This document shows, piece by piece, positions 1-58,582 of a stretch of DNA of 58,582 nucleotides; within the stretch, counting starts at the first letter, position 1, and each line of letters opens with the position of its first letter. A program made the translations under genes and the position numbers. The DNA comes from a virus. Location: the IMG/VR virus record IMGVR_UViG_3300032828_000001, positions 1-58,582 of that record; one strand, written 5' to 3'. The notes beneath the pieces were generated by a model, which saw nothing but the letters and a program-made list of their open reading frames with translations, was not told where the DNA came from and searched no databases.

Positions 1-99
1 CGAGGGGGCGGTGTTGAGGCTCCCGACCCCATTGGAATCGCCGTAGACGACGGTGGCGCCCGCCATCTGGAGGGTGCCGGGGGCGTTGACGGTGACGCC
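1..99. repeat. Second copy of 57194-57292 at the contig start
   Basis: Bases 1-99 are identical to 57194-57292, while 84-210 are identical to 58456-58582. The two matches share 16 bp (CGTTGACGGTGACGCC at 84-99). The contig start therefore joins two places 1179 bp apart in the fibre gene through a 16-bp repeat. 1179 is a multiple of three, so the join removes exactly 393 codons in frame. Confidence 0.85.
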
Positions 100-480
100 G
101 GCCTTGCCGATCGCGATCGACGTTGCGTTCGTCCCACCGATCGTGAGCGCGCCCGCCGCCGCCGTGTCGTGATTCGGCGAGTAGAAATAGTTCACCGCCG
201 CGAGCGTGTTCGCGTGCAGCGTTCCCGCGTTGTCGAGCCAGGCGTATTCGGCACCGCCAATCTGGAACGAGATCTTCGTTCCTTCGGTCTCGACCACTAG
301 GAAAGTGTTCGTTCCGTCATACGTGATCCCGGTCGTCGTCGTCGGCGCGGTGAGTGACGTGGTGGTCTTCTGCGCGTAGAAGCCGCCCCCGACGAGCACC
401 TCCGGCGTCTGGTAGTTCGTCGGCTGCGCGTACTCGTAGGTCGCGTTGTGAACGAGCGGAAAAACCGGAACGAGCGCCAC
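1..480 (-). CDS. Tail fibre protein, N-terminal part (gene continues at 58582..56633 across the circle)
   Basis: Reading from 480 with a GTG start (MALVPVFPLVHNATYEYAQ) preceded by a G-rich Shine-Dalgarno, the frame stays open to the contig edge. Because 84-210 equals 58456-58582, bases 211-480 (90 codons) join in frame to the ORF ending at 56633, giving a fibre of about 739 aa. The Gly/Ala/Thr-rich sequence with NATSIAIGKAGVTVN repeats is typical of host-binding distal fibres. The stop of the preceding fibre gene (497) lies 16 bp upstream. Bases 1-83 follow a different path (matching 57194-57276), so this end of the contig is a recombinant or assembly variant. Confidence 0.8.
   Translation of the reverse strand, partial: MALVPVFPLVHNATYEYAQPTNYQTPEVLVGGGFYAQKTTTSLTAPTTTTGITYDGTNTFLVVETEGTKISFQIGGAEYAWLDNAGTLHANTLAAVNYFYSPNHDTAAAGALTIGGTNATSIAIGKAGVTVNAPGTLQMAGATVVYGDSNGVGSLNTAPS
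84..210. repeat. Terminal overlap with 58456-58582 (circular closure)
   Basis: These 127 bases are identical to the last 127 bases of the window. A 127-bp identical end is what a de Bruijn assembler with k=127 leaves on a circular contig, so this is read as circular closure (unit length about 58,372 bp), not as a packaged terminal repeat. The fibre reading frame continues across the join. Confidence 0.8.
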
Positions 481-496
481 GGCTTCGAGCCCCGCC

Positions 497-2242
497 CTAC
501 GGCGTCATCCCGTAGTCCTGTATCGACACGAGCAGATCGGTTGCATTCACCGCGACACCGAGCTGGATCGTGCGCGAGCGCGATGCGAGCGTGGTCGGGT
601 TGTTCGTGAGCGCACCCGCGGTGCCGAGGAAGATCTGCTGGCCGTAGGTCCAGCTTGAACCGACGCCCGCCAGGATCCCATCGCGCTGCGCGTACCCGCC
701 CGCGCCTTGTGAAATTGCCGCCGACGCGAGCCCGACCACGATCGACTTCACAGCCGAGGACGGGTCGGCGACGAGCGCGGTGTTGTTGGCGCTGAGATAA
801 AGCGGGTTCCCCTTGGCGAGCCCGCCCGTACCGGCCGTGATAGGCACGAGGACCGCCGACGACGACGCCGCGGCAAGGTTCGCGTGCGTGTGGAGCGCGC
901 TCGCGTCGGTCGCGCTTCCCGCGGTGAGCGTCCCGAGGTTTGCGGCGGTGACGTTCGCCGAGGTCGCGACGCCCCCGATCTGCCACGTTCCGGCGGCCGG
1001 CACACCCAGCACCGACAACCCCGCCCCGGCCGTAACGGCCAGGGTCGAGCCGTTGAGCTTCGCGCAGACGCCGTTCGCGTTCAGCGCCAGCCCGCCCGTG
1101 GTGGTGGCGTCGATGAGGACCGCGAGTGCGTTCCCCGATAGCGTGAGGCCCGGGGTCCCCGCGAGGGCGAGGCCGATCCCGGACGCCCCGGCGGTGATGC
1201 CGCGCGCGGGGTCGTACTTCACGTCGACATAGGTGCTTGTGAACGCGAGCCCAGGGTTCGTGCCGGCGAGCGTGAGGCCAACGCCCGAACCCGAGACGTT
1301 CACGCCCTGTGCGGTGTTGGGCGCGACCGAGATGGTGCTCGCACCGACCGCGATCCCGTTCCCGGCGCCGATGGCGAGGCCGGACGTGGTGTTCAGGCCC
1401 GAGCTCGCCGCGAGGGAGATCGCGACCCCGCCCGCACCGACCGCGATCCCCGCACCCGCGGTGACCGAGACGCCGCCCGATGCGACGGTGATCCCGCCGT
1501 TCGTGAGCGGCTGGACCGCGATCGATGCGCCGACCGCGATGCCGTTCCCGGCCACGGCCGACATGACGTTGCCGGCGAGCGACAGACCGTTTCCGGCGCT
1601 CACCTGCGAGGTCGAGCTGAACTGCGTCCAGGTCTGCGACGTCGTCCCGACCGTGATCGGGTTCGGCGTCGTGAGGATCCAGCCCGTTCCCGCGTTGGCC
1701 GTACCCTGAGTGACGAAGCAGGCATCGCCCGAGAAGACCTCGCCCGCGACCGCGTCCGAGGTGAGCGTCATCGCGCTGGCCGCGCCGTTGAACGCATAGA
1801 TCCCGTTTTGCGAGGCCGTGCTTTGATTCTTCAGCAACACCCGGTCGCCGTTACTGAGCGTCACGCCGTCGATCGCGGTCCCAGGCCCCGAGATGGTGAC
1901 GTTCGCGGTGGAAGCTGCGCGCACCGCGGCTTTCCACGTGAAGCCGGCGATGGCGGCGTCGACGTAACTTTTGTTCGCCGCGTCGGTCGCCCCTGTCGGC
2001 GTCGCGAGCGCCGTGATCCGGTACCCGCCGCAATCCTGCGCTACCCCCGTCCCATCGCCCGTGACGAGGTAGAGTTTCCGGACGTTCGTGACGTCGTTCG
2101 TGTTGACGTTGATGGCGGTGCCGCTATTCGCCGCCTGCGCGATGGTTATCGAATTGAACCGAACGTCATCGGTGTCTTCCGACGAGTCGAGAAACGACGT
2201 GGTCGACGAAAGCGACTGAAAGAGAAAGCGCCGTAATGCCAC
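497..2242 (-). CDS. Repeat-rich tail fibre protein
   Basis: 581 aa. The N-terminal 100 residues contain a fibre-like segment (TDAANKSYVDAAIAGFTWKA) seen in many phage fibres at the junction with the shaft; the middle is low-complexity with recurring GNGIAVGAS / GLAIGAG / GVAISLA units that read as a beta-structured shaft; the C-terminal 100 residues resemble a compact tip domain. It lies at the distal end of the baseplate operon, 3 bp after 2246-2656 and followed by a second fibre gene. Likely receptor binding or structural shaft; no enzymatic motif is visible. Confidence 0.8.
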   Translation of the reverse strand: MALRRFLFQSLSSTTSFLDSSEDTDDVRFNSITIAQAANSGTAINVNTNDVTNVRKLYLVTGDGTGVAQDCGGYRITALATPTGATDAANKSYVDAAIAGFTWKAAVRAASTANVTISGPGTAIDGVTLSNGDRVLLKNQSTASQNGIYAFNGAASAMTLTSDAVAGEVFSGDACFVTQGTANAGTGWILTTPNPITVGTTSQTWTQFSSTSQVSAGNGLSLAGNVMSAVAGNGIAVGASIAVQPLTNGGITVASGGVSVTAGAGIAVGAGGVAISLAASSGLNTTSGLAIGAGNGIAVGASTISVAPNTAQGVNVSGSGVGLTLAGTNPGLAFTSTYVDVKYDPARGITAGASGIGLALAGTPGLTLSGNALAVLIDATTTGGLALNANGVCAKLNGSTLAVTAGAGLSVLGVPAAGTWQIGGVATSANVTAANLGTLTAGSATDASALHTHANLAAASSSAVLVPITAGTGGLAKGNPLYLSANNTALVADPSSAVKSIVVGLASAAISQGAGGYAQRDGILAGVGSSWTYGQQIFLGTAGALTNNPTTLASRSRTIQLGVAVNATDLLVSIQDYGMTP

Positions 2243-2245
2243 GGC

Positions 2246-2656
2246 CTACCCCCCCGGCCGCGGCGCGGGCCGCTTGTGAAGGACGCCGGTCTCGTCGTCG
2301 AACGAATATTCCCTCAGGTCCACGCCGAGGTCGGTTCCGATCTTGGCGATGAGATCCTGGTAGGTCTTCTCGGCCGCCTTCTGCTCCGCCTGCAAGGCTT
2401 TGATCTTGTCGTTCGCCTCGCGCGCCTGCGCGTTCTCCTGCATCCACTGCTGAAAAAGCGCGTTCAAAGCCCCGCTCGCGACGACGAGCTCCATCCGCGC
2501 CGCGCGCTCCTTTTCGATGGCGCGCGTCAAGCGCAAGAGGTCGAGCTCGTTTATCCGGAGGAGCTCGAGCGGGGGCGGCGGCTCAAGGGTTCCGTTCCGC
2601 GACTCGAACCCCGCGTCATGTAGCGTATCGTGTAAGGGCGTCAGATGCTTTTCCAT
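2246..2656 (-). CDS. Small coiled-coil protein of the fibre region
   Basis: 136 aa from ATG at 2656 (MEKHLTPLHDTLHD); an upstream in-frame ATG at 2692 would overlap the previous gene. Residues about 45-105 are a charged helix rich in Glu, Gln, Ala and Lys, predicted coiled coil; the C-terminus is Pro-rich. No signal peptide or membrane segment. It sits between a baseplate-associated protein and a fibre, so a fibre connector or assembly factor is possible, but the family is not recognised. Confidence 0.7.
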   Translation of the reverse strand: MEKHLTPLHDTLHDAGFESRNGTLEPPPPLELLRINELDLLRLTRAIEKERAARMELVVASGALNALFQQWMQENAQAREANDKIKALQAEQKAAEKTYQDLIAKIGTDLGVDLREYSFDDETGVLHKRPAPRPGG

Positions 2657-2667
2657 GGTGCGTGCTC

Positions 2668-3258
2668 CTAACCGGGTTCGGCGCGGACACATGAGAGCTG
2701 CATGGATGGCAAGAGGAGCAGCGTCGCGTTATCGGTCGCGAACCCGATCGGTTGGATGTAGACCGGCACCCCCGGTGCGAGTAGGGCCGGCGGGCCCGAG
2801 CACGGCCGCCCGTTCGTCCCTACGAAGACCATTGCACCCTGCGTGAGTGCGTAGATGCCGGACACCACGCCGCCGAACTGCACCATGGCGCTTGTCGTGG
2901 TGGGTTTCTGCACGGCGCATCCGACGCACGGGAGGTGCGTGATATCGGTCGCGTTTGCCTGCACCGCCTGCCCGCCGACGACCGCGACGAGGTCGCCGAC
3001 GTTTAAGCTGGTAGCGCACGCGAGGGTGACGATCGGCGCGGTGGTGATGATGCCGCCGCTGTCGAGCGGCGCATCGGCCGCGATCTCGTCCGAAATCGCC
3101 TTCGCGATGGCGTAGCAGAGCGATTGCACCGAGGCGAGCCCGCTTCCACTGAGCGGAGAAATGAGCCCGTTACGCGAAGTGTCGTTCGTCCAGTCGCCGA
3201 AGATCCGACCGGAGAAACCCGACGTGCAGTCTGTCGCGCCTGGCGAGGGAAGCGGCAT
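2668..3258 (-). CDS. Putative baseplate/fibre-associated structural protein
   Basis: 196 aa, starting 1 bp after the spike gene stop. The sequence is Gly/Ala/Val-rich with scattered Cys residues and alternating hydrophobic strands (MVQFGGVVSGIYALTQGAMV), suggesting a beta-rich virion protein. Its position immediately after the Gp138-like spike fits a spike accessory or fibre-attachment protein. No specific family was recognised. Confidence 0.65.
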   Translation of the reverse strand: MPLPSPGATDCTSGFSGRIFGDWTNDTSRNGLISPLSGSGLASVQSLCYAIAKAISDEIAADAPLDSGGIITTAPIVTLACATSLNVGDLVAVVGGQAVQANATDITHLPCVGCAVQKPTTTSAMVQFGGVVSGIYALTQGAMVFVGTNGRPCSGPPALLAPGVPVYIQPIGFATDNATLLLLPSMQLSCVRAEPG

Positions 3259-3259
3259 G

Positions 3260-3937
3260 TTACGGCACCTTCACGTTTTGTGACCCGGCACCGACGGCGA
3301 TGGTATCGGTGGTGAGCGGCTGCATGGCGGGGGATACCGTCACCGAGGCGGGCGAGATCGCGAACGGCCCCGCCGTGCCGACGATCTTGTGAAAGTGCCC
3401 GGCGGTGACGCTACCCTCCTTCGCGACCGGGGTCGAGCCGCCGTTGAAGATGGCGTCCTCGGTTGTGATCTTGATCTGCATGCCCTCATCCGCACCAACC
3501 GTCATCCCGTCCGAGGCTTGCCCCTGCCACGCGTGCGCAAAATCTCGGAGGCCCGGTATCGCAATGGCGTCGGACATTGCGTGCTGGCGCGGGTCGATGG
3601 GGTCAACCTCGCCGCCGCTTGCGAGCCAGACGTCGAGTGAACGGTCGGCGAAGACGAGCAAGACGGTATCCCCGGCCGCGACCGGGAACGTGATCCGCAT
3701 CCCGCCCGCGCCGGGCCAGACGATGGGTACGTTCGTGACCACCGGGAACGAGATCGGTGTCAGGGTTCCGTCGCCGAGGTCGACGTTGTCCTTCGTGAGC
3801 GGCTGCGCGTCGATGAGCCCCTGGGTGAGGTCGACGCGTTCGACGCGCGCCGGGAGCGCGACGTGGAGATCCGCGAGCGCCTCCTGATTGGCGCGGCGGA
3901 TTACGGATGCCAGGGTGGGAACGAGCGGCTCGGCCAC
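3260..3937 (-). CDS. Baseplate central spike protein, Gp138 N-terminal-like / gpV type
   Basis: 225 aa from a GTG start. Residues 1-110 contain the OB-fold-like core of phage spike proteins (LPARVERVDL, followed by VVTNVPIVWPGAGG and FPVAAGDTVLLVFADRSLD), the hallmark of Gp138/gpV spikes. The middle has ETTED..FNGG beta-helix-like repeats and the end an AGHFHKIVG segment. It would form the membrane-piercing tip of the contractile tail. It follows the hub gene and an 80-aa protein. A CGCGATAGGTAGG element lies just upstream of the start. Confidence 0.85.
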   Translation of the reverse strand: MAEPLVPTLASVIRRANQEALADLHVALPARVERVDLTQGLIDAQPLTKDNVDLGDGTLTPISFPVVTNVPIVWPGAGGMRITFPVAAGDTVLLVFADRSLDVWLASGGEVDPIDPRQHAMSDAIAIPGLRDFAHAWQGQASDGMTVGADEGMQIKITTEDAIFNGGSTPVAKEGSVTAGHFHKIVGTAGPFAISPASVTVSPAMQPLTTDTIAVGAGSQNVKVP

Positions 3938-3968
3938 CCATCCTACCTATCGCGTCCCGCCCGGGTGG

Positions 3969-4211
3969 CTACAGGCCCCGGGACCTCTTGAAGGCCGCGA
4001 ACCACGCCTCGCGCTCGGCATCGCGCTTGGGGTCCGGTTCGTACTCGAGCGGCTCCCCGCAGTCGAAAACAAAGAGGCCGGGCAGGGTCACCTCGTGTTC
4101 GTCCTTCTCATACCCGAGCGCGAGGCCGAGCGGGTGGAGGATCTCGCGGTTGATCTTGTAAATGAGCCCCGCCTCATGGAGTAGCTTTGCCCCGTTCGGC
4201 ACCCGTTGCAT
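3969..4211 (-). CDS. Small conserved baseplate-region protein
   Basis: 80 aa from ATG at 4211, chosen because a GGAG ribosome-binding site precedes it and the longer upstream frame is antisense-like. The sequence (MQRVPNGAKLLHEAGLIYKI) resembles small conserved proteins that sit between hub and spike genes in myophage baseplate operons and often contain an 'HPLGLAL' core, which is present here. Exact role unknown. Confidence 0.75.
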   Translation of the reverse strand: MQRVPNGAKLLHEAGLIYKINREILHPLGLALGYEKDEHEVTLPGLFVFDCGEPLEYEPDPKRDAEREAWFAAFKRSRGL

Positions 4212-4233
4212 TCCCGCTCCTATCGCGCACGCA

Positions 4234-5091
4234 TCACCACGGCAGCATGTCCACTTCCGAGTACCAGTCCCCGCCGTCGAGCTGCCCGGAATGGACCACG
4301 CGCTCGCAGCGATAGTTCCCGGAGACCGAAACCGATTGCAGGATGATGGCGCGGCCGGGGCGGATCGTCGGGTCAAGCAGGCAGCGCACCCGGAGGTAGC
4401 TCGGCTTACCCTCCTTTTGGGGTTTCCCGTGGTCGGGCGAGCCGATCATTCCCGTTGCGGCAGAGATGACGCGGGCGCCCTCTTTCAGGACCATCCCCGC
4501 CGCCATGAGTTGCAGCGCGCCGTCTTGGATCGACCAATCGATCTGGGCCGCCTTGGTCACGCGGTCGAGCTCCCGAACCGTGCGGCCGTGTGCGGCGTAG
4601 CCTTGCCGGTAGGTGGAGATGGCCGGCGTGATCGCTTCGCGGCGAAGCTGGTTCACGGCGTTAGTGGCCGAGAGCCCGAGATCGGCCGCGAGGACCTCGA
4701 GGACCGTCTCGAGCCGCGTGCCCGCCTTCCACGAGTGGGCGCTGTGACAAGACTGGTAATTGTACTCGCCGTCACCGCCGCATATCCGCGTCACCCAGTC
4801 GGCGCCGTCCTTCGTGTGGTCGATCGTGCGCGCGGTGCCCATCCATACGAGCTTCGTGTCGCCCGTATACCCGGCGTAAAGTACCACGACCGACTTCGGG
4901 GCGTTCGGGTGCTGCGTCACGTCGACGGCCCCGATGAGGTTCCGCGACGCGTCCGAGAGATTGTACGCCTCGATCTCCGTCTTGTTCGGTTCCGAGTCGA
5001 GCCCCTTCGTCACGTGGAACCGAAAGTGCAGCCCCTTGAAAGCGGTGCCGCCGATCTGCACCCACCCGTCGCGTAGCCATTGCCGGCTCAT
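4234..5091 (-). CDS. Baseplate hub protein
   Basis: 285 aa. The N-terminal part (FRFHVTKGLDSEPNKTEIEAYNLS) is the conserved opening of phage hub proteins of the Mu gp44 / gpD-like fold, followed by a region with GTRLETVLEVLAADLGL typical of hub domain 2. It lies between the plug gene (4-bp overlap, ATGA type) and the 80-aa protein before the spike, the usual order plug-hub-spike. It forms the trimeric ring that links tube and spike. Confidence 0.85.
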   Translation of the reverse strand: MSRQWLRDGWVQIGGTAFKGLHFRFHVTKGLDSEPNKTEIEAYNLSDASRNLIGAVDVTQHPNAPKSVVVLYAGYTGDTKLVWMGTARTIDHTKDGADWVTRICGGDGEYNYQSCHSAHSWKAGTRLETVLEVLAADLGLSATNAVNQLRREAITPAISTYRQGYAAHGRTVRELDRVTKAAQIDWSIQDGALQLMAAGMVLKEGARVISAATGMIGSPDHGKPQKEGKPSYLRVRCLLDPTIRPGRAIILQSVSVSGNYRCERVVHSGQLDGGDWYSEVDMLPW

Positions 5092-5414
5092 GGCCCGGTC
5101 GATTCCACATAGGTGAGGAGCACTCGGCCGCCGAGGTCATCGTACCCGGCGTCGAGGTTTTGCCCCGACGTGTCGACGGCGAAGATGAACCCGGGCGGCA
5201 AGGCGGGATCGACGCCGCGTCCGAGCAGGTTCGCGCCGAGCACCACCTTGCGCCCGGCGACGAGCATGTTTTCGCTGCCGTCGTAGCACGATAGGAACCA
5301 ATACCCGACGCGGAAATTGAAGTAGAGCTCGATGCGGTACCAGGCGTTCTCCAGCTGCACCTGGAAATCGTAGGACGCCGAGCTGTTATCGACCGGAAGT
5401 ATGAGCGTCGCCAT
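5088..5414 (-). CDS. Baseplate plug-like protein (DUF6983 type)
   Basis: 108 aa. Features of the plug family are visible: an N-terminal strand pair (YDFQVQLENAWYRIELYFNF), a WFLSCYD motif and a conserved LVAGRKVVLGANLL segment. It overlaps the hub gene by 4 bp and is 3 bp from the Dit-like gene, as in other myophage baseplate operons. It probably closes the tail-tube lumen below the tape measure. Confidence 0.8.
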   Translation of the reverse strand: MATLILPVDNSSASYDFQVQLENAWYRIELYFNFRVGYWFLSCYDGSENMLVAGRKVVLGANLLGRGVDPALPPGFIFAVDTSGQNLDAGYDDLGGRVLLTYVESTGP

Positions 5415-5417
5415 GGC

Positions 5418-6125
5418 TCATCCCGCGGACACGGGCGCGGCGGGCTCAACCGGCGGTACCGGTTTCGGGGCGAAGATGCCTTTGACGAGCTCGGTGGCCC
5501 AGTTTCTAATCGAGACGACAATCGAACGCTTTGGGTCGGGCGGCGTGGCGGTGATCGTCCCTTGCAGCCCCTTGCTCTTTTTCCCGGTCTTGCCGTTCTT
5601 CACGTTGGGTATGGCGGCGGTCTGGCTATCGACGATCGTCACCTGCTTTAGCGCGGCGGTGAACCGCACCGCGTCACCCGTGTCGGCCGCGCGCGGGAAT
5701 TCGAGCGATTCGATCACCATGTCCGGGTACACATCCGTCCAGACGTTGGTCTGCCCGGCGGGCGCGATCCCAGTCGTGACGTCGATCGTCGTGCGGCTCG
5801 AGAACATCAGCCGCAATTGGTCGATGGCGGTTCGCGATCGGGTCGGATCGGGCTCCGTCCCCACCCGCGCATCGATCGTGATGAGCGGGTCGTCGAAGTA
5901 GTCCTGCGCGTAACTGCTATCGCCCGCCGGCAGCGGCGTCTCGGTCACGACGCCCTCGAGGCGCACCGCGAGGGGGCGCAGGAGCACGTTGTCGGAAACG
6001 ACCCCGCCCGATTCGATCGGGTGCTCGGTCACCTGCGCGGTGTTGGTTTCCCCGAACGTCACCGCGGCATCGAGCACCAGGGTGACGACGGCCGCACCGT
6101 TAGTCCAAGCGATCTGCGTGCTCAT
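5418..6125 (-). CDS. Dit-like baseplate protein
   Basis: 235 aa, overlapping the tape-measure gene by 4 bp. The N-terminal 160 residues match the pattern of Dit-like baseplate proteins (TEHPIESGGVVSDNVLLRPL, then VRLEGVVTETP and ESLEFPRAADTGDAVRFTA); the C-terminal 70 residues hold a basic linker (NGKTGKKSKG) and a Pro/Ala-rich tail. Directly after the tape measure is the classical location. Function: the first baseplate ring around the tube end. Confidence 0.82.
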   Translation of the reverse strand: MSTQIAWTNGAAVVTLVLDAAVTFGETNTAQVTEHPIESGGVVSDNVLLRPLAVRLEGVVTETPLPAGDSSYAQDYFDDPLITIDARVGTEPDPTRSRTAIDQLRLMFSSRTTIDVTTGIAPAGQTNVWTDVYPDMVIESLEFPRAADTGDAVRFTAALKQVTIVDSQTAAIPNVKNGKTGKKSKGLQGTITATPPDPKRSIVVSIRNWATELVKGIFAPKPVPPVEPAAPVSAG

Positions 6126-7825
6126 TTGACGACCGCCGCGAATGCCGCCCCTGTATCCTCGCCCTGTAGCCGCCGGATCTGGTCCAGGAAGTTGTCCGGG
6201 TCCGGGGTCACGATGTTACCGAACGTCATGTTGATGGTCCGGTTGTCACTTGTCGTCGTCGCGACGCTGGGGGTGGGAACCACCGTGGTCGGCGGGGCGA
6301 GAAACCCGGTCAAGTGCTGGATCGCGGGCGCGGCCGGCAGACCTTCGGGGGCGCTAGCAGCAACCGCCCCCGGCGCGACTGCGGGTGCGCCGCCCTTCCC
6401 AAACTCGCGCTGCAAGGCGGCGTAGTCTCCGGCCCGCGCCAGCTCCGTGAAGCGGGCGTTTTTGGCCAGTTCCCACTGCCGCTCCATCTGCCCAGGTCCA
6501 CCCGCCCCGGCTGCCTCGAACGCCTTTCCCATGGCGCCTTGGTCGGCCTTTTGCTCGGCGAAAAACTTCTCGTGCTCGCCCGCAAGCAAGTGATCGAGCT
6601 GCTCCCGCACGTCCAAAAAGTCTACGATCGCCTTGGTCGCAACCTTGAGCCCCTTCACGAACGCGCTATCGGCAGCGTTGACCTTCAGTAGATTTTGGAA
6701 TGTGCCGAGCCAGTTTCCCAGCAGTGTCTCGCGATCGCCCGTGATCCACCCGTACAGTTCCTCCATTCCCAGCACGACGAGGGCGATCCCGGCAATCACG
6801 GCAAGGCCCCACAGGAACGTCGATGCGGCGGCCGTAACCTGCGCGGCGGTGATGGCGCGGAGCGTGGTAAGCCACGCCCCGGCCTTTGCCACGGCGCCCG
6901 CGATGGCGAGGCCGAGTTGCGAGACGAGTACCAGCGAAAGCGCGGTCGCCGCGGCTTCCCATAGCCACGTCTGGCTGACGATCGCGCCCACCGCTTTCGT
7001 GAGCGGTTCCAGCGTGGCCTTCGCCCGCTTCCATGCCGCGATGAGCCGATCCACCCATTCGGTGACCTTCGTGCGCACGAGGTCCCGGTTTTTCTCGATC
7101 CACTCGGCGAGCGCCTTCTTTTGTTCGGCCACAACGTGGAGCAGCGGCACGCCGATCGCACGCTGCAACACCTCGAGTGACAGCGTCAGATCCATCGACG
7201 CGCGCTTGTAGTCCCGCGCGGCCTTGACGTCCTCATCCGCGAAGACCATCCCCGTCTTGTGTGCCTCTTCGCGGAGTGCTTTGAGTGCGGTTGACCCCTT
7301 GTTCAGCATCGGGAGCATTTCCGTCCCGAGTGCTCGGCCGAAGATCTTTGTTGCCAGGGCGATTTTTTCGTTACCCTCAGGCATCGCTGCGAACCGGTCG
7401 GCGAGCGCTACCAGCACCTCGTCGGCCGACGAGGCCCCGCGCTTGATGTGAACCCCCATTGCCGAAAACGCCTTGGCCGTGTCGCCGCTCCCTTTACCCG
7501 CGGCGTACATGGTGAGGTTGAGGTGCTTCAACCCCTGCTCGAACGCTTCCGCCGAAGTGCCCGAATGATGGGCGGCGAAGGCGAGCTCCTCGTAAGCCTC
7601 GCGCGTCACGCCGGTGCGCTGCGCCGCCTTGTTCGCCTCGACCGCGGCATTCGCCGTCTCGTCGACGATGTGCGCGAGCCCCTTCGCCGCTGCACCCGCC
7701 GCGAATGCGACGCCGAGTCCTATAAGAGCGTGCTTGAGGCCGCCGAGCAGCTCATCGGCGTGCTTGAACCCGGTCTCGTCGGTCTTGAGGCCGAGGGTGG
7801 CGAAGAGCTCGCGAACGACTGCCAT
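6122..7825 (-). CDS. Tail tape measure protein
   Basis: 567 aa. N-terminal 110 residues have the tape-measure signature (LFATLGLKTDETGFKHADEL, then TGVTREAYEELAFAAHHSGT); long helical stretches follow, with two or three hydrophobic segments between about residues 275 and 360 (SQLGLAIAGAVAKAGAWL, LWGLAVIAGIALVVLGMEEL). The C-terminus carries a Pro/Ala-rich region and an IRRLQGEDTGAAFAAVVK end. Located after the tail assembly chaperone and before the Dit-like gene. At 567 aa the tail is expected to be short for a myophage. Confidence 0.92.
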   Translation of the reverse strand: MAVVRELFATLGLKTDETGFKHADELLGGLKHALIGLGVAFAAGAAAKGLAHIVDETANAAVEANKAAQRTGVTREAYEELAFAAHHSGTSAEAFEQGLKHLNLTMYAAGKGSGDTAKAFSAMGVHIKRGASSADEVLVALADRFAAMPEGNEKIALATKIFGRALGTEMLPMLNKGSTALKALREEAHKTGMVFADEDVKAARDYKRASMDLTLSLEVLQRAIGVPLLHVVAEQKKALAEWIEKNRDLVRTKVTEWVDRLIAAWKRAKATLEPLTKAVGAIVSQTWLWEAAATALSLVLVSQLGLAIAGAVAKAGAWLTTLRAITAAQVTAAASTFLWGLAVIAGIALVVLGMEELYGWITGDRETLLGNWLGTFQNLLKVNAADSAFVKGLKVATKAIVDFLDVREQLDHLLAGEHEKFFAEQKADQGAMGKAFEAAGAGGPGQMERQWELAKNARFTELARAGDYAALQREFGKGGAPAVAPGAVAASAPEGLPAAPAIQHLTGFLAPPTTVVPTPSVATTTSDNRTINMTFGNIVTPDPDNFLDQIRRLQGEDTGAAFAAVVK

Positions 7826-7827
7826 TT

Positions 7828-8450
7828 TTATCTAGCCTTGGCCCTTTCGAGTGCTTCCGCCTGCGCCTCGGCGACCGCGTCGAGGACGTCGTTCGCGTCG
7901 AACACGTCCGCGAGTGTCCAGGCCCGGTCGATCTCCTCTAGTGTTGCGCACCGGGCCTCGACGAGGCGCCAGACGGGCCATTCGGGGGCGAGATGGTCGA
8001 GGTCGCGGAGTGCGACGGCGCCCCCGCCCGCGCGCCGATTGCGGCGAGGGCGAACCCAAAACTTGAGTAGTTGACTTTCAGTGCTTCCCACATGAGCTCG
8101 ACCGCGGCCGGAAGCCGCCCCACGAAGTGGAGATCGAATATGGGCATCACGGGGGTAAGCCGCTCGTTTTGCCGGACCTGCACCGTCGAAAAAAGCTCCG
8201 CCATGATCGCGTCTTGATCGTCCGGGGTGAGCTCCCGGAAAAGCGAGCGAACCGCCATGCCCAGCGCCGCGGCGTCGATGTCGTCGACGCTTTGCACGCC
8301 GCCCGCGGACAAGAGCGAGATGAGCCCCGGGCCCCCCGCGCGTGCGACGCGGTTGCCCAGTTTCAAGGCCCGGCGCGGTGGCAACGGCACGACGTGATAG
8401 GTCGCGCCGTCGATCTCGACCACCACCGGTTCCGCGCTCCGATCCGCCAT
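7828..8450 (-). CDS. Tail assembly chaperone, long form by -1 frameshift (gpGT type)
   Basis: The short chaperone frame (from 8450) and a downstream frame ending at 7828 overlap. The downstream frame encodes a clear protein segment (HLAPEWPVWRLVEA, then TLEEIDRAWTLADVFDANDV) with no plausible start of its own. The two can be joined by a -1 shift at a run of five G on the coding strand (plus-strand C run 8021-8025, coding GCG GGG GCG). This is the lambda G/GT arrangement, placed as expected between tail tube and tape measure. The exact slip site is inferred. Confidence 0.7.
7938..8450 (-). CDS. Tail assembly chaperone, short form (gpG type)
   Basis: 170 aa from ATG at 8450. Residues 1-125 (GATYHVVPLPPRRALKLGN..., LGMAVRSLFRELTPDDQDAI, MPIFDLHFVGRLPAAVELMW) match myophage tail chaperones, which bind the tape measure during tail assembly. 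The last 30 or so residues (APSHSATSTISPPNG) are low complexity and belong to the zero-frame tail read when ribosomes do not shift. Neighbours are the tube (26 bp upstream) and tape measure. Confidence 0.8.
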   Translation of the reverse strand: MADRSAEPVVVEIDGATYHVVPLPPRRALKLGNRVARAGGPGLISLLSAGGVQSVDDIDAAALGMAVRSLFRELTPDDQDAIMAELFSTVQVRQNERLTPVMPIFDLHFVGRLPAAVELMWEALKVNYSSFGFALAAIGARAGAPSHSATSTISPPNGPSGASSRPGAQH

Positions 8451-8475
8451 CGCTCACCCCCGGTGTGCTGTTGCG

Positions 8476-8904
8476 CTACGTGAGGAGCAGCCCGCCCACG
8501 AACATGGTGAGGTTTCCGGTCTCGATCGTCCATACGGTGTTCGAGAGATCCTTGCCGAGCTCCGATTCCGCCATCTTTCGCACCCAGCTCTTCGCCGCAA
8601 CGTGAACGGTGGTCCCGTTGAGGTCCTTCACGAACGTCGGCACGACCCCGATGCCCGATGCTTCGTCCGAGAGTGCGAGCGCGGAAAGGCCGTCGTTCGA
8701 CGGCGAGCTGCGTTTCAAGGTGATCTCGAACGTCCCCGCCTGGTTTCGCGACCGCACGCGGGTCGCCTCGCCGTCGGCGCCCACCACCACCTTGAAGGTG
8801 TCTTCCGATCGGGTCACCTTCACAAAGGTCCCGTCGGCGTAGTCGACGATCGGCACCGGACCGACGGTGATGATGATCTGCCCCGGGTCGTGTGTCGCCA
8901 GCAT
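8476..8904 (-). CDS. Tail tube protein (DUF3277-like)
   Basis: 142 aa. The order GQIIITVGPVPIVDYADGTF, then a motif around VTRSEDTFKVVVGADGE and NQAGTFEITLKRSSPSN, is the pattern of DUF3277-family tubes, which form the inner tube of contractile tails. It is located between the sheath and the chaperone, separated from the sheath by one small gene. No unusual features. Confidence 0.88.
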   Translation of the reverse strand: MLATHDPGQIIITVGPVPIVDYADGTFVKVTRSEDTFKVVVGADGEATRVRSRNQAGTFEITLKRSSPSNDGLSALALSDEASGIGVVPTFVKDLNGTTVHVAAKSWVRKMAESELGKDLSNTVWTIETGNLTMFVGGLLLT

Positions 8905-8921
8905 GTGCGCTCCCTACCCGG

Positions 8922-9164
8922 TTAGCCCCGGGTCTTCGTGCGGGCGTCCTTGGGAAGCCCGAGGCTAGGATACTTCGCGTGAACGGCGCGCCGAACCTCT
9001 GCTTCCACCGCGGGGCTCGCGTGCTGCGCCGCGCGCGCGAGGGCGTTGCGCGCGTGCGCGATGTCCGGGATGGGGAACGTCCGGTTTGGCCCGGCGAAGG
9101 TCTTGTCATGCAGCCGGTTCCGCTCGTCGCTCGAGAGTTCGTCGTCGCTCTTCGGCTTTCCCAT
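8922..9164 (-). CDS. Small conserved phage protein (tail region)
   Basis: 80 aa with a motif common in phage structural proteins: RNRLHDKTFAGPNRTFPIPD followed by HARNALARAAQH. In other phages this motif is often part of larger prohead-protease or DUF6582-containing proteins; here it stands alone between sheath and tube. Highly charged, no membrane segment. Role unknown. Confidence 0.72.
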   Translation of the reverse strand: MGKPKSDDELSSDERNRLHDKTFAGPNRTFPIPDIAHARNALARAAQHASPAVEAEVRRAVHAKYPSLGLPKDARTKTRG

Positions 9165-9175
9165 TCGCGCGCTCC

Positions 9176-10513
9176 CTAGACCGTGACGGTCCCCTGGATC
9201 TGCACCTTGTGTATGGCCCCCGCGAGGAGCGCCGTGAAACCGACGCCGGGCATGAACCGGTTCGCGACGTCGCTTGGCGCTTGCGATGCGACGAGCGGCA
9301 CCGTGACTTTGGATGACCCTTTGACGAGCCCGCCCACGTCCTCACCGCGCTGTAGCGAGGTCAAGACCGCGGCCTGTACCAGCGTCGCACCCGCGTCGGT
9401 GTACGGGATCTTCCCGCTCGCGTTTGCGAGCAGCAGGAACACCGCGCCCTGAATGTCCTGCGTCTGCCAGTCAAGGAAGCGGATGGTGTCGATAAACTCG
9501 GCGTCGCAGACCTTCCCCTGCATGGTGATGTTCCGCCCCGCCACGGTGTAGTAATACCCGCAGTTTTTCGACTGCATGTTGACGATCTGCGTCCCGGTGT
9601 ACGTCCGCGCCGGTACGCCCGCGATGCTTTTCAGCGCCCATGTCTCGCTTCCCGGTGTGAGCGGCAGGCAGGCGCCCAGCATGCCGGCGTCGAGAAACGC
9701 CCCGTTTGACGGATCGTACACAACCGCGGTCCGCTTGTAGCCGAGCTGCATCGCCTGATACGCAGCGGATACCGGACCGCTCGCGATGGTCGCCTCGTAG
9801 GCCGCGGTCGTGTTGATAGCCTGCGTTTCCTGCGTTTGCGCGAGGTACTGCTTCCCGTTCGCCTCCACCCAGTGTGCGGTCGCGAGGAGCTCGGCGGTGC
9901 TATTCCACGGGTTCACGACCGAGTACCAATCGGGCGATTCGAGCGCGATGGCATCGAGGTCGGTCGCGATGCCCGGATCGGCGTGGTCCTGCACGATCGA
10001 CAGATAGTTCACGTTGCCAACCTGCACCGATTGCCAGGCGCCGGGGGCGGCGGTGAGGGTGAGGGCGTTCGTGCCGGCCGCGGTGAGGCCGTGCGTGCCC
10101 GTTGCGGCATTCACAACGGCAATGAGGCCCGCCACGATCTGGGCCGCGGTCGGGCTCGTGTCGACCGTGTCCGTGAATGTGTAATCGATTCCGCCGATGG
10201 TGAGCACGTACGGGACGTTTTCGAGCGTGACGAGCGGTGTTACCGTCCAGTGCTGCGTGGGCGGCAGCGCGCAGCGGCCAACGCCCACCTGGGTGGGGGC
10301 CGGATCCTGGCCGAAAATTGCCGCCGCCGCCGCGTACTCGGGCGTCCCGGCCGGGAAATCGCTTGCCAGCGCGGTATCGCTTGCGTAGTACCGCACCCGC
10401 TCCGGGTATGACTTGGAATACCCGCCGAGAATGAGCGGCGTGCCGAAGCCCGCCAAGGTGAGACCGCCCGTCACGGCCGTGATCTGGACCTGCACGATAT
10501 CCGCGAGCGGCAT
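9176..10513 (-). CDS. Tail sheath protein (DUF3383-like)
   Basis: 445 aa. The N-terminus (LADIVQVQITAVTGGLTLAG, then FGTPLILGGYSK and YASDTALASDFPAGTPEYAA) is diagnostic of DUF3383-type sheath proteins; the C-terminus ends with the beta-strand handshake region (ANRFMPGVGFTALLAGAIHKVQIQGTVTV in outline). It forms the contractile outer layer, and is the main evidence for myovirus morphology. Located upstream of the tube as usual. Confidence 0.92.
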   Translation of the reverse strand: MPLADIVQVQITAVTGGLTLAGFGTPLILGGYSKSYPERVRYYASDTALASDFPAGTPEYAAAAAIFGQDPAPTQVGVGRCALPPTQHWTVTPLVTLENVPYVLTIGGIDYTFTDTVDTSPTAAQIVAGLIAVVNAATGTHGLTAAGTNALTLTAAPGAWQSVQVGNVNYLSIVQDHADPGIATDLDAIALESPDWYSVVNPWNSTAELLATAHWVEANGKQYLAQTQETQAINTTAAYEATIASGPVSAAYQAMQLGYKRTAVVYDPSNGAFLDAGMLGACLPLTPGSETWALKSIAGVPARTYTGTQIVNMQSKNCGYYYTVAGRNITMQGKVCDAEFIDTIRFLDWQTQDIQGAVFLLLANASGKIPYTDAGATLVQAAVLTSLQRGEDVGGLVKGSSKVTVPLVASQAPSDVANRFMPGVGFTALLAGAIHKVQIQGTVTV

Positions 10514-10516
10514 GCG

Positions 10517-11047
10517 CTACCTCACGTTGTTCACGACGCCCACCGTGGCCACGTAGCCCGATCGCTCGGTGGCGTCCTCGGCGATTCCAAAAATGACATC
10601 CAGCGCGGCGCGCCCTTGCCAGGTGGTATCGAGCAGCGCCGACAGATCCTGAATATCACCGGGCGCCTGAACGGCGAGCCCGGCCGCCCGGAGCGCGAAA
10701 AGCACGGTATCGAGGCCGAGCGATGTCCGGACCTGACTCATGAGGGCGCGCGCCGACCCGGCCCCAAACGGCGACGCGGTGTAGACCTGCACCGAGCACG
10801 TCACCTCGCAATCGAACACGGCCTGGAAGGCGATCTCTTGGCCGGTCGGTTGCGCCGGATCGTAGCTCTGGTAGACCCGCGGCCACGGCGCGCCCCCGGT
10901 GCGCGGGCCCGAAAGACGGACCGTCGCGTAGGGCATCGGCGGCTGCGGCGCCGTCTGCTGCGCCATGAGCACGGCGCCGGCAAGGCCGGACCCGGTCTCG
11001 ACCCATGCGACGAGCGCGGCTTCCACGGTGGGCCAGGCGATGGGCAT
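10517..11047 (-). CDS. Tail completion / neck-type protein
   Basis: 176 aa from ATG at 11047 (MPIAWPTVEAALVAWVETGS), sharing bases with the stop of the Ig-domain gene; the longer upstream frame is antisense-like. Layout PYATVRLSGPRTGGAPWPRV, FDCEVTCSVQVYTASPFGAG and LRAAGLAVQAPGDIQDLSAL matches the small protein encoded just before the sheath in DUF3383-type myophages, probably a tail terminator or completion factor. Confidence 0.78.
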   Translation of the reverse strand: MPIAWPTVEAALVAWVETGSGLAGAVLMAQQTAPQPPMPYATVRLSGPRTGGAPWPRVYQSYDPAQPTGQEIAFQAVFDCEVTCSVQVYTASPFGAGSARALMSQVRTSLGLDTVLFALRAAGLAVQAPGDIQDLSALLDTTWQGRAALDVIFGIAEDATERSGYVATVGVVNNVR

Positions 11048-12723
11048 CACACGCTCGGTTCCTGGATCGGGTAGTCCGAAGTGATGGTGCCCCCATCGCC
11101 GATCGTGACATCGAGGTTCCACGGACCGGTGTTCATGAATGGGCTTGAACTAGCGCCGGGGCCCCATTGTGCATTGCAACCCGCTAGGAACGCTTGGTAG
11201 TCGATGACGAGCATGTTGGGCGCGGGCTTCGAGTAGATGGGGCATGACAGCTCTTGCGGCGCGCTCGCATCGGAACTCTGCGTGAGGTGCACATATGACG
11301 CTTGGTCGAATCGCGGACCGTTGAGAACGATCCATAGATCCGCATATCCCAAGCTATACACGCCGCTTTGAGGCGACTCCTGGTGGAGGCGCGTGTCGTC
11401 GAGCGCCGTCGGCGGCGTATTGGGGCTCGGATCGCGGTTATTGATCGTGAATATGAAGAATGGCACGATCGTGTACGAGCGCGCGATCGGCGCACTATCT
11501 GTGTAACCAGCCGCTTGCGCTATCGCGGTGACCGTCGTCGTTGTTGTGAGCGTGAACGCGCCTGTATAGACCGCGGAATTCGATGTGGGGGCCGTTCCAT
11601 CGAGCGTGAAGCGAATCAAAGGCAGGCCGGAAACACCGGGCGACATCGTTACCGTTACACTGCCGGGATACGGGTTCTCGTCGTCGGGCTCGATGTCGGG
11701 CTGGTCAAGTGGAAGTCCCGTGGACGCCGGCGGGATGACGTACCAGACGATGCAGAGGATAGTATCGACGCCGCCGATCGTGAGATGGAGTTCATACAGA
11801 TCCCGGTTGTTCCCCGGATCCCAAGGATACGTTACAAACACGTCGGGTGACGTTACGGTCACGGGCATCGGGGGCGGCGGATACGACAGATTCAGTGCAT
11901 ACGTGGTCCCAATCGGATCCCCCCCGCCCACGTCGGTCAACTTCTCGTAGTACCCTACCGTAACAGCATGGACGTTCGGGTAGACAAATGCACGATCGTT
12001 CCACTCGAACGGGGACGGCGCATAGACGAGCTGGCCAGCGTAGGCGCCGAATTGAGCGGGTGCCGCTTGCGAAGCTTCCGGGGTGATGGACGCAGGGCCG
12101 GAAATCTCGCCGCCGAAACACACACCGTAACACGCCTCGATGTATGTGAATCCGCCCGACAAGGTAGCGCTTTGACCGCTTCCGCTCCTCACCGTGACGT
12201 CGGCCGCACCCACGGTGCCAGCGCCAGTCACCACGACGAGCGAGGTCGCGTTAGCAGAGAGAAGCGACGCGGGGACGCCCCCGACGGTGACCGTGTCGTC
12301 GGACCCAAAGTGTGCGCCCGTCAACGTGACGGTCGTCCTTCCGCCCGCCGGACCCGTCGTAGGCGAGACGGATGCGATCGTTGGACCCGGGATCGGTATG
12401 CTCACGGTAACGGGCGCCGTGCTGCCCGCCGGGTTCGTGGCGATGACGCCGATGGTGTCGCCCGGCTGCGCCGCGATGGGGATGGTGAAATTTCCGCCCG
12501 CGCCCGCCTGCACGGACCCAACGGGCACGCCGTTGTCGGTGGCCGTCACGGTCGCGCCGGGATCGGCGGTTCCCGTTACTTGTGAAGTCGTTACCGTCAC
12601 GATGACGGGCACCGACGGCACCGCGCCCGCCGCGGCGGGATAGGTTCCCGCCGCATCGAACCCGAGGTCGGTCGTGACCGCGAACGCTACGGCAAGCTGG
12701 CGAAGTGGGCCGGTCATATTCAC
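11047..12723 (-). CDS. Multi-domain Ig-like protein in the tail operon
   Basis: 558 aa. Domain order by eye: residues about 35-115 a bacterial Ig-like fold (VTGTADPGATVTATDNGVPV); about 115-195 an IPT/TIG domain (PTIASVSPTTGPAGGRTTVT, then LTGAHFGSDDTVTVGGVPA); a central domain with Cys residues; about 350-420 a chitobiase/fn3-like domain (GSVTVTMSPGVSGLPLIRFT, DGTAPTSNSAVYTG); and a C-terminal beta domain. Its codon and base use is less GC-rich than neighbours, suggesting acquisition. Such domains bind sugars or decorate virions; it may aid adhesion to cells or mucus. Confidence 0.75.
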   Translation of the reverse strand: MNMTGPLRQLAVAFAVTTDLGFDAAGTYPAAAGAVPSVPVIVTVTTSQVTGTADPGATVTATDNGVPVGSVQAGAGGNFTIPIAAQPGDTIGVIATNPAGSTAPVTVSIPIPGPTIASVSPTTGPAGGRTTVTLTGAHFGSDDTVTVGGVPASLLSANATSLVVVTGAGTVGAADVTVRSGSGQSATLSGGFTYIEACYGVCFGGEISGPASITPEASQAAPAQFGAYAGQLVYAPSPFEWNDRAFVYPNVHAVTVGYYEKLTDVGGGDPIGTTYALNLSYPPPPMPVTVTSPDVFVTYPWDPGNNRDLYELHLTIGGVDTILCIVWYVIPPASTGLPLDQPDIEPDDENPYPGSVTVTMSPGVSGLPLIRFTLDGTAPTSNSAVYTGAFTLTTTTTVTAIAQAAGYTDSAPIARSYTIVPFFIFTINNRDPSPNTPPTALDDTRLHQESPQSGVYSLGYADLWIVLNGPRFDQASYVHLTQSSDASAPQELSCPIYSKPAPNMLVIDYQAFLAGCNAQWGPGASSSPFMNTGPWNLDVTIGDGGTITSDYPIQEPSV

Positions 12724-12724
12724 G

Positions 12725-13024
12725 TCACGTCAACGTGATGTTGAGCGACGCGATCCCGGTCACGTGCGGCACCGCCAGGATCGCCTTCATGAGGATCGAC
12801 CTCACAAGCGGCATGTTCGGGTTCTTCACAAGGATCGAATCGAAGTAGGGTACACCCTGCGTCGGGTCGAGAAACCACTCGCCGAGAACGAGCGACAGAT
12901 GGCACTGCACGTTCTGTGCGACCCACGCCGCGCCGCCGACGAAGTTGAGCTGGCCGCCCGTGAGGTCGAGCTCGTTCCCGGGCCGAAGCGCCAGATCGTA
13001 TCCGCTCGCCGGGTTCGTCCTCAT
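12725..13024 (-). CDS. Baseplate wedge protein, gp25/gpW-like
   Basis: 99 aa. It shows the gp25-family layout: DLTGGQLNFVGGAAWVAQNV, then LSLVLGEWFLDPTQGVPY with the conserved EWFLD core, then a C-terminal strand. In most myophages this gene precedes baseplate J; here it lies between head-tail joining genes and the sheath, about 15 kb (on the circle) from the baseplate J gene. Function: wedge component of the baseplate. Confidence 0.8.
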   Translation of the reverse strand: MRTNPASGYDLALRPGNELDLTGGQLNFVGGAAWVAQNVQCHLSLVLGEWFLDPTQGVPYFDSILVKNPNMPLVRSILMKAILAVPHVTGIASLNITLT

Positions 13025-13026
13025 GG

Positions 13027-13383
13027 CTACTGGCCCATCTTCCGCGCGATGGCTTTGTAGTACCCGCCCTCGATCGCGAAGTCCTCGACCCCCTCGATCT
13101 CGTAGGCGTCGCCATCAAACGCGATCTGGTCGGATAGTGACCCGCCGGGGCCGGTCAGCACTTGAAGGCGCGTGGTGGTGTAGATCCGGACCCGCGCGCG
13201 CGCGCGCTCGAGCTCGGGCAGGCGCATGAGCTCGCGCGGGCCGAGCGGGTGTACCTGCGCCATGATCGTGAAAGATGCCGGCGGGCCCGCCTGGTAGACA
13301 CCGCCCGTGATCGTTCCCGGCGTCGGCCGGGTGATTGTGTACGTTTGCGCGCCGAGGCTCGCGATGGCATCCGATACACTCAC
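13027..13383 (-). CDS. Head-tail joining protein
   Basis: 118 aa, 2 bp upstream of the gp25-like gene. The pattern TYTITRPTPGTITGGVYQAG, then a central beta core and DQIAFDGDAYEIEGVEDFAI, followed by a Tyr/Lys-rich end, is typical of phage stopper or head-closure proteins. Position between a DUF4054-like connector/HK97 gp10-like pair and tail genes supports this. Confidence 0.75.
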   Translation of the reverse strand: MSVSDAIASLGAQTYTITRPTPGTITGGVYQAGPPASFTIMAQVHPLGPRELMRLPELERARARVRIYTTTRLQVLTGPGGSLSDQIAFDGDAYEIEGVEDFAIEGGYYKAIARKMGQ

Positions 13384-13413
13384 GGTCGACGTTTCCGGCT
13401 CACTTTTCCCCGG

Positions 13414-14043
13414 TTACCCTTCCTCGGTCACGACGTGCGCGCTGCCGATCTGGGTGTCCCCGTCGCCGCCGCTTGGCTGCTCGCGATCCTGGGTCACCAC
13501 CACGTGATCGATGGCGCGCCACAGATGCCCGGTGTCGACGAGCGGCCGGGGCGGATCCTGCGCCTGCCCTTTCGCCGCCTTCGCCGCGCGCCCTTTTGTG
13601 TTCCAGGCGCCTTGGCGCATCTTCGCCTTGATGGTTGCGGGCGCAAGCGGCGGCGGGATCCCGGGTCCCTTTACGATCGCGTTCTTCATGTCCCATTCCG
13701 CCTTGTATCCCGCGATCTCGAGCACCGCCTTGGGCGTCGTCTTCCCCTCGTACACGGCGGGTAAGAGCTTCCGAAGGAGCGCCACGTACTGTTCTTTCTT
13801 GGCGTCGAAGGTGGAGCGCACGAAGGATCGTTCCGGTATGGTCGCGGTGCCGAACTCATGGTAGACGGCGAGTGCGACGTTGGTGAGCGGCTCTTTCGCG
13901 CCCGCACCGGAATGCGCCGGATCGACCGTGGCCGCCTTGGCACCCAGGATCCCGATCTTGACGTAGCTTTTGCCCTGCGCGAGCGACGCGATCATCTTCT
14001 TGATGGCCTCCCACCCCTTGTCAACGTCGGTGACCTTAGCCAT
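13414..14043 (-). CDS. Tail completion protein (HK97 gp10 / virion morphogenesis type)
   Basis: 209 aa. The segment SYVKIGILGAKAATVDPAHS, NVALAVYHEFGTATIPERSF and LVDTGHLWRAIDHVVV contains the 'EFG...IPERSF' and 'DTG.L..SI' elements of tail-completion proteins. It overlaps the DUF4054-like gene by 8 bp. Role: joins tail to the connector. Confidence 0.85.
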   Translation of the reverse strand: MAKVTDVDKGWEAIKKMIASLAQGKSYVKIGILGAKAATVDPAHSGAGAKEPLTNVALAVYHEFGTATIPERSFVRSTFDAKKEQYVALLRKLLPAVYEGKTTPKAVLEIAGYKAEWDMKNAIVKGPGIPPPLAPATIKAKMRQGAWNTKGRAAKAAKGQAQDPPRPLVDTGHLWRAIDHVVVTQDREQPSGGDGDTQIGSAHVVTEEG

Positions 14044-14455
14044 GCCATCCCCACGGGTCGAACCAGGGCGGCATGGGACCGGGGAAGGGTTGACCGGCCG
14101 TCACTATCGTCGCGCCGGGGACGGCGAAGGTGAGGCCGAGCTTGGTGCGCAGCCGCAGATATTCCATGCCGAAACGGGTGGCGGCATATTCGCTTCCCCC
14201 CGGCCGCACCGCCTGTATATAAGTCCGCCCGATGTCGCCCACCCGTTCGGAGACGACCGGGCGCACGTAGAGATTGGGGTATGCGATGGCGAGCGCGTGC
14301 GCGGCGAGCAACGTCACGACCCGATCGGCCTGAGGCCCCCATTTCGTCGGGTCAACCTCCGCCATGGCGTCGTCCAGAAACGGCTGAATGACGAGCACCG
14401 GATCGAGACTTGTGAAGTCGGGCGCTACCCGGAGCACGTCGGCCGGGGTGGCCAC
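14036..14455 (-). CDS. Head-tail connector protein (DUF4054-like)
   Basis: 139 aa. N-terminal helices (LVIQPFLDDAMAEVDPTKWG, followed by VVTLLAAHALAIAYPNLY) and a central GSEYAATRFGMEYLRLRTK match DUF4054 connectors that bind the portal exit. It overlaps the tail completion gene and follows a 140-aa protein, as expected in this class of myophage. Confidence 0.87.
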   Translation of the reverse strand: MATPADVLRVAPDFTSLDPVLVIQPFLDDAMAEVDPTKWGPQADRVVTLLAAHALAIAYPNLYVRPVVSERVGDIGRTYIQAVRPGGSEYAATRFGMEYLRLRTKLGLTFAVPGATIVTAGQPFPGPMPPWFDPWGWHG

Positions 14456-14457
14456 GC

Positions 14458-14880
14458 CTACGCCCCTTCGGCCGGCTTCTCTTCCGCCGGTGACCGCGGG
14501 TCGATGGCTTTGAGCTGCTTGTCGATCGCGTCGCCGACGTCGCGCCGCGTCTCGGGCCGCTGCCAGGCGCGAAGGAGCCCGCGATCGAAGGTGCCCTTTA
14601 CGATCTGGACCGCCTTTTTGGACGGGATCTTCGAGATGTCCTTCAGTGAAACGTCCTTGTCGGGTTCCAAGATGGGCCGGTTAAACTCGGTCTCTTCTTC
14701 TAGGAGCCGCCGCACGCACTCGTTCTTCACGAGGGCATCCCAGACGGCGGGATCGACCTCGTTATTCCCCGGGATGAGCAGGATGGTTTGCAGGACCGGT
14801 TGGCGCCGGGCGGCCTCGTCGGCCGGTTTCAGCTGGAACGCGAACGCGCGCGGCTCGGTCGTGTTGTTGCGGACCAGCAT
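14458..14880 (-). CDS. Conserved structural-region protein
   Basis: 140 aa. The N-terminal half (LVRNNTTEPRAFAFQLKPAD, ILLIPGNNEVDPAVWDALVK) is typical of small proteins encoded directly after the major capsid gene in DUF2184-type phages; the C-terminus is a helical charged tail (DVGDAIDKQLKAIDPRSPAE). Function not known; possibly a connector accessory. Confidence 0.75.
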   Translation of the reverse strand: MLVRNNTTEPRAFAFQLKPADEAARRQPVLQTILLIPGNNEVDPAVWDALVKNECVRRLLEEETEFNRPILEPDKDVSLKDISKIPSKKAVQIVKGTFDRGLLRAWQRPETRRDVGDAIDKQLKAIDPRSPAEEKPAEGA

Positions 14881-14898
14881 ATGTTACCTCAAGTGAAG

Positions 14899-14938
14899 GG
14901 CGCACCGGGCGAGGAGGCGGCCAGCGCCCCGGTGCGCC
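14899..14938 (-). terminator. Hairpin after the major capsid gene
   Basis: An 11-bp stem, GGCGCACCGGG (14899-14909) pairing with CCCGGTGCGCC (14928-14938), follows the capsid stop and precedes the 140-aa gene. No T-run follows on the minus strand, so it is better read as a partial terminator or mRNA processing/stability element that raises capsid mRNA relative to downstream genes. Confidence 0.5.
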
Positions 14939-14965
14939 GAAAGCATGCGCTGGCCTCCCTACGTG

Positions 14966-15904
14966 CTAGATCCCGTCCGCGTAGCAGATCGACATGGGGT
15001 AGTAGGTCACTACACCCGCGGTACGAGCATGAGCCGGAATCTTGAATGTGAAGTCCTTCGGCTGCGGCGGCAGAAACTCGGCCTCCAGCGGGATGACGGC
15101 TTCCAGTGCGTCCGGGTCGCGCCGGTAGGCGACCGCGCGATCGACCCCGCCCACGCCCTGGCCGGACGCCTTGTACCATTGCGCGATCGTGTCGATGTAC
15201 GGTGAGTTTTCGAGAAAAAACTTCTCGATCGTGACGTTGCTTCCCCCCACCGTGAACATGGGGGTTTCGGCAATGATCTGGCGCTGCGCGATGGGCAAAA
15301 TGAGCGTATCGGGCACCTCGATCTCGAACGTGGTGGAGACGATGATGTTCGTCATCCCGTTGAGATCGGCCAAAATCTCGAGCGGCGTCTTCGTGCTCCA
15401 CTGCGTGTGCGTGGACGCGCCCTGCGGCACCGTGTAGACGATCGTGTTCGAGAGCGAGAAAAGCCCCTTTAGCCCGGTGTCCGCGTCACCGGTAGCAATC
15501 ACCGCATCGAGCTTCTCCTCGATCGCGCGGCGCGCGGTGTTCGCCTTCCGCTGCTCGAGCGGGATGTTGGCGAACCGCGCATTCTGGATCTCTTGGATCG
15601 AGTACTGGAACCCGCTCGCGATGGCCTTGATGGCGACGCGGAATTCCTTGCCCTTGACGTCCGCCATGGGGTAGTCGTCGGCGTAGCTTGCCAGCACCTT
15701 CGCGACGCCCGCCATATCGTACTGATTGTATTTGTACGTCTCGGCGCCGCGGTCGACCCGGTTGTTGACCGGCACGAACTGCCGGCCCTTCAACTGCGGA
15801 TACTTGACGTCGTAGGACCGCGCGGCGACCTGTTCGAGCTCGCGCTCAAAGAACACGTTCTCGGCGGCGTCGAAGTGCGGATAGTTGAAATTGTGAAACC
15901 GCAT
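14966..15904 (-). CDS. Major capsid protein (DUF2184-like, HK97 fold)
   Basis: 312 aa from ATG at 15904 (MRFHNFNYPHFDAAENVFFE); the frame is open upstream to 16378 but that part is antisense of the decoration gene. Motifs FFERELEQVAARSYDVKYPQ, YNQYDMAGVAKVLASYADDY and a C-terminal DRAVAYRRDPDALEAVIPLE are those of DUF2184 coat proteins. Located after the protease/scaffold and decoration genes, before the connector genes. Confidence 0.9.
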   Translation of the reverse strand: MRFHNFNYPHFDAAENVFFERELEQVAARSYDVKYPQLKGRQFVPVNNRVDRGAETYKYNQYDMAGVAKVLASYADDYPMADVKGKEFRVAIKAIASGFQYSIQEIQNARFANIPLEQRKANTARRAIEEKLDAVIATGDADTGLKGLFSLSNTIVYTVPQGASTHTQWSTKTPLEILADLNGMTNIIVSTTFEIEVPDTLILPIAQRQIIAETPMFTVGGSNVTIEKFFLENSPYIDTIAQWYKASGQGVGGVDRAVAYRRDPDALEAVIPLEAEFLPPQPKDFTFKIPAHARTAGVVTYYPMSICYADGI

Positions 15905-15921
15905 GTGGCTCTTCGCCCCTG

Positions 15922-16611
15922 TTAGATGTTGATTAGCTTGTCGAAGGCGATGATCGAGAGGCCGCCCGGCGCCGTCGACGGTGAGGCGAAGAGCGCGCCG
16001 GGTACCAGCACCGCCGATGCGCCGGCCGCCTGCGCGGCGATCCAGGCCCAGTTGGCGGTGCCGTCGACGATGCCGCTCCCGGTCCCGGTCGGGCCGCCCG
16101 AACCGGCCGTGGTGCCCGCCTTCGTGCACTGGTAGAGCTGGCCGCCGTTCACGACCTGTGTACCGGCGAGGACCCCCGTCGAGCTGGCCCACGACGCGAC
16201 CACGTCCGCATCGCCCCGGAACGCCCCCGGCTGCGCGTTCGCCGCCTGCGATCCGAACGCGAACCGGCAGTACACGGCCTGGTTTTCCACCACGCTCGTT
16301 TCGGGAATCACGTAGAGCCGGCCGTGCTCGTAGAGGTTCACGACGTCGCCCGGCGGGATTCCGGCGGTGGGAGGCCACATGGTGCTTCCGATGGTGTTCA
16401 CGCTCTGGGTGAAGCCCGAGATCCCCGAGATCTTGTCGGATGACGCGGCCGGCAGCCGGTAGTGCCGGTAGGTGCCGTTGTAGACCATGCCGAGGCCGAA
16501 CGGGATCGCGACCGTCATGTCGTTAAGGCCGGTCGTCACATCGTGCGGCCCGCCGTCGGCCGGCATGCCGGCGTAGGCTTGGGGGAGCTGTGTCAAGTAT
16601 TGGGTCTGCAT
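15922..16611 (-). CDS. Putative capsid decoration / structural cement protein
   Basis: 229 aa between the protease/scaffold gene and the major capsid. N-terminal region (LTQLPQAYAGMPADGGPHDV) matches structural cement proteins. Residues about 155-190 contain a separate small motif (GGQLYQCTKAGTTAGSGGPT, then TGTGSGIVDGTANWAWIAA) that also occurs in the baseplate J protein here (SGGPTGTGAGIVDGGVTWNW), suggesting a shared carbohydrate-binding-like insert. Confidence 0.78.
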   Translation of the reverse strand: MQTQYLTQLPQAYAGMPADGGPHDVTTGLNDMTVAIPFGLGMVYNGTYRHYRLPAASSDKISGISGFTQSVNTIGSTMWPPTAGIPPGDVVNLYEHGRLYVIPETSVVENQAVYCRFAFGSQAANAQPGAFRGDADVVASWASSTGVLAGTQVVNGGQLYQCTKAGTTAGSGGPTGTGSGIVDGTANWAWIAAQAAGASAVLVPGALFASPSTAPGGLSIIAFDKLINI

Positions 16612-16639
16612 CTATACTCCCTGTGAAAGCGTTGGGCCA

Positions 16640-18130
16640 CTACTCCGCGTCATCGCCCGCGCGCACGATGCGCCCGCCCTTCATCCTCGCGCCGATGGGC
16701 TTTCGCCATGCGTTGGCTGCCTCCTCGCGAAACCGCTTCGCGGCCTCGTCGGCATCGGCGTGCGCTTCCCCCGGCGTGCCGTCGACCGGGGGCGGCGCGG
16801 TGGCCTCGCGCGCGCGTGCGATCCCCTTCTTGCCCGCCGCGTCGCGCGCCTCGGCCCGTTCCAGCTCGGCGTCGAAGCGTGCTTCCAAGTAGGCGTCGCC
16901 ACGCCCGGCCGGGTCGAACCCGGTAACGAGAGTCTTGAGGGCCGCAGTGCGCAGGTCCCCATCGGTCGCCCCGTCAACCTTGAAATCCTTGGGTAGGTGC
17001 GGGCGGGCGCGTTCGACGAGCGCGGCGTGCCTCGCGGCCTTGGCATCCGCGTCCGCCTTTGCCGCGGCGTCGGCGTGCGCTTTCCGCTCGTCGGCAAGCG
17101 CCTTTTCGGCCGCGTCGGCGCGCGCCTTCTCGGTGTCCGCCTTCGCCTTTTCCTGGTCCGCCTTGCCCTTCTCGGCGTCGCCCGCGCGCTGCGCCGCCGC
17201 TAGCGCGATGTCCTTTTCGGTCGCCTTTGCCCCGCATTTCGGGCATTCCAGCATCGCGTCGCACTTGTCGCAGCGGGCGTTCCGGAGCGCGTCCGCGCGC
17301 GCTGCCAGTGCGCGTTCCACGATCTGCGGCCCCTGCTCACTTGCGAACTCAACGTCAATTCCGTCGATTTTCAGCTTGGCGCCCACGCGTACCTCCGACG
17401 CATCGTCTGGCGCCTCCTCTACGATCCTGCCTATCGCCACGGTCCCGGCCGAGTCCAGTTTCAAGCGAACGTCGTCGCCGGCCCGGCCGCGGGGGACGAT
17501 CGCGACGTGGTTACCTTGGATGTTTCGCTGAACGTGCGTATAAGCCTTCCCGCGCCACTCCCCCTGCTCCGGAATCGTATCGGCCCGGTACCCGGCGGAG
17601 ACCTCCACCACCCCGGCCTTGATCTTGTCGATGAGCCCCTTGTCGGTGATGAGCATGGTGGGGACGTCGACGAAGGGTCCCACCGCACGGACTGTCTCAC
17701 CGACCGATCCGCGCGCGTAGCGCGACGCGTTCTCGGCCGATAGGAGCGGCGGCTGCTCGGCCCACGGGTGATCGTCGGTGACCGGGCGGAGCGCGAACGA
17801 TTCGAGCGCGCTCGCCTTGAAGACCTCGTCGGGCGAGCGGAACTCGCGGCGGACCGTGCCGTCCGGGTTGGAATACTCCTGTATCCCGACCCGCGCTATC
17901 CGTGCGCCTACCCGGAGCCAACCCTCGCGCGTCGTTTCCACCTTCGAGATGCGGCCGGCGTCGAAGTGAACGAGGCCGTCGACCCGTTCGTTCTTTGGGT
18001 TCGCGTTGGCGTAGAGCGCGGCGAGCTGCTTCTTGGCCGCCTCTTCCGTCTCGAACTCACCGTGTACGTTGCCCGAGTCCTTCGTCACCACCTGAAACTT
18101 GTCGCCCTTCTTGCGGATCTCGTACGGCAT
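16640..18130 (-). CDS. Prohead protease (DUF2213-like) fused to coiled-coil scaffold
   Basis: 496 aa. An N-terminal YegP-like segment (MPYEIRKKGDKFQVVTKDSG) comes first; residues about 60-230 show the DUF2213 protease pattern (SPDEVFKASALESFALRPVT, then DDHPWAEQPP, VSAGYRADTIPEQGEW, GNHVAIVPRGRAG). A zinc ribbon (CDKCDAMLECPKCG) follows near residue 285, then a long Ala/Lys/Glu coiled coil (about 310-370) typical of scaffolds. Protease and scaffold are thus one polypeptide. A GTGATAGGCAGGAT element precedes the start. Confidence 0.85.
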   Translation of the reverse strand: MPYEIRKKGDKFQVVTKDSGNVHGEFETEEAAKKQLAALYANANPKNERVDGLVHFDAGRISKVETTREGWLRVGARIARVGIQEYSNPDGTVRREFRSPDEVFKASALESFALRPVTDDHPWAEQPPLLSAENASRYARGSVGETVRAVGPFVDVPTMLITDKGLIDKIKAGVVEVSAGYRADTIPEQGEWRGKAYTHVQRNIQGNHVAIVPRGRAGDDVRLKLDSAGTVAIGRIVEEAPDDASEVRVGAKLKIDGIDVEFASEQGPQIVERALAARADALRNARCDKCDAMLECPKCGAKATEKDIALAAAQRAGDAEKGKADQEKAKADTEKARADAAEKALADERKAHADAAAKADADAKAARHAALVERARPHLPKDFKVDGATDGDLRTAALKTLVTGFDPAGRGDAYLEARFDAELERAEARDAAGKKGIARAREATAPPPVDGTPGEAHADADEAAKRFREEAANAWRKPIGARMKGGRIVRAGDDAE

Positions 18131-18185
18131 GAGATCCTGCCTATCACCCGGGCGCTAGTCCGGTAAGGGCGCGGCGCGGCGCGGT

Positions 18186-18446
18186 TCATTCCACCTTGTC
18201 GTCGGCGCGGTGCATGAGCGCGTGCTTTAGGAGCTCGAGCTCGTAGATGGTGCGCGGGACGTCGGGGCAGCCGCTTTGCCAGACGATCGTGCTCTCGGAA
18301 TCGGCGGGCGAGCAGACGAGCATGAGATAGTCGAGCTTCCCCGCCCGCGCGTCCGCGAGGAGCTCTTCCGCGCGCAGCACGATCTGCTCGCGAACACCGG
18401 CCGCAAATGTGGGCGGCGCGAGCTGTATGGGCGGTTTCGGATCCAT
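18186..18446 (-). CDS. Small hypothetical protein
   Basis: 86 aa from ATG at 18446 (MDPKPPIQLAPPTFAAGVRE), which overlaps the stop of the beta-helix protein (ATGA). Contains AEELLADARAGKLDYLMLVC, which resembles small phage proteins reporting on host metabolism but has no catalytic motif. No membrane segment. The family is not recognised. Confidence 0.68.
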   Translation of the reverse strand: MDPKPPIQLAPPTFAAGVREQIVLRAEELLADARAGKLDYLMLVCSPADSESTIVWQSGCPDVPRTIYELELLKHALMHRADDKVE

Positions 18447-20248
18447 CAGTTGCCCGTGAGTGCGCGGTCCTGCACCCATATCCCGGGCGTCCCGGCGGCG
18501 ATGCAGATCCACCCCTTGACGACGTACTTCGCGCCAGCCGTCCCGAGTTCACACACGGTGGTGTTCCGCACGTAGTCGCCCGCCGTCCACGTGCCCGCTG
18601 CGGGCGGGCCGGCCGGGAAGCCCGTGACCGCGACGCGCCCCTTCGCCACCGTCGCGGGCGCCTGCCAATCGGCGGTGAATTCCTTCGCGTTGTTGTTCGC
18701 GTTCGCTTGCATGGGCGAGCGCAGTACGCCGTTCACGACCCCCACCCCCACGCCGTGGTAGCGGTTCCCGATCGAGACCACGTCAAGGTTATCGATCGAT
18801 AGATAACCTTGTGTATCGTTCGCTATGAGTACGCCCTGGTTCGCCTGCGCGCCGCTCGCGCCCACCCCGACGAGCGCGATGCTGGGAAACGCGGCCTGCC
18901 CGGTCGGCGCATTGTGGGTGACCGTATTCGCCTGGAAGAGGATGAAGCTCGCGTTGGGCGCGTTGACATAGGCGAACGGATGCGTCGACGCCGGATCCTG
19001 GTCCTCCGAGCGGCAGCCGATGATGGCCACGTTGCCGGCGTCGACCTCGATTTTGGCGTTGGCGTTCGGCGGCTTCGCGTTGCCGTTCAAGGCATCGCCC
19101 CACGGACCGAAGTAACTCCTCTCGAACCATAGGTCCGATCCGCGCCGCTGCAACGCCGCATGGTCGCGCATGTTCGCGATCCAGCACCCGCGCATGGGGT
19201 TGTGCAGGATGTTCTGCCCGTCCTCGAAGATCCCGACGTTCACGCTGTCGATGGAGAGGCGCTCGAAGGTGTTGGTCTCGATGTTGGGATCCTTCCCGTC
19301 CACATCCCAGTTCCCGAGCTCGAGGCCGGTCCCCACGCACCGAATGCGAAGGTCGTGGAAGTGGCAGGCGACGGTCCCCGTCGGGACCCCGGGCTGCGGA
19401 TAGCCCTGAACGCAGAGCCCGACGTTGGCCGCCCATCCCGACGCGGTCGCGGGACACGGCGCCGAGTCGATGCCGATGTGGCCGATCTCGAGCGAGAACC
19501 CGCTCACCGCGAGTACACAGTCGTGCTCCACGGCCCATGGCGGTTTTCGGATCTGCGCCCCGTAGGACGACGCGCCGATGAGCCGGAGCCCGGCCGCGTT
19601 TGCGACGATGAGGTCTTCGCACGCATAGTAGAGCCCGTCATTCACGCGGATTTCGAGCCCGCGCGCGGCGGTGTCGAGCGCCGCCTGGAGTGCCACGGAG
19701 TCGTCGTGGTGGACCGGCGCCCCGGCCACCGAGGTGGCGGCGGGGAGCGCGAGCGTGATGGCATTCGCGATGACGCCCGCGACGCGCGTGACGAGCGTTC
19801 CCCCGCTTGCGTCCGCGCCTTCGACCGCGATCCCGTGCCCGACGGTCCACCCGGCGGCGCTCGCGACGGTGAGCGCGGTCGAACCGGCGGCGATGGTGCC
19901 GGTAGTAGAGACCGGGTTCCCGGCCGCGCCCCACCATTGCGGGTAAAGCGGTGTTGCCGCCTGTGCGGCGCCGGCCCACAGCACGGGCGCGGCCCCCGTG
20001 AAAATGGGATAGGGCGGCGCGATGATCCCGCCCGCCCACGCGATCGGGAAGGCCGACCGGACGGACCCGCCCGCGAACGCGATCGAGACGTTACCCGGAA
20101 GTGACAGGCCGGCGGCGCCGAGATAGGTCGGGCCGGTCAAGGCGATCGTCGCCGGCGACGCTCCCGCCCACGTGAGCATGCGCGCCCACGCGTCGGAATC
20201 GTCGGTCACGCCGTCGCAGGCGAAGTCTACAAGGCTCACGGGGTCCAT
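18446..20248 (-). CDS. Right-handed beta-helix tailspike / pectate-lyase-like protein
   Basis: 600 aa. The N-terminus (SLVDFACDGVTDDSDAWARM) is the classic pre-helix motif 'DFGA.GDG.TDDT.A' of phage tailspikes. Residues about 190-480 form repeated short strands with helix-cap motifs (GLRLIGASSYGAQIRKP, ETNTFERLSIDSVNVGIFED, LWFERSYFGPWGDALNG). A receptor-binding or polysaccharide-degrading spike is likely. It is encoded among head genes, far from the tail fibres, an uncommon place for a tailspike. Confidence 0.8.
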   Translation of the reverse strand: MDPVSLVDFACDGVTDDSDAWARMLTWAGASPATIALTGPTYLGAAGLSLPGNVSIAFAGGSVRSAFPIAWAGGIIAPPYPIFTGAAPVLWAGAAQAATPLYPQWWGAAGNPVSTTGTIAAGSTALTVASAAGWTVGHGIAVEGADASGGTLVTRVAGVIANAITLALPAATSVAGAPVHHDDSVALQAALDTAARGLEIRVNDGLYYACEDLIVANAAGLRLIGASSYGAQIRKPPWAVEHDCVLAVSGFSLEIGHIGIDSAPCPATASGWAANVGLCVQGYPQPGVPTGTVACHFHDLRIRCVGTGLELGNWDVDGKDPNIETNTFERLSIDSVNVGIFEDGQNILHNPMRGCWIANMRDHAALQRRGSDLWFERSYFGPWGDALNGNAKPPNANAKIEVDAGNVAIIGCRSEDQDPASTHPFAYVNAPNASFILFQANTVTHNAPTGQAAFPSIALVGVGASGAQANQGVLIANDTQGYLSIDNLDVVSIGNRYHGVGVGVVNGVLRSPMQANANNNAKEFTADWQAPATVAKGRVAVTGFPAGPPAAGTWTAGDYVRNTTVCELGTAGAKYVVKGWICIAAGTPGIWVQDRALTGN

Positions 20249-20265
20249 TGGCCGTCACCCTTAGT

Positions 20266-21048
20266 TCACTTCGCAATGCGCCGTATCGACCAGAAATCGT
20301 CGGCGAGGTCGCGGCTCGTCGCATAGGCGAAGGGCAGCGAGAAATACCCCGCCGCGCCCCATGCCGGCCCCCATGAGTTACGCACCTTGAGCATAGATGA
20401 CGCGCGGTCATACCCTACCGCGAGTAGCGCGTGGCCGCCGATCGCCACCTCGCCGTATCCCGGTAGGGGAAGGACACTTGCCGCCGCGGTGAGCCCGTCG
20501 AGGTCGCAGGCGCCGGTTCCGTTATCGGGCCCGTAGAGCGTGAGCCCCAAAGTGAACGGATACCCGGCGGCGAGGCATGCCATCATGTCGGCGATGGTCT
20601 CGAGCCGTGTGTAGAGGAGCCCCGGCGCGCGGTGCGCCGCCTCCCCCCATGCCGGCTCGGGCGGGCAGATCGCGAACGTGCGCGGATCGTAGGGCCACAG
20701 CGATTCGAGCGGGATTCCCTTCGCGGCGATCCCCTTTATCGCGTCGCGGATGGTCGACCCGGTATCGTGTTTCTTGTAGACGCCCGGGCCGCGCGCGTTC
20801 CAGTAGCAAAAGAGGCGCGACAAAAGCACGATGCCGTTCCCTTCTTTCGCTTCGAGAAACGTCATCGCGCCCGCGAGTGCATTCTCGACGCAGGCGCCGA
20901 GGTCGCCCTGGTCGAAGACCGGCGGCATGAACGGGTCACTACACAAATCGACGCTGTTCGGGATCGCCCCCGCCGGGCCGTGGATGGACCGATACTTGAG
21001 GTCGCGGTGGTCGGGAAGGTCGGGGATCCAGGTGAGTTTATGGGCCAT
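20266..21048 (-). CDS. Papain-like (C1A) cysteine protease
   Basis: 260 aa. Catalytic set visible: Gln47 and Cys53 in FDQGDLGACVENALAGAM, His206 in IGGHALLAVGYD and Asn224 in VRNSWGPAWGAAGYF. The N-terminal WIPDLPDHRDLKYR resembles the short pro-region of bacterial/archaeal C1 peptidases. No signal peptide is apparent. It lies between the tailspike and the cytosine methyltransferase. Possible roles: virion-associated or lysis peptidase, or cleavage of host proteins. Length is normal for a bare catalytic domain. Confidence 0.85.
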   Translation of the reverse strand: MAHKLTWIPDLPDHRDLKYRSIHGPAGAIPNSVDLCSDPFMPPVFDQGDLGACVENALAGAMTFLEAKEGNGIVLLSRLFCYWNARGPGVYKKHDTGSTIRDAIKGIAAKGIPLESLWPYDPRTFAICPPEPAWGEAAHRAPGLLYTRLETIADMMACLAAGYPFTLGLTLYGPDNGTGACDLDGLTAAASVLPLPGYGEVAIGGHALLAVGYDRASSMLKVRNSWGPAWGAAGYFSLPFAYATSRDLADDFWSIRRIAK

Positions 21049-21081
21049 GGATCCTGACTATCACCCGCGCGCGGGCGGTGC

Positions 21082-22104
21082 TCAGCGGCCCGTCATGGCG
21101 TCCACCAGCGCGATACGTCGCCCTATCCAGCGCATGACGGGCACCGCCATGCTATTCCCGATCGCGCGGTAGCGCGGCCCATCTTCGGCGCCCGGGATGG
21201 CGGTGTAGTCGTCGGGGAAGCCTTGCAGCCGCTCGCATTCACGAGGCGTCAACCGCCGCACCGCTGCGGCTGTGTGAACCGCGACGGACCCGCACCCGAG
21301 CGCGGAGCCGCACCCGAGCGCGGGTGACACCTCGCCCGAGATCGGGTCCTGTGTGGCGTGGAACGCGATCGGGCCGTCAAAGCTCCCTCCGCGCGTCACG
21401 AACGTTTCGGTTCCGGCATCCAAGCGTACCCCCCCCGTCAGGGTGCGTGCGACTACTTGGAGGTTGTCGGAGGCGTCGCCGCGCGGGCTACGCCCGCCGT
21501 GGTGTCCAAGGCTCGCTTCAGGGCAGGCGGCAATGTTAGTTCCCTCCGCTCGGCCCGGCGCAGGATCCCCCGACAAGCACGCGCGCTCAAATAGTACCGT
21601 AGCGGCACGTCGCCAATCTCCAAGATGTCCGACAACGAAGACGCGGCGCCGTCGCTGGGCCACTCCGAAATACTGAGCGTCAAGAACACGGTAGGCGAAC
21701 CCATACCCGCGTTCTGCCAAGCGCCCAAGGAAGGCTCCAAAGTCCCTGCCGCCGTTCGAGGACAACACGCCGGGGACGTTCTCCCATACCACCCAGCGGG
21801 CGCGTGTTCGGCCAGCAAGCGAAAGGAATTCAAGGGCCAGGTTACCGCGCGCGTCAGCCAATCCAGTTCTAGGTCCCGCGACCGAATACGATTGGCAGGG
21901 GGTTCCACCGACGAGAAGATCGATAGCTGGCCCGTCCGCTTTGATGGTTGTGAAATCGCCATGGTTGTGAACCTCGGGGTAGCGGTGCGCCAGCACGCGG
22001 GAAGGGAACTTGGCGATCTCGGCGAAGAACATGGGTTGCCACCCCAACGCATGCCATGCGACCGTCGCGGCTTCGATTCCGCTGCAAACGCTGCCGTACC
22101 GCAT
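21082..22104 (-). CDS. DNA (cytosine-5) methyltransferase
   Basis: 340 aa. Motif I GSVCSGIEAATVAWHALGW at the start, motif IV GGTPCQSYSVAG with catalytic Cys70, motif VI WENVPGVLSS, motif VIII QRRRRVFVVGH, and motifs IX-X at the end (RECERLQGFPDDYTAIPG, GNSMAVPVMRWIG). The target-recognition region between VIII and IX holds a tandem ALGCGS duplication. No cognate restriction endonuclease gene is adjacent, so it likely serves to protect phage DNA from host restriction. Confidence 0.93.
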   Translation of the reverse strand: MRYGSVCSGIEAATVAWHALGWQPMFFAEIAKFPSRVLAHRYPEVHNHGDFTTIKADGPAIDLLVGGTPCQSYSVAGPRTGLADARGNLALEFLSLAGRTRARWVVWENVPGVLSSNGGRDFGAFLGRLAERGYGFAYRVLDAQYFGVAQRRRRVFVVGHLGDWRRAATVLFERACLSGDPAPGRAEGTNIAACPEASLGHHGGRSPRGDASDNLQVVARTLTGGVRLDAGTETFVTRGGSFDGPIAFHATQDPISGEVSPALGCGSALGCGSVAVHTAAAVRRLTPRECERLQGFPDDYTAIPGAEDGPRYRAIGNSMAVPVMRWIGRRIALVDAMTGR

Positions 22105-22143
22105 GCGCCCATTATGCGCCGCCCCCCTGACAACCCCACGGTT

Positions 22144-23112
22144 TTAGTCCGCGCCCTCGTCCCCGCTTGCGTCCTCGTCGGGCGTGGCCCCCTCCCCTGT
22201 GAGCTGCTCGATCACGTCGTCGAGCACCGGCTCTGCCTGACACCGGCAGTTGATAGGCTTGCCCGGGGTAACGTCCTCTTCGCCGTCCACCTCGGGCGGG
22301 TCGTCCCATGAGAACGTCTCGCCCTCGAGATCGGCGTGTGATGCGCGCACCCGGTTGTCGTTCGAGGTCCGCCACACGAACCGCGACACGCCGAGCTCGG
22401 TCTGCCGCTCCTCGTTCACTTGGCCGGTGAGCTTCCCAACTTGGTCGCGCGCTATGAGTGTGGCCCGGCTTTCCGCTACGCCGTACCGCTCGGTCATATC
22501 GTCGGCGAGCTCTTCCCAACGGACGCCCTCGCTCATGCCCTGCGTGACAATCTTTTCGATCTCCGTGAAGTAGCTTTCCGGCACGCTCTTCACAAGTGCC
22601 ACGTTGGCGCGCGCGAACGCCTCGATCCGGGGCACGAGCCACGGTTCGGCATTCACGACATCGACACCGAGTAACGAGCGCATCTGCCTATTCCACTGCT
22701 CTTTCTGAAAGTCGGCCGTGGCGCGGCCGATCCGCGCCGCGGTTTCGGATAGGTCGGCGTTTGTGAACTCGGCGAAGAGCTGGCGCGACAAATCGTCGAA
22801 GATCTCGTTTACCTCGTCGCCCTCGTCATCGTCCCACGCGTCGGTGCGGTGGTCGGGTGGCTGCGCGTCATGATGCGCCGCAAGCGCGTCGGCGTGGTGG
22901 TTCACGATGGATCGGAGTCGCCCGGCCTTGGCTTGGAAGAGCGCCCGCGCCGCCTTCACGACCCGCATGATCTGGCCGAGGTAGCTGAGCGCAACCCCGG
23001 TAGGGTGGAGCTGGCGCGGCATGGGCCCGCGGCGGCGATGGGGCCTGCCTACCGCGCGCATGAAGGCGCGCCGCGCGCGGATGTCCGCCTGTATACGGGC
23101 GGTACTTCTCAC
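22144..23112 (-). CDS. Minor head protein (Mu F / SPP1 gp7-like)
   Basis: 322 aa from GTG at 23112, overlapping the methyltransferase-fragment stop by 4 bp. The C-terminal half shows the family signature: AESRATLIARDQVGKLTGQV, FVWRTSNDNRVRASHADLEG and PINCRCQAEPVLDD. The N-terminal part is helical. It binds the portal during capsid assembly and may be ejected with DNA. Located one gene after the portal, as usual. Acidic C-terminal tail (DEDASGDEGAD). Confidence 0.88.
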   Translation of the reverse strand: MRSTARIQADIRARRAFMRAVGRPHRRRGPMPRQLHPTGVALSYLGQIMRVVKAARALFQAKAGRLRSIVNHHADALAAHHDAQPPDHRTDAWDDDEGDEVNEIFDDLSRQLFAEFTNADLSETAARIGRATADFQKEQWNRQMRSLLGVDVVNAEPWLVPRIEAFARANVALVKSVPESYFTEIEKIVTQGMSEGVRWEELADDMTERYGVAESRATLIARDQVGKLTGQVNEERQTELGVSRFVWRTSNDNRVRASHADLEGETFSWDDPPEVDGEEDVTPGKPINCRCQAEPVLDDVIEQLTGEGATPDEDASGDEGAD

Positions 23113-23423
23113 GCGACGACCCTGAGGAGCCGCCGCGGCTTGGGTGTAGGGTTCACGCGCCGTGCATTGCGAATGCGATCCCGCGCCATGGCGGCATAGG
23201 CGCGGCTGAGCTCTATCCCGATGAAACCCCGGCCATGACGGCCGGCTACTACACCAACCGTGCCGGTACCAGCGAACGGGTCGAGCACGGTTGAGCCGGG
23301 CGCACTGCCCGCAAGGACGCACCCCCTTTTGTGAGTGCCCGTCCCGTCCACGATGGCCAGCGCTCGCGGGTCGGAGCTTGAGGAAAGCAACCACCGTGGC
23401 ACGTCCGTACGGTAAGCGCTCAC
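23109..23423 (-). CDS. Truncated N4/N6-type DNA methyltransferase (SAM-binding part)
   Basis: 104 aa from GTG at 23423, overlapping the portal stop by 4 bp. It contains the SAM motif I of beta-class methyltransferases (STVLDPFAGTGTVGVVAGR, followed by FIGIELSRAYAAMARDRI), which in that class lies in the C-terminal half. The catalytic DPPY half is absent. It keeps a clean frame and tight 4-bp overlaps on both sides, so it is probably expressed, either as a remnant or as part of a split enzyme. Confidence 0.75.
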   Translation of the reverse strand: MSAYRTDVPRWLLSSSSDPRALAIVDGTGTHKRGCVLAGSAPGSTVLDPFAGTGTVGVVAGRHGRGFIGIELSRAYAAMARDRIRNARRVNPTPKPRRLLRVVA

Positions 23424-25045
23424 GGCGCCCCCGGTACCGGGTTCATGTTGTCGCTGGGTGGAAACTTGGCGCCGATGGGCGGCGTCTTGGCGGGCGCGGG
23501 TGCGAGCGGCGTGGGCTCCGGCTCGGTTCCGTCGGGCCCGTTGCCCTTGTTCGGGTCGTCGGCCGGCCCAGCGCCCGCGGGCGCAACCTCCATCTGCGCG
23601 CGCAAGCCGGTATCGAGGTTCATACCCTCGCCGTTGTACGAATCGCCGCCGAAGCGCGTCGCCGCCACCTCGGCCGGGGTGAGCGTCCCGTTCTGGATGT
23701 ATAAGTTGTCCGCCTGCGCGATGGCGAAACGGCGGGTTGCCTCCGCGCCATCGTCGAGTTGCCAAAGCGGCCGGAAATCGACCGACCACTTGGCGGGCAA
23801 GACACCGCCCGTCGGCCCGTCGCGCGCGAGAAAGAGGAGCCGCACTAACCGTTTCAGCTGCGGCTTCACTTTCTTCTGCTGCCCGGCGCGGACCTGGTCA
23901 TACCAGCGGCGAATATCGTTATCGCCGGTGGCGTTGAGCCCCGCCGGCTGCTGCCCCATGAGCCGCGTTATTGGCATGTCGACCGACGCGGCAAGTCGAA
24001 GCGCCATTCGATCGAGGATGTCGGTCAGCCCCGTGACCGGGGTGGGCTTGCGCTCGAAGTCTTCTCCGGTGTTATCGCCGTCCCCGGCGTCGAGCATCAC
24101 CATGCGCAAAACGCTGCGTTGCATCTGCATGAGCGACATGCGTTGCAGGACAACATTGTCTTGGTTGTTCGCGAGCAGCTCGGCGAGCCCGCGGATCTTG
24201 CAAATAGCCTGCGCGAAATCCTGTACCAAGGCGGCGGCGCTCGCGAACGAGGCGTCGAACTGCGCCAGCGCGTGCTGGGCGCGGACGAAGATGGACTCGC
24301 CCCACCCCCATGTCTCGCGCTGCTGGTAGCGGTTCGTAATGACCCCGCGGAAGGGCAGGATGCGGGTGGTGTGGATCTCCCGCCACGATCCCATCACCGC
24401 CGGGCGGTTTCGCTCCTCGGGCGCCACCCCGCCGGGCCCGCTACCCACCGTGTACGGCATGATCTTGTACGTCGAGGGCTCCCCGTAGCGCGGGCTCAAG
24501 GGATCGGTGTAATAGGTCCACGGCACGAGCTCGCGCGCATCGAGGACCGAGAGCCAATCGACCGATTGTATGTTCGCCTCGTCGAGCGGCGCGGCGATGT
24601 CGGCCACCCCGTCATTCACCCCGAGTATTACACCGGCACCGCCAAAGGCGCGAGCCCAGCAGAGGGCCTGATGAACGCGGGTGTCGGTTGCGAGATCCTC
24701 CAACTTCTGGTCGGCCGCCTCGGCCGTTTCCTTGTCGTTCTCCACCTCGATCTGCCACCCCTCGCGGCACATCTCGTTCGGCACTTCCTCGACTATGCGT
24801 GCGCCCATGTCGCTGCCGCGATAGAGCGCCTCGCACTGTTCGTATGCGAGCTTTTCGACGGTGACGCGGTGCCCGGTGGTCTTGTCTTGGGCCGTGCCGA
24901 GGCCCGTCATGATATTCATCCAACCGTCAACGAACGCCTGCGCGCTAGCGGCGATGTCGCCGTTGCGATGGGGCACGGTACCGTTCTTAGCGCTCTTTCC
25001 GCTCTTGCCGTTCTTGCCGCTGGCGTGACCGCGCGTATCGGACAT
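23420..25045 (-). CDS. Portal protein (DUF1073-like)
   Basis: 541 aa. The sequence ALYRGSDMGARIVEEVPNEM, GWQIEVENDKETAEAADQKL, FGGAGVILGVNDG, then HTTRILPFRG and LMGQQPAGLNATGDNDIRRW is the DUF1073 portal pattern. It forms the dodecameric DNA entry ring. The N-terminus is Lys/Gly-rich; the C-terminus Pro-rich. It starts 11 bp from a CGCGATAGGTAGG element at 25048-25063. Confidence 0.92.
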   Translation of the reverse strand: MSDTRGHASGKNGKSGKSAKNGTVPHRNGDIAASAQAFVDGWMNIMTGLGTAQDKTTGHRVTVEKLAYEQCEALYRGSDMGARIVEEVPNEMCREGWQIEVENDKETAEAADQKLEDLATDTRVHQALCWARAFGGAGVILGVNDGVADIAAPLDEANIQSVDWLSVLDARELVPWTYYTDPLSPRYGEPSTYKIMPYTVGSGPGGVAPEERNRPAVMGSWREIHTTRILPFRGVITNRYQQRETWGWGESIFVRAQHALAQFDASFASAAALVQDFAQAICKIRGLAELLANNQDNVVLQRMSLMQMQRSVLRMVMLDAGDGDNTGEDFERKPTPVTGLTDILDRMALRLAASVDMPITRLMGQQPAGLNATGDNDIRRWYDQVRAGQQKKVKPQLKRLVRLLFLARDGPTGGVLPAKWSVDFRPLWQLDDGAEATRRFAIAQADNLYIQNGTLTPAEVAATRFGGDSYNGEGMNLDTGLRAQMEVAPAGAGPADDPNKGNGPDGTEPEPTPLAPAPAKTPPIGAKFPPSDNMNPVPGAP

Positions 25046-25047
25046 GG

Positions 25048-25063
25048 ATCCTACCTATCGCGG
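25048..25063 (-). promoter_or_regulatory. Recurrent GNGATAGGNAGGA element upstream of portal
   Basis: On the minus strand CGCGATAGGTAGGAT directly precedes the portal ATG. Near-identical elements lie upstream of the starts at 3937, 4211, 18130, 21048 and 56285, and at 28402-28419 and 52153-52166. They include an AGGNAGGA Shine-Dalgarno but the conserved GATAGG extends beyond it, so an extended translation signal or a shared late-gene control site is possible. Confidence 0.55.
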
Positions 25064-25112
25064 TCGGCGGTGGGCCCCGAATGCGGGGCCCCAACACGCC
25101 GCGCCCCCGCAC

Positions 25113-25256
25113 ATGCGTCCGTACCGGCGCCGCACGATCGAGCGGATGGTAGCCGGCATGGCGGCGGCCGGGCTTGCCCCTACCATCGAACGGCGCGGGC
25201 GGGAAGCGTTCTACCGGCTGTCGCGCGACGATTTCCGCCGTGCACTGGGGGTGTGA
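25113..25256 (+). CDS. Small basic protein (opposite-strand island, first gene)
   Basis: 47 aa from ATG at 25113. Sequence is Arg-rich with a predicted helix pair (RTIERMVAGMAAAGLAPTIE) and ends in FYRLSRDDFRRALGV. Its stop overlaps the next ATG (TGATG). It is the first of several plus-strand genes inserted between portal and terminase, which are both on the minus strand. Function unknown. Confidence 0.6.
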   Translation: MRPYRRRTIERMVAGMAAAGLAPTIERRGREAFYRLSRDDFRRALGV

Positions 25257-25636
25257 TGGCGCTTGACCACGAGGCGATGCGGCAATGGCGTGAAGGGCTC
25301 GCCGCCGTGAAGCTCGGGTACAGTGGCTCGAGGGTGTCGTCGCCGCGCTCGTCGGCCGGGTGGCCGTGCTCGAACGGGATGCCGCGCGCGAGAAAGGGGG
25401 CAAGACATGACCGACGTGACGATGTGCAGCTGCGGGAGACCCTTGCACTACACGGATCCGACGGTGCGCTCGGCGCCGCGCTCAAGATCTTGCGCGAGAT
25501 GGAATGGCGGCCGACGGAACGGCAGGGGCACTGGGATCGCGAGTGCCCGGTCTGCGGCGCGTCGGAGATGTACAGCGGCGGGAAACACAAATCCGGCTGC
25601 CGGCTCGCGCGGCTACTCGGAAAGAATGAGGGCTAG
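25256..25636 (+). CDS. Zinc-finger small protein(s), possibly frameshifted
   Basis: The frame from 25256 (MALDHEAMRQWREGLAAVKL) is open to 25636 and ends with a clear zinc motif (WDRECPVCGASEMYSGGKHK). But coding-like sequence appears in other frames between: a helical stretch ending at 25410 (VQWLEGVVAALVGRVAVLER) and an ATGA-linked start at 25407 (MTDVTMCSCGRPLHYTDP), a Cys motif common in small phage proteins. So this is either one 126-aa protein, or two or three overlapping genes of which one is frameshifted. Confidence 0.45.
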   Translation: MALDHEAMRQWREGLAAVKLGYSGSRVSSPRSSAGWPCSNGMPRARKGARHDRRDDVQLRETLALHGSDGALGAALKILREMEWRPTERQGHWDRECPVCGASEMYSGGKHKSGCRLARLLGKNEG

Positions 25637-25638
25637 CA

Positions 25639-25857
25639 ATGGAACGCGGTGATCTCGAGCAGGCCCGCCGCGACATCGCCGAGGCGCGCGCGTCGCTGAA
25701 AGCGTGCCTCGCCGCGCTCGCCGCCGCCCGCGAGATGTTGGGCGTCATGGAAGATCACGGCGGGCACGACGGCCTCGGCGGAAAGGGGTACCGCGCCGCC
25801 CTTGACCAGATCGACGAAAGCGTGGAGCGGGCGCGCGCCGCGCTCCTCACGGAGTGA
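25639..25857 (+). CDS. Small coiled-coil protein
   Basis: 72 aa, starting 2 bp after the previous stop. Ala/Glu/Arg-rich helix over almost its whole length (LEQARRDIAEARASLKACLA, then AREMLGVMEDHGGHDGLGGK), with a short His/Gly turn in the middle; predicted helical hairpin. Stop overlaps the following GTG start. No family recognised. Confidence 0.68.
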   Translation: MERGDLEQARRDIAEARASLKACLAALAAAREMLGVMEDHGGHDGLGGKGYRAALDQIDESVERARAALLTE

Positions 25858-26279
25858 CCATGCCCCTTGCACTCGACCCGGAGATCATAGGCCGATGGGT
25901 GGTACGGGCGGAGCGCGAGCATGCGCGGTTTCACCGCCCGGAGTGCCCGGCCGTGACCGGCAACGCGCCCGTCCTTGCGGACGCATGCACTTGCGGTGCG
26001 GCGTTCGTTGGCATGGCGCGGGAAGCGATCCCGGCGCTTGCCGCCGAGGTGGAGCGGCTGCGACTCGAATTTGAGGCGCGGCGGATCATGGCCGAGGCTC
26101 GCGCCTACGACGCCGAGCACGCGAAGCTAGCCGAGGCGCAGGTGCGGGCGCGGTTACGGACGGTGGAAGGGGATTGGGATCATCTCCGGCGGCAAAACAA
26201 CATGCTCATCGAGGCCAATGCGCGGCTCAAGAAGGGTCTCGCCGCCTGCGCGACCCCGCCTTGGGATGACGCATCGTGA
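25854..26279 (+). CDS. Coiled-coil protein with Cys/His motif
   Basis: 141 aa from GTG at 25854 (GTGA overlap) or 135-140 aa from ATG at 25860. An N-terminal segment carries FHRPECPAVTGNAPVLADAC and a CTCG pair, a possible metal site; residues about 60-125 are a long heptad-like helix (EVERLRLEFEARRIMAEARA, HLRRQNNMLIEANARLKKGL). Last gene of the plus-strand island; it converges on the large terminase stop at 26341 with 61 bp between. Function unknown. Confidence 0.7.
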   Translation: MTMPLALDPEIIGRWVVRAEREHARFHRPECPAVTGNAPVLADACTCGAAFVGMAREAIPALAAEVERLRLEFEARRIMAEARAYDAEHAKLAEAQVRARLRTVEGDWDHLRRQNNMLIEANARLKKGLAACATPPWDDAS

Positions 26280-26340
26280 GGGGCAGCCGAGGCGTTCGCC
26301 GATGCGCCATGCGTGGTGGGTGGACGGTCCTGATTCCTAG

Positions 26341-27882
26341 CTACATCTTCACCATCGCCCGCGCGCGGTCGGCCGCGCTCGTGACCGGCTTTTCCTCTGC
26401 CAGTGCATAGACCGCGCTGTCGCCCTTGTCGGGGCTGCGCCCGATCCGCGCCTTCACATCGTCCTTGCGCTCGACCTGTATCCCCGCGGCGATGACCTTC
26501 CACGTCGGTGCGCATAGGTCGGCCTTGAGCTCCGGGTCGGGCGGTAGCGCGATGTCCTGCCCGCTCGTCGGCTCGAGCGCCTCGCGCATGCGCCACCACC
26601 ACTCGGCGCGCTTGTTCACAAAGCCAAGGCGCCCACTCTTGTCGCGCGCGTTCGAGTGCTCCGAGCTGTTCAGGGGCACGACCTTCACGCCGGGTAGATG
26701 GCGCAAATGGTCGTAGACCGATCCGCCTATGCCGATCACGTCCACGTTGATCACCGTCTTCGCGCCGGCCGCGTTCACCGCCAACGTTGCGACGGCCGGG
26801 CCGTCCGGGGTGTCCGCGCCGGGGTACGTGAGCTGTTCGCCGAACCAATTGTCATGGCGGGGGGTGAGCACCGTCCTGTCACTACCGCCGCGCGCGGGGT
26901 CTACACCCAGCGTAGTCATGGGCGTCGCCGGCGCCGGCCGCTCGCGCCACCGCTCCTGCGCAAGGCGCACCCATTCGGTGGGGATGACCTGATACGCATC
27001 GTCCTTGCGCCCGGCAAGGAAGTCTCCGTAAAGTAACTGCGAGCGAAGCGGTTCGGGCATCGCCTGTAACGTCGAGATGTAGCCCGACCTCACAAGCACC
27101 GGGTTATCCTGTACGCGGGCGCGGATGAATGTGCGCGACTTCGGGATGAGCCGCTCGCCGCCGATCATGACGGGGCTCCCGTCGGGCAGCTCGATGTCCT
27201 TACCCTTACTCGTCGTGAACCACCTGAGCTCGCCCGGCGCGGCCGGGTGCGGGTGGTTCGTATCGAGCCACGGCGCCCAATAGTGGATGATCCACTCCTC
27301 GTCATCCGTCTTGGGCGGGTTGGCGGTGCAGATGACGCGGCACCGCTGCCCGCGGCGTGCGGTCCGGTTCCAGCCGGTGACGAACCGGAACTGGCTTTCC
27401 GTGAACTCGGTCACCTCGTCGAACTCGTACAGGTCGTGCGCCTGGCCCTGCCAGTCGTAGGCGTCCTTTTCGTACTGCATCGAGCCGAAGCGCACCGTTC
27501 GCCCGTCGCGCAAGAGCCAGCGGTATAGCGACTCGTTGTATGCGTCCTTGGCGGTTGCGAGCCCGGCCGCGTTGTAAACCTCGCGCGAGCGGTCGATGAT
27601 GCCCCGCAAGGACGGAAAGACCCGGCGGAAGATGACGGTGCGCCAGTGCTGTGTGGCTGCGCCTAAGAGTAGATCGGTCTTCCCGCCTCCGGCTTGACCG
27701 CCATAGAGCAGGATGTCAGCCGGGCTCTCCAGCGCCGCCGTCTGCGGGCCCGGAAACGGGGACCAACGGGTCGGCGCTCGGAGGATCCTGTCGAGCTCTT
27801 CTTTCTCTTGCGGCCTCAAGTACGGCATCAACCGCAAGAGCTCGTTCGCTGTCGGTGTATCCGGTAAATTCAATGGGGCCAC
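26341..27882 (-). CDS. Terminase large subunit
   Basis: 513 aa. ATPase: Walker A GGQAGGGKT at residues 61-69, Walker B LYEFDEVTEF around 151-160 and a motif III ICTANPPKTDDEEW. Nuclease: LGVDPARGGSDRTVLTPRHD with the first catalytic Asp, VDVIGIGGSVYDHLRHL with the second. It pumps DNA into the prohead. Its start lies 167 bp inside the small terminase frame; a later in-frame ATG at 27828 is an alternative start but would still overlap. Confidence 0.93.
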   Translation of the reverse strand: MAPLNLPDTPTANELLRLMPYLRPQEKEELDRILRAPTRWSPFPGPQTAALESPADILLYGGQAGGGKTDLLLGAATQHWRTVIFRRVFPSLRGIIDRSREVYNAAGLATAKDAYNESLYRWLLRDGRTVRFGSMQYEKDAYDWQGQAHDLYEFDEVTEFTESQFRFVTGWNRTARRGQRCRVICTANPPKTDDEEWIIHYWAPWLDTNHPHPAAPGELRWFTTSKGKDIELPDGSPVMIGGERLIPKSRTFIRARVQDNPVLVRSGYISTLQAMPEPLRSQLLYGDFLAGRKDDAYQVIPTEWVRLAQERWRERPAPATPMTTLGVDPARGGSDRTVLTPRHDNWFGEQLTYPGADTPDGPAVATLAVNAAGAKTVINVDVIGIGGSVYDHLRHLPGVKVVPLNSSEHSNARDKSGRLGFVNKRAEWWWRMREALEPTSGQDIALPPDPELKADLCAPTWKVIAAGIQVERKDDVKARIGRSPDKGDSAVYALAEEKPVTSAADRARAMVKM

Positions 27883-28246
27883 CGCCTTTCCCGGTGACGT
27901 TCACTTGCGACGGCGCGTCAAGGCCGAGGTAGCGTGCGCGCCGCTCCATGCCCCGCATGATGGTGTCGGCCGCCCGCGGGTCGCCTTTCTTCGGCCATAG
28001 CGCGACTAGGAGTGTATCGAGGCGGCGCAGCTCCATCTCGCGGATGCGCTCGGCCGTGTCCGTTGCGTGCTTCGACGCTTCCGCGAGCGCGGCCTGGACG
28101 TGGCGCCATGCGCTGCGCTTCGAGATCTCGAGCGCACCGGCGATCCGCTCGTAGCTCGCGCCCGCGATCCGCAGGTCAAGCGCGCGCTGCCGCAGGTCGG
28201 CCGTGCGTGCCGTGCGCTTCCCCGCACGCTTGCCGGGTTCACCCAC
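27716..28246 (-). CDS. Terminase small subunit
   Basis: 176 aa. N-terminal helix-turn-helix (RQRALDLRIAGASYERIAGA, LEISKRSAWRHVQAALAEAS) of the terminase small-subunit type, a central coiled region (AERIREMELRRLDTLLVALW) and a Pro-rich C-terminus. It recognises the packaging site and is encoded directly before the large subunit. The overlap with it is unusually long (167 bp). Confidence 0.85.
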   Translation of the reverse strand: MGEPGKRAGKRTARTADLRQRALDLRIAGASYERIAGALEISKRSAWRHVQAALAEASKHATDTAERIREMELRRLDTLLVALWPKKGDPRAADTIMRGMERRARYLGLDAPSQVNVTGKGGGPIEFTGYTDSERALAVDAVLEAARERRARQDPPSADPLVPVSGPADGGAGEPG

Positions 28247-28758
28247 GGCGTAACCTTACGCGCGGGTTTACACGCAACCTTACAAGTGCCACGGCCCCCG
28301 GGTGCTCACACGCGCATTTGCCGCGCCGCCGCTCGGGATTTGCGCGCAATGAGCCGATCGATCGTGGCGCTTTGTTGTGGGGGGGCACTTTCGCGGCCTT
28401 TGATCCCTCCTATCACCGGCCCCGAAGAGGGAGCGAAGGCGATACCCGGCGGGGTCGCTTACCGCACCGCGGGCGCTAGGCCCGGCCGGGCCCCGGTCAA
28501 ATTCGCGTGTCGAGTGCGGGGAGCACCGCAAGCGGTGTGGGGGGCGAGGCGCGGCCTTGTTGCAAAAAGGTAGTAGGCGCGGACCGCGGCGATCGCTCCC
28601 CATAACCCCGCCGGGTCGCGAGGCGGCCGGGTGCGGGGCCCGCGCACTGCGTCGTTACCTCTTCCCGGCGCCCCGCACCTTGGCCCATCGCTCGAGCGGC
28701 GCCGCTCGGTTCGTGCGTCCTACTTGGCTGCCTTCAGGATCCAAGTCGACGACTCCGA
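28247..28758. other. 512-bp non-coding stretch upstream of the small terminase
   Basis: No convincing frame on either strand: the ORFs present are Arg/Pro-rich shadows without start signals. It contains one GGTGATAGGAGGGATC element (28402-28419, minus sense). This gap, between the DNA-modification genes and the terminase, is a reasonable place for the packaging site and a promoter for the late operon, but neither is proven by the sequence. Confidence 0.4.
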
Positions 28759-29889
28759 TCATGCCCGTCCCAAGAGCTTCAAAGCATCGCACCTGGCCAT
28801 GGACGCGCCGCGGTACTCGAAGCTGGCAGTGAATCGTAACACGGACCGCGAACTTTTCCGCCTTGCGGCGAATTTGCCGCCGTCCCCCGGTCGGTGTTTG
28901 GGTGCTGTCACGCACAGCCAGTCACGGGAGCGAATGGCCCCCGCTATCACCGCGGGGTGCCCGCTGTTGAGAAAAACGCGATAGCCCAGACCGGCCCACA
29001 TGCTGGCGAGGTAGTCGCTAACCGCGTTTCCGATGCCAACGCCCTGGAAATCGGGCAAACAGACCGAGCGATGGACGCGCATCGCCGGTCGCGCGTCCAC
29101 GAGCTTTCCGACGAAATTCAGATAGGCGTGAAACGCCGCGGGCCGGTCGCCCAGGAACGCCACGAAGCAGGTAGCGGTACGGTGGAGGTCCGCGCTCAGA
29201 TAGTGATGCTTCTTGAACATAGCCCAAGACGAAGCCGGAACCCGCGCAATGGTGAGCGAGATCGGGGGGCGTCCTTGAAGTGACCTCCAACTGAATTTGT
29301 TCACTGCGGGCTCATAGACCCAGTCCGGATCCAGCCAGTCTTGGATGTCATAATGACAGCTCACCGCGATGAATCGGGCGCCGCGCCTGCGCACTGTCTT
29401 TGCTACGGCGGCGCTCCCTATCTGCGCGACCGTGCGGTCGACGACGGAGGTGAACTCGTCGATCACGGACAACTCCGGGTTCTCTGCTAGTGTGCGCGCG
29501 ATGCTGGCCCGGAACTGCTCGCCGTTCGAGAGCACGCGAAACGGGCGCAGCCAAGAGGGCGGCGAAGAAAACCCCACCGAGGAGAGCAAAAGGGCAATCT
29601 CCTTTATGCTTATACCTTCGGGAAATGCATCTAAGAGTGATCGATCCTCGGGCCACTCGTGACCGCCCACGACGTGGTCGCCAAAGAGCTCGCGCGCGAT
29701 GGTGCTCTTCCCGCACCCGGACGGTCCGACAATGAGTCCTATCGACCAAGGGCGCTCGTCGAGCGGCAGAGCAACGTCCCAAGTGAGCTCGCTTCGCTCG
29801 CTGGGTGGCACATCGAACATGCCTTGCAGTTGCAGAACCCGCGGAGATGCAACGATTTGGGACGCCCTTACGATATGAGCGCTCGGCAC
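28759..29889 (-). CDS. ABC-type ATPase fused to a GNAT (Mom-like) acyltransferase domain
   Basis: 376 aa. Residues 45-200 are an ABC ATPase: Walker A GPSGCGKST at 55-63, signature LSNGEQFR at 120-127, Walker B LSVIDEFTS at 140-148 and a switch His in SCHYD. Residues about 210-360 read as a GNAT fold (HHYLSADLHRTATCFVAFLG; acyl-CoA loop LPDFQGVGIGNAVSDYL). This architecture matches COG2401 (ABC ATPase plus acetyltransferase). Mom of phage Mu is a GNAT-fold DNA-modifying enzyme, so with the ParB-like and glycosyltransferase neighbours a DNA-modification role is inferred. It overlaps the ParB-like gene by 22 bp. Confidence 0.85.
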   Translation of the reverse strand: MPSAHIVRASQIVASPRVLQLQGMFDVPPSERSELTWDVALPLDERPWSIGLIVGPSGCGKSTIARELFGDHVVGGHEWPEDRSLLDAFPEGISIKEIALLLSSVGFSSPPSWLRPFRVLSNGEQFRASIARTLAENPELSVIDEFTSVVDRTVAQIGSAAVAKTVRRRGARFIAVSCHYDIQDWLDPDWVYEPAVNKFSWRSLQGRPPISLTIARVPASSWAMFKKHHYLSADLHRTATCFVAFLGDRPAAFHAYLNFVGKLVDARPAMRVHRSVCLPDFQGVGIGNAVSDYLASMWAGLGYRVFLNSGHPAVIAGAIRSRDWLCVTAPKHRPGDGGKFAARRKSSRSVLRFTASFEYRGASMARCDALKLLGRA

Positions 29890-30443
29890 GTCCGCCCCTC
29901 CGCGGTGAGCCGTTCCAACAGCTCGGTCTGTTCTGCCTCGGTTTCACAAATGACGATGATCTCGAAGTGGTCTGTTATCTCCGCACCCTCAGTGTCCTCG
30001 TCCACCGGCTTCTCTTTGCGGAGCTTATCTAAGAGTGCGTTTATCCCAGCGTCGTCGGTGGCGACGTCTTCAAGAAGGGCCTGAAGAGCCTCCTCGTCGT
30101 GCCGCGCCATCGCGGTGATCGGGTCAAGCACCGCGAGCGCGAGCCGCTCCTCTTCCTCGGACAGCTCAACTTGGGTCACCGGAATGGTCGCGAGCCCGGC
30201 GCGGATTGCCTCTTCTATCCGGGCGTGACCGTCGATGACGTGACCCGTGGTGTTGTTCACGACGACTGTCTTTACCCACCCGAGTTCCTTAATCGACCCC
30301 CTAAGCGCGTCCATCTGCGCGGCCGGGTGGCGCCGAAAGTTCTTCGGGTTCGCAACAAGCTCGCGCGGGGCGGCCTCCCCGTGGCCGACGATGCGCGAGC
30401 GTATGAGCGTTGCTGCCTCGGCCGCCGCTTTCTTCCTCGCCAT
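29868..30443 (-). CDS. ParB/Srx-fold protein
   Basis: 191 aa from ATG at 30443. The N-terminal half has the ParB signature: NPKNFRRHPAAQMDALRGSI, ELGWVKTVVVNNTTGHVIDG and HARIEEAIRAGLATIPVTQ, with the GHVIDGHAR box. The C-terminal half is acidic and helical. Phage ParB-fold proteins act as nucleases or as partners in base-modification systems. It overlaps the ATPase-GNAT gene, so the two are translationally coupled. Chromosome partition is unlikely, because no ParA is present. Confidence 0.87.
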   Translation of the reverse strand: MARKKAAAEAATLIRSRIVGHGEAAPRELVANPKNFRRHPAAQMDALRGSIKELGWVKTVVVNNTTGHVIDGHARIEEAIRAGLATIPVTQVELSEEEERLALAVLDPITAMARHDEEALQALLEDVATDDAGINALLDKLRKEKPVDEDTEGAEITDHFEIIVICETEAEQTELLERLTAEGRTCRALIS

Positions 30444-30454
30444 GTGTACGCCCC

Positions 30455-31429
30455 TCACTCGAAGTCGATCGAGTCCTCGTGTCTGCACCTAAAGTAGTCG
30501 CGCAGATCGTTCCGCATGCGGATGCCCTGGTCCGAGAAAATGAGCAACCCCTGCGCGTCGTGCTTCACGTCGACGAGCGGATCGTACCGGTGCTTTTCGA
30601 GTATCTTCCACCGGTCGATGTACCGCCGGTCAACCTTCTTTCCGTGCCAATGGTGTAACAGCGTCCCCGGCACATAGCCAAGATTCTGCCGGATGTGGCG
30701 CGTCGCCCGGTCCTGCCAGCGGTAGACCTCGTCGTGGTAGTGCGGGTGGAGCGTCGCCGGCACCGAGTAGTGGGCCATTCCGAGTAGCGCGAGTGCCATG
30801 TGGTGGTCGCCCGCGCCCAGGATCGCGTGCTCCATGAGTCCGCCGAGGTCGTCGTAAGCCTCGCGTCGCATGGCCCACGCATACCCGGGGTGACGGAAGA
30901 CGCCCACCGGCGCGTTCATCCCGGTGTACACATCCCGTGTCCACTTGATGGGCAGCCCGTGCGCGTGCGAGTAGCCGAACCCGTCGTAGACCCGGAACGA
31001 CTCGCCCCGCGGCCCTAAGTCAACCGCGGTCTGGAAGAGCTGGACGATCGCGAAATGTTGCAGCTGGTGAATGGTCTCGACCGCCCAATCGCGGTTGATT
31101 AGTTCCACGTCGGCATCGATCCACGCCACATACTGCCAGTCGCTAGGCAGCCGGCGCACGCCGATGTTGACGAGGTTCTCTTTGAGCCACAGCTCGTCCG
31201 TCTGCCGCAGCTGCACATGGTCGAAGTCCTCCGCCTCGGTCACCTCGTAATCGCGGGCGCCGAACGCGGCTTCCACAATGTGCAGGTTGACGCGGTCGCG
31301 GCGCATCCGGGCCGCAAACTCCTGAAAGAGGCGCAGGCGTGAGTTAAACCGCAACGGGTTGTTGATCACCGCGATGACGTGCAGTTGATTCGGCGTGAAG
31401 GACGGTTTCACTTGCGGTCCAGTCTGCAC
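30455..31429 (-). CDS. Glycosyltransferase, GT-A fold
   Basis: 324 aa. N-terminal Rossmann-like start (LHVIAVINNPLRFNSRLRLF), then YVAWIDADVELINRDW with the metal-binding DAD at 105-107, a GYAWAMRREAYDDLGGLMEH acceptor region and an AILGAGDHHMALAL motif, all as in GT2-like enzymes. The 3' end is 12 bp before the ParB-like gene. Substrate could be modified phage DNA bases or a cell-surface glycan; the operon favours DNA. Confidence 0.8.
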   Translation of the reverse strand: MQTGPQVKPSFTPNQLHVIAVINNPLRFNSRLRLFQEFAARMRRDRVNLHIVEAAFGARDYEVTEAEDFDHVQLRQTDELWLKENLVNIGVRRLPSDWQYVAWIDADVELINRDWAVETIHQLQHFAIVQLFQTAVDLGPRGESFRVYDGFGYSHAHGLPIKWTRDVYTGMNAPVGVFRHPGYAWAMRREAYDDLGGLMEHAILGAGDHHMALALLGMAHYSVPATLHPHYHDEVYRWQDRATRHIRQNLGYVPGTLLHHWHGKKVDRRYIDRWKILEKHRYDPLVDVKHDAQGLLIFSDQGIRMRNDLRDYFRCRHEDSIDFE

Positions 31430-31448
31430 CCTGGTGCGTCGCTCATCG

Positions 31449-31649
31449 CTAACCCTCCCACCGTGTCACGTAGTCGAGAAACTCTTGTGCGACCCGCAGT
31501 AGCAGGCGCGCGTCATCGTGCGTCGCCGTAGCGACGGACGACTGCCGGTCGAGCAGGCGATGTTCGCGCGCGAGATCGCGCTCGAGCGCGCCCGCGAAGG
31601 CGTCTACCACCTCGCGTTTCACAAGCGCCACCGCGTCGCGCCGTAGCAT
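31449..31649 (-). CDS. Small helical protein
   Basis: 66 aa, its ATG immediately following the stop of the preceding gene. Helical (REVVDAFAGALERDLAREHR, RLLLRVAQEFLDYVTRWEG). No motif. It begins a short operon with the glycosyltransferase. Confidence 0.65.
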   Translation of the reverse strand: MLRRDAVALVKREVVDAFAGALERDLAREHRLLDRQSSVATATHDDARLLLRVAQEFLDYVTRWEG

Positions 31650-32360
31650 TCAGCCCCCCAAGATCCCGTCCGCGTCCGGCTCGTCGGGATCGGGCGGCGT
31701 TTCCGTTCCGCGAACGTTGGTCGCGACGAGGTCATCGAGCCGCACGAAATCCTCCTCGGCGCGCCGCACCGAATGCGGCTCGCCCCATCCCGGCGGGTGG
31801 TCGATGTCGGGCGGCTCGCAGAGGTCCGGCCCGGTCCGCGACAGATACCAGGCGCGGCGCGCCACGTGCTGGTCATGCGCGTCGGTGCGGTAAAACATCC
31901 GGCCCGGGTTCGCCGCGAGTGTCGGTTCCCATCCCCGCGGCGTCGCCCGCCGGTAGGCGTTGCCTTCCGGGCAGAGGCCGGACCGGCAGTAATCATACAC
32001 AGCGGCGCGCTTGTCGCGCAGGGTTCCGTCGCCGAGCTTGTTCCGGCCCGGCCAGCGCGCCTCTTGCCGTTCCAGACAGGTGGTGAGCGGCATGCACCGC
32101 ACGTGAAAGTGCGGGCAGGCGACGTGGTCGGACGCCAAAAGCCGCGGGGGCAGGCCCTCGCGCGCATCCCATACCCGCAGCGCGGGCGCGCCCGGGACGC
32201 GCTTGCCGGCGCGGTGGGCTTGCCGGACGTGGATTACGACCGCCAAGGCGAGGGCGAGGCGTAGGAGCTCGCGCGCGGCGAGCTCGCGCGGGGCGGGCGC
32301 GGGTCTTCTGCGCAAGCGAGGCGTGGGAAGCGGATACGTCCCGCAGGCGGCCGGGCGCAA
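31650..32360 (-). CDS. Cys/His-containing hypothetical protein, start uncertain
   Basis: Up to 236 aa. The clearly coding part begins near residue 55 (ALRVWDAREGLPPRLLASDH) and contains a possible metal site (VACPHFHVRCMPLTTC, later YDYCRSGLCPEGNAYR); the first 50 residues are Arg/Ala/Leu-rich and may be untranslated. Alternative starts are a TTG near residue 45 or the ATG at residue 90. C-terminus acidic (DEPDADGILGG). Function unknown. Confidence 0.62.
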   Translation of the reverse strand: MRPAACGTYPLPTPRLRRRPAPAPRELAARELLRLALALAVVIHVRQAHRAGKRVPGAPALRVWDAREGLPPRLLASDHVACPHFHVRCMPLTTCLERQEARWPGRNKLGDGTLRDKRAAVYDYCRSGLCPEGNAYRRATPRGWEPTLAANPGRMFYRTDAHDQHVARRAWYLSRTGPDLCEPPDIDHPPGWGEPHSVRRAEEDFVRLDDLVATNVRGTETPPDPDEPDADGILGG

Positions 32361-32485
32361 GCGGCGGGCAGGGCGCGACGCGCTTCACGGCCCGTGCGAC
32401 GCGGTGCCCGACGGGCGAGCGTACGCTCGCCCCATTCGCGCTCGTTCTCCGGCGCGTCACCCTGCGTAGAGGAGCGGCAAAAGAA

Positions 32486-32517
32486 ACGGGGCCGCTCCGG
32501 ATGGAGAGCGGCCCCGT
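32486..32517 (-). terminator. Rho-independent terminator after the recombination block
   Basis: Perfect 12-bp stem ACGGGGCCGCTC (32486-32497) with GAGCGGCCCCGT (32506-32517), 8-nt loop, followed on the minus strand by TTTCTTTT. It lies 30 bp downstream of the stop at 32547, so it ends the 34450-32547 transcript and separates it from the modification/packaging genes. Confidence 0.85.
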
Positions 32518-32546
32518 GGAACCCGACTCGCAGACAGGTACAGGAA

Positions 32547-33326
32547 CTAACGACGTGCCCGGCGCGCTCTACCGGTGCGCCGTGCCGGTGAGCTCTTTAG
32601 CCCGCTCCCCTTCCCCGCACCGGTCCCGGACGGGGCGGGGGCGCGGCGCGGCTCGGCCCGCGTCTGTGCGCGCGGAGCGGGCACCCGGCGCGGCAAGGGG
32701 GGACGCGCGGGGATGCCGGGGGCGGGCACGGACGCCCTTCCCAATGGCGCGGCGGGCCTAGTCACCGCCTCGTGCGGGTCCAAAAACGGCGCGCCGCCCC
32801 CCGCGACCGGGGCGAGCGGGATCCGGCGCTGGGCAGGGGGCGCCTGAACCGCCGCGGCCGGCGGTTCGTCCCCGTCCACGTACTGCTCGAGCTCGTCGGG
32901 GACCTCGGGCGTATCCGAGGGGTCGCCGCTCGTCGGGAGCATGTGTTTCACTTTCCGTCCCCGCCCGGGCATCACGAGGGGCGTCGGGCGCGTCAACTCG
33001 GGCGAGCCCCGCACGCGGATCCCGCTGCCCGGGCTGCCGTCGCTCTTTTCGATGTCGACGCAATAGATCGTGACTTGATGTCCTATCCATTCCGAGGTGC
33101 GCCGGCCGAACATGGCGGCCACGCAGTGAACGGAGCCCTTGTTTAGGATCCACCCCTTTTCGAGCTCGGCCGACAAGATCATCGGCAGCGGGTCTTTTTG
33201 GCCCGCCATCGGCTCCATGCGAAAATCACTAATCGTGATTGTGTAGTCGGCCCCCCGGATGTCGTCGCCCTTCAGGTATTTCGATTCCAGCGGCGGAAAT
33301 AGCTCGTTGATGTCATAGTCGGTCAT
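32547..33326 (-). CDS. SSB-like conserved phage recombination protein
   Basis: 259 aa. Residues 1-115 match a conserved phage protein found beside exonucleases: NELFPPLESKYLKGDDIRG, then ITISDFRMEP, LEKGWILNKGSVHCVAAMFG and SEWIGHQVTIYCVDIEKSDG, probably an OB-like ssDNA-binding fold. The C-terminal 120 residues are Pro/Ala/Arg-rich and disordered, much longer than the short family average. Stops 1 bp before the exonuclease gene begins upstream; likely its annealing or ssDNA partner. Confidence 0.75.
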   Translation of the reverse strand: MTDYDINELFPPLESKYLKGDDIRGADYTITISDFRMEPMAGQKDPLPMILSAELEKGWILNKGSVHCVAAMFGRRTSEWIGHQVTIYCVDIEKSDGSPGSGIRVRGSPELTRPTPLVMPGRGRKVKHMLPTSGDPSDTPEVPDELEQYVDGDEPPAAAVQAPPAQRRIPLAPVAGGGAPFLDPHEAVTRPAAPLGRASVPAPGIPARPPLPRRVPAPRAQTRAEPRRAPAPSGTGAGKGSGLKSSPARRTGRARRARR

Positions 33327-33327
33327 G

Positions 33328-34218
33328 TCAGATCTCCACCCCGTCCACGATGATGCCCCATTTGTCAGCGCCCGCGCCCATCGCCCATTTCGGTAGGCTG
33401 AGCGTCGTTTCCGCTGCGCACCGGCCCGGCCAGGTGTTACTCGCCGTGCACTCAGCTACCTTGGCCAGGATGTCGGCCACCATGGCGTCGCCGGCATCGA
33501 GCGCCTCGGCATCGAGCGCGACCACGCCGACGTCATGGGGCGCGGTCACTTCGACGCAGATAAGCTTCGCCGGCAGATCGACCCCTAGTGCGGCCTTGAT
33601 GCCCCGCCGGTAGTACGCCATCTGCCCGTGATACCCGGCGCGCGCCACCGTGGCGGCGAGCAAGGACGGCTCGAGCGAGGGGACCCCTTTGAGGTCGTAC
33701 AACGCGGACTCGGGGTCAAGCCAGTCCATCTTGCACTTGCAGTGTATTCCGGTCGCCGCGTCCACCCACTGTATGACCTGCTCGGCCTTACCGCGCGCGA
33801 GCGTCTTGCCCGCAACCGGGTGCCCGCGCACCGCGTCGCGCACCGCCAGGCACTTCGTGTACTCGGCGACCTTCAGGATCGTCCTCCCCGCGTGCGCCGC
33901 CTCGAATGCTTCCCACGCTTTTCCGGCGCGGCGGTCGCCCTGCCACAGCACGTAGTCGAGGAGGAACCGATCGGGCTCGAAAACCGCGGTATGGTCCGCG
34001 CGGCCGAGCGCGCGCCCGGTAGTGTCGTCGGACGGATTGGCGAGCCTAAACGCATAGTGACGCGGGCTCGCGCGCATGGTCTTCGCGACCGTCCAGCGCA
34101 GCCCCGCCAGCGCGTCGTATGCCTCGTATCCCGCAGCGCTGGACGGACCCTTTGCGGCGGCCGGCGGCGCGGCTGCGGGTGGTACTGGTTTCACAACGGC
34201 CTTGCTGCGTGGCGCCAT
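33328..34218 (-). CDS. PD-(D/E)XK exonuclease (RecE/DUF3799-like)
   Basis: 296 aa from ATG at 34218, chosen for the GGGAGG site upstream; a longer frame exists but its 5' part is antisense to the zinc-finger gene. Motifs RADHTAVFEPDRFLLDYVLW, CKCKMDWLDPESALYDLKGV (core D...DLK) and YHGQMAYYRRGIKAALGVDL (QMAYY box) are those of RecE/Exo VIII-type nucleases. It would resect DNA ends for phage recombination. Confidence 0.85.
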   Translation of the reverse strand: MAPRSKAVVKPVPPAAAPPAAAKGPSSAAGYEAYDALAGLRWTVAKTMRASPRHYAFRLANPSDDTTGRALGRADHTAVFEPDRFLLDYVLWQGDRRAGKAWEAFEAAHAGRTILKVAEYTKCLAVRDAVRGHPVAGKTLARGKAEQVIQWVDAATGIHCKCKMDWLDPESALYDLKGVPSLEPSLLAATVARAGYHGQMAYYRRGIKAALGVDLPAKLICVEVTAPHDVGVVALDAEALDAGDAMVADILAKVAECTASNTWPGRCAAETTLSLPKWAMGAGADKWGIIVDGVEI

Positions 34219-34273
34219 GGTGTTGCCTCCCGGTGTTGGTTCGTGGCGTGACTGCCTGTGTACTTGATGCGTG

Positions 34274-34450
34274 CTATCTACGGTCCTCCCGCGCCGCGTC
34301 GTGGCGGTCTTCGTCGAGCGCGTCGAGGCACTCGCGGCAGATGGTCGGGCGCGGCGCCCATCGGGGCGCGCGCTCGGTTGCCAGGTGGTGCCCGCAGTAG
34401 GCGCAAATGCGAATGCCGGCGGGGTCCAGATCGGTGTTGGGGTCGCGCAT
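34274..34450 (-). CDS. Small zinc-finger protein
   Basis: 58 aa from ATG at 34450: a C-x2-C pair in RICAYCGHHLATERAPRW and a second in RPTICRECLDALDEDRHDA, a treble-clef or zinc-ribbon arrangement. It is the first gene of the leftward recombination operon, 5 bp from the palindromic operator. Could be a small regulator. Confidence 0.72.
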   Translation of the reverse strand: MRDPNTDLDPAGIRICAYCGHHLATERAPRWAPRPTICRECLDALDEDRHDAAREDRR

Positions 34451-34455
34451 GCGGG

Positions 34456-34475
34456 CACGCTAGCATGCTAGCGTG
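34456..34475. promoter_or_regulatory. Perfect 20-bp palindrome (operator candidate)
   Basis: CACGCTAGCATGCTAGCGTG is a perfect palindrome lying between two divergent operons. Its half-site ACGCTAGC recurs at 34521-34528, in an imperfect inverted repeat that also contains the palindrome AGGTACCT (34530-34537). The nearest regulator gene encodes a ribbon-helix-helix protein starting at 34559, a class that binds such inverted repeats. Confidence 0.7.
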
Positions 34476-34520
34476 GCTCGGGCAATAGGGGGGGGGCGCG
34501 CCCGCGCGCTTGTGCGTGCT

Positions 34521-34553
34521 ACGCTAGCCAGGTACCTAGCTACTATAAGGAGG
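34521..34553 (+). promoter_or_regulatory. Second operator-like site and ribosome-binding site of the RHH gene
   Basis: ACGCTAGC (34521-34528) plus CTAGC (34536-34540) repeat the half-sites of the 34456-34475 palindrome, directly upstream of a TATAAGGAGG stretch that supplies both a possible -10-like TATAAG and a strong Shine-Dalgarno (AAGGAGG) 6 bp before the ATG at 34559. Confidence 0.55.
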
Positions 34554-34558
34554 CAGCG

Positions 34559-34783
34559 ATGCGGCCACCGAAAAGAGTCGCGCCCGCGCGCCGGCCCGAA
34601 CGCGCGCGCCGCGGGCACTGGCAGATGCTCGTGCGCGTGACCGAGGCGCAGGCGCTCGCGCTACGTGAGGAGGCCACCCGGCGCGCCGAAGCCGCGGGCT
34701 CGATACGGCCGGACGTGAGCGCGCTCGTGCGCGAGGCGCTCGATGCGTGGATGGTCGCGGCGGCCAAAACCACGCGCAAATAG
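34559..34783 (+). CDS. Ribbon-helix-helix DNA-binding regulator
   Basis: 74 aa. Basic N-terminal arm (RPPKRVAPARRPERARRG) then a beta-strand and two helices (WQMLVRVTEAQALALREEAT, DVSALVREALDAWMVAAA), the Arc/MetJ-like ribbon-helix-helix plan. Strong SD upstream. It is the first gene of the rightward operon and sits next to palindromic sites, so auto-regulation and control of the leftward operon are likely. Confidence 0.78.
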   Translation: MRPPKRVAPARRPERARRGHWQMLVRVTEAQALALREEATRRAEAAGSIRPDVSALVREALDAWMVAAAKTTRK

Positions 34784-34824
34784 GCGGTGCGGCACGTACC
34801 CCGATCGTGGGACACGCCGCACCG

Positions 34825-34853
34825 TTGACAGTGCGGCGTGCGCGCGGTAGGGT
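34825..34853 (+). promoter_or_regulatory. Sigma-70-like promoter of the early/cargo operon
   Basis: A consensus -35 TTGACA (34825-34830) followed after exactly 17 bp by TAGGGT (34848-34853) as -10. It lies 68 bp upstream of the ATG at 34921 and between two genes of the rightward operon, thus a separate promoter for the AcrVA2-like gene cluster is likely. Confidence 0.65.
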
Positions 34854-34920
34854 ACGAGACATCAAGGGCGGCACGGAGCCACCCAGACGAAAAGGGGCAC
34901 GGAGCCTCGGGAGCAACACC

Positions 34921-35217
34921 ATGACGAACGCAACGCGGATCGCAGCCCCCCGCTACATCGTCCAGACCGCCACCGCGCATATGCCGACCTCGTGCTGGGG
35001 GCGCTACGGGCGCGTCGCGGTGCTCGAGGTCGAGGCCGGAATCACGGGTGTCGCGATGATCTCGCCGCGCGCCCGCGGGTGCGTGCGAGTGGTCCGGACC
35101 TGGGAAAAGCGGAACATCGGCACGACCAACCGCTGCGCCTACGCCCGCGCCCTCGCCGAGGCCAAGGCGCTCGCCGCGGAGCTGAACGCCTCCGCCACTC
35201 CCCCTCTCGCCGCCTGA
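34921..35217 (+). CDS. Small hypothetical protein
   Basis: 98 aa, first gene downstream of the TTGACA promoter. Two strands with aromatic residues (TAHMPTSCWGRYGRVAVLEV, GVAMISPRARGCVRVVRTWE), then an Ala-rich helix (CAYARALAEAKALAAELNAS). No known family. It is followed by a 127-bp leader rich in hairpins. Confidence 0.7.
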   Translation: MTNATRIAAPRYIVQTATAHMPTSCWGRYGRVAVLEVEAGITGVAMISPRARGCVRVVRTWEKRNIGTTNRCAYARALAEAKALAAELNASATPPLAA

Positions 35218-35344
35218 GTCCCGGAGTCGGGCGCCCCATCGCGGGCGCCCGCCCGCGCGGCGTGCCGAGGCGACTCGGCGCACCGCGCGGGCCAAGGCCC
35301 GAACCGGCGCACGGAGCGCCGGACAACAACAGGGAGTGCACAGC
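35218..35344 (+). other. Hairpin-rich leader between 35217 and 35345
   Basis: 127 bp with overlapping GC-rich inverted repeats, including an imperfect stem GCGCGGCGTGCCGAG (from about 35256) against CTCGGCGCACCGCGC. No T-run follows, so it is more likely an mRNA structure that sets relative expression of the next gene than a full terminator. Confidence 0.35.
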
Positions 35345-36307
35345 ATGGACGCAACAGTCACGATCGAGGTTTACCCTGAGTATGCGGTGCCCAGCGAGGG
35401 GCGGGTGGAGTGGCTAGAGGCGCACGGGGCGCCCCCGAGCTCCGCAGAGGTAAGCGTCACGGCCCCACTCGCGCAGTGGGAGGCGGCCGGTATCGGCATC
35501 GCGGCGAACGGGGGATTGGAATGGTACGGCCGGGAGAAGGATGGTGTCGCGGATACGATCCGCGGCGCCATCACCCGGCGGATCCGCGCCACGGGCGAGG
35601 TCCCGGTCGAGTTCGATGCGACTGATGTGCTGGCGGGCCTGGCACGGGAGCGCGAGAAGGCGCTGCGCGCCGCCGCCATCGAGGCCGAACGGAAGGAGGC
35701 CGAGGAAAGGGCGGCCAAGGCACTCCACCGCCAGCGGGCCGAGGAGCAGCTCGCCGTGATGCGTGCCGGGGGCGATGATGCCATCGAGGCGTGGCGACGG
35801 CTAGATAGCCCGAAAATGTGGTGGAACAATTTGACCGACAGTGAAAAGGCGGAGGTGACCGCATGGGGAGAGGCGTACGAGGTGGCGAAGAAGGCCGCGC
35901 AGGAGCGCGCGAAGGACGAGATCCGCGCGTTCGCGGCGGATGGTCTCGCCGGTCCCGCGGCGCAGCGCGCGGCCAAGGAGGGATACGACGTGATAGGCGC
36001 CGTGCTCGATTCCGTTGCCGCGCAACAGCTCCCGGCGCCCCACGCCCGTAGCGTCCCCGACGACGACTACGAGTGGGAAGAGCGGCCCTCGCCGAATGAG
36101 GATGCGTTCGCGCTGCTCGATCGAATCGCGCAGGCGGTCGCGGCGGCAACGGTCCGGCCCGCCTGCGTGAACGTCGACTGCTCCCGGATCATGCGGATCA
36201 CTGAGCCCGAGGGAGAGGAGGAACACGGGCGGAAGCGCACCGGGGTCGTCGTGACCATCTCGAGCCCCATCACGCCCAATCGGTACCTCCTGTACTACGT
36301 CGAGTAA
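35345..36307 (+). CDS. Hypothetical protein with central coiled coil
   Basis: 320 aa from ATG at 35345 (a start 9 bp earlier also exists). N-terminal beta domain (TIEVYPEYAVPSEGRVEWLE), a Trp-rich patch (GIAANGGLEWYGREKDG), a charged coiled coil around residues 100-140 and a segment SPKMWWNNLTDSEKAEVTAW before a C-terminal beta end. No enzyme motif. Located before the AcrVA2-like gene; may be another cargo or counter-defence protein. Confidence 0.7.
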   Translation: MDATVTIEVYPEYAVPSEGRVEWLEAHGAPPSSAEVSVTAPLAQWEAAGIGIAANGGLEWYGREKDGVADTIRGAITRRIRATGEVPVEFDATDVLAGLAREREKALRAAAIEAERKEAEERAAKALHRQRAEEQLAVMRAGGDDAIEAWRRLDSPKMWWNNLTDSEKAEVTAWGEAYEVAKKAAQERAKDEIRAFAADGLAGPAAQRAAKEGYDVIGAVLDSVAAQQLPAPHARSVPDDDYEWEERPSPNEDAFALLDRIAQAVAAATVRPACVNVDCSRIMRITEPEGEEEHGRKRTGVVVTISSPITPNRYLLYYVE

Positions 36308-36317
36308 ACCACGTGTG

Positions 36318-36344
36318 AAGGGCGCCCCAAGATGGGGCGCCCTT
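36318..36344 (+). terminator. GC-rich hairpin after 36307
   Basis: 11-bp perfect stem AAGGGCGCCCC (36318-36328) / GGGGCGCCCTT (36334-36344), 5-nt loop. No T-run follows, so termination would be weak; it may partly insulate the following small gene and AcrVA2-like gene. Confidence 0.55.
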
Positions 36345-36377
36345 CCGGAGCCGCCGCATCGACCGAAAGGAATAGCC

Positions 36378-36593
36378 ATGATGCTCTACGACATATTTTA
36401 CCCATCGTGCAAGGGGTTCGACCGCGATGTGCCGATCGTCGGCCCCCCGTTGCACGACCTCGATTACGCCGTCAACACGAACTGGGACCGCCACCGTCTC
36501 TATGCCGATTACGCGGGCGGGAAACTCGTGTGGTGCGCCCCGGAAGCCCTCTCGCTCCGAGGTCAGCGTCGGCATGGGGTCGGCACCCCATGA
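36378..36593 (+). CDS. Small protein coupled to the AcrVA2-like gene
   Basis: 71 aa, ATG at 36378 preceded by GAAAGG. Contains YDIFYPSCKGFDRDVPIVGP and a TNWDRHRLYADYAGGKLVWC segment: aromatic and Asp-rich, small acidic-protein character. It ends in an ATGA overlap with the AcrVA2-like gene, so the two are co-translated; it could be a partner or another small inhibitor. No helix-turn-helix is seen, so an Aca-type role is not supported. Confidence 0.65.
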   Translation: MMLYDIFYPSCKGFDRDVPIVGPPLHDLDYAVNTNWDRHRLYADYAGGKLVWCAPEALSLRGQRRHGVGTP

Positions 36594-37633
36594 CACACAT
36601 ACCCACGGTGTACCTCACGCGAATGAAGGATATGATCCCAACGTGCTGGAAGGAGGTGGATCGCTTCCGGGCCATGCGCGGGAAAGGTCTCCCGAACTGG
36701 CCACCGTACTGTTTTCTGCCGCTGGCGGGCGCATACGCGATCCTCAGTCGGGGCGACTCCCTGTCGCCCGAAGAATGCGGGGCGATAGCGGCGTTCGGCG
36801 CGCTCGCTGCTTGGCGCGCGACGCAGGGGATCTATGAGATTCACCCGGCCATGCGCGCCGCCGTCGAGACAACGCCGATCGGGGCCATACCGGTCGAGGT
36901 GCTCCACCGCATGCCGGAATGGTGCATCTACATCCGTACTCCCGGTAACAGTTACCTGGGCGAAAAGGTTGAAGGGTTCTTCGCCTTTCTCGAGTACGAT
37001 GCGAACACCGGAAGTGAAGAGCTGCGCATCGTCATCGACTGCCCGCCCTGTCTGCTATCTGTCCTTTCGATCCATCTTGACCAGGGCGGACTGGAACTAG
37101 GTGTCGCAGCCGCCTATGCCGAGTGCCGGAAGCAGGCGCACAAGGCGGGCATGGATTTCGAGCGCGCGATCAGGATCATGGGCGTGGGCCCGAGCGAGTT
37201 GGCGGCGCTCCTCACACCCTACGTTAACCTCGTGCTTTACGTATCCGCCGAGAATGCCGAGATCTGCGATGCGAGTAACACCCGGACCCGCCCGGAGAAG
37301 CCGCGGCCAACGCGCACGAAAAAAGGGCTGCGCCTCTTTCCGCCCGATCACCCGACTACGTGGGACGTGGGAATGCGGTTAGGAGCTGCGCTGCAAGCCG
37401 CCGAGGTCGACGACGACAGCGAGCCGCGAGGCGGCACTCACGCGGGCCCGCGCCCGCATATCCGTCGCGCGCACTGGCACCATTATTGGTCCGGGCCGAA
37501 AAGCGCGCAGGAGATAAGTCTACGTTGGCTCGCCCCCATCGCCGTCAATGTCGACGACACCCACCCCCTCGTCCCCACGGTGCGGCCGATACCCGGTGAC
37601 ATCGAGGCACCGACACGGAAGGATCCCCCATGA
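36590..37633 (+). CDS. AcrVA2-like anti-CRISPR protein (candidate)
   Basis: 347 aa. Compared from memory with AcrVA2 of Moraxella bovoculi, the order and spacing of blocks agree: WRATQGIYEI (75-84), a MPEWCIYI block (108-115), EGFFAFLEYD (128-137), LLTPYVNLVLYVSAE (207-221), the link TKKGLRLFPP (243-252), GMRLGAALQ (261-269), then the striking RPHIRRAHWHHYWSG (288-302) and RWLAPIAVN (312-320). AcrVA2 (about 320 aa) blocks type V-A (Cas12a) immunity; this homologue is slightly longer at both ends. It is ATGA-coupled to genes on both sides. No alignment was run. Confidence 0.75.
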   Translation: MTHIPTVYLTRMKDMIPTCWKEVDRFRAMRGKGLPNWPPYCFLPLAGAYAILSRGDSLSPEECGAIAAFGALAAWRATQGIYEIHPAMRAAVETTPIGAIPVEVLHRMPEWCIYIRTPGNSYLGEKVEGFFAFLEYDANTGSEELRIVIDCPPCLLSVLSIHLDQGGLELGVAAAYAECRKQAHKAGMDFERAIRIMGVGPSELAALLTPYVNLVLYVSAENAEICDASNTRTRPEKPRPTRTKKGLRLFPPDHPTTWDVGMRLGAALQAAEVDDDSEPRGGTHAGPRPHIRRAHWHHYWSGPKSAQEISLRWLAPIAVNVDDTHPLVPTVRPIPGDIEAPTRKDPP

Positions 37634-37860
37634 CCACCTGCATATTCCTGGGCTGTGGCCTAGCCGCGCACGGCCACGGCCTCTGCCGCACGCACCTGTC
37701 CCAGCTCGCGCGCGGGCAGCCGCTCACCGCGCGCAAACCCAAGGCCGACGCCGCGCGGGTGGTCCTGTCACTGCGGGTATCGCGCGCGGCCAAGGAGGCC
37801 GCGCTCGACGACCCCGAACGGGCGCGCGCCGCGCTCGAGAAATTGGCGAGGGGCGCATGA
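37630..37860 (+). CDS. Small protein with C-x4-C...C-x2-H motif
   Basis: 76 aa, ATGA-coupled to the AcrVA2-like gene. N-terminal metal-site motif CIFLGCGLAAHGHGLCRTHL (C4, C9, C19, H22) followed by RVVLSLRVSRAAKEAALDD, resembling a ribbon-helix-helix-like C-terminal part. The same Cys-Cys-Cys-His spacing occurs inside the integrase (residues 265-283). Possibly a small DNA-binding regulator. Confidence 0.7.
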   Translation: MTTCIFLGCGLAAHGHGLCRTHLSQLARGQPLTARKPKADAARVVLSLRVSRAAKEAALDDPERARAALEKLARGA

Positions 37861-38402
37861 TTCGGCAAACACGAGTGCTCGCCTGCGGATGTACCGTCGC
37901 GCGCGAGCATCATACGCGCGGCGCGGTGAAGGCGGCGCGTGCGCGGGGAGTAACCGTGCGCGTCGCAACGTGGGCGCAGCTAGAGGAGGAGCATGCCGGC
38001 ACCTGCCGGAAGCTCCGCGCGATCTACGCTGCACGGGAGCGCGCCTCCGCGCGCGAGTCCCGTCAGCGCGAGGCCGATATCCGGCGCCGTATCGCGTCCG
38101 GAGAGCTCTGCCCGCTGTGTCAGGAGCCGGTCACGACCAGCGTGGCATGCATCACCGGGCAACACAAGTGCGTGTGGTCGCGCGCCGACGCGGCCCGCGA
38201 GCTAGCACTGCCCGCCACTTCACGCACGGTGCGATGGCTCGCCGATGGCGAGATCTCGCTTAGGGAAGCGCATCGCATCGCGGACGTCGTGTCGGATCGG
38301 CACGATGCGACCGATTATGATCGGCTGCTCCGCGCCGGGTACGATCGCGACGACGCACGCGAGATCATCCGCGAGCAGCTACCGCCGCCCAAAAGAGGGT
38401 AA
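37857..38402 (+). CDS. Hypothetical protein with zinc and helical domains
   Basis: 181 aa, ATGA-coupled. Metal-site candidates in TRVLACGCTVAREHHTRGAV and ASGELCPLCQEPVTTSVACI; the C-terminal third contains RTVRWLADGEISLREAHRIA and YDRDDAREIIREQLPP, helical and possibly DNA-binding. No enzyme motif. Unknown function. Confidence 0.7.
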   Translation: MIRQTRVLACGCTVAREHHTRGAVKAARARGVTVRVATWAQLEEEHAGTCRKLRAIYAARERASARESRQREADIRRRIASGELCPLCQEPVTTSVACITGQHKCVWSRADAARELALPATSRTVRWLADGEISLREAHRIADVVSDRHDATDYDRLLRAGYDRDDAREIIREQLPPPKRG

Positions 38403-38458
38403 TGAGCCATGACCACCGCGAGGGGCGCATGATGCGCGTACGCACTTAGAGTCAACCG

Positions 38459-39127
38459 ATGGCACTCTTGGCGGACGAAGTGCGCCGGATGTACCGCGAG
38501 GCCGACGATGTGCTCGAGAAGCAGATCGTCCGCGACCAGCACGTGTCGTGCCGGAAGGGGTGCGCGCACTGTTGCCAGCTCCTCGCGCTCACCACCCTCC
38601 CCGAGGCGTATCTCCTCGCGCAGTGGGTGGCCCGGTCCCCCGATAGCGAGGTCTGGGTGTCGCGCCTGCTCGCCGTCGCGCGCGAGGTGGCGACCTGCAC
38701 CGACCGCGGCGACTGGTTCGATCGGCGCATCCCGTGCCTTTTTCTCGCGGCTGATAACACTTGTCGTGTGTATGACGATCGGCCCGGCTGTTGCCGCTGG
38801 CTCGCCGTCCGGACCCCACCCGAGCTGTGCGCCCCCGAGGCCCGGCGCGAAACGGTGGAGCGCTACGATACCCGCGGGCTCGAGCGCTACGCGATAGAGT
38901 GCGCGATCCGGTTCCACGACGAGCGCCCCGAGGCCGGCGCCGTCGGCGTGGGCCTCATTCCACTAGCTGTGTTATGGGCCCTGCATATCGGCCTGCGCGG
39001 CAAGGCGCGGCGCCGCCTCGAAAAGAAGATGTTTGGGCTCCCGACGCTCGCCGAATGGACCGCGCGCTATCGCGACGAGCCCGTGAATCGGACCCCGGCC
39101 TTCCGGGTCCTGAACGATGGCGCGTAG
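38459..39127 (+). CDS. YkgJ-type cysteine-cluster protein (CxxxCxxCC)
   Basis: 222 aa. N-terminal C-x3-C-x2-CC cluster (SCRKGCAHCCQLLALTTLPE), then IPCLFLAADNTCRVYDDRPG with CC following, the YkgJ/Fe-S-type arrangement. A hydrophobic segment (GVGLIPLAVLWALHIGL) lies near residue 170. Family members bind metal clusters; their role is not settled. In this operon it may be cargo. Confidence 0.75.
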   Translation: MALLADEVRRMYREADDVLEKQIVRDQHVSCRKGCAHCCQLLALTTLPEAYLLAQWVARSPDSEVWVSRLLAVAREVATCTDRGDWFDRRIPCLFLAADNTCRVYDDRPGCCRWLAVRTPPELCAPEARRETVERYDTRGLERYAIECAIRFHDERPEAGAVGVGLIPLAVLWALHIGLRGKARRRLEKKMFGLPTLAEWTARYRDEPVNRTPAFRVLNDGA

Positions 39128-39254
39128 CGCTTCGCCTGCATCTCACGCGGATCACGCGGATTCTGCCGGTTCTGCCGGCACCGTCCGGGGCGTGCCGGGC
39201 GTCACCCCTTAGGCCCGTCGCCCTTTTGTGCTATGACCGCGCGCGGGAGGGTCG

Positions 39255-39485
39255 ATGCCGATCGAGTCGATCGAATCGCGGCGATATGACGAGCTGTGCA
39301 GTTACGTGCGGGAACACGCGCGCGCGCACGGGGCGGTGATCCTCATCCTAGCGGGCCCCCACGGCAACGCCTTCCGGGCGCAGGCGCCCCTCGAACTCCA
39401 AGCGCGGATCCCGCGCCTCTTGCGGTGGGTCGCCGACCAAGTAGAGCGGGAGCTCAAAAACCCCGCCGGGCAGGCGAACGCGTGA
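39255..39485 (+). CDS. Small hypothetical protein
   Basis: 76 aa. Helical N-terminus (RRYDELCSYVREHARAHG), a beta-hairpin-like LILAGPHGNAFRAQAPL and helical end (LLRWVADQVERELKNPAG). Small phage proteins with 'GxxGxxFxxxAP' turns occur in early operons; function unknown. Confidence 0.65.
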   Translation: MPIESIESRRYDELCSYVREHARAHGAVILILAGPHGNAFRAQAPLELQARIPRLLRWVADQVERELKNPAGQANA

Positions 39486-39495
39486 GGCCGCGCGC

Positions 39496-39702
39496 GTGAT
39501 CATCGCCTACGATCTCGCGCACACGCACCGTGCGTGCATTGCGACCCACAACGCGATCACACTGAAACCGTGCCCGCACGGGTGCACGACGCAATGCCCG
39601 GAAGTGGTCGAGCAGTGCGTGTTCGTGACCACCTCGCTCGAGACGCTGCGAGCCGAGCTCGACCGGGACGAACCCGCGGCGGGGAGCCCCGGCGGGGACT
39701 AG
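39496..39702 (+). CDS. Small Cys/His-rich protein
   Basis: 68 aa from a GTG start. CIATHNAITLKPCPHGCTTQ followed by CPEVVEQC suggests a metal-binding or disulfide-rich fold; the C-terminus is acidic. Last gene of the rightward operon; no terminator with a T-run follows before the integrase. Confidence 0.62.
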   Translation: MIIAYDLAHTHRACIATHNAITLKPCPHGCTTQCPEVVEQCVFVTTSLETLRAELDRDEPAAGSPGGD

Positions 39703-39960
39703 GGGGCGACCCCGAGTCACGGCCGTTATCTCACGGTCACGACGGCGCCGGCCGGCGCATGCCGGGGTGAGCCACCGGCCCCCCCGATCCCGGCGGCCGG
39801 CGCCGTCGCGTTCCCGCGTGCGGATTCCGCCTGCCAGCGCCAAGCCGCGTCTCACCGCGCCATGTGCCGGCATGTCGCCATGTTTCGCGATTGGTCGCTG
39901 TCTGTCGCGTCCGGGCGCGGTCTGCGTGTTCGCGTCGCCTAGTGCCTAGCCGTGTCGCGC
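39703..39960. other. Intergenic region between two converging operons
   Basis: 258 bp with no supported gene. A GC-rich inverted pattern is present around 39745-39805 (repeats of GGCGCCGGCCGG and GCCGGCGCCG), which could end transcription from both sides, although no T-run is visible. Confidence 0.4.
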
Positions 39961-41490
39961 CTAGCCGCTCTGTGCGCCCTTGGGCGGAAGAAAGGATACG
40001 TTCGAGCTCGTGGGCTCCACGAGCCGGTAGACGTATTCCGTCCAGCGCTCGAGCGCGTCCCGCCGCTGGTCAAAATAGTCATCGTGGCTGTAGTACCCCT
40101 CCATCCCGCCCTCGACGTGACCGATACACCGCTCGGCGAAAAAGGGGAGAACGCCGCATTTCTTCGGGGCGAGCGTACGGAACGTGTGGCGAAGATCGTG
40201 CACCGTGACGTGCCCACCGGGGAGATCGAGCAAGGGCGGCACGCGGATCCTCTGCCCTTTCTGCCGGCGTTCGCCGGCCTGCATACGGCTGAGCGCCCGC
40301 ATAAGTGCCTTGTCGTTCAGCCGCCCCGATTCGGAGTCGCTGCTTGCCATCACAAACCGTGAATCCCCCGCCAGGCTTTTCAGCTCACGAAACATCGACA
40401 GCACTTGCGGTACGAGCGGTATCCTGCGGTCCTCCGCGTGGGCGATCTGTTTGGGCTGTAGCTTCTGATTTTCGATGGGGACGATCCAGATGGCCCCCTC
40501 GAGATCCAGCTCCTTCCATTCGGCCCTGAGTAATTCCCCCGTCCGATCCGGCACCAACAATAGGATGCGCAGGCCGAGCTGCACCGAACGCGACATCCCT
40601 TCAAGCGGAACGAGCGCGCGTCCACGCTTCATCTGCCGGTAATGGCCATAGCAGAGCCCTTTTGCTCTCGCGGCGCGCCCGCATGGGCTGAATGCGCACG
40701 ATGCCATTCCGGTCTCGATGACCTCATCACCCGTTCGCTTTTCTACCGCGCGCCAGAAAAGCGGGATCTCATGCTCCGAAAGGTAACGCCTGCGCCGGTT
40801 CTTCACGCAACCGAGGGCGTCCTTATCGAGTGCATCCATGGGGTTCACGGAGAGATCCTCCCCGTAGCTCCGGAGCCACCGAAAAAACTGGCGCAGGTGG
40901 CTAAAGACCATTCCGGCCTGCGTCGGGGAACCGCGCCGCACCACGCCAAGCACGATGTCTCGGCAGTCCTGCCGAGCTTGCGCCGTGTTCGCGGCCCAGG
41001 TGGCCAGGGGCTTCTTTCCGAGCGCCGGGAGAATGTCCGCATCGAGCGTCCGCCGAACCTCATGCGGAACCGACCGCTTCGGGACAATCCGCAACCGATA
41101 GAATTCTTCGGCGAGTTCGCCGATGGTCTTTCCGCCGCCGCCCATCGTGCGCGACTTGGAGCGGCGGCCCATCTTGGTCTCGAACTCGATGAGCTTCCCG
41201 GTGCTATGGGCTGCCTTGGCGCGTTCGAGAAGGGCGCGCGCGTCGTTCACCGTCAGTTGTTCATCCGTCTTGCCGCTCGGATGCCCCCATGGGCCCAGGA
41301 CCAATGATCGGTTTTCGCGGCTCCCATCTGCGTCCACCACCTGATAGTACCAGCGAAACATCTTGCTGCCGGTCGGGTACACGCGCAGGCAAAGGCCGCG
41401 GTCAAACCGATCGTACCGCCCGTCCGGCAAGTCTCGTATCCAAGCGTCCGTGAATCCGAACGGCGGCGTGCTAGTGTATCGGGGATCCAT
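39961..41490 (-). CDS. int: Tyrosine-recombinase integrase
   Basis: 509 aa from ATG at 41490 (SD AGGAGG). N-terminal DUF4102-like/arm-binding part (FTDAWIRDLPDGRYDRFDRG, LCLRVYP), a core-binding domain around 120-225 and a catalytic domain: RTGELLRAEWKELDLEGAIW (Arg316), HDLRHTFRTL (His431, Arg434), GHVEGGMEGYYSH (His458, Tyr466/467). Unusual: residues 262-295 carry an inserted CAFSPCGRAARAKGLCYGHY zinc-like motif in the catalytic domain. It lies beside attP (41860-41904), so it integrates the genome into a tRNA-Pro gene. Confidence 0.93.
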   Translation of the reverse strand: MDPRYTSTPPFGFTDAWIRDLPDGRYDRFDRGLCLRVYPTGSKMFRWYYQVVDADGSRENRSLVLGPWGHPSGKTDEQLTVNDARALLERAKAAHSTGKLIEFETKMGRRSKSRTMGGGGKTIGELAEEFYRLRIVPKRSVPHEVRRTLDADILPALGKKPLATWAANTAQARQDCRDIVLGVVRRGSPTQAGMVFSHLRQFFRWLRSYGEDLSVNPMDALDKDALGCVKNRRRRYLSEHEIPLFWRAVEKRTGDEVIETGMASCAFSPCGRAARAKGLCYGHYRQMKRGRALVPLEGMSRSVQLGLRILLLVPDRTGELLRAEWKELDLEGAIWIVPIENQKLQPKQIAHAEDRRIPLVPQVLSMFRELKSLAGDSRFVMASSDSESGRLNDKALMRALSRMQAGERRQKGQRIRVPPLLDLPGGHVTVHDLRHTFRTLAPKKCGVLPFFAERCIGHVEGGMEGYYSHDDYFDQRRDALERWTEYVYRLVEPTSSNVSFLPPKGAQSG

Positions 41491-41639
41491 CGAACCTCCT
41501 TGACAGGTTCCGGTGGTGAGGGCTCCGCGGCGGCTGCGAACCGCTTTGGGGCCCGTTTTTTTGTGACAGGAGCGGGGTACGCCCCCACTGTTCGGACTAC
41601 GCCATGCGCCCGGGTCCGAGCAGCGCCGAAGTGCCTCCT

Positions 41640-41649
41640 GGGGTGAACA
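41640..41649 (+). promoter_or_regulatory. Arm-type repeat GGGGTGAACA (copy 1)
   Basis: Copy of a 10-bp repeat that also occurs at 41715-41734 (as a 20-bp palindrome), 41984-41993 and 41996-42005, on both sides of the attP core. Repeats flanking an integrase core site on both sides are the arm-type binding sites of tyrosine integrases. Confidence 0.6.
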
Positions 41650-41714
41650 CTGCGGCCCCTCTTGATGTGACAGGCAGAAAACCACATCGCCAGGCCCATG
41701 TGAAGCATCATTTT

Positions 41715-41734
41715 TGTTCACCCCGGGGTGAACA
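41715..41734. promoter_or_regulatory. 20-bp perfect palindrome TGTTCACCCCGGGGTGAACA (arm-type or operator site)
   Basis: Two inverted copies of GGGGTGAACA meeting head to head. It lies between the integrase start (41490) and the attP core (41860), so it may bind integrase or excisionase, or regulate int transcription. Confidence 0.65.
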
Positions 41735-41859
41735 CTGGGGAAACCTTCACAAATAGCGTTGATCCGCGTCAAACCGCGACACGGAAAAACGGTCCCAAGT
41801 ATAAGCGGTTACGCGCTCTGGCGCGTTTTGTCGCGGTACGCGTTGTGCGCGCAATATTC

Positions 41860-41904
<45 letters not shown>

Positions 41905-41907
41905 CAA

Positions 41908-41958
41908 AAGGCCGCGATGTTGTTCGGGAAACTCCGACACATCGCGGCCTTCTTTTTT
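41908..41958 (+). terminator. Intrinsic terminator beside attP
   Basis: 13-bp stem AAGGCCGCGATGT (41908-41920) with ACATCGCGGCCTT (41939-41951), followed by CTTTTTT. It directly follows the tRNA 3' end and is probably the terminator of the host tRNA gene carried with attP, or serves transcription entering from the tRNA. Confidence 0.85.
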
Positions 41959-41983
41959 ACGCAGAGAGCGCGGGGGGCGGTTT

Positions 41984-42005
41984 GGGGTGAACAACGGGGT
42001 GAACA
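41984..42005 (+). promoter_or_regulatory. Arm-type repeats GGGGTGAACA (copies 3 and 4, 12 bp apart)
   Basis: Two exact copies of the 10-bp repeat spaced by 12 bp, on the other side of the attP core from copies at 41640 and 41715-41734. A related GGGGCGAACA is near 42067. Together they form a two-armed attP. Confidence 0.6.
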
Positions 42006-42045
42006 TTGGGGGCGATCACGACAGAGCGCGACCAACCGCGACGCA

Positions 42046-42573
42046 CTACGGGTGTTCGTCGTTCCCCCCGGGGCGAACAAGCTCATTTGCCGCGAGCCAT
42101 GCCCTCACCTCGGCCGCCACCCAGATGCGCTTGCGGCTACGTCGGACGTAGTGCGGACGGGGGAAGCCGCGATCGAGAATCCATCGCTCGACCGAGCGCC
42201 GGCTGTAGCCGAGAAGGCTCTCGACCTGTCGCACGTCGAGTCGCTCCGCCCCGTCGAGATCCCGCAGGCGACGCTTCCGGATGCGCCGCGGCTTCTGCCC
42301 GTCGCCTTCCGTCGCACCATCCCCGCGCGAAGGGAGCACGGTCGTCCTCCGGGGCTTGTGTTCTTGGTCGCCCGGGACCGCCTTAGCGACAGCAGGCGGC
42401 GGCGGGGCGGGCGCGGGGCGATCCGCGAGGGCAAGCGGCGGCGGCGGGGCATGGCACCGCAGGCAGCCGCCCATCGGCGAGACATAGCCGGCGTCGGGGC
42501 ACGTGCACCCCGGCGGTTGCGGCATGCTCCATCCCCCGGGCGGCGTGATTCTGTTCTTTGCGGCGTGGTCCAT
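42046..42573 (-). CDS. AlpA/MerR-like helix-turn-helix protein, probable excisionase
   Basis: 175 aa from ATG at 42573, 5-8 bp after an AGGAGG. The C-terminal 65 residues have the winged HTH of AlpA-type recombination directionality factors: LDVRQVESLLGYSRRSVERW and GFPRPHYVRRSRKRIWVAAE. The N-terminus has a CTCPDAGYVSPMGGCLRC zinc-like motif and a long Pro-rich linker. It faces the attP and integrase, the usual place for an excisionase. Confidence 0.78.
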   Translation of the reverse strand: MDHAAKNRITPPGGWSMPQPPGCTCPDAGYVSPMGGCLRCHAPPPPLALADRPAPAPPPPAVAKAVPGDQEHKPRRTTVLPSRGDGATEGDGQKPRRIRKRRLRDLDGAERLDVRQVESLLGYSRRSVERWILDRGFPRPHYVRRSRKRIWVAAEVRAWLAANELVRPGGNDEHP

Positions 42574-42575
42574 GT

Positions 42576-43157
42576 TCACACCTCCTCGCCGGGTTCGCGC
42601 CCGGGTTCATGCGTTTGTAGGGGTGCGTGTTCGCGCTCGTCGGGCACCGGCACCGGTACCGGCGTGCCGCGCGCGCGCGTGCACAGCGCGGCCGTGCACG
42701 CGCCGTCACGGGTGTGGTAGGTCGCGTGGTCGCAGGCGCAGCGTGCCCCGCAGTGACAGCGCGTCCCGGCCGGCCGGCGGCGGCTACCGAGGATCGCGAG
42801 GTTGGGCAGCCGGCAGAGGACGCACATGCGCGACCCCGGCAGCCGGTACTCGGGCCCGTGTTCGCAGGTCGCGGGTGGCGCGGGGGGCGCGGGTTCGCCT
42901 TCTACGGGCTCGGGCGCCGGCCCGTCGGGCCGCGTGAGCGGCGGCGGTGGGGGCGCGCCGTGCGTGGCGCATGCGCCGTCACCGCGCGTCCCGCCCGGGT
43001 GCGGATCGGGGCAGCCGCACCACAGCTCGGGCAGATCGGCACCCCATCCGTGCGCCTTGCAGCGCTCATCGGTCCCCCACCGTTTCCCGGCCGGGCACCC
43101 GCACCACAAGGCGGGCCCATCCGCGGCGCCCGCGGGCGCGCGTGTTCCGTCATCCAT
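42576..43157 (-). CDS. Cys-rich multi-zinc-motif protein
   Basis: 193 aa. Four or five CxC / CxxC clusters with His: ALWCGCPAGKRWGTDERCKA, ELWCGCPDPHPGGTRGDGAC, ATCEHGPEYRLPGSRMCVLC, RCHCGARCACDHATYH. Internal repeats WCGCP indicate duplication. Function unknown; such Cys-rich arrays often bind nucleic acids or zinc. The stop overlaps the excisionase region's upstream GTG. Confidence 0.68.
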   Translation of the reverse strand: MDDGTRAPAGAADGPALWCGCPAGKRWGTDERCKAHGWGADLPELWCGCPDPHPGGTRGDGACATHGAPPPPPLTRPDGPAPEPVEGEPAPPAPPATCEHGPEYRLPGSRMCVLCRLPNLAILGSRRRPAGTRCHCGARCACDHATYHTRDGACTAALCTRARGTPVPVPVPDEREHAPLQTHEPGREPGEEV

Positions 43158-43169
43158 GCCGTTTGACTC

Positions 43170-43397
43170 TCAGTCTTTAGGGACCGATCGCAATCGCCGT
43201 TCCTTCGGCGCGCGGAACGCATCGCGAAGGCGCGCGCGCTCGGCCTTGAGCCGCCGCCAGCACCGCGGGCAGGTCGACGCGAGCGACCCCCACGGCCACT
43301 GGATCGTCTCGCCGTAGGACCAAGTGAGGATCTCGATCGAGTCGGGGTCGCGCCCGGCTTCCGCGGTCGCCCCGCAGTAGACGCAGTTATGTCCCAT
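43170..43397 (-). CDS. Small zinc-ribbon protein
   Basis: 75 aa from ATG at 43397. Two pairs of Cys: NCVYCGATAEAGRDPDS and LASTCPRCWRRLKAERARLR, a zinc ribbon followed by a basic helix. It overlaps the previous gene by 11 bp. Confidence 0.68.
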   Translation of the reverse strand: MGHNCVYCGATAEAGRDPDSIEILTWSYGETIQWPWGSLASTCPRCWRRLKAERARLRDAFRAPKERRLRSVPKD

Positions 43398-43590
43398 GGG
43401 TGACCTCGCGCGGTATGGGCGCGTCCTTGCCGTGGCTCCACCGGACGGCACGGGCGCGCCACGTCTCGGCGCGCGCACGCCACGTTTCCGCGTCGCGGCG
43501 CGCCAGGGCGGCGTCGCGCCGCGCGCGCAGGAACATGAGGGCGAGCGCGGCATCACCTACCGTCACTATCGTGAGCATAATCCCCAGCAT
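43387..43590 (-). CDS. Small membrane protein with repeated helix
   Basis: 67 aa. One hydrophobic N-terminal segment (MLGIMLTIVTVGDAALALMF) followed by basic helix with a tandem ETWRARA duplication. Single-TM small protein, C-terminus cytoplasmic by the positive-inside rule. Its ATG overlaps the stop of the gene upstream. Confidence 0.65.
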   Translation of the reverse strand: MLGIMLTIVTVGDAALALMFLRARRDAALARRDAETWRARAETWRARAVRWSHGKDAPIPREVTHGT

Positions 43591-43877
43591 CACCGCGCCC
43601 CCTTCTTCGGGGTGCCGCCGCCGTTGTTGCCACCGTGGACGCCGCCGCAGGCGGGCGGGCGCGGCCCGCGCTCGACGTAGAGCCCCGCCTCGGAGGCCGC
43701 GCCGCAGTAACAGCACCGCTCGCTCGGCCATTCGGATGGCCACCCCGGCCAAACGCTCCGCACGGGCCGAAGGCTCGGCCGCAGCGTCTCCGGATCCGGC
43801 GGGCGGTCGACGAGCCGTTCGGCGCGCCCGTCGCGGTACCAGCAGTCGTAGCAGATGACGTGCGTCGGCCCGCTCAC
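43590..43877 (-). CDS. Small zinc-motif protein
   Basis: 95 aa. VICYDCWYRDGRAERLVDRP and a second Cys pair (RCCYCGAASEAGLYVERGPR); Trp/Pro-rich centre and Gly-rich end. Overlaps its upstream neighbour by 4 bp (ATGA). Function unknown. Confidence 0.65.
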   Translation of the reverse strand: MSGPTHVICYDCWYRDGRAERLVDRPPDPETLRPSLRPVRSVWPGWPSEWPSERCCYCGAASEAGLYVERGPRPPACGGVHGGNNGGGTPKKGAR

Positions 43878-44191
43878 GGCTGCTGCTCCCGTATCGCGCG
43901 CAGGATCTGGGCGAGGACGCCGCTCTCGGACAGGTACCGGTAGTCGTCGATGGCCTCGACGGCCTCCTCGACCTCGCGCACGGTATGGGCGCTACAGATC
44001 CAGATGGGGCCACGCACGACCCAATGACAGCAGTCGCCCGGGGCGAGCAGCGCCGGATCGGTCACGATCCGGCAGATGGGATCCCCGGGCCATTCGGCGC
44101 CGCCGAGGCACGGGGATGACTCGGTACAGCCGCAGACCGCGCAAGCCATAGGACTCCGTCCCGCGATGGCACCCCCAAAGATGCACTTCAT
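43874..44191 (-). CDS. Cys-rich small protein (CGCT motif)
   Basis: 105 aa from ATG at 44191, preceded by AAAGGA; an alternative start is at 44149. The MACAVCGCTESSPCLGGAEW motif is a familiar four-Cys opening of small phage proteins. A CCHWVVRGPIWICSAH stretch adds another possible metal site, and the end is helical. Function unknown. Confidence 0.7.
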   Translation of the reverse strand: MKCIFGGAIAGRSPMACAVCGCTESSPCLGGAEWPGDPICRIVTDPALLAPGDCCHWVVRGPIWICSAHTVREVEEAVEAIDDYRYLSESGVLAQILRAIREQQP

Positions 44192-44218
44192 GCGTTGTGT
44201 CCTTTCCGTGAAATCAAG

Positions 44219-44248
44219 GCCGGCGGCGCCTTCGCATTCGCCGCCGGC
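44219..44248 (-). terminator. Hairpin between 44278 and 44191 genes
   Basis: 10-bp stem GCCGGCGGCG (44219-44228) / CGCCGCCGGC (44239-44248). On the minus strand it is followed by CTTGATTT, a weak T-run, so a partial terminator between these genes is possible. Confidence 0.4.
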
Positions 44249-44277
44249 CCCGCCGCCGGGCCTATCCCGGCCGACCC

Positions 44278-44598
44278 CTACGCCCATCGTACAACGAGAG
44301 CGAGCCGCGCACGGGCACGGCGGATCCCCTCACCAATCGCCAAAAGAATCTGCTCGAGCGGGTGCGCGCGTTTCATTTGCGTCTCGAGCGCCGCCGCCAG
44401 GCGGTCGCTCAAATCGACGAAGCCTTGGCGCATCTCCATGGGCTCGTGCAGGTGCGCGGAGCGCGTGAAAGCCGCCCCGAGCGCGAACGAAAGCGTCACC
44501 ATCTCGCCGGGCGAGAGCGTCACCGTTACGGGATCGCGCCCGTTGCCGGGCAGGATCCGCCGGGGCAACCGGTGCACCACATGCTGGTCGGATATCAA
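44278..44598 (-). CDS. Small hypothetical protein (TTG start)
   Basis: 106 aa from TTG at 44598, with AGGAG 9 bp upstream. Sequence (VTVTLSPGEMVTLSFALGAA, then MEMRQGFVDLSDRLAAALET, HPLEQILLAIGEGIRRARAR) is helical with no motif. The frame is open upstream to 44976, but the extra part belongs to a neighbour in a shifted frame. Confidence 0.62.
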   Translation of the reverse strand: MISDQHVVHRLPRRILPGNGRDPVTVTLSPGEMVTLSFALGAAFTRSAHLHEPMEMRQGFVDLSDRLAAALETQMKRAHPLEQILLAIGEGIRRARARLALVVRWA

Positions 44599-44600
44599 AT

Positions 44601-44910
44601 CTATGGCTCCTGTGCGGGATCCTGTATCCGTCCCGCCGCCTCGAGAATGTCCAACACTTCGCGTGAACGCGTGCGTCCGTTTAGTTCCGTCCCGGGGATC
44701 TCGATCTGCGAGCCTATGTGGCCTTTGAGCCGCAGGCGCCACCCGCCCGATCGCATCGGCGATGACTTTCCGCTCGGCCCGGAACATCGCGCGCACCGCA
44801 TGCGCCTTCGAGTCGAGGTCGTCTGCCTCGTCGAGCAGCCGCTCGAGCTCCGCCGACATCTCTGCGTGCGGATCGACGTCCGGCTGTGGCTGTAGCGTGG
44901 CACGCGCCAT
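44601..44910 (-). CDS. Coiled-coil protein, apparently frameshifted
   Basis: Starts at ATG 44910 (MARATLQPQPDVDPHAEMSA, LERLLDEADDLDSKAHAVRA) in one frame, then coding character moves to another frame (WRLRLKGHIGSQIEIPGTEL, REVLDILEAAGRIQDPAQEP) ending at 44601. The length (310 nt) is not divisible by three, so a one-base indel, or two overlapping genes (second from ATG 44756), must be assumed. Together they would give a protein of about 103 aa. Confidence 0.5.
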
Positions 44911-45039
44911 CGTGCGACCTCCCTTGGTTTGCGCAAAGTGAACCCCGATCCGGCCCGGCCGGCGGTCGGCCCGCAAGGTGCGGGCGCGCCTTCCGCGCCG
45001 CGCACCTCCGCCGCACCGCTGGCGACCTAGCTATTTCGT

Positions 45040-45053
45040 GGGGGGGGGGGGGG
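45040..45053. repeat. Poly-G tract (14 G)
   Basis: Fourteen consecutive G on the plus strand in the divergent region between the minus-strand gene starting at 44910 and the plus-strand replication operon. Length may be unstable in the population; it could affect promoter spacing. Confidence 0.7.
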
Positions 45054-45235
45054 TAGGTGCTTGGGCCGGTGCGACAGCGAGACCATTCGCGTGTGGCTGT
45101 CGAGCGGGCGGGCGGCGGCATCAAGAGTGCCCATGGTAGGCGACCGACCGCAGCGCGCAAAGGCTCGCATTGGGTTGGGGCCCTATTGCGGCGGATTGGC
45201 GGCGCGCGAGCGCGGCACATCTTGACGATGCGTGA
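45054..45235. other. Region upstream of the replication operon
   Basis: 182 bp without a convincing gene (an open frame on the plus strand is Arg/Gly-rich with no ribosome-binding site). It must hold the divergent promoters for 44910 (minus) and 45236/45445 (plus), but no clear -35/-10 pair stands out. Confidence 0.4.
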
Positions 45236-45385
45236 ATGCCAATTACCGCATTGAACAATGCCCGCAAGGCGAAACGCGCGCCCTGCCCGAAGTGCGGGCA
45301 TAACGCGGGCGGTCATACGCGCGCTTATTCACGCGCCCGGCCACATGATCACACCGCCACTCACAACACCGCCGGGGCGGTTTGA
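45236..45385 (+). CDS. Possible small zinc-knuckle peptide
   Basis: 49 aa from ATG at 45236: RKAKRAPCPKCGHNAGGHTR, then RPHDHTATHNT. The CPKCG pair with downstream His residues suggests a metal site. No clear Shine-Dalgarno, so it may not be expressed. It ends just before the initiator gene. Confidence 0.4.
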   Translation: MPITALNNARKAKRAPCPKCGHNAGGHTRAYSRARPHDHTATHNTAGAV

Positions 45386-45444
45386 CATACCCGATGTGCA
45401 GGGTGTTTGCTCCGCCGCTTTCCCGTCAATCGAAAGGTAACCCG

Positions 45445-46449
45445 ATGCGGAAGCAAAAAGAACGTCGGCGCTCACGCGGCTCGTTCATTGTCCACCCGCG
45501 AGCGCTCATTCGAGACGCGGCGCTCTGCCTCACGGAAGAGCAACGCGCCCTCATGTGGAAACTCATCGACGAGTGTACCTGGCAACCCGGATGGCAGCTG
45601 TCGACGCGAACCGGGGAGGAAGTGTGGCTGGATGCGGGCGAAACTTTCTTCGGCCTCAAGTCGTTTGCGCGGCGCCACCGGTGCGAGATCTGGGTGGTCC
45701 GCCGTTTTCGCGACCGCCTACTAAACCTTCACTGGCTGTCACTACGGACGCCCCGCGCGGGCGGCACCGCACAGATCACCCCGGCGCTTACCCCCCCGCT
45801 CACCCCCCAGATTCGGGGCGTCTCGGTTCTAAGATGGGGACGACACAGGGATATTATTTGGCCAAACGGGGAACCCAATCGCGGGGCGCTCACCCCCCCG
45901 CTCACCCCCCCGCTCACCCAATCGCTCACCGTTCTTACAAGTAACAATAAACAAGATCAAACAAGGGGGGGGGGCGCGCACGCGCAAGCGGTCGCGCCCA
46001 CGCGACCGCCGCTCGTGCTCGTCGACCTCCCGCCGCAGCTGTCGTTCCTTCCGCCCCCACCCCCCGTAGCGCCGCCGTCCGAGGCGGTGCGGCAGGTGCT
46101 CGCGGCATGGGGGGCGGTCCACGCCGAAATGCGCGGGGGCGCCGCGTATGTGCCCGGCGCGGCGGACGAAGGGCGCGACCGCGTCGCCGCCGAACGGCTC
46201 GCGCTGCGATTCCTTGGCATCGAAAACCAGCTCGACGATCGCATGCGGCGCGCCCTGGCGAGCACGCACTGGCCGCGCGTTAGCACGCTGTGGGAATTCG
46301 ATCGGTTCGCGGCACAGTTCGCGCCTTCGCCCGAGGAGGTGCGGGAGCAGAAAGTTGAAGCGAGGCGGGCGCGAGAGGAGCAGCGACGGCGCGAGGCGTC
46401 CGAGCAATTGCGCCAAGAGGCGCTGGCAAATCGCGGCAATGAAGGCTGA
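45445..46449 (+). CDS. Replication initiator (lambda O-like, with internal origin)
   Basis: 334 aa from ATG at 45445 (SD AAAGG; the upstream frame adds 21 residues without a site). Residues 1-110 read as a winged-helix DNA-binding domain (FIVHPRALIRDAALCLTEEQ, ALMWKLIDECTW, GLKSFARRHRCEIWVVRRFR). The middle is a Thr/Pro repeat region encoded by the iterons (45785-45930). C-terminal helices (SEAVRQVLAAWGAVHAEMRG; charged coiled end). Architecture and location fit an origin-binding protein that loads a helicase. Confidence 0.72.
   Translation: MRKQKERRRSRGSFIVHPRALIRDAALCLTEEQRALMWKLIDECTWQPGWQLSTRTGEEVWLDAGETFFGLKSFARRHRCEIWVVRRFRDRLLNLHWLSLRTPRAGGTAQITPALTPPLTPQIRGVSVLRWGRHRDIIWPNGEPNRGALTPPLTPPLTQSLTVLTSNNKQDQTRGGGAHAQAVAPTRPPLVLVDLPPQLSFLPPPPPVAPPSEAVRQVLAAWGAVHAEMRGGAAYVPGAADEGRDRVAAERLALRFLGIENQLDDRMRRALASTHWPRVSTLWEFDRFAAQFAPSPEEVREQKVEARRAREEQRRREASEQLRQEALANRGNEG
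45785..45965 (+). other. ori: Putative replication origin: 12-bp iterons plus AT-rich unwinding stretch
   Basis: Copies of CGCTCACCCCCC (one CGCTTACC variant) start at 45785, 45797, 45887, 45899, 45911 and 45923, in register at 12 bp inside each cluster. They are followed at 45931-45964 by a stretch of about 26% GC (9 of 34), exceptional in this GC-rich genome, and by a 10-G run. An AT-rich ATATTATTT also lies at 45851-45859 between the clusters. Iterons next to an AT-rich region inside an initiator gene is the lambda O arrangement. Confidence 0.72.
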
Positions 46450-46556
46450 GACGGGCCAATCCGGCACCGGGCGCCTATCCGCCTGGCACCTCACCCGCGC
46501 CCCGCTATCTACCCCCGGACATGCACTACACAAGCGGGGCCCCTATCGTAGGGGGC

Positions 46557-47369
46557 ATGGCCAAGGCGATGGGGTCGGCGACGATATGGCTCGGCCGGGT
46601 CGCGATCCCGGTCCGGGTCTATCCGGCGATCCTCGACCCCCCGCGGGTCGCGTTTCATTACCTGCACTGGGCGTGCAATGGGCGCGTTCGGCAAGAGTAC
46701 CATTGCCCGCGCTGCGAGGAGAGGACGGCGCCGGCCGCGCTCCCACGCGATGCCCTGCACGCGGGCGTCGAGGTCGGCAAAGACCAATACGTCACGTTCA
46801 GTAAAGAGGAGCGGCAAGCGCTCACCGAGGAGCCGGATCCGGCGATCGAGATAGGCGAGTGCGTGCCGGCCGAGTCGATCGATCCCATCCATTGGGCGCG
46901 CCCGCACTACCTCGGGCCGGAACCGGGGCACGGGGACGGCTATGCACTGTTAGTCGACGCGCTCCATTTGTCCGGCCGCGTCGGCCTCGCGCACTGGCGC
47001 ACCCGCGGCGCGGATCTGTTCGTCGCGGTGCGCGAATCCGGGCGCCGGCTCGTCGTGCAGGAGCTCTTGCGCGCGGAAGAGGTGCGGCCCATTGCCGAGA
47101 TAGAGGCACCGCCCGCGCCTGCGGCCGGGCTCGCGAAACTCGGCCTCGCCCTCGTCACCCGGTACGCGGGCACGTTCGATCCGGCCGCATATCCCGACCG
47201 TGTATATGCACGCACCGTCGAAGCGGTCGAGGCGAAGAGGGCGGGGAAAGAGATCATCGCCGTTCCGGCGCCGGGGCGCGAGGCGCCGCTCCCGCTCGCG
47301 GCGGCGCTCAAAGCAAGCATCGAGGCGGGGAAGCCGCGGGGGGCGAAGACCAAGCGGGGGCGCACGTGA
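46557..47369 (+). CDS. ku: Ku-family DNA end-binding protein
   Basis: 270 aa from ATG at 46557. The bacterial Ku pattern runs throughout: ATIWLGRVAIPVRVYPAI (residues 8-25), a zinc-like HWACNGRVRQEYHCPRCEE, EVGKDQYVTFSKEERQALT (72-90), ECVPAESIDPIHWARPHYLG (101-120), ALLVDALHLSGRVGLAHWRT and RLVVQELLRAEEVRPIAEI. C-terminus is Lys/Arg-rich (KPRGAKTKRG). Ku binds double-strand ends and recruits ligase; no phage ligase is present, so the host LigD may be used. Phage Ku proteins are known from mycobacteriophages Corndog and Omega. Confidence 0.9.
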   Translation: MAKAMGSATIWLGRVAIPVRVYPAILDPPRVAFHYLHWACNGRVRQEYHCPRCEERTAPAALPRDALHAGVEVGKDQYVTFSKEERQALTEEPDPAIEIGECVPAESIDPIHWARPHYLGPEPGHGDGYALLVDALHLSGRVGLAHWRTRGADLFVAVRESGRRLVVQELLRAEEVRPIAEIEAPPAPAAGLAKLGLALVTRYAGTFDPAAYPDRVYARTVEAVEAKRAGKEIIAVPAPGREAPLPLAAALKASIEAGKPRGAKTKRGRT

Positions 47370-47599
47370 CCGCGACCCGGATCGAGCTGTCGCTCCCCGC
47401 CGCCCACGCGCTCGTCGCGGCCAAGGTGGTCGAGCAGGGTGCCCGCTCGCTCGCCCGGTTCGCGGACCTCCTCGACCGGCAGGGTTGCGAGTCGGGCGAC
47501 ATCCGGGCCCAGCATGGGGCGCTACTCGCGGTCGCCCGCCGCTTGCGCGCGGCGGCCGATGCGGATCCGGACCCGGCCACCGCCGCGGGGCGCGACTAA
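47366..47599 (+). CDS. Small helical protein coupled to Ku
   Basis: 77 aa from GTG at 47366, overlapping the Ku stop by 4 bp. Leu/Ala-rich helices (LPAAHALVAAKVVEQGARSL, ARFADLLDRQGCESGDIRAQ) with an acidic end. No motif. Co-expressed with Ku; may be an accessory factor. Confidence 0.68.
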   Translation: MTATRIELSLPAAHALVAAKVVEQGARSLARFADLLDRQGCESGDIRAQHGALLAVARRLRAAADADPDPATAAGRD

Positions 47600-47795
47600 C
47601 GCCGGCCGCACTTCGCCGTCCGCGGCCGATCCCCACCGTGCCCGGTGCCCGGCATCCCCCGGCGACCGATCGCGCGTCACGGGCGAAATTTGGCGGCATA
47701 AAGCGAGCAGCCCCTTGCGCCCCCCCCCGCGCGGCGCAATATCCTACGCGGGTAGTGTGGCCATACGTTGCCATACCGTACCCGGAGAGGATGCA

Positions 47796-48155
47796 ATGTC
47801 GACGATCGAAAAATTGACAACCGAGTTCGTGACCGGCCTCCACCGGCTGGGACGTGAAACGCTTGAGGCGAACCTGAAACGGGCGATGATGGCGGCCACC
47901 ATGCCGCCCACCGCGACCGAGGAAACGGCGGCCACCACCACGGTGTCGCGCTCGCGACGTCACCGCCGCGGGCGCGGTCCGGGACGGATCTGGATCCCCG
48001 ATAACCGGGCGCGGCGCGTGCCGACATGGGTAATGGCGGCGACCGGGCTCGGAACGAAAACGGCGATCGTGAACCGGTACGGCGTCGATGCACGGTTCGT
48101 GCGTGGGCAGGGGCTCCCGCCCGTAGTCGGCAAGGCCGCGAAGGCGGTGGCCTAA
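47796..48155 (+). CDS. Small basic protein with Arg-rich linker
   Basis: 119 aa from ATG at 47796 after GGAGAGG. N-terminal helix (MSTIEKLTTEFVTGLHRLGR, LEANLKRAMMAATMPPT), an Arg-rich linker (SRRHRRGRGPGRIWIPDNRA) and C-terminal helix-like end (AATGLGTKTAIVNRYGVDA). It resembles nucleoid-associated proteins (short coiled helix plus GR-rich DNA-binding stretch) but family is not certain. Coupled (TAATG) to the H1-like peptide. Confidence 0.68.
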   Translation: MSTIEKLTTEFVTGLHRLGRETLEANLKRAMMAATMPPTATEETAATTTVSRSRRHRRGRGPGRIWIPDNRARRVPTWVMAATGLGTKTAIVNRYGVDARFVRGQGLPPVVGKAAKAVA

Positions 48156-48322
48156 TGGCGCCCGCCAAGAAGGCGAAGAAGCGCACGGCCAAAAGCGCGC
48201 CGCGCACCGCAACGCGGAAGGTCGCGAAGAAGCGGGGACGCAAGGCGGCCACCACGACAACGCCCGGAACCGCGGCGGCGAAGGGACGAAACGGAAAGGC
48301 GAGCCCGCGCGCGGAGGCGTGA
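48155..48322 (+). CDS. Histone H1-like lysine-rich peptide
   Basis: 55 aa, very rich in Lys, Ala, Thr and Arg (PAKKAKKRTAKSAPRTATRK, VAKKRGRKAATTTTPG), with KKRGRK-type AT-hook-like basic stretches. Such H1/Hc1-like tails bind DNA non-specifically and compact it. Overlaps the stop of 47796-48155 by one base. Likely works with Ku and the small basic protein on phage or host DNA. Confidence 0.75.
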   Translation: MAPAKKAKKRTAKSAPRTATRKVAKKRGRKAATTTTPGTAAAKGRNGKASPRAEA

Positions 48323-48329
48323 TCGGGCG

Positions 48330-48974
48330 CTACAGCTCGAGCGTCGGGGCGGCGGCAATTAACCAACCGTCAACGGGGCCGGCGAACCGGTAGGAGGCAA
48401 TCACCGCCGGGCGAAGGCGAATGGAACCCCATTGCAGCGCCGGGCCGGCTACCAAAACCGCCGCCGCCGAGCCGATGGAGATGGTCTCGAACGAGATCCC
48501 GCCGCCGACCGCGATGAGGCGGCGCCAATCGAGCGCGTAGAGACCCGAGAAGGCGACGAGCCCTACCCCCTGCCCGCGCGCGAGATCGTACCCGTAGCCG
48601 CCCATGGACAGGTTCAGATGCAGCGACAGATCCGGGGTGAGCCGCACGCAGAGCGGCGATTCTCCGGTGACTACCGGTGCGGGTTCGGGTGCGGGTTCGA
48701 CAACGGGCACGGCGGGCGGCGGGGTAGCCGGCGCGTCCGCCCTCACCGCACCCGCGGCAAGGGCGAGCGCCAGCGCTACGGCAAGCGCGCCCGCACGCGC
48801 GATCGTGCGGTGCGCCTGCGATGGCAACGTCGGCCTCCTTTCGCATAGCTCACACTCGGGGTCGCCACACGGATCCTCCGCCCATCGGTCGCAGCGCGGG
48901 CAAAAGTAAGCGTCGTGGCGCCAATGGTAGAAGAGCGGCGTTCGGCAGTGGGTGCACAGCCAGGTGCGTCGGGC
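48330..48974 (-). CDS. Zinc-ribbon/secreted fusion, or two proteins from one frame
   Basis: From ATG 48974: zinc ribbon (WLCTHCRTPLFYHWRHDAYF, CPRC, CGDPECELC), then without a stop a signal-peptide-like stretch (TIARAGALAVALALALAAGA) with an ADA-type cleavage site, a Pro-rich linker, and a Gly/aromatic beta-rich domain of about 110 aa (MGGYGYDLARGQGVGLVAFS, VGGGISFETISIGSAAAVLV). A strong SD (AGGAGG, 48834-48839) precedes TTG at 48827, so the secreted part (165 aa) is probably also made alone. Confidence 0.6.
   Translation of the reverse strand, partial: ARRTWLCTHCRTPLFYHWRHDAYFCPRCDRWAEDPCGDPECELCERRPTLPSQAHRTIARAGALAVALALALAAGAVRADAPATPPPAVPVVEPAPEPAPVVTGESPLCVRLTPDLSLHLNLSMGGYGYDLARGQGVGLVAFSGLYALDWRRLIAVGGGISFETISIGSAAAVLVAGPALQWGSIRLRPAVIASYRFAGPVDGWLIAAAPTLEL
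48827..48839 (-). promoter_or_regulatory. Internal Shine-Dalgarno and TTG start inside 48330-48974
   Basis: The minus-strand AAAGGAGG lies 6-8 bp before TTG at 48827, which begins LPSQAHRTIARAGALAVAL, the start of a signal peptide. This decides a second start in the same frame as the upstream zinc ribbon. Confidence 0.65.
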
Positions 48975-49034
48975 CATAATGGGCGCGTGCCTCACGGTGA
49001 TACCCGATCAAGTCACCCGCCCGGGGGCGCTGTC

Positions 49035-49151
49035 ATGGGCCGGTGTAAGCGCGCCGGCCGCACGCCCGGCGGCGGTCGGGACGGCAAGCCACGCCGTAAC
49101 TACTTGTCACGCCCCAAAAAGACAAACGCACTGCCAGGCACGTGCGCGTAG
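49035..49151 (+). CDS. Possible small basic peptide
   Basis: 38 aa from ATG at 49035, RNYLSRPKKTNALPGTCA with Arg/Gly-rich N-terminus. No ribosome-binding site and no family; it lies just before the XRE regulator. Could be a leader peptide or not a gene. Confidence 0.3.
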   Translation: MGRCKRAGRTPGGGRDGKPRRNYLSRPKKTNALPGTCA

Positions 49152-49160
49152 GGTGAACGA

Positions 49161-49379
49161 ATGGCACTTGCAAAGACATTCGCATCGAACGTGCGGCGGC
49201 TACGCGAAAAGAAGAACCTCACCCAGCGCGACATCGCCGAGCGCGCGCGGATCTCGGTTTCCTACGTCTCGATGCTCGAGCGCGGGCAGCGCACCCCGCC
49301 CCTCGAGATGGTCGAGACCATGGCCAAAGCGATGGGAACGACTCCGATGGCGCTCCTCGGGAAGGGCACGCCGGGCTAA
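49161..49379 (+). CDS. XRE-family helix-turn-helix regulator
   Basis: 72 aa. Classical lambda-Cro/XRE HTH: ASNVRRLREKKNLTQRDIAE and RARISVSYVSMLERGQRTPP, then a short C-terminal helix (EMVETMAKAMGTTPMALLGK). A single-domain repressor-like protein. It is convergent with the HicB-like gene and overlaps it by 180 bp. Probably controls lysogeny or the HicB-side operon; it is not beside the integrase. Confidence 0.85.
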   Translation: MALAKTFASNVRRLREKKNLTQRDIAERARISVSYVSMLERGQRTPPLEMVETMAKAMGTTPMALLGKGTPG

Positions 49380-49586
49380 GTGAGCCGTGAAGCTCACGGT
49401 GGTGGGGGCCGCGCACTCGCCCGCTTCCAAGCGATCGGCGGCGGTGCGCAGGGCGAGCGCGGTCGCACGCGTCAGCGCCTCGCCGCGCGACTTTCCGTAG
49501 ACCATCACCCCCGGTAACTCGGGCACCGCGGCGAGCCACCGTTCGTCGGGCTTCTCTTCCTCGGCGAGCTCGATGGTGAGTTCCAC
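49200..49586 (-). CDS. HicB-like antitoxin-type protein
   Basis: 128 aa as annotated; the conserved HicB fold is in the first 70 residues (MELTIELAEEEKPDERWLAA, VPELPGVMVYGKSRGEALTR, ATALALRTAADRLEAGE). The last 60 residues are read antisense to the XRE gene and are Arg/His-rich, suggesting loss of the original stop. No HicA toxin-like gene is next to it, so it is probably a solitary regulator. Confidence 0.68.
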   Translation of the reverse strand: MELTIELAEEEKPDERWLAAVPELPGVMVYGKSRGEALTRATALALRTAADRLEAGECAAPTTVSFTAHLARRALPEERHRSRSHRFGHGLDHLEGRGALPALEHRDVGNRDPRALGDVALGEVLLFA

Positions 49587-49595
49587 GCTGGCCCC

Positions 49596-49802
49596 CTAGT
49601 CCGTATCGCCCGGATCCTTGTCGTATTTCACGGCGCGTGCTTCCGCCTGCTCGCCGCGCAGCGCCTTCGCCGCCGCCCGCTCGTACCACTCGGCGGCGGC
49701 GATCCACAGGTGGTGAGCGATCCCGTGGGGCGAGCGCGCGGCCCTTTGCCGGCATCTTTCCGCCGATGCCCGCAGCGCCTTCTCTTGCGGGTGCTCAACC
49801 AT
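49596..49802 (-). CDS. Small helical protein
   Basis: 68 aa from ATG at 49802, overlapping the upstream gene by 8 bp. Ala/Arg-rich helices with an amphipathic stretch (HGIAHHLWIAAAEWYERAAA). Acidic end. No motif; last of a minus-strand run that starts near 51557. Confidence 0.62.
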   Translation of the reverse strand: MVEHPQEKALRASAERCRQRAARSPHGIAHHLWIAAAEWYERAAAKALRGEQAEARAVKYDKDPGDTD

Positions 49803-50082
49803 TGCGCCCCGCTTGCGCCCGTTCGGGGCCGCTCTCGAGGGCATCGAGCCGCTTCTCGATCCGCTCAATCCGCTCGCCGTGCTCGGCGTAGCGGCCGGCG
49901 AGGAGCGACGAGAGCCTTTTCGAGTCGGCGATCCCGTTGAGCGTCTCCACGTGCCGGCGTTCCTGCGCCGCCGAGCGCTCGCCGTTCCAGCGCTGCTCTT
50001 TCGCCTCGTGCAGTCGGATGGCGAACCAGACGGCGAAGCCCGTCGCGAACACCCCCAACCAAAAGTCAACGCGGCCGATCAC
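49795..50082 (-). CDS. Membrane-anchored coiled-coil protein
   Basis: 95 aa from GTG at 50082 (GTGA overlap with the previous stop). One N-terminal transmembrane segment (DFWLGVFATGFAVWFAIRLH) followed by a charged coiled coil (EAKEQRWNGERSAAQERRHV; ERIERIEKRLDALES). Topology and position after another TM/coiled-coil protein suggest lysis-cassette membrane partners, for example a spanin-like or holin-accessory protein; not proven. Confidence 0.65.
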   Translation of the reverse strand: MIGRVDFWLGVFATGFAVWFAIRLHEAKEQRWNGERSAAQERRHVETLNGIADSKRLSSLLAGRYAEHGERIERIEKRLDALESGPERAQAGRNG

Positions 50083-50558
50083 GGCCACCACCGGTGCGGC
50101 GCCGGCTTCGGCTGCTCCGGTTTCGGCTCCGGGGCCGGCGTGGCGCCGTTCCCGCTCGGCTGCACGATGACGGTCGTCGTCGTCGGCCGATCGCGCACCG
50201 CGCGAATAACCACCCGGGTGCGGTCGAGCATGACCGCGTTCAATTTTTCCTGCTGCGTAATATGCACGGTGAGTGCATTCGTCTGAGCGCGTAGCGCGGC
50301 CGTCTCCTCCCGCACCGCGTCGCGCACCGCGTCGGCCTGCTCTTGGCGGAGCTCCCGATCGCGCTCGAGCACATGATCGAGCCGCGCCGGAAGGGCCGCC
50401 AAAAGGTACCAGGCCACGGCGATGGGGAATCCGAGATCGCGCACCACGCGGACCCCCCATCCGAGCCGGTCGGCGCGGCGGCGGCCGAGGATGCCGGGTA
50501 GGAACGCGCGCCAGAATCCCGGCCGCCATGCGCGCGTCTCAGCGTCGGCCGGCGCCAT
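50079..50558 (-). CDS. Membrane protein with coiled coil (spanin-like topology)
   Basis: 159 aa. A transmembrane segment (LGFPIAVAWYLLAALPARL) after a basic N-terminal part, then a long coiled coil (LERDRELRQEQADAVRDAVR, EETAALRAQTNALTVHITQQ) and a Pro-rich end. Topology matches i-spanin-like or antiholin-like lysis proteins. Overlaps the zinc-motif gene upstream by 20 bp. Confidence 0.62.
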   Translation of the reverse strand: MAPADAETRAWRPGFWRAFLPGILGRRRADRLGWGVRVVRDLGFPIAVAWYLLAALPARLDHVLERDRELRQEQADAVRDAVREETAALRAQTNALTVHITQQEKLNAVMLDRTRVVIRAVRDRPTTTTVIVQPSGNGATPAPEPKPEQPKPAPHRWWP

Positions 50559-50976
50559 ATGGGCAGCGCCCGCCCTCGTGCGCCGGGCGCCCGCAGATCA
50601 CGCAGTGCCGCGCCCCGATCCGGGTGCCCTGCCCGTCGCCGAATGCATGCGCGACCGGCCGAACGTCTTGATAGGCGAGCGGCCCGGATGACGGCGCGCG
50701 CTGTTCCGACGGCACCGCGAGCTCGCGGATCGCGCTCGCCTCGGTCTCCGGGCCGCGTTCCGCCCACGTTTGGGCGGACCACACGGTCCGCACCGGCACC
50801 TCCGCCGCCCGAGCCGAGAGCACGATCGCCTCGTCGGACCGCACGTGGCGACTACACGGTTGGCAAAATGCGAACGCGACCGCGCCGAACGCGGCCGGCG
50901 CCACCATCTCGGGGAGCGCCGCCCCGCACCGCGGGCATACGAGCGTCGTCACATCGCGTGTCTGGGTTTCATCCAT
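50539..50976 (-). CDS. Zinc-ribbon hypothetical protein
   Basis: 145 aa from ATG at 50976. Cys pairs in LVCPRCGAALPEMVAPAAFG, FCQPCSRHVRSDEAIV and HCVICGRPAHEGGRCPYGAG: three metal-site halves. N-terminal part resembles zinc ribbons, the middle is low complexity. Overlaps the membrane protein gene that follows it and the holin-like gene that precedes it. Confidence 0.65.
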   Translation of the reverse strand: MDETQTRDVTTLVCPRCGAALPEMVAPAAFGAVAFAFCQPCSRHVRSDEAIVLSARAAEVPVRTVWSAQTWAERGPETEASAIRELAVPSEQRAPSSGPLAYQDVRPVAHAFGDGQGTRIGARHCVICGRPAHEGGRCPYGAGRR

Positions 50977-51557
50977 AGGGCACCTCCGTCCGATCCACCG
51001 ATCGGAATGGGGAACTGTAACAAAATCGTGGTCGCCGGGTCGCCCTGCGCCCGGCATGGCACGGTGATGGTCGTCGCGCCGGGCACCTCGGAGGCGCACA
51101 CGCTGTCACATTCTAGGTTCGTGCCGGGCAGGGCGAGCCAGTGCGTATCGGAGACGCACTCGGTGCCGTTCCCCGCACTCACCGTCACCTGCGCGCCGCT
51201 TGCGGTGGTGACCGTTGCGGTGCCGCTCGCGCCCTGCAAGGTCTTGCAGGCGGCGACCGCGCCGGCAAGCCCGATCGCGATGGCGAGCAGCATGCGCAGT
51301 AACCGGCGGTCGACGAACCCGTGTGGCGGCGGCGTCGCCGTGGTGGTGACCGCCGGGTGCTCGGCGCGTGCGGCCTTGGCCGGTTGCGATCCCGACGTCC
51401 CGCCCGAGACGATTCCGAGCGAGCTTACGATTGCGAAGATGGTCGCGGCGACGGTTCTCACGGCCCCGTCGGGCATGTGCGCGGCGAGTAAACCCGCGCA
51501 GAGTGAAACGGCGGTGAGCGCCTGCTTGACCGCGTCGCTTGTGAAGAGCGCGCCCAT
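50949..51557 (-). CDS. Holin-like membrane protein with lipoprotein-like C-terminal half
   Basis: 202 aa. Two N-terminal hydrophobic helices (ALTAVSLCAGLLAAHMPDG, VRTVAATIFAIVSSLGIVSG) are holin-like. After a Pro/Thr linker comes a third segment LLAIAIGLAGAVAAC, a lipobox-like VAAC followed by a secreted Cys-containing domain (VSAGNGTECVSDTHWLALPG, ECDSVCASEVPGA). This may be a fusion of holin and o-spanin-like parts, or two genes in one frame. Confidence 0.58.
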   Translation of the reverse strand: MGALFTSDAVKQALTAVSLCAGLLAAHMPDGAVRTVAATIFAIVSSLGIVSGGTSGSQPAKAARAEHPAVTTTATPPPHGFVDRRLLRMLLAIAIGLAGAVAACKTLQGASGTATVTTASGAQVTVSAGNGTECVSDTHWLALPGTNLECDSVCASEVPGATTITVPCRAQGDPATTILLQFPIPIGGSDGGALWMKPRHAM

Positions 51558-51564
51558 GGGGTGG

Positions 51565-52044
51565 TTATGTTCCCGGCGTTGGCGTCGCGGCCGGTTCGGC
51601 GACCGGCGTTCCGGGGACGATCGAAAGGGTCGTTGCCGCGTCCGCCACCACGCTCACGCTCAGCACGCCCGTCACCGAGGCGCCGCCGAGGCTAGCACTC
51701 ACCGTCACCTGCGCGGTGCCGAGCGCGCCCACCGCCGCGACCACCGCGGAAAGCCCGGTCGGATCGGCCGCCACCGAGAGGATGGTCGGATCCGACACCG
51801 ACCATGCCGGCGCCGACGGAAAGCTCGTCGTCGGGTTGCCGCGCGCATCGACGGCCTGAACGGTTACCGGTACTTGCTGTGCGTCCGTGATCGTCACGCT
51901 TGCCATGATCTTCTCCCATTGTGCATTTGCGGTGATGCTGGAACCACTACCCGGGGTGTACGCGTAAAACACGATGCCGGACGGCATCGCTTGCTGCCTG
52001 AGCCAAGTCCATAGGTACTGAAAGTCATCGAGGAATGTGCTCAC
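51565..52044 (-). CDS. Ig-like (Big-type) domain protein
   Basis: 159 aa; an internal ATG at 51906 gives 113 aa with the complete domain and is the likely main start. The domain (VTITDAQQVPVTVQAVDARG, SFPSAPAWSVSDPTILSVAA, ALGTAQVTVSASLGGASVTG) is a Big2/Ig-like beta sandwich commonly displayed on phage particles. The upstream extension (STFLDDFQYLWTWLRQQAMP) looks coding too but is unlike an Ig fold. A GATAGG element is at 52153-52166 upstream. Confidence 0.7.
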   Translation of the reverse strand: MSTFLDDFQYLWTWLRQQAMPSGIVFYAYTPGSGSSITANAQWEKIMASVTITDAQQVPVTVQAVDARGNPTTSFPSAPAWSVSDPTILSVAADPTGLSAVVAAVGALGTAQVTVSASLGGASVTGVLSVSVVADAATTLSIVPGTPVAEPAATPTPGT

Positions 52045-52190
52045 GGTGCGGCCTCGCCTGTATCCGGCCGAGCGCGACCGGGCCGAGGCCGCGACATCAT
52101 GGCGCTTGCATTTGCGCGCGCTTCGGGGGTGCGGTTGGCGGGCGACATCACGCCTACCTATCGCGACCCGGACGCGCTACGCTCGCCCCC

Positions 52191-52532
52191 GTGCCGGTCG
52201 TCTGCCCCCGCTGCGCGCGCGCGCTCGTCATCGGGTCGCTCCGATGCGCCCGATGCGGTGCCGACGCGCGGGGGGCGCGCCCCCACCCCGCCCCCCGCCT
52301 ATCGCTCGCCGATGCGATCGGGCACGAGTCCCTCGAGGCCCACGCCCTGCGCGTCATGGGGTGGCGGTGGCTGCGGCGGCAGAAGCTCGTCGACGCGCTG
52401 CGCGGCTTCGCGCCCGCCTACCTCGCGTGGGCCCGGCTGCCCGCCCGGACCCGCGGCCCGGCGCCGCGCCTCCCCGGGTGCGCGGGCGCGCTCGCGCGTG
52501 CGCTCCTCACCGAGTACCGGGTCCTGCTGTAA
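52191..52532 (+). CDS. Zinc-ribbon protein
   Basis: 113 aa from GTG at 52191: VVCPRCARALVIGSLRCARC, a two-CxxC ribbon, then helical Arg/Leu-rich sequence (ESLEAHALRVMGWRWLRRQK, LVDALRGFAPAYLAWARL). Unknown function; plus-strand gene between two minus-strand operons. Confidence 0.65.
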   Translation: MPVVCPRCARALVIGSLRCARCGADARGARPHPAPRLSLADAIGHESLEAHALRVMGWRWLRRQKLVDALRGFAPAYLAWARLPARTRGPAPRLPGCAGALARALLTEYRVLL

Positions 52533-52567
52533 GCCGGACCGCCTCTCGGGGCGGCCCCACCTGTTGT

Positions 52568-52744
52568 TCACGGTGCGTGCTTGTTCACGTAGGTCATGGC
52601 ATCGGGCAGGTCGCGAACGAGGCGCAGGAGCAGATCCATGGCCGCGGTCTGCACGTTCCGCCCCGACGCAAGGGCCGCCTTCGTGTCAATCCCACGTCGC
52701 CACGACACGCGCGCGCGAGGCGCCGGGCCACGCCGCTCACCCAT
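52568..52744 (-). CDS. Small helical protein
   Basis: 58 aa from ATG at 52744, an ORF on the minus strand with protein-like composition: Arg-rich start then KAALASGRNVQTAAMDLLLR and LVRDLPDAMTYVNKHAP. The coding-like frame is distinct from the Arg-rich shadows around it. Too short for a family call. Confidence 0.55.
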   Translation of the reverse strand: MGERRGPAPRARVSWRRGIDTKAALASGRNVQTAAMDLLLRLVRDLPDAMTYVNKHAP

Positions 52745-52920
52745 GGGGCCGCGCCGCCCCGCCCCGGCGCGCCGGAAATCGTAGTGATCGCGCGCCCGCG
52801 GGGGTGGCCGGGATGATGCACTACCGTCTCCCCGGGTGCGGGGCTAGGCCGGCCGGCCGAAACCCGCGCATCTCAGGCACGGATGCCCCGCGCCTACAGC
52901 CCACTGAGAGGGCCACCATC

Positions 52921-53226
52921 ATGACTACGACAACTCGGATCGCAGCGGTTTTTGCAGCACTCGCACTGACGGCGTGTGGCGGAAGCAACCCGGCGACGAA
53001 CGAGGCGACCGCCAACGGATGGACGCACACCACGGTCATCTATCCGAAGGGGAATCCGCCTAGCGCCATCTGCAACTACTACAACAAGGCGGGCGCGTGG
53101 GTGGCATGGTGTTTCCAGTTTGCCGACGGTAGCGGCACGTGCCAGCCCTACGGCAATGATTGCTATCAGTCAAACCTGCCCTGCACGAACGACTCGCCGA
53201 TGCCGGCGGGATGCACGGCTCAGTAG
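52921..53226 (+). CDS. Secreted lipoprotein (probable moron)
   Basis: 101 aa. Signal peptide MTTTTRIAAVFAALALTACGG with lipobox LTAC, so Cys19 or the adjacent Cys would be lipidated and the protein anchored in a membrane. The mature part is aromatic and Cys-rich (NYYNKAGAWVAWCFQFADGS, then CQPYGNDC and PCTNDSP), suggesting disulfide bonds. Single plus-strand gene against the minus-strand fibre genes; typical of a lysogenic-conversion or superinfection-exclusion cargo gene. Confidence 0.8.
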   Translation: MTTTTRIAAVFAALALTACGGSNPATNEATANGWTHTTVIYPKGNPPSAICNYYNKAGAWVAWCFQFADGSGTCQPYGNDCYQSNLPCTNDSPMPAGCTAQ

Positions 53227-53231
53227 GTTCC

Positions 53232-54287
53232 TCAGTAAATGATCGCGACGTTGAACGCCAGTCCAGTGGAGTAGAACTGGTCTGTACCCAGGTGGAGGTC
53301 GTTCGGGTCCTCTCCGAGTCTGCCTTGGTTCACTGCAAAAGTCGCCCCCGTACCAGACGCAACAGTGGCCAACACGATGAAATTGGCCGGTGGGGTGGTA
53401 GATAGCTTCACGCAGATCGTAAGGTTGTCGCCGCTGCCCCATGCGCTCGCTATCCCGAAGCCCTGCACGCTTACGTAATACATCCCTGGGTTGTTCGTGG
53501 GGTTTTGTGCTCCGACGGTCAAGAGGCCCCACGCTCGGATCCTACCGCTCGCATCGACATAGTTCTTCGTCGCGGCATCCTGCGCGCTCGTCGGGTCGGT
53601 GAGGTTATGGATCGCGTTCGCCCCGATCGCGGACAGACTCCCATCCGCGTTCCAGACCCACCTCTCAAGACCGTTTTGCCATAGCGACACAAGGCTCGCG
53701 TCCCATGTGCCGAGCAGTAACGCGCCGCCGCGCTTGACAAGGTTGCCGTTCTGGTCGACGTCCAACTGCCACGCCACGCCGGAGCTTACGCCCGTGAATT
53801 TTTGGTCCGCTGTGAACACGTTGGTTGCACTGAATGTGTTCTGTCCGCTGAACGCGTTGTTCCGCGCCGGCAGGCCGTCGACATAGTTCTTCGACGCGGG
53901 ATCCGTCCCGTGGACGGGCGGGTCGATGACCGTTGCACCGCCCGTGAACGTCTGGTCTTCTGTCCACGTGTTGGCGCTCCCGAGCAGCTGGGACCCGCCG
54001 TTCACATCCACGTAGTTCTTGCTTGCCGCATCCGTCCCGTTGACGGGCGGGTCAACCACCGTCGCACCGCCCGAGAACGTTTGCCGCGCGGTCCAGGTGA
54101 GCACCTCCGCCGTCAACCCCGCCACATACCCGCACCAGCGGTACACAAGATTCATCCACCAGTTGAAGTAGTTGTGCGGCGGCTGTTCTACGACCCAACC
54201 CGCGCCCTTCTTGGTCTCGTTCGGCTCGACCACGTCGCCCGTCGCGGCCTGGTCCGCCCAGCGTGGTAGCTCCGTCGGTTGCGGCAT
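53232..54287 (-). CDS. Tail fibre protein with repeated pre-shaft modules
   Basis: 351 aa. N-terminal anchor (ELPRWADQAATGDVVEPNET, GWVVEQPPHNYFNWWMNLVY) typical of tail fibres that bind the baseplate; then repeated modules of the form ARQTFSGGATVVDPPVNGTD-AASKNYVDV that recur at least twice more (EDQTFTGGATVIDPPVHGTD; TSAQDAATKNYVDASG); C-terminal part is a beta-rich tip. Located after the DUF2612 gene as in other myophages. It converges with the lipoprotein gene. Confidence 0.85.
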   Translation of the reverse strand: MPQPTELPRWADQAATGDVVEPNETKKGAGWVVEQPPHNYFNWWMNLVYRWCGYVAGLTAEVLTWTARQTFSGGATVVDPPVNGTDAASKNYVDVNGGSQLLGSANTWTEDQTFTGGATVIDPPVHGTDPASKNYVDGLPARNNAFSGQNTFSATNVFTADQKFTGVSSGVAWQLDVDQNGNLVKRGGALLLGTWDASLVSLWQNGLERWVWNADGSLSAIGANAIHNLTDPTSAQDAATKNYVDASGRIRAWGLLTVGAQNPTNNPGMYYVSVQGFGIASAWGSGDNLTICVKLSTTPPANFIVLATVASGTGATFAVNQGRLGEDPNDLHLGTDQFYSTGLAFNVAIIY

Positions 54288-54317
54288 GGTGCGGCTCCTA
54301 TCCCAAGGGGTGCCGGT

Positions 54318-54878
54318 TCACACGGTGACCACCGACGCCCACGTCCCTTCATCGAACCCGAGCCCGCCACCGCCCGCGAAGCTGAACGCCTGCGCTCCGG
54401 GGGTGGCGAGCGTCTCGAGATACCCGTTCGTCGTCGCCTCCGTAGCGGCCGACAAAAGCTCCGACAGGATCCCGGCGTCGACGGCCGCGCCGCCCACCTT
54501 GAGCGTGAACGCCTTGGGATAGTAGGGAATGAGCGTCAGCGTCGCGCTGCTCGGGACCACACACCGCATGATGGCAAGGATCTGCGGCCCGGTACCAGAC
54601 GAGCGGTTTAGGAGCACCCGCGCGGCGATCCAAAGCCGGTAGGTCGCGTCATCCATCCCCTCGCGCGCCTGGCCGACGAGCGAGCCGAGGAGGTCGAGCT
54701 GTTCACCCACCGCGGTGGGCAGGGTTATCCCGTAGTCTGCCCAAAGTGTATTCTCGAGCGCCTGATTCTCGGCCGTGGCGAGCGCGACGAGCGCGTTCAC
54801 GGTGACCGACTCGCGGTACTGCTCCACTAACCGCGAACACGCGATGGCTTGATGGTCGGTGATCTGGGTAAGCGCCAC
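54318..54878 (-). CDS. DUF2612-like baseplate protein
   Basis: 186 aa. Layout ACSRLVEQYRESVTVNALVA, AENQALENTLWADYGITLPT, AVGEQLDLLGSLVGQAREGM and LWIAARVLLNRSSGTGPQIL matches DUF2612 proteins. It follows baseplate J and precedes a tail fibre gene, as in related myophage baseplates. It probably connects fibre to wedge. Confidence 0.85.
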   Translation of the reverse strand: MALTQITDHQAIACSRLVEQYRESVTVNALVALATAENQALENTLWADYGITLPTAVGEQLDLLGSLVGQAREGMDDATYRLWIAARVLLNRSSGTGPQILAIMRCVVPSSATLTLIPYYPKAFTLKVGGAAVDAGILSELLSAATEATTNGYLETLATPGAQAFSFAGGGGLGFDEGTWASVVTV

Positions 54879-54887
54879 GGTGAACCC

Positions 54888-56285
54888 TCACGGTGTGAAC
54901 GGCGCGACGGTGACGGTGATGTTGGTCGACTGGAACTCCGCGATCTCGGTGGTGGCGATGGTGATATTGGCCTCCGACGAGGGCACCGGGCTCGCCGTTG
55001 TCCCGACGTAGCAGTGGGTGATGTCGACGACGCCCGGGACCGACAGGATCGCGGGGAAGAGCGCGCGGGTGACGACGTCATTGCCCGCGGAAAGGTTGGC
55101 CTGCGCCCATTCGATGATGGCGGTTTGTACTTCCACCGTCCCATCGGCGGGCCACGCCGCGTTGTCGATCGCGAGGAGCACGCTCACATAGATGGGCTGC
55201 GACGTCGGCCGCGAAAAGTAGACGCTTTGTACGACCCCTTCGCTGTCGGTCACCTGCCCTTGGGTGGTCCCGTATGTCTGGGTTCCGGCCGCGACCGCGT
55301 TCCAGGCCGCGGTCAGGATGTCCGCATCGGCGCCGCCGGTGACGAGCGCTTCGACCGAGTACGGGGGCATGCCGAGCGCGTTCGGGGCGTTCGTCATGTT
55401 CCGGAACACCGTACAGGCGGTGACGCCCGAAACCGCCATGATGCGGGCCCGGATTGCATCCGGCGTTGCGCTTCCGGCCACCTCGAGCTCGACGACGCGG
55501 CGCACCCTCAGTGACGCATCGGTGTCGGCGTCGAGTCCCGGCACCGCGTCGAACGGGTTCACAACCGCGGACCAACCGGCGACCGGGGTCACGATCGTGT
55601 TGATGGTCCCCGCGAGCGCCTCGATGGGCCCCGTATCGGCCGCCTGAAAGGTAGCGACCGCGCACGCGCTGCCAGGCGCGACCCAGTTCCAAGTCACGCC
55701 GCCGTCCACGATGCCGGCCCCGGTTCCGGTCGGCCCGCCCGAGGCCGCGCTCGGCCCGGTTTCTGCCGCGCAGACGTACAGGTTCGTGACCGCGGCGCCC
55801 GCTACCGTCGCGGTGTTCGCGGTGACCGCACCCACCGCGAAGCTCGTCGACCCGGTCCAGGCCGTGGCCGCCGCGATGGTCGCCGCCGCGCTACTTGTGA
55901 AGGCCGCGCCGTTCTGCCCGGCGGAAACGCTCGAGCCCGCCGGGATGACGGTGGCCACCGTGCCGAGTAGGACGCAGGTGACGGTGGAGGCCGTCGCTTC
56001 CTGCGCGAACGTCCCGGTGATGGCGGCGAGCGCCTGCAAGCCCGCCCCGGTCGCCTGGTCCGGGTCGCGCGAGGCATAGACCTCCTGCGCCATGTCCCAG
56101 ATCTCGGACTCGCGGTCGGCGAGGATGCCGCAGAGCTGCCCCCACGGGCCGGCGGGGTCGGCTACTTGCTGGTTTTGCCCGAATGTCGCCTGGACGGCCG
56201 CCTGTATTTCCGACAGGCACTCGGAAAGCGGCTTCACCACGAAGCCGGCCGGCGTTACACCGTAGGTGACCGAACCGTTCGACAC
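54888..56285 (-). CDS. Baseplate J-like protein
   Basis: 465 aa from GTG at 56285, after a GCGATAGGTAGGA element. N-terminal SYGVTPAG-like part (VTYGVTPAGFVVKPLSECLS, VQATFGQNQQVADPAGPWG, QLCGILADRESEIWDMAQEV) and ATASTVTCVLLGTVATVIPA are the J-family signature. Residues about 175-195 hold the SGGPTGTGAGIVDGGVTWNW insert also seen in the decoration protein. It forms the outer baseplate wedge. Confidence 0.9.
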   Translation of the reverse strand: MSNGSVTYGVTPAGFVVKPLSECLSEIQAAVQATFGQNQQVADPAGPWGQLCGILADRESEIWDMAQEVYASRDPDQATGAGLQALAAITGTFAQEATASTVTCVLLGTVATVIPAGSSVSAGQNGAAFTSSAAATIAAATAWTGSTSFAVGAVTANTATVAGAAVTNLYVCAAETGPSAASGGPTGTGAGIVDGGVTWNWVAPGSACAVATFQAADTGPIEALAGTINTIVTPVAGWSAVVNPFDAVPGLDADTDASLRVRRVVELEVAGSATPDAIRARIMAVSGVTACTVFRNMTNAPNALGMPPYSVEALVTGGADADILTAAWNAVAAGTQTYGTTQGQVTDSEGVVQSVYFSRPTSQPIYVSVLLAIDNAAWPADGTVEVQTAIIEWAQANLSAGNDVVTRALFPAILSVPGVVDITHCYVGTTASPVPSSEANITIATTEIAEFQSTNITVTVAPFTP

Positions 56286-56326
56286 CGTTCCTACCTATCG
56301 CAGGCGCGACTGGGCACCTAGCGCGC

Positions 56327-56605
56327 CTAGTACACGATGCCGAGGTAGGAGGTCATGTTCAGGACCACCGATCCTTGCAGCGCGGTATTGAGCGCGACGA
56401 CGGTCGCGTAGACCTCCGAGCCGGTCCCCGTCGGAAGGCCGAACTGCGCCTCTATTATCGAATAGTCAACCTGGTCCGTCATCTGGTCCATGTTGAGTTT
56501 GATCTGAAGGCAGTGGTCGCGAAGCGCCGCGAGGTTGGCGGTGAGTTGAACGAGCGCGACACCGCGCGCCTTGGTCTGGTCAACGGAAATGAAGTTCTTG
56601 GGCAT
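56327..56605 (-). CDS. Small protein between baseplate J and the fibre
   Basis: 92 aa: SVDQTKARGVALVQLTANLA, LRDHCLQIKLNMDQMTDQVD, IIEAQFGLPTGTGSEVYATV. The helical start and 'FGLP.G.G..VY..V' core are seen in small tail-associated proteins next to fibres; function unknown. Confidence 0.72.
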   Translation of the reverse strand: MPKNFISVDQTKARGVALVQLTANLAALRDHCLQIKLNMDQMTDQVDYSIIEAQFGLPTGTGSEVYATVVALNTALQGSVVLNMTSYLGIVY

Positions 56606-56632
56606 TTACAAGCTCCCGCGTGTGTTGAGCTG

Positions 56633-58582
56633 CTATCCATCTGCGTAAAATGAAATCGTCGACAGATCGAGGTACGCCGTGTTGGTAGGCGGCGCGATAG
56701 CGATGTTGCCGTTGGCATAGACCACTGCCGTCCCAAAAGCATTCGACCCACAGTTGATGGGAAACGACTGTGCATAACCCGGTCGATACCCCGCCACGAG
56801 CTGGTAGCAGTCGGTATTGACCGACCCGCCGCAGATCGCGCCCCGCACATAGACCCGTCCGGTAGGGTCCTTGTAATAGCCGAACGGCGGCCACCCACCC
56901 CCGTAATTCGTCCATGGCGATATGAGCGCGGGCGTGATCCAAGGCGACGATGACGGTTGGTGACAGCCCGAGTTGTAGTTGCCGGTGCCGAAGAGATATG
57001 TGGTCCCTCCCCATGTGCCGCTCTGCTTCGCCCGCGCCATCCATGTGATGCCGTCGTATCCGAGGCAGGCGAACTGGGCCTGATAGCCACTCGCGGTCGG
57101 ATGTTGGATGTTCACTCCGAGCGCGCCGAACTGCTCGTTGTTGTCACGGTAGAAGCAGCTGCGCGGAATGGCGTTCGCGCCGACCCCGCCGACCGAGGGG
57201 GCGGTGTTGAGGCTCCCGACCCCATTGGAATCGCCGTAGACGACGGTGGCGCCCGCCATCTGGAGGGTGCCGGGGGCGTTGACGGTGACGCCCGCCTTGC
57301 CGATGGTGACCGTTGTCGCGTTGGCGCCGGCAATGGCGAGCGTGCTGGTGCCGGCGGGCGTGTCGATTGAGGGCACATAGACCCCGCAATTTGGCCCGCC
57401 AAGGTTGACCGATCCGGTCACTCCCGAAACTCCGATGTTGACGATGCTATTAGGCACGATGTTGACGGTCGCGGCATTTCCCGCGCTGCCGATTGAAAGC
57501 GTTCCACCGCCCGCGGGGGTGTCAACGGTTGAAGTGTGTAGCGTGCCCGGGACGTTCACCACCACGCCCGAACGGCCGAGCGCGATCGACGTCGCGTTGC
57601 CCGCGCCGATGTTGAGCGCTACCGCACTCGCGGTGTCGAGCGAGGGCGTGACCACGTTCGTGCTTGCCGTGACGGTCGCGAAGGACGGCGAGGCGCCCGA
57701 GGCATAGTAGCCGCTCGGATTTGATGCATTGTACGGAGTGAAACCGAGCGCGCCCGTGACGTTACCCGAGGTGAGGGAGACAACGCCCCCCGAGACGGTG
57801 AGGTTCGCACCGACTTTCAGGATCCCTTCCTGCGACGCGGACCCTACCGGGAGTGTTGCGCCGGTAAGATAACCCGGACCGTTCGTGAGCTGCGACAGGT
57901 TCGTGAGTGACTGGTTCGTCCATGCCGTACACCACGCCGACCAGCCGCTTCCGTTGATATTGCTTCGCCACGTCATCGACGGTGGGTTGTCGGTCGAGAT
58001 CCCCCACTCATAGACCCAGTTGCCGGACGTGAGAGCCATGCTCGTGCCGGTGAAGGGCCAGGCAAGCATGGTTCCGTAGCCAAAGGGTGGACTATTGGTT
58101 GTGGAGGTATCCCAGTATTGCCAGCCGTAGGTGGGCGAGTTGATGTTCGCGAGGTGGGGCGCACTGTTGGGTGTGTAGTTGGGTAGCGTAACGGCGGTCC
58201 ACACGCGGCTGCCCGCCTCCTGAAGCTGAACGGCTGCATTCGCGATACCGGTGGACCCTGTGATCGCGAACAGACTGCCGCCTTTGCCGCTGTAGACGTT
58301 GAGGTTCCGATAGTAGGTTCCGGCGCCGTTGTAGCCGTAGTAGTTGATGGCCGTCTCGCCGCTATCACTAGCGTCGGCGCGATTCTCCAGCGAGTTATCG
58401 CGCAGTGTAGCGCGACCAGTGCCCACGATGTTGCCTGCGGTGATACTGCCCGGCACGTTGACGGTGACGCCGGCCTTGCCGATCGCGATCGACGTTGCGT
58501 TCGTCCCACCGATCGTGAGCGCGCCCGCCGCCGCCGTGTCGTGATTCGGCGAGTAGAAATAGTTCACCGCCGCGAGCGTGTT
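56633..58582 (-). CDS. Tail fibre protein, C-terminal part (continues at 480..211 across the circle)
   Basis: 650 codons present here. Three copies of a repeat of the form NATSIAIGKAGVTVNVPG occur; the region also has a lectin-like part (GINNAAVQLQEAGSRVW-type segments near the N-terminal side) and a C-terminal tip (YYKDPTGRVYVRGAICGGSV, then YRPGYAQSFPINCGSNAFGT) resembling GG-rich phage fibre tips. The repeats at 57277 and 58456 are recombination sites for the variant contig end. Confidence 0.85.
   Translation of the reverse strand, partial: NTLAAVNYFYSPNHDTAAAGALTIGGTNATSIAIGKAGVTVNVPGSITAGNIVGTGRATLRDNSLENRADASDSGETAINYYGYNGAGTYYRNLNVYSGKGGSLFAITGSTGIANAAVQLQEAGSRVWTAVTLPNYTPNSAPHLANINSPTYGWQYWDTSTTNSPPFGYGTMLAWPFTGTSMALTSGNWVYEWGISTDNPPSMTWRSNINGSGWSAWCTAWTNQSLTNLSQLTNGPGYLTGATLPVGSASQEGILKVGANLTVSGGVVSLTSGNVTGALGFTPYNASNPSGYYASGASPSFATVTASTNVVTPSLDTASAVALNIGAGNATSIALGRSGVVVNVPGTLHTSTVDTPAGGGTLSIGSAGNAATVNIVPNSIVNIGVSGVTGSVNLGGPNCGVYVPSIDTPAGTSTLAIAGANATTVTIGKAGVTVNAPGTLQMAGATVVYGDSNGVGSLNTAPSVGGVGANAIPRSCFYRDNNEQFGALGVNIQHPTASGYQAQFACLGYDGITWMARAKQSGTWGGTTYLFGTGNYNSGCHQPSSSPWITPALISPWTNYGGGWPPFGYYKDPTGRVYVRGAICGGSVNTDCYQLVAGYRPGYAQSFPINCGSNAFGTAVVYANGNIAIAPPTNTAYLDLSTISFYADG
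58456..58582. repeat. Terminal overlap with 84-210
   Basis: Identical to bases 84-210; see that entry. It lies in the fibre gene and closes the circle. The point where the two paths split is the 16-bp motif CGTTGACGGTGACGCC (58456-58471), which also occurs at 57277-57292. Confidence 0.8.

Follow-up and report, generated by a model that had tools for sequence, protein, structure and literature searches.

A temperate myophage encodes a distant AcrVA2 homologue from a phage and plasmid family that includes the fertility inhibitor FinQ

Because its product resembles AcrVA2, an inhibitor of Cas12a, a gene in a phage genome raises the question of whether it too counters type V-A CRISPR on behalf of the phage or acts on a different target. 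The window, by which we mean the whole stretch of DNA that was analysed (58,582 nucleotides), is a linear 58.6-kb IMG/VR virus record that comes without a host genome. A sequence-only reading had described it as a temperate myophage, and this description held, with genes for a tail sheath, tape measure, portal, terminase, major head protein, RecE-like (exonuclease VIII-like) exonuclease and tyrosine integrase. The ORF of interest starts with ATG, is open over its whole length and encodes 347 aa. It lies within a plus-strand run of small genes, with the exonuclease region on one side and the integrase on the other, and literal ATGA overlaps are present at both of its ends (positions 36590 and 37630); a third ATGA overlap of the coupled run is found at 37857. 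The product matched phrog_6160, to which no function is assigned, over residues 16-322, while no model matched it in Pfam or NCBIfam. The features of the locus are collected in Table 1.

Table 1. Features at and around the AcrVA2-like gene, in window positions.
Feature	Coordinates	Strand	Evidence or context
Perfect 12-bp inverted repeat, 5-nt loop	36317..36345	.	Separates gene 35336-36307 from position 36378, where the coupled run probably starts
71-aa small ORF, ATGA-coupled upstream partner; 92 aa if read from the GTG at 36315	36378..36593	+	ORF
AcrVA2/FinQ-superfamily protein	36590..37633	+	phrog_6160, E = 2.2e-51; 7CI1 by phmmer and profile; 7CI2 by Foldseek
N-terminal motif WRATQGIY at residues 75-82 (family form WRxTxGIY)	36812..36835	+	Alignment of relatives
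Middle-domain motif MPEWCIYIR at residues 108-116 (LPEWCVYIE in the family consensus)	36911..36937	+	Alignment of relatives
HIRRAHWH box, residues 290-297; most conserved stretch of the superfamily, proposed common functional site	37457..37480	+	Alignment
76-aa small ORF, ATGA-coupled downstream, zinc-finger-like CxxxxC..GLCxxH module	37630..37860	+	phrog_19978 HNH endonuclease, residues 1-44, E = 3.8e-7
181-aa protein containing DUF2293, coupled by ATGA to the 76-aa ORF	37857..38402	+	PF10056, E = 5.5e-8
Tyrosine integrase, temperate lifestyle	39961..41490	-	phrog_1, E = 9.6e-43; PF00589, PF13356

We compared the 347-aa product with AcrVA2 in sequence and in fold. A single-sequence phmmer search returned the AcrVA2 entries PDB 7CI1/7CI2 with E = 2.6e-18, and hmmsearch with a 10-member profile, made up of the phage protein and nine plasmid relatives, matched 7CI1 with E = 5.7e-36 between profile positions 24 and 328, which is nearly the full length. 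The homology to AcrVA2 that had been proposed from motifs is thus borne out by the profile search, the C-terminal 150 residues included. The comparison of predicted structures that had been suggested along with it pointed the same way: an AlphaFold2 model (pLDDT 89.5, pTM 0.88; input, a 100-sequence alignment) retrieved 7CI2 from the PDB by Foldseek with E = 1.7e-17 and TM scores of 0.63/0.69 (0.60-0.70 for 7CI2 and 7CI1 together). No PDB fold neighbour besides AcrVA2 was significant in this search, the next match having E = 0.47, and neither a nuclease fold nor a known ribosome-binding fold was recognisable by comparison with the PDB. Based on the phmmer, profile and Foldseek matches, the likeness to AcrVA2 lies far above chance. 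The proposed order of AcrVA2 blocks proved correct against the true 7CI1 sequence, and all blocks are present in order in the phage protein: MPEWCIY (residues 108-114), GFFAFLEYD (129-137), LLTPY, KKG (244-246), GMRLG (261-265), RPHIRRAHWHHYW (288-300) and then RWLAPIAVN (312-320), with LPDWCVY, GFWAIYD, LLPYLLW, NKKTG, GERLG, RPHIRRGHWHGYW and RWQPAVFVN as their counterparts in 7CI1. These data establish that the phage gene encodes a genuine, distant, full-length AcrVA2 homologue with a common fold.

The phage protein and AcrVA2, the anti-Cas12a protein of Moraxella bovoculi, are both encoded by mobile elements and share the fold, full-length profile homology and a block order with WRxTxGIY, LPxWCxY and HIRRxHWH. 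However, they are identical at only 63 of 293 positions of the family alignment (about 21%), and they are separated in the tree: AcrVA2, the Mcat5 homologue and that of Shewanella Y11 formed a supported clade on a long stem with the phage protein outside it, placed among plasmid and phage relatives in the best tree, although an AU test did not reject a clade uniting the phage protein with AcrVA2 and the Moraxella/Shewanella proteins (p = 0.67). A Cas12a-peptide pocket proposed for Shewanella ORF43 was not used as a criterion, because it is derived from docking and given in Shewanella numbering (PMC10846135).

AcrVA2 is not the only characterised relative. FinQ, the inhibitor of F fertility encoded on IncI1 plasmids, also falls in phrog_6160 (E = 9.9e-48), is directly homologous to AcrVA2 (E = 2.4e-17) and was aligned by tblastn to residues 78-334 of the phage protein (74% of the query, 25% identity, E = 5e-15); 68 of 306 positions (about 22%) are identical in the family alignment, and its C-terminal box reads HIRRGHWHTYW. 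FinQ differs from the phage protein in being plasmid-borne beside IncI1 trb genes, in its shorter or divergent N-terminus and in having a known target, the F tra operon. With tblastn we found homologues in 66 phage records (Leptospira, Lactobacillus JCL1032, Pasteurella, Moraxella, Acinetobacter, Shewanella Y11 and jumbo phages of Erwinia, Dickeya and Salmonella) and in 558 plasmid records, 516 of which are typed conjugative; most are enterobacterial FinQ plasmids, many of them with an annotated finQ. Family matches were further present in 88 viral contigs and at no fewer than 145 places (at least) in GTDB genomes, from which 79 loci were retrieved, with carriers among Acidobacteria, Nitrospirota, Bacillota, Desulfovibrio, Methylococcales, Burkholderiales, Planctomycetes and others. 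The nearest relatives of the phage protein share 40-50% identity with it and occur on phages, on conjugative plasmids and in many bacterial phyla. Uncharacterised homologues from the plasmids Thioflavicoccus pTHIMO01 and Polaromonas pPNAP01, from Pectobacterium and Geoalkalibacter plasmids and from the IMG/VR phage L107 (36-50% identity) align over the full length and have the same domain layout, whereas their replicons and neighbours differ. The jumbo-phage homologues (Erwinia phages, Dickeya AD1, Salmonella SA002) likewise belong to phrog_6160 and have an AcrVA2-type fold, with HLRRAHYHHFW as their box, but share only 20-26% identity and are annotated as hypothetical, 'FinQ' or 'mycothiosynthase'. 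Among individual annotations, the homologue of phage Special G (KU886222, 189562-190245) is called 'putative protein FinQ', and that of Erwinia phage RisingSun (MF459646, 128479-129120) 'putative mycothiosynthase', which looks like a misannotation.

AcrVA2, FinQ and the phage protein are members of one very widespread phage/plasmid family. The phage gene itself is a divergent addition to this known family, and the unification of AcrVA2 with FinQ is the part that goes beyond ordinary annotation. Our literature search, which covered published papers, few of them behind subscription, found no paper naming both proteins; the link may already be noted elsewhere in the literature.

All three family motifs, HxRRxHWH, WRxTxGIY and LPxWCxY, are carried by the phage protein. 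The HxRRxH[WFY][HQ] box was found in 150 of 168 aligned members, a figure inflated by the retrieval of many members with patterns containing the box, and is recognisable in 17 of 17 reference sequences, including AcrVA2, FinQ and the Erwinia jumbo phage protein; the annotated phage (66) and plasmid (558) matches, which were found without the box pattern, are the only unbiased evidence for motif conservation. W75, R76, G80 and Y82 are invariant or nearly so among 100 relatives, and the WRxTxGIY residues common to AcrVA2 and FinQ correspond to W81/R82/Y88 in an offset alignment numbering. Identity between the phage protein and AcrVA2 is concentrated in the C-terminal region (24/65, vs 17/92 in the N-terminal and 15/100 in the middle region), which is also the most conserved part in comparison with FinQ (27/65). 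We considered whether RRAHWH (R-x4-H) is a HEPN motif; this is disfavoured by the strand-rich setting of the box (E290-292 and E295-301 in the model) and by the lack of any HEPN protein among the PDB structural matches obtained with Foldseek.

What the two characterised members do suggests a function for the phage protein. According to a 2026 review's account of a preprint (PMC13131331), AcrVA2 recognises the nascent N-terminus of Cas12a (LSKT peptide), resulting in translation-dependent loss of the Cas12a mRNA; the review presents this as the first known case of a prokaryotic protein that brings about destruction of an mRNA via recognition of the protein under synthesis. FinQ stops transcription of the F tra operon at multiple sites, giving rise to shortened transcripts, and has been called a Rho-independent terminator (PMC8744291). 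In light of the full-length match to AcrVA2, the homology to FinQ and the fact that both characterised members lower a specific transcript, we favour, at an even chance, the view of the phage protein as a mobile-element-encoded, target-specific mRNA silencer; its target would probably be other than Cas12a. In this working model, the protein would reduce expression of a single, specific host protein or of one encoded by a competing element: its recognition surface would bind the nascent peptide of that target as it emerges, and the shared core (HxRRxHWH, WRxTxGIY and LPEWCxY) would cause the translated mRNA to be destroyed or cut short. Two homologues with unrelated targets both lower a specific mRNA; the common activity would reside in the conserved core, and the remainder of the protein would read the target. 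Since FinQ has been described as a transcription terminator and not as an mRNA-decay factor, we infer, rather than assert, a mechanism common to AcrVA2 and FinQ and across the family, with the H-box as the effector site and member-specific targets. More tentatively, and at somewhat less than an even chance, the whole family may silence mRNAs under the guidance of nascent peptides, using HxRRxHWH as a shared engine against targets that have diversified; the 'multiple-site transcription termination' of the F tra operon, ascribed to FinQ decades ago, would then represent translation-coupled mRNA loss, and the phage protein would silence a defence or rival gene.

The phage protein might also act as FinQ does and block conjugation or superinfection by reducing the transcripts of a rival plasmid or phage. 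This is suggested by the membership of FinQ in the family, by its published action on F tra transcripts and by several close homologues located near transfer genes on conjugative plasmids. However, the phage carrying the gene is devoid of conjugation genes, and FinQ (68/306) is no closer to the phage protein than is AcrVA2 (63/293); we regard this explanation as rather unlikely. Nor is the proposal supported that the protein is an anti-CRISPR as such, given that a conjugation inhibitor is equally distant and that most members of the family are uncharacterised.

The gene had further been assigned to a counter-defence operon. While the ATGA coupling is present, the operon role is not supported, in that no neighbour is conserved and none matches a counter-defence family in PHROG or Pfam. 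With regard to linked acr/aca genes, matches to these collections among the neighbours of the phage gene were confined to HNH-like, DUF2293 and zinc/iron-chelating proteins; the 71-aa upstream ORF matched neither collection, and no homologue of it was found beside other family members. No recurring partner emerged when the small flanking genes were compared with those of about 15 annotated homologues, nor did a specific partner recur when all genes lying up to 8 kb away at 164 loci were grouped into clusters, the commonest being ParA, terminase, lysozyme, portal and helicase, i.e., general phage/plasmid genes. HTH/MarR regulators were the commonest among 113 adjacent proteins, in which PADLOC detected scattered single matches and no recurrent defence family. 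In keeping with the lack of a conserved partner gene, the phage protein probably acts alone.

Three settings in single or few loci were recorded. On the Thioflavicoccus plasmid pTHIMO01 (L012:4627-6011), a BREX operon ends with a homologue of 40.6% identity, which overlaps a 114-aa ORF that in turn overlaps brxL. At the Moraxella Mcat5 locus, AKI27193.1, listed as AcrIF14, lies two genes downstream of the homologue. In a few loci (L032:7413-8708, L037:9092-9790), the homologue is preceded by an IbrA/IbrB-like pair (PAPS reductase/DUF3440 and ParB_N).

It is conceivable, but unlikely, that the phage protein blocks another defence system, e.g., type I/III CRISPR or BREX. Such a role would agree with the plasmid homologue directly after brxL and with the Mcat5 homologue two genes before the listed AcrIF14; the BREX link was seen only once, however, and no defence family recurs among the 113 neighbouring proteins. 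It would also agree with the distribution of cas1, which 32 of the 50 carriers of homologues like the phage protein (G001-G050) possess and which is commoner in Pseudomonadota carriers (19/29) than in sampled Pseudomonadota (93/249; Fisher p = 0.005), a comparison that is post hoc, unmatched for genome size and habitat, and based on carrier phyla taken from record titles. We regard this excess as a lead only, toward a possible association with non-type-V CRISPR.

A functional AcrVA2 orthologue, in turn, would degrade the cas12a mRNA and shield the phage from type V-A CRISPR. Homology in sequence, the fold match and the AU test, which leaves the clade with AcrVA2 standing, are compatible with this, but identity is as low as about 21%, the supported, long-stemmed clade of AcrVA2, Mcat5 and Shewanella Y11 leaves the phage protein out, and cas12a (TIGR04330) was detected in 0 of 74 genomes carrying homologues like the phage protein, a setting that differs from that of AcrVA2. 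The search is able to find the gene, as a class-level control yielded a full-length 1187-bit cas12a match in 1 of 391 genomes in the class of G072 (Clostridia), whereas an order-level control gave nothing above the cut-off; at this base rate, 0/74 is no significant depletion. We consider it very unlikely that the phage protein is such an orthologue, and equally so that Cas12a is its target. The absence of cas12a from the carriers also removes the support for the suggestion that the host lineage faces a type V-A system. Pseudomonadota are tentatively favoured as the host, since the portal protein found matches, none above 33% identity over long alignments, in 16 of 398 genomes of this phylum, compared with 1 of 297 for the phylum to which G001 (an Acidobacteria record) belongs and 0 of 296 for the phylum of G068 (an Actinobacteria record). 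An identical major head protein is encoded in two IMG/VR contigs, the ranges of which stop before the AcrVA2-like gene.

The protein could instead be a plain enzyme or regulate genes of the phage itself, without any counter-defence role. This would fit a PHROG without assigned function and the lack of an enzyme fold neighbour in the PDB, but it is hardly probable given that the gene occurs sporadically, and in no fixed neighbourhood, among unrelated phages and plasmids, a pattern that looks like an accessory weapon and not like a housekeeping phage gene, and given that both characterised members inhibit foreign systems.

Returning to the target-specific mRNA silencer, a general weapon of mobile elements would be expected to be spread, as the family members are, on phages of diverse hosts, on conjugative plasmids and over many phyla. 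That FinQ and hundreds of proteins from phages and plasmids, in hosts without Cas12a, have the AcrVA2 fold and the near-invariant box suggests a general mechanism. The action of FinQ against F in E. coli K-12 provides an immediate genetic model for finding the silencing machinery, and family members such as the phage gene constitute a pool for discovering new targets.

Two further elements of the locus deserve mention. The inverted repeat upstream of the coupled run is the longest perfect short hairpin of the 58.6-kb record (-30 kcal/mol for a 50-nt stretch); it lacks a T run, a terminator scan made no call there, and it could be a candidate terminator or operator. A tblastn-confirmed homologue search for the neighbouring gene at 35336 found nothing. 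A zinc-finger-like module (phrog_19978 HNH), CAFSPCGRAARAKGLCYGHYRQMKRGRAL, is located at 40624-40698 on the minus strand inside the integrase gene, and a second copy of the same kind of module lies at 37639-37713, in the small gene right after the AcrVA2-like gene; these are the only two in the 58.6-kb record.

Follow-up and report, generated by a model that had tools for sequence, protein, structure and literature searches.

Where does this phage begin to replicate its genome, and which of its proteins starts the process? The question was raised by a single gene in IMG/VR virus record IMGVR_UViG_3300032828_000001, whose full 58,582 nucleotides were analysed here and are referred to as the window. 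The initial annotation had read in that gene an origin made of 12-bp iterons and an AT-rich stretch, lying inside the coding sequence of the initiator itself. Our answer, which we hold with a probability of roughly 0.83, is that gene 45445-46449 encodes the phage replication initiator and that the phage origin lies within the coding sequence of this gene. Very probably this is the known arrangement of an intragenic origin, found in lambda and many other phages, in a phage of a GC-rich bacterium. Its own features are the orphan sequence of the protein, the 12-bp length of the units and the possible presence of one iteron cluster inside the wing of the predicted winged helix.

The window carries a contractile-tailed temperate phage with genes for terminase, portal, capsid, sheath, baseplate J and integrase, and it also encodes an AlpA/excisionase-like protein and a PDDEXK exonuclease. 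The gene belongs to the early region, where it is flanked by genes for the integrase and the AlpA-like protein to one side and by Ku to the other, and the ORFs scanned offered no second candidate for the initiator. The gene and its repeats are as follows:

45445-46449, plus strand: candidate initiator gene of 334 aa, an ORF with its ATG at 45445 and AAAGG at 45433-45437, 8 bases upstream.
45773-45808, plus strand: iteron cluster I, read from the sequence as a degenerate AGATCACCCCGG followed by CGCTTACCCCCC and CGCTCACCCCCC.
45887-45934, plus strand: iteron cluster II, which codes for LTPPLTPPLTQSLTV in four 12-bp units and has a TRF score of 67.

All six CGCTYACC units that had been claimed are present, at 45785, 45797, 45887, 45899, 45911 and 45923, with a spacing of exactly 12 bp inside both clusters and 90 bp from 45797 to 45887, and as proposed they encode a tandem LTPP peptide. 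The CCCC tail ascribed to them holds for four of the six (45785, 45797, 45887 and 45899) but not for the last two units of cluster II, where unit 3 reads CCCAAT and unit 4 CCGTTC in its place. To these six we add a seventh, the degenerate unit in register at 45773, and cluster I as a whole codes for ITPALTPPLTP. TRF described 45887-45930 as a repeat of period 12 with 3.7 copies and 90% matches. When tandem periodicity was scored at periods of 7-30 in 194-bp tiles across the whole window (602 overlapping tiles), no tile held a stronger tandem repeat than the iteron array, whose score of 7.17 was reached by only two tiles, both covering the site itself. None of 83 GC-rich control loci had an equally strong array near its own GC minimum.

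Repeats within a coding sequence could also be of use to the protein alone, as a proline/threonine-rich linker grown by polymerase slippage at C7 runs, in which case the DNA repeat would have no role of its own and SNNKQDQT would be a disordered tail. A period of 12 preserves the frame and encodes LTPP, as a repeat at the peptide level would, C7 runs are prone to slippage, and LTPP or VTPP repeats are found in structural phage proteins too. The likeness among the units exceeds what the LTPP peptide needs (P about 1e-4, with synonymous codons drawn from the phage's own codon usage); this excess points to a constraint at the DNA level, in a suggestive way only, as a recent duplication alone could explain it. 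Against a mere linker, however, stand the synonymous codons that units of the two clusters have in common 90 bp apart, the unique GC minimum that adjoins the array and the related initiators described below, and we consider this explanation unlikely. The stretch behind the array, which under an intragenic origin would be the site of melting, is delimited as follows:

45931-45964, plus strand: putative DNA-unwinding element, where GC content is lowest and, over 30-40 bp, the duplex is least stable in the window; it encodes VLTSNNKQDQT.
45965-45974, plus strand: G10 run in the sequence, the boundary of the putative unwinding element.

The earlier description of 34 bp at about 26% GC following the iterons proved accurate (9 G+C in 34, or 26.5%). 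This is the lowest value among all 34-mers of the 58.6 kb, the next lowest having 12 G+C, and by nearest-neighbour energy 45931-45964 is the least stable stretch of the window at 30, 34 and 40 bp. At 50 bp it ranks third and at 60 and 100 bp it is outside the four weakest; since it loses first place from 50 bp upwards, the unwinding element would be a short one. The range of the GC skew over the window was no larger than in block shuffles, 49% of which reached it. No DnaA box was found near the iteron site; lambda-type origins can do without one. Unusual G homopolymer runs occur at 45965-45974, directly 3' of the AT-rich stretch, and at about 45040-45053.

Initiators often autoregulate, and the protein might bind the repeats as an operator, repressing or timing its own transcription, with the origin elsewhere; binding without origin function would be compatible with the data. 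Yet the iteron sites are located 330-490 bp inside the gene, away from a promoter, a search of 44900-46600 for sigma-70-like promoters gave none, and the adjoining least-stable stretch is better suited to melting, all of which makes an operator very unlikely. An intragenic origin remains our reading. The predicted layout of the protein is an N-terminal winged helix, an iteron-coded linker and a C-terminal helical domain:

45475-45849, plus strand: predicted winged helix with an insertion in the wing, from profile alignment and a low-confidence AF2 model.
46080-46446, plus strand: C-terminal helical domain, helices in the AF2 model with high confidence for the last coil only.

By sequence the protein is an orphan. 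Its 334 aa had no match in Pfam, PHROGs, NCBIfam or PDB sequences, and hmmscan gave none to Phage_rep_O (PF04492) even at E 10. Searches for whole-protein homologues in viral and genome contigs, and by tblastn on phages, returned only noise, as did a search of 17 virus records, 18 genomes and 396 genomes from the phylum to which the closest terminase match belongs. A 99.98% identical contig found by its terminase covers the structural half only, and no counterpart of the gene was recognisable in the other relatives identified by terminase. AF2 run without an alignment, on the full protein and on the N-terminal domain, gave low confidence, with a helix-strand-helix order in one model for the predicted winged helix; a Foldseek search with the AF2 model was discarded as meaningless because the model confidence was too low.

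The protein had been called winged-helix-like, a description that only a custom profile supports (E 0.009), with no backing from Pfam, PHROGs, NCBIfam or the structure model. For this profile a consensus of the winged-helix module was written from general knowledge and real members were then retrieved by tblastn, giving 23 diverse phage O/gp18/DnaD-like initiator genes from phages and prophages. The window gene came first among the 386 ORFs of the window with an E-value of 0.0094 (next ORF 2.2), a value that is modest and not blind, since the family was chosen after the protein had been read. With 12 members the profile had already placed it first among the 386 ORFs (E 0.79), and none of the shuffled N-termini attained the profile score of the window protein. 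A separate HTH_36/O-type initiator profile (A2) did not match the window gene. The profile results argue modestly for a distant relationship between the window protein and the gp18/DnaD-like initiator winged helix.

The same profile was used to place cluster I within the fold. When about 700 single deletions were scored against it, the best was that of residues 110-125, QITPALTPPLTPQIRG, which correspond to iteron cluster I, with a small gain from 10.7 to 14.1 bits, and all 25 best deletions fell inside the wing (residues 100-126). Since residues 110-125 are the best deletion, cluster I resembles an insertion in the winged helix, between its last two strands. We propose, tentatively, that the wing loop of the DNA-binding domain predicted to read the iterons is itself encoded in part by cluster I. 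If this is true, a change in a cluster I binding site would also alter the reading head, and the evolution of origin and initiator would be coupled more tightly than in lambda, whose iterons encode a linker.

Relatives of this kind also carry arrays. In 19 members of the gp18/DnaD-like family we compared the 120 bp surrounding the winged-helix end with 591 control tiles from the same loci, and a tandem array at z >= 5.5 was present in 15 of the 19 genes against 0 of the 591 tiles. At z >= 4.5 the number rose to 17 of 19, 14 genes having a period of 11 bp and three a period of 22 bp. Neither period is divisible by three, so that the peptide is not repeated and the repetition is kept in the DNA; by this comparison of sequences, selection in the 11- and 22-bp arrays acts on DNA. 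This counts against the linker explanation, since related initiators hold 11-bp arrays without a peptide repeat at the matching position. Most family arrays start between -17 and +37 from the end of the winged helix, and in many of the genes the GC minimum follows at about +50 to +120; in the window gene the array (z 7.17) starts at about +38 and the GC minimum lies at about +82.

The window gene thus shares with the family the winged-helix profile match, the array near the end of the winged helix and a local GC minimum 3' of the array. Its period of 12 departs from the 11 or 22 of the family, and 12 is also seen in L386, L387 and an Aeromonas gene; an 11- or 22-bp period is a common feature of the family, not a defining one. 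Nor is a neighbouring helicase or helicase-loader gene defining, as several members have one and others are without. With these results the design of an origin inside its initiator gene would come to include an orphan protein of a very GC-rich phage that the usual family models miss. The results also suggest a homology-free rule for finding phage origins: one would look immediately after a winged helix for a short tandem array that adjoins the local GC minimum. As far as the array is concerned, this rule held in the 17 initiator genes above, and nothing comparable was seen in control sequence.

Among the 83 GC-rich control loci, the best combination of array and GC dip was found in L271 and the third best in L046, while the second adjoins an unrelated regulator gene. 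L046 is an actinophage replication initiator upstream of dnaB, and in L271 a winged-helix gene contains GGGGTGACACCA units together with a perfect DnaA box. Both loci had been fetched by an array pattern, so that arrays are expected there; what is informative is that the genes are of initiator type and have the GC minimum next to the array. DNA pattern scans for LT(P/Q) arrays returned mostly low-complexity or structural genes, plus three actinophage initiators. In L271 (10217-10822, minus strand) and L337-L341, small winged-helix genes carry the GGGGTGACACCA units and an AT-rich dip, most of them with the perfect DnaA box TTATCCACA; in the relatives that are 62-65% identical the repeats differ and the AT-rich dip is kept. 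Judged by sequence, the L271-type gene is likely to contain an origin of an element on 16-18 kb contigs.

A Ku homologue lies directly downstream of the candidate initiator at 46521-47369 (Pfam Ku E 8e-27, PHROG Ku-like 5e-25); its only relatives are remote ones in mycobacteriophages. The interval 41640-42005, which separates the integrase gene from the AlpA-like gene, contains five exact TGTTCACCCC repeats in both orientations, where 2.6 would be expected across the window if one mismatch is allowed; they flank a tRNA 3'-end-like segment, GGTTCGAATCC at 41880, that resembles tRNA-Pro, and the region probably represents attP together with arm sites for the integrase. The core TTCACCCC is similar to the iteron core CTCACCCC. 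The two ends of the window (1-210 and 58083-58582) join in contig IMGVR_UViG_3300033158_000005 (L140), which passes from window 58083-58582 directly to window 75 onward at 99.98% identity, in a record classed as linear; since L140 spans the end of the window into its start, the genome is closed or circularly permuted.

Direct repeats might instead mark a partition or incompatibility site. The window has a weak ParB_N-like match at 29871-30488, and some mycobacteriophages have parS direct repeats (PMC7157519). That match, however, falls below the cut-off and belongs to a different module, the ORFs scanned gave no ParA, and a phage with an integrase and an attP-like region need not partition, which leaves this possibility extremely improbable.

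For the intragenic origin that we favour, the steps would be the following. The N-terminal winged helix would bind both iteron clusters at their 12-bp CGCTYACCCCCC units, the bound initiators would wrap the DNA and melt the adjoining 34-bp AT-rich stretch, and the C-terminal domain would then bring in the replicative helicase of the host. We infer recruitment from the host because the ORFs scanned included no phage helicase, loader or polymerase, and they also gave no primase and no helicase or loader gene adjoining the initiator; the role given to the C-terminal domain is taken from lambda O and gp18-type proteins.

How does this locus compare with known systems? Lambda O is the archetype of the intragenic origin, and in lambda O, where the iterons are annotated, as in the window gene they are mid-gene with the AT-rich tract on their 3' side (PMC7466680). 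The likeness to lambda O/ori drawn in the initial annotation stands for the array, the AT dip, the site behind a winged helix and the early region, but the protein is not Phage_rep_O by Pfam, and by sequence it is closer to the gp18/DnaD-like branch than to lambda O. Lambda also differs in having four iterons of about 18 bp, spaced 20-24 bp, against the 12-bp units of the window, and in the gene that follows, which is P (the helicase loader) after O and encodes Ku in the window.

The layout of direct repeats inside the initiator gene is likewise shared with SPP1, TP901-1 and Tuc2009, although these are phages of low-GC Gram-positive hosts. In SPP1, oriL lies inside gene 38, with direct repeats and an AT-rich DUE, as shown experimentally (PMC6316719), and the organizer proteins TP901-1 ORF13 and Tuc2009 ORF16 bind repeats within their own genes, where the origins were located by experiment (PMC8965321). 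Closer in base composition are the RepA-like initiators of actinophages (XFactor, Galadriel and ViaConlectus, and IMG/VR L046, L277 and L300), which are GC-rich and have intragenic 11- or 12-bp arrays. In the annotated initiation genes the period is 12 in XFactor (L333) and Galadriel (L332) and 11 in ViaConlectus (L336). These arrays are TNACCCC-like and some encode LTPx or VTPx, a likeness in the core that is partly due to the search pattern, and the N-terminal sequence of the proteins differs from that of the window protein. In the study of mycobacteriophage RepA no repeats were reported for the phages concerned, and the authors' guess was that the origin is in or just before repA (PMC7157519).

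Finally, the P22-like lambdoid phages L, ST160 and Sf6, with initiators of the gp18 and gp43 type, have like the window a winged helix and an array within about 40 bp of it, all intragenic, and a GC minimum about 80-100 bp on, inside the gene. Phage L gene 18 contains six imprecise 11-bp repeats described as its likely origin (PMC8022706), and the Sf6 record carries a putative rep_origin annotated at the matching place in its initiator gene (gp43). These phages differ in their 11-bp units without a peptide repeat and in an adjoining gene for a DnaB-like helicase, whereas the window has 12-bp units, a peptide repeat, an adjoining Ku gene and an extra cluster that may lie in the wing.
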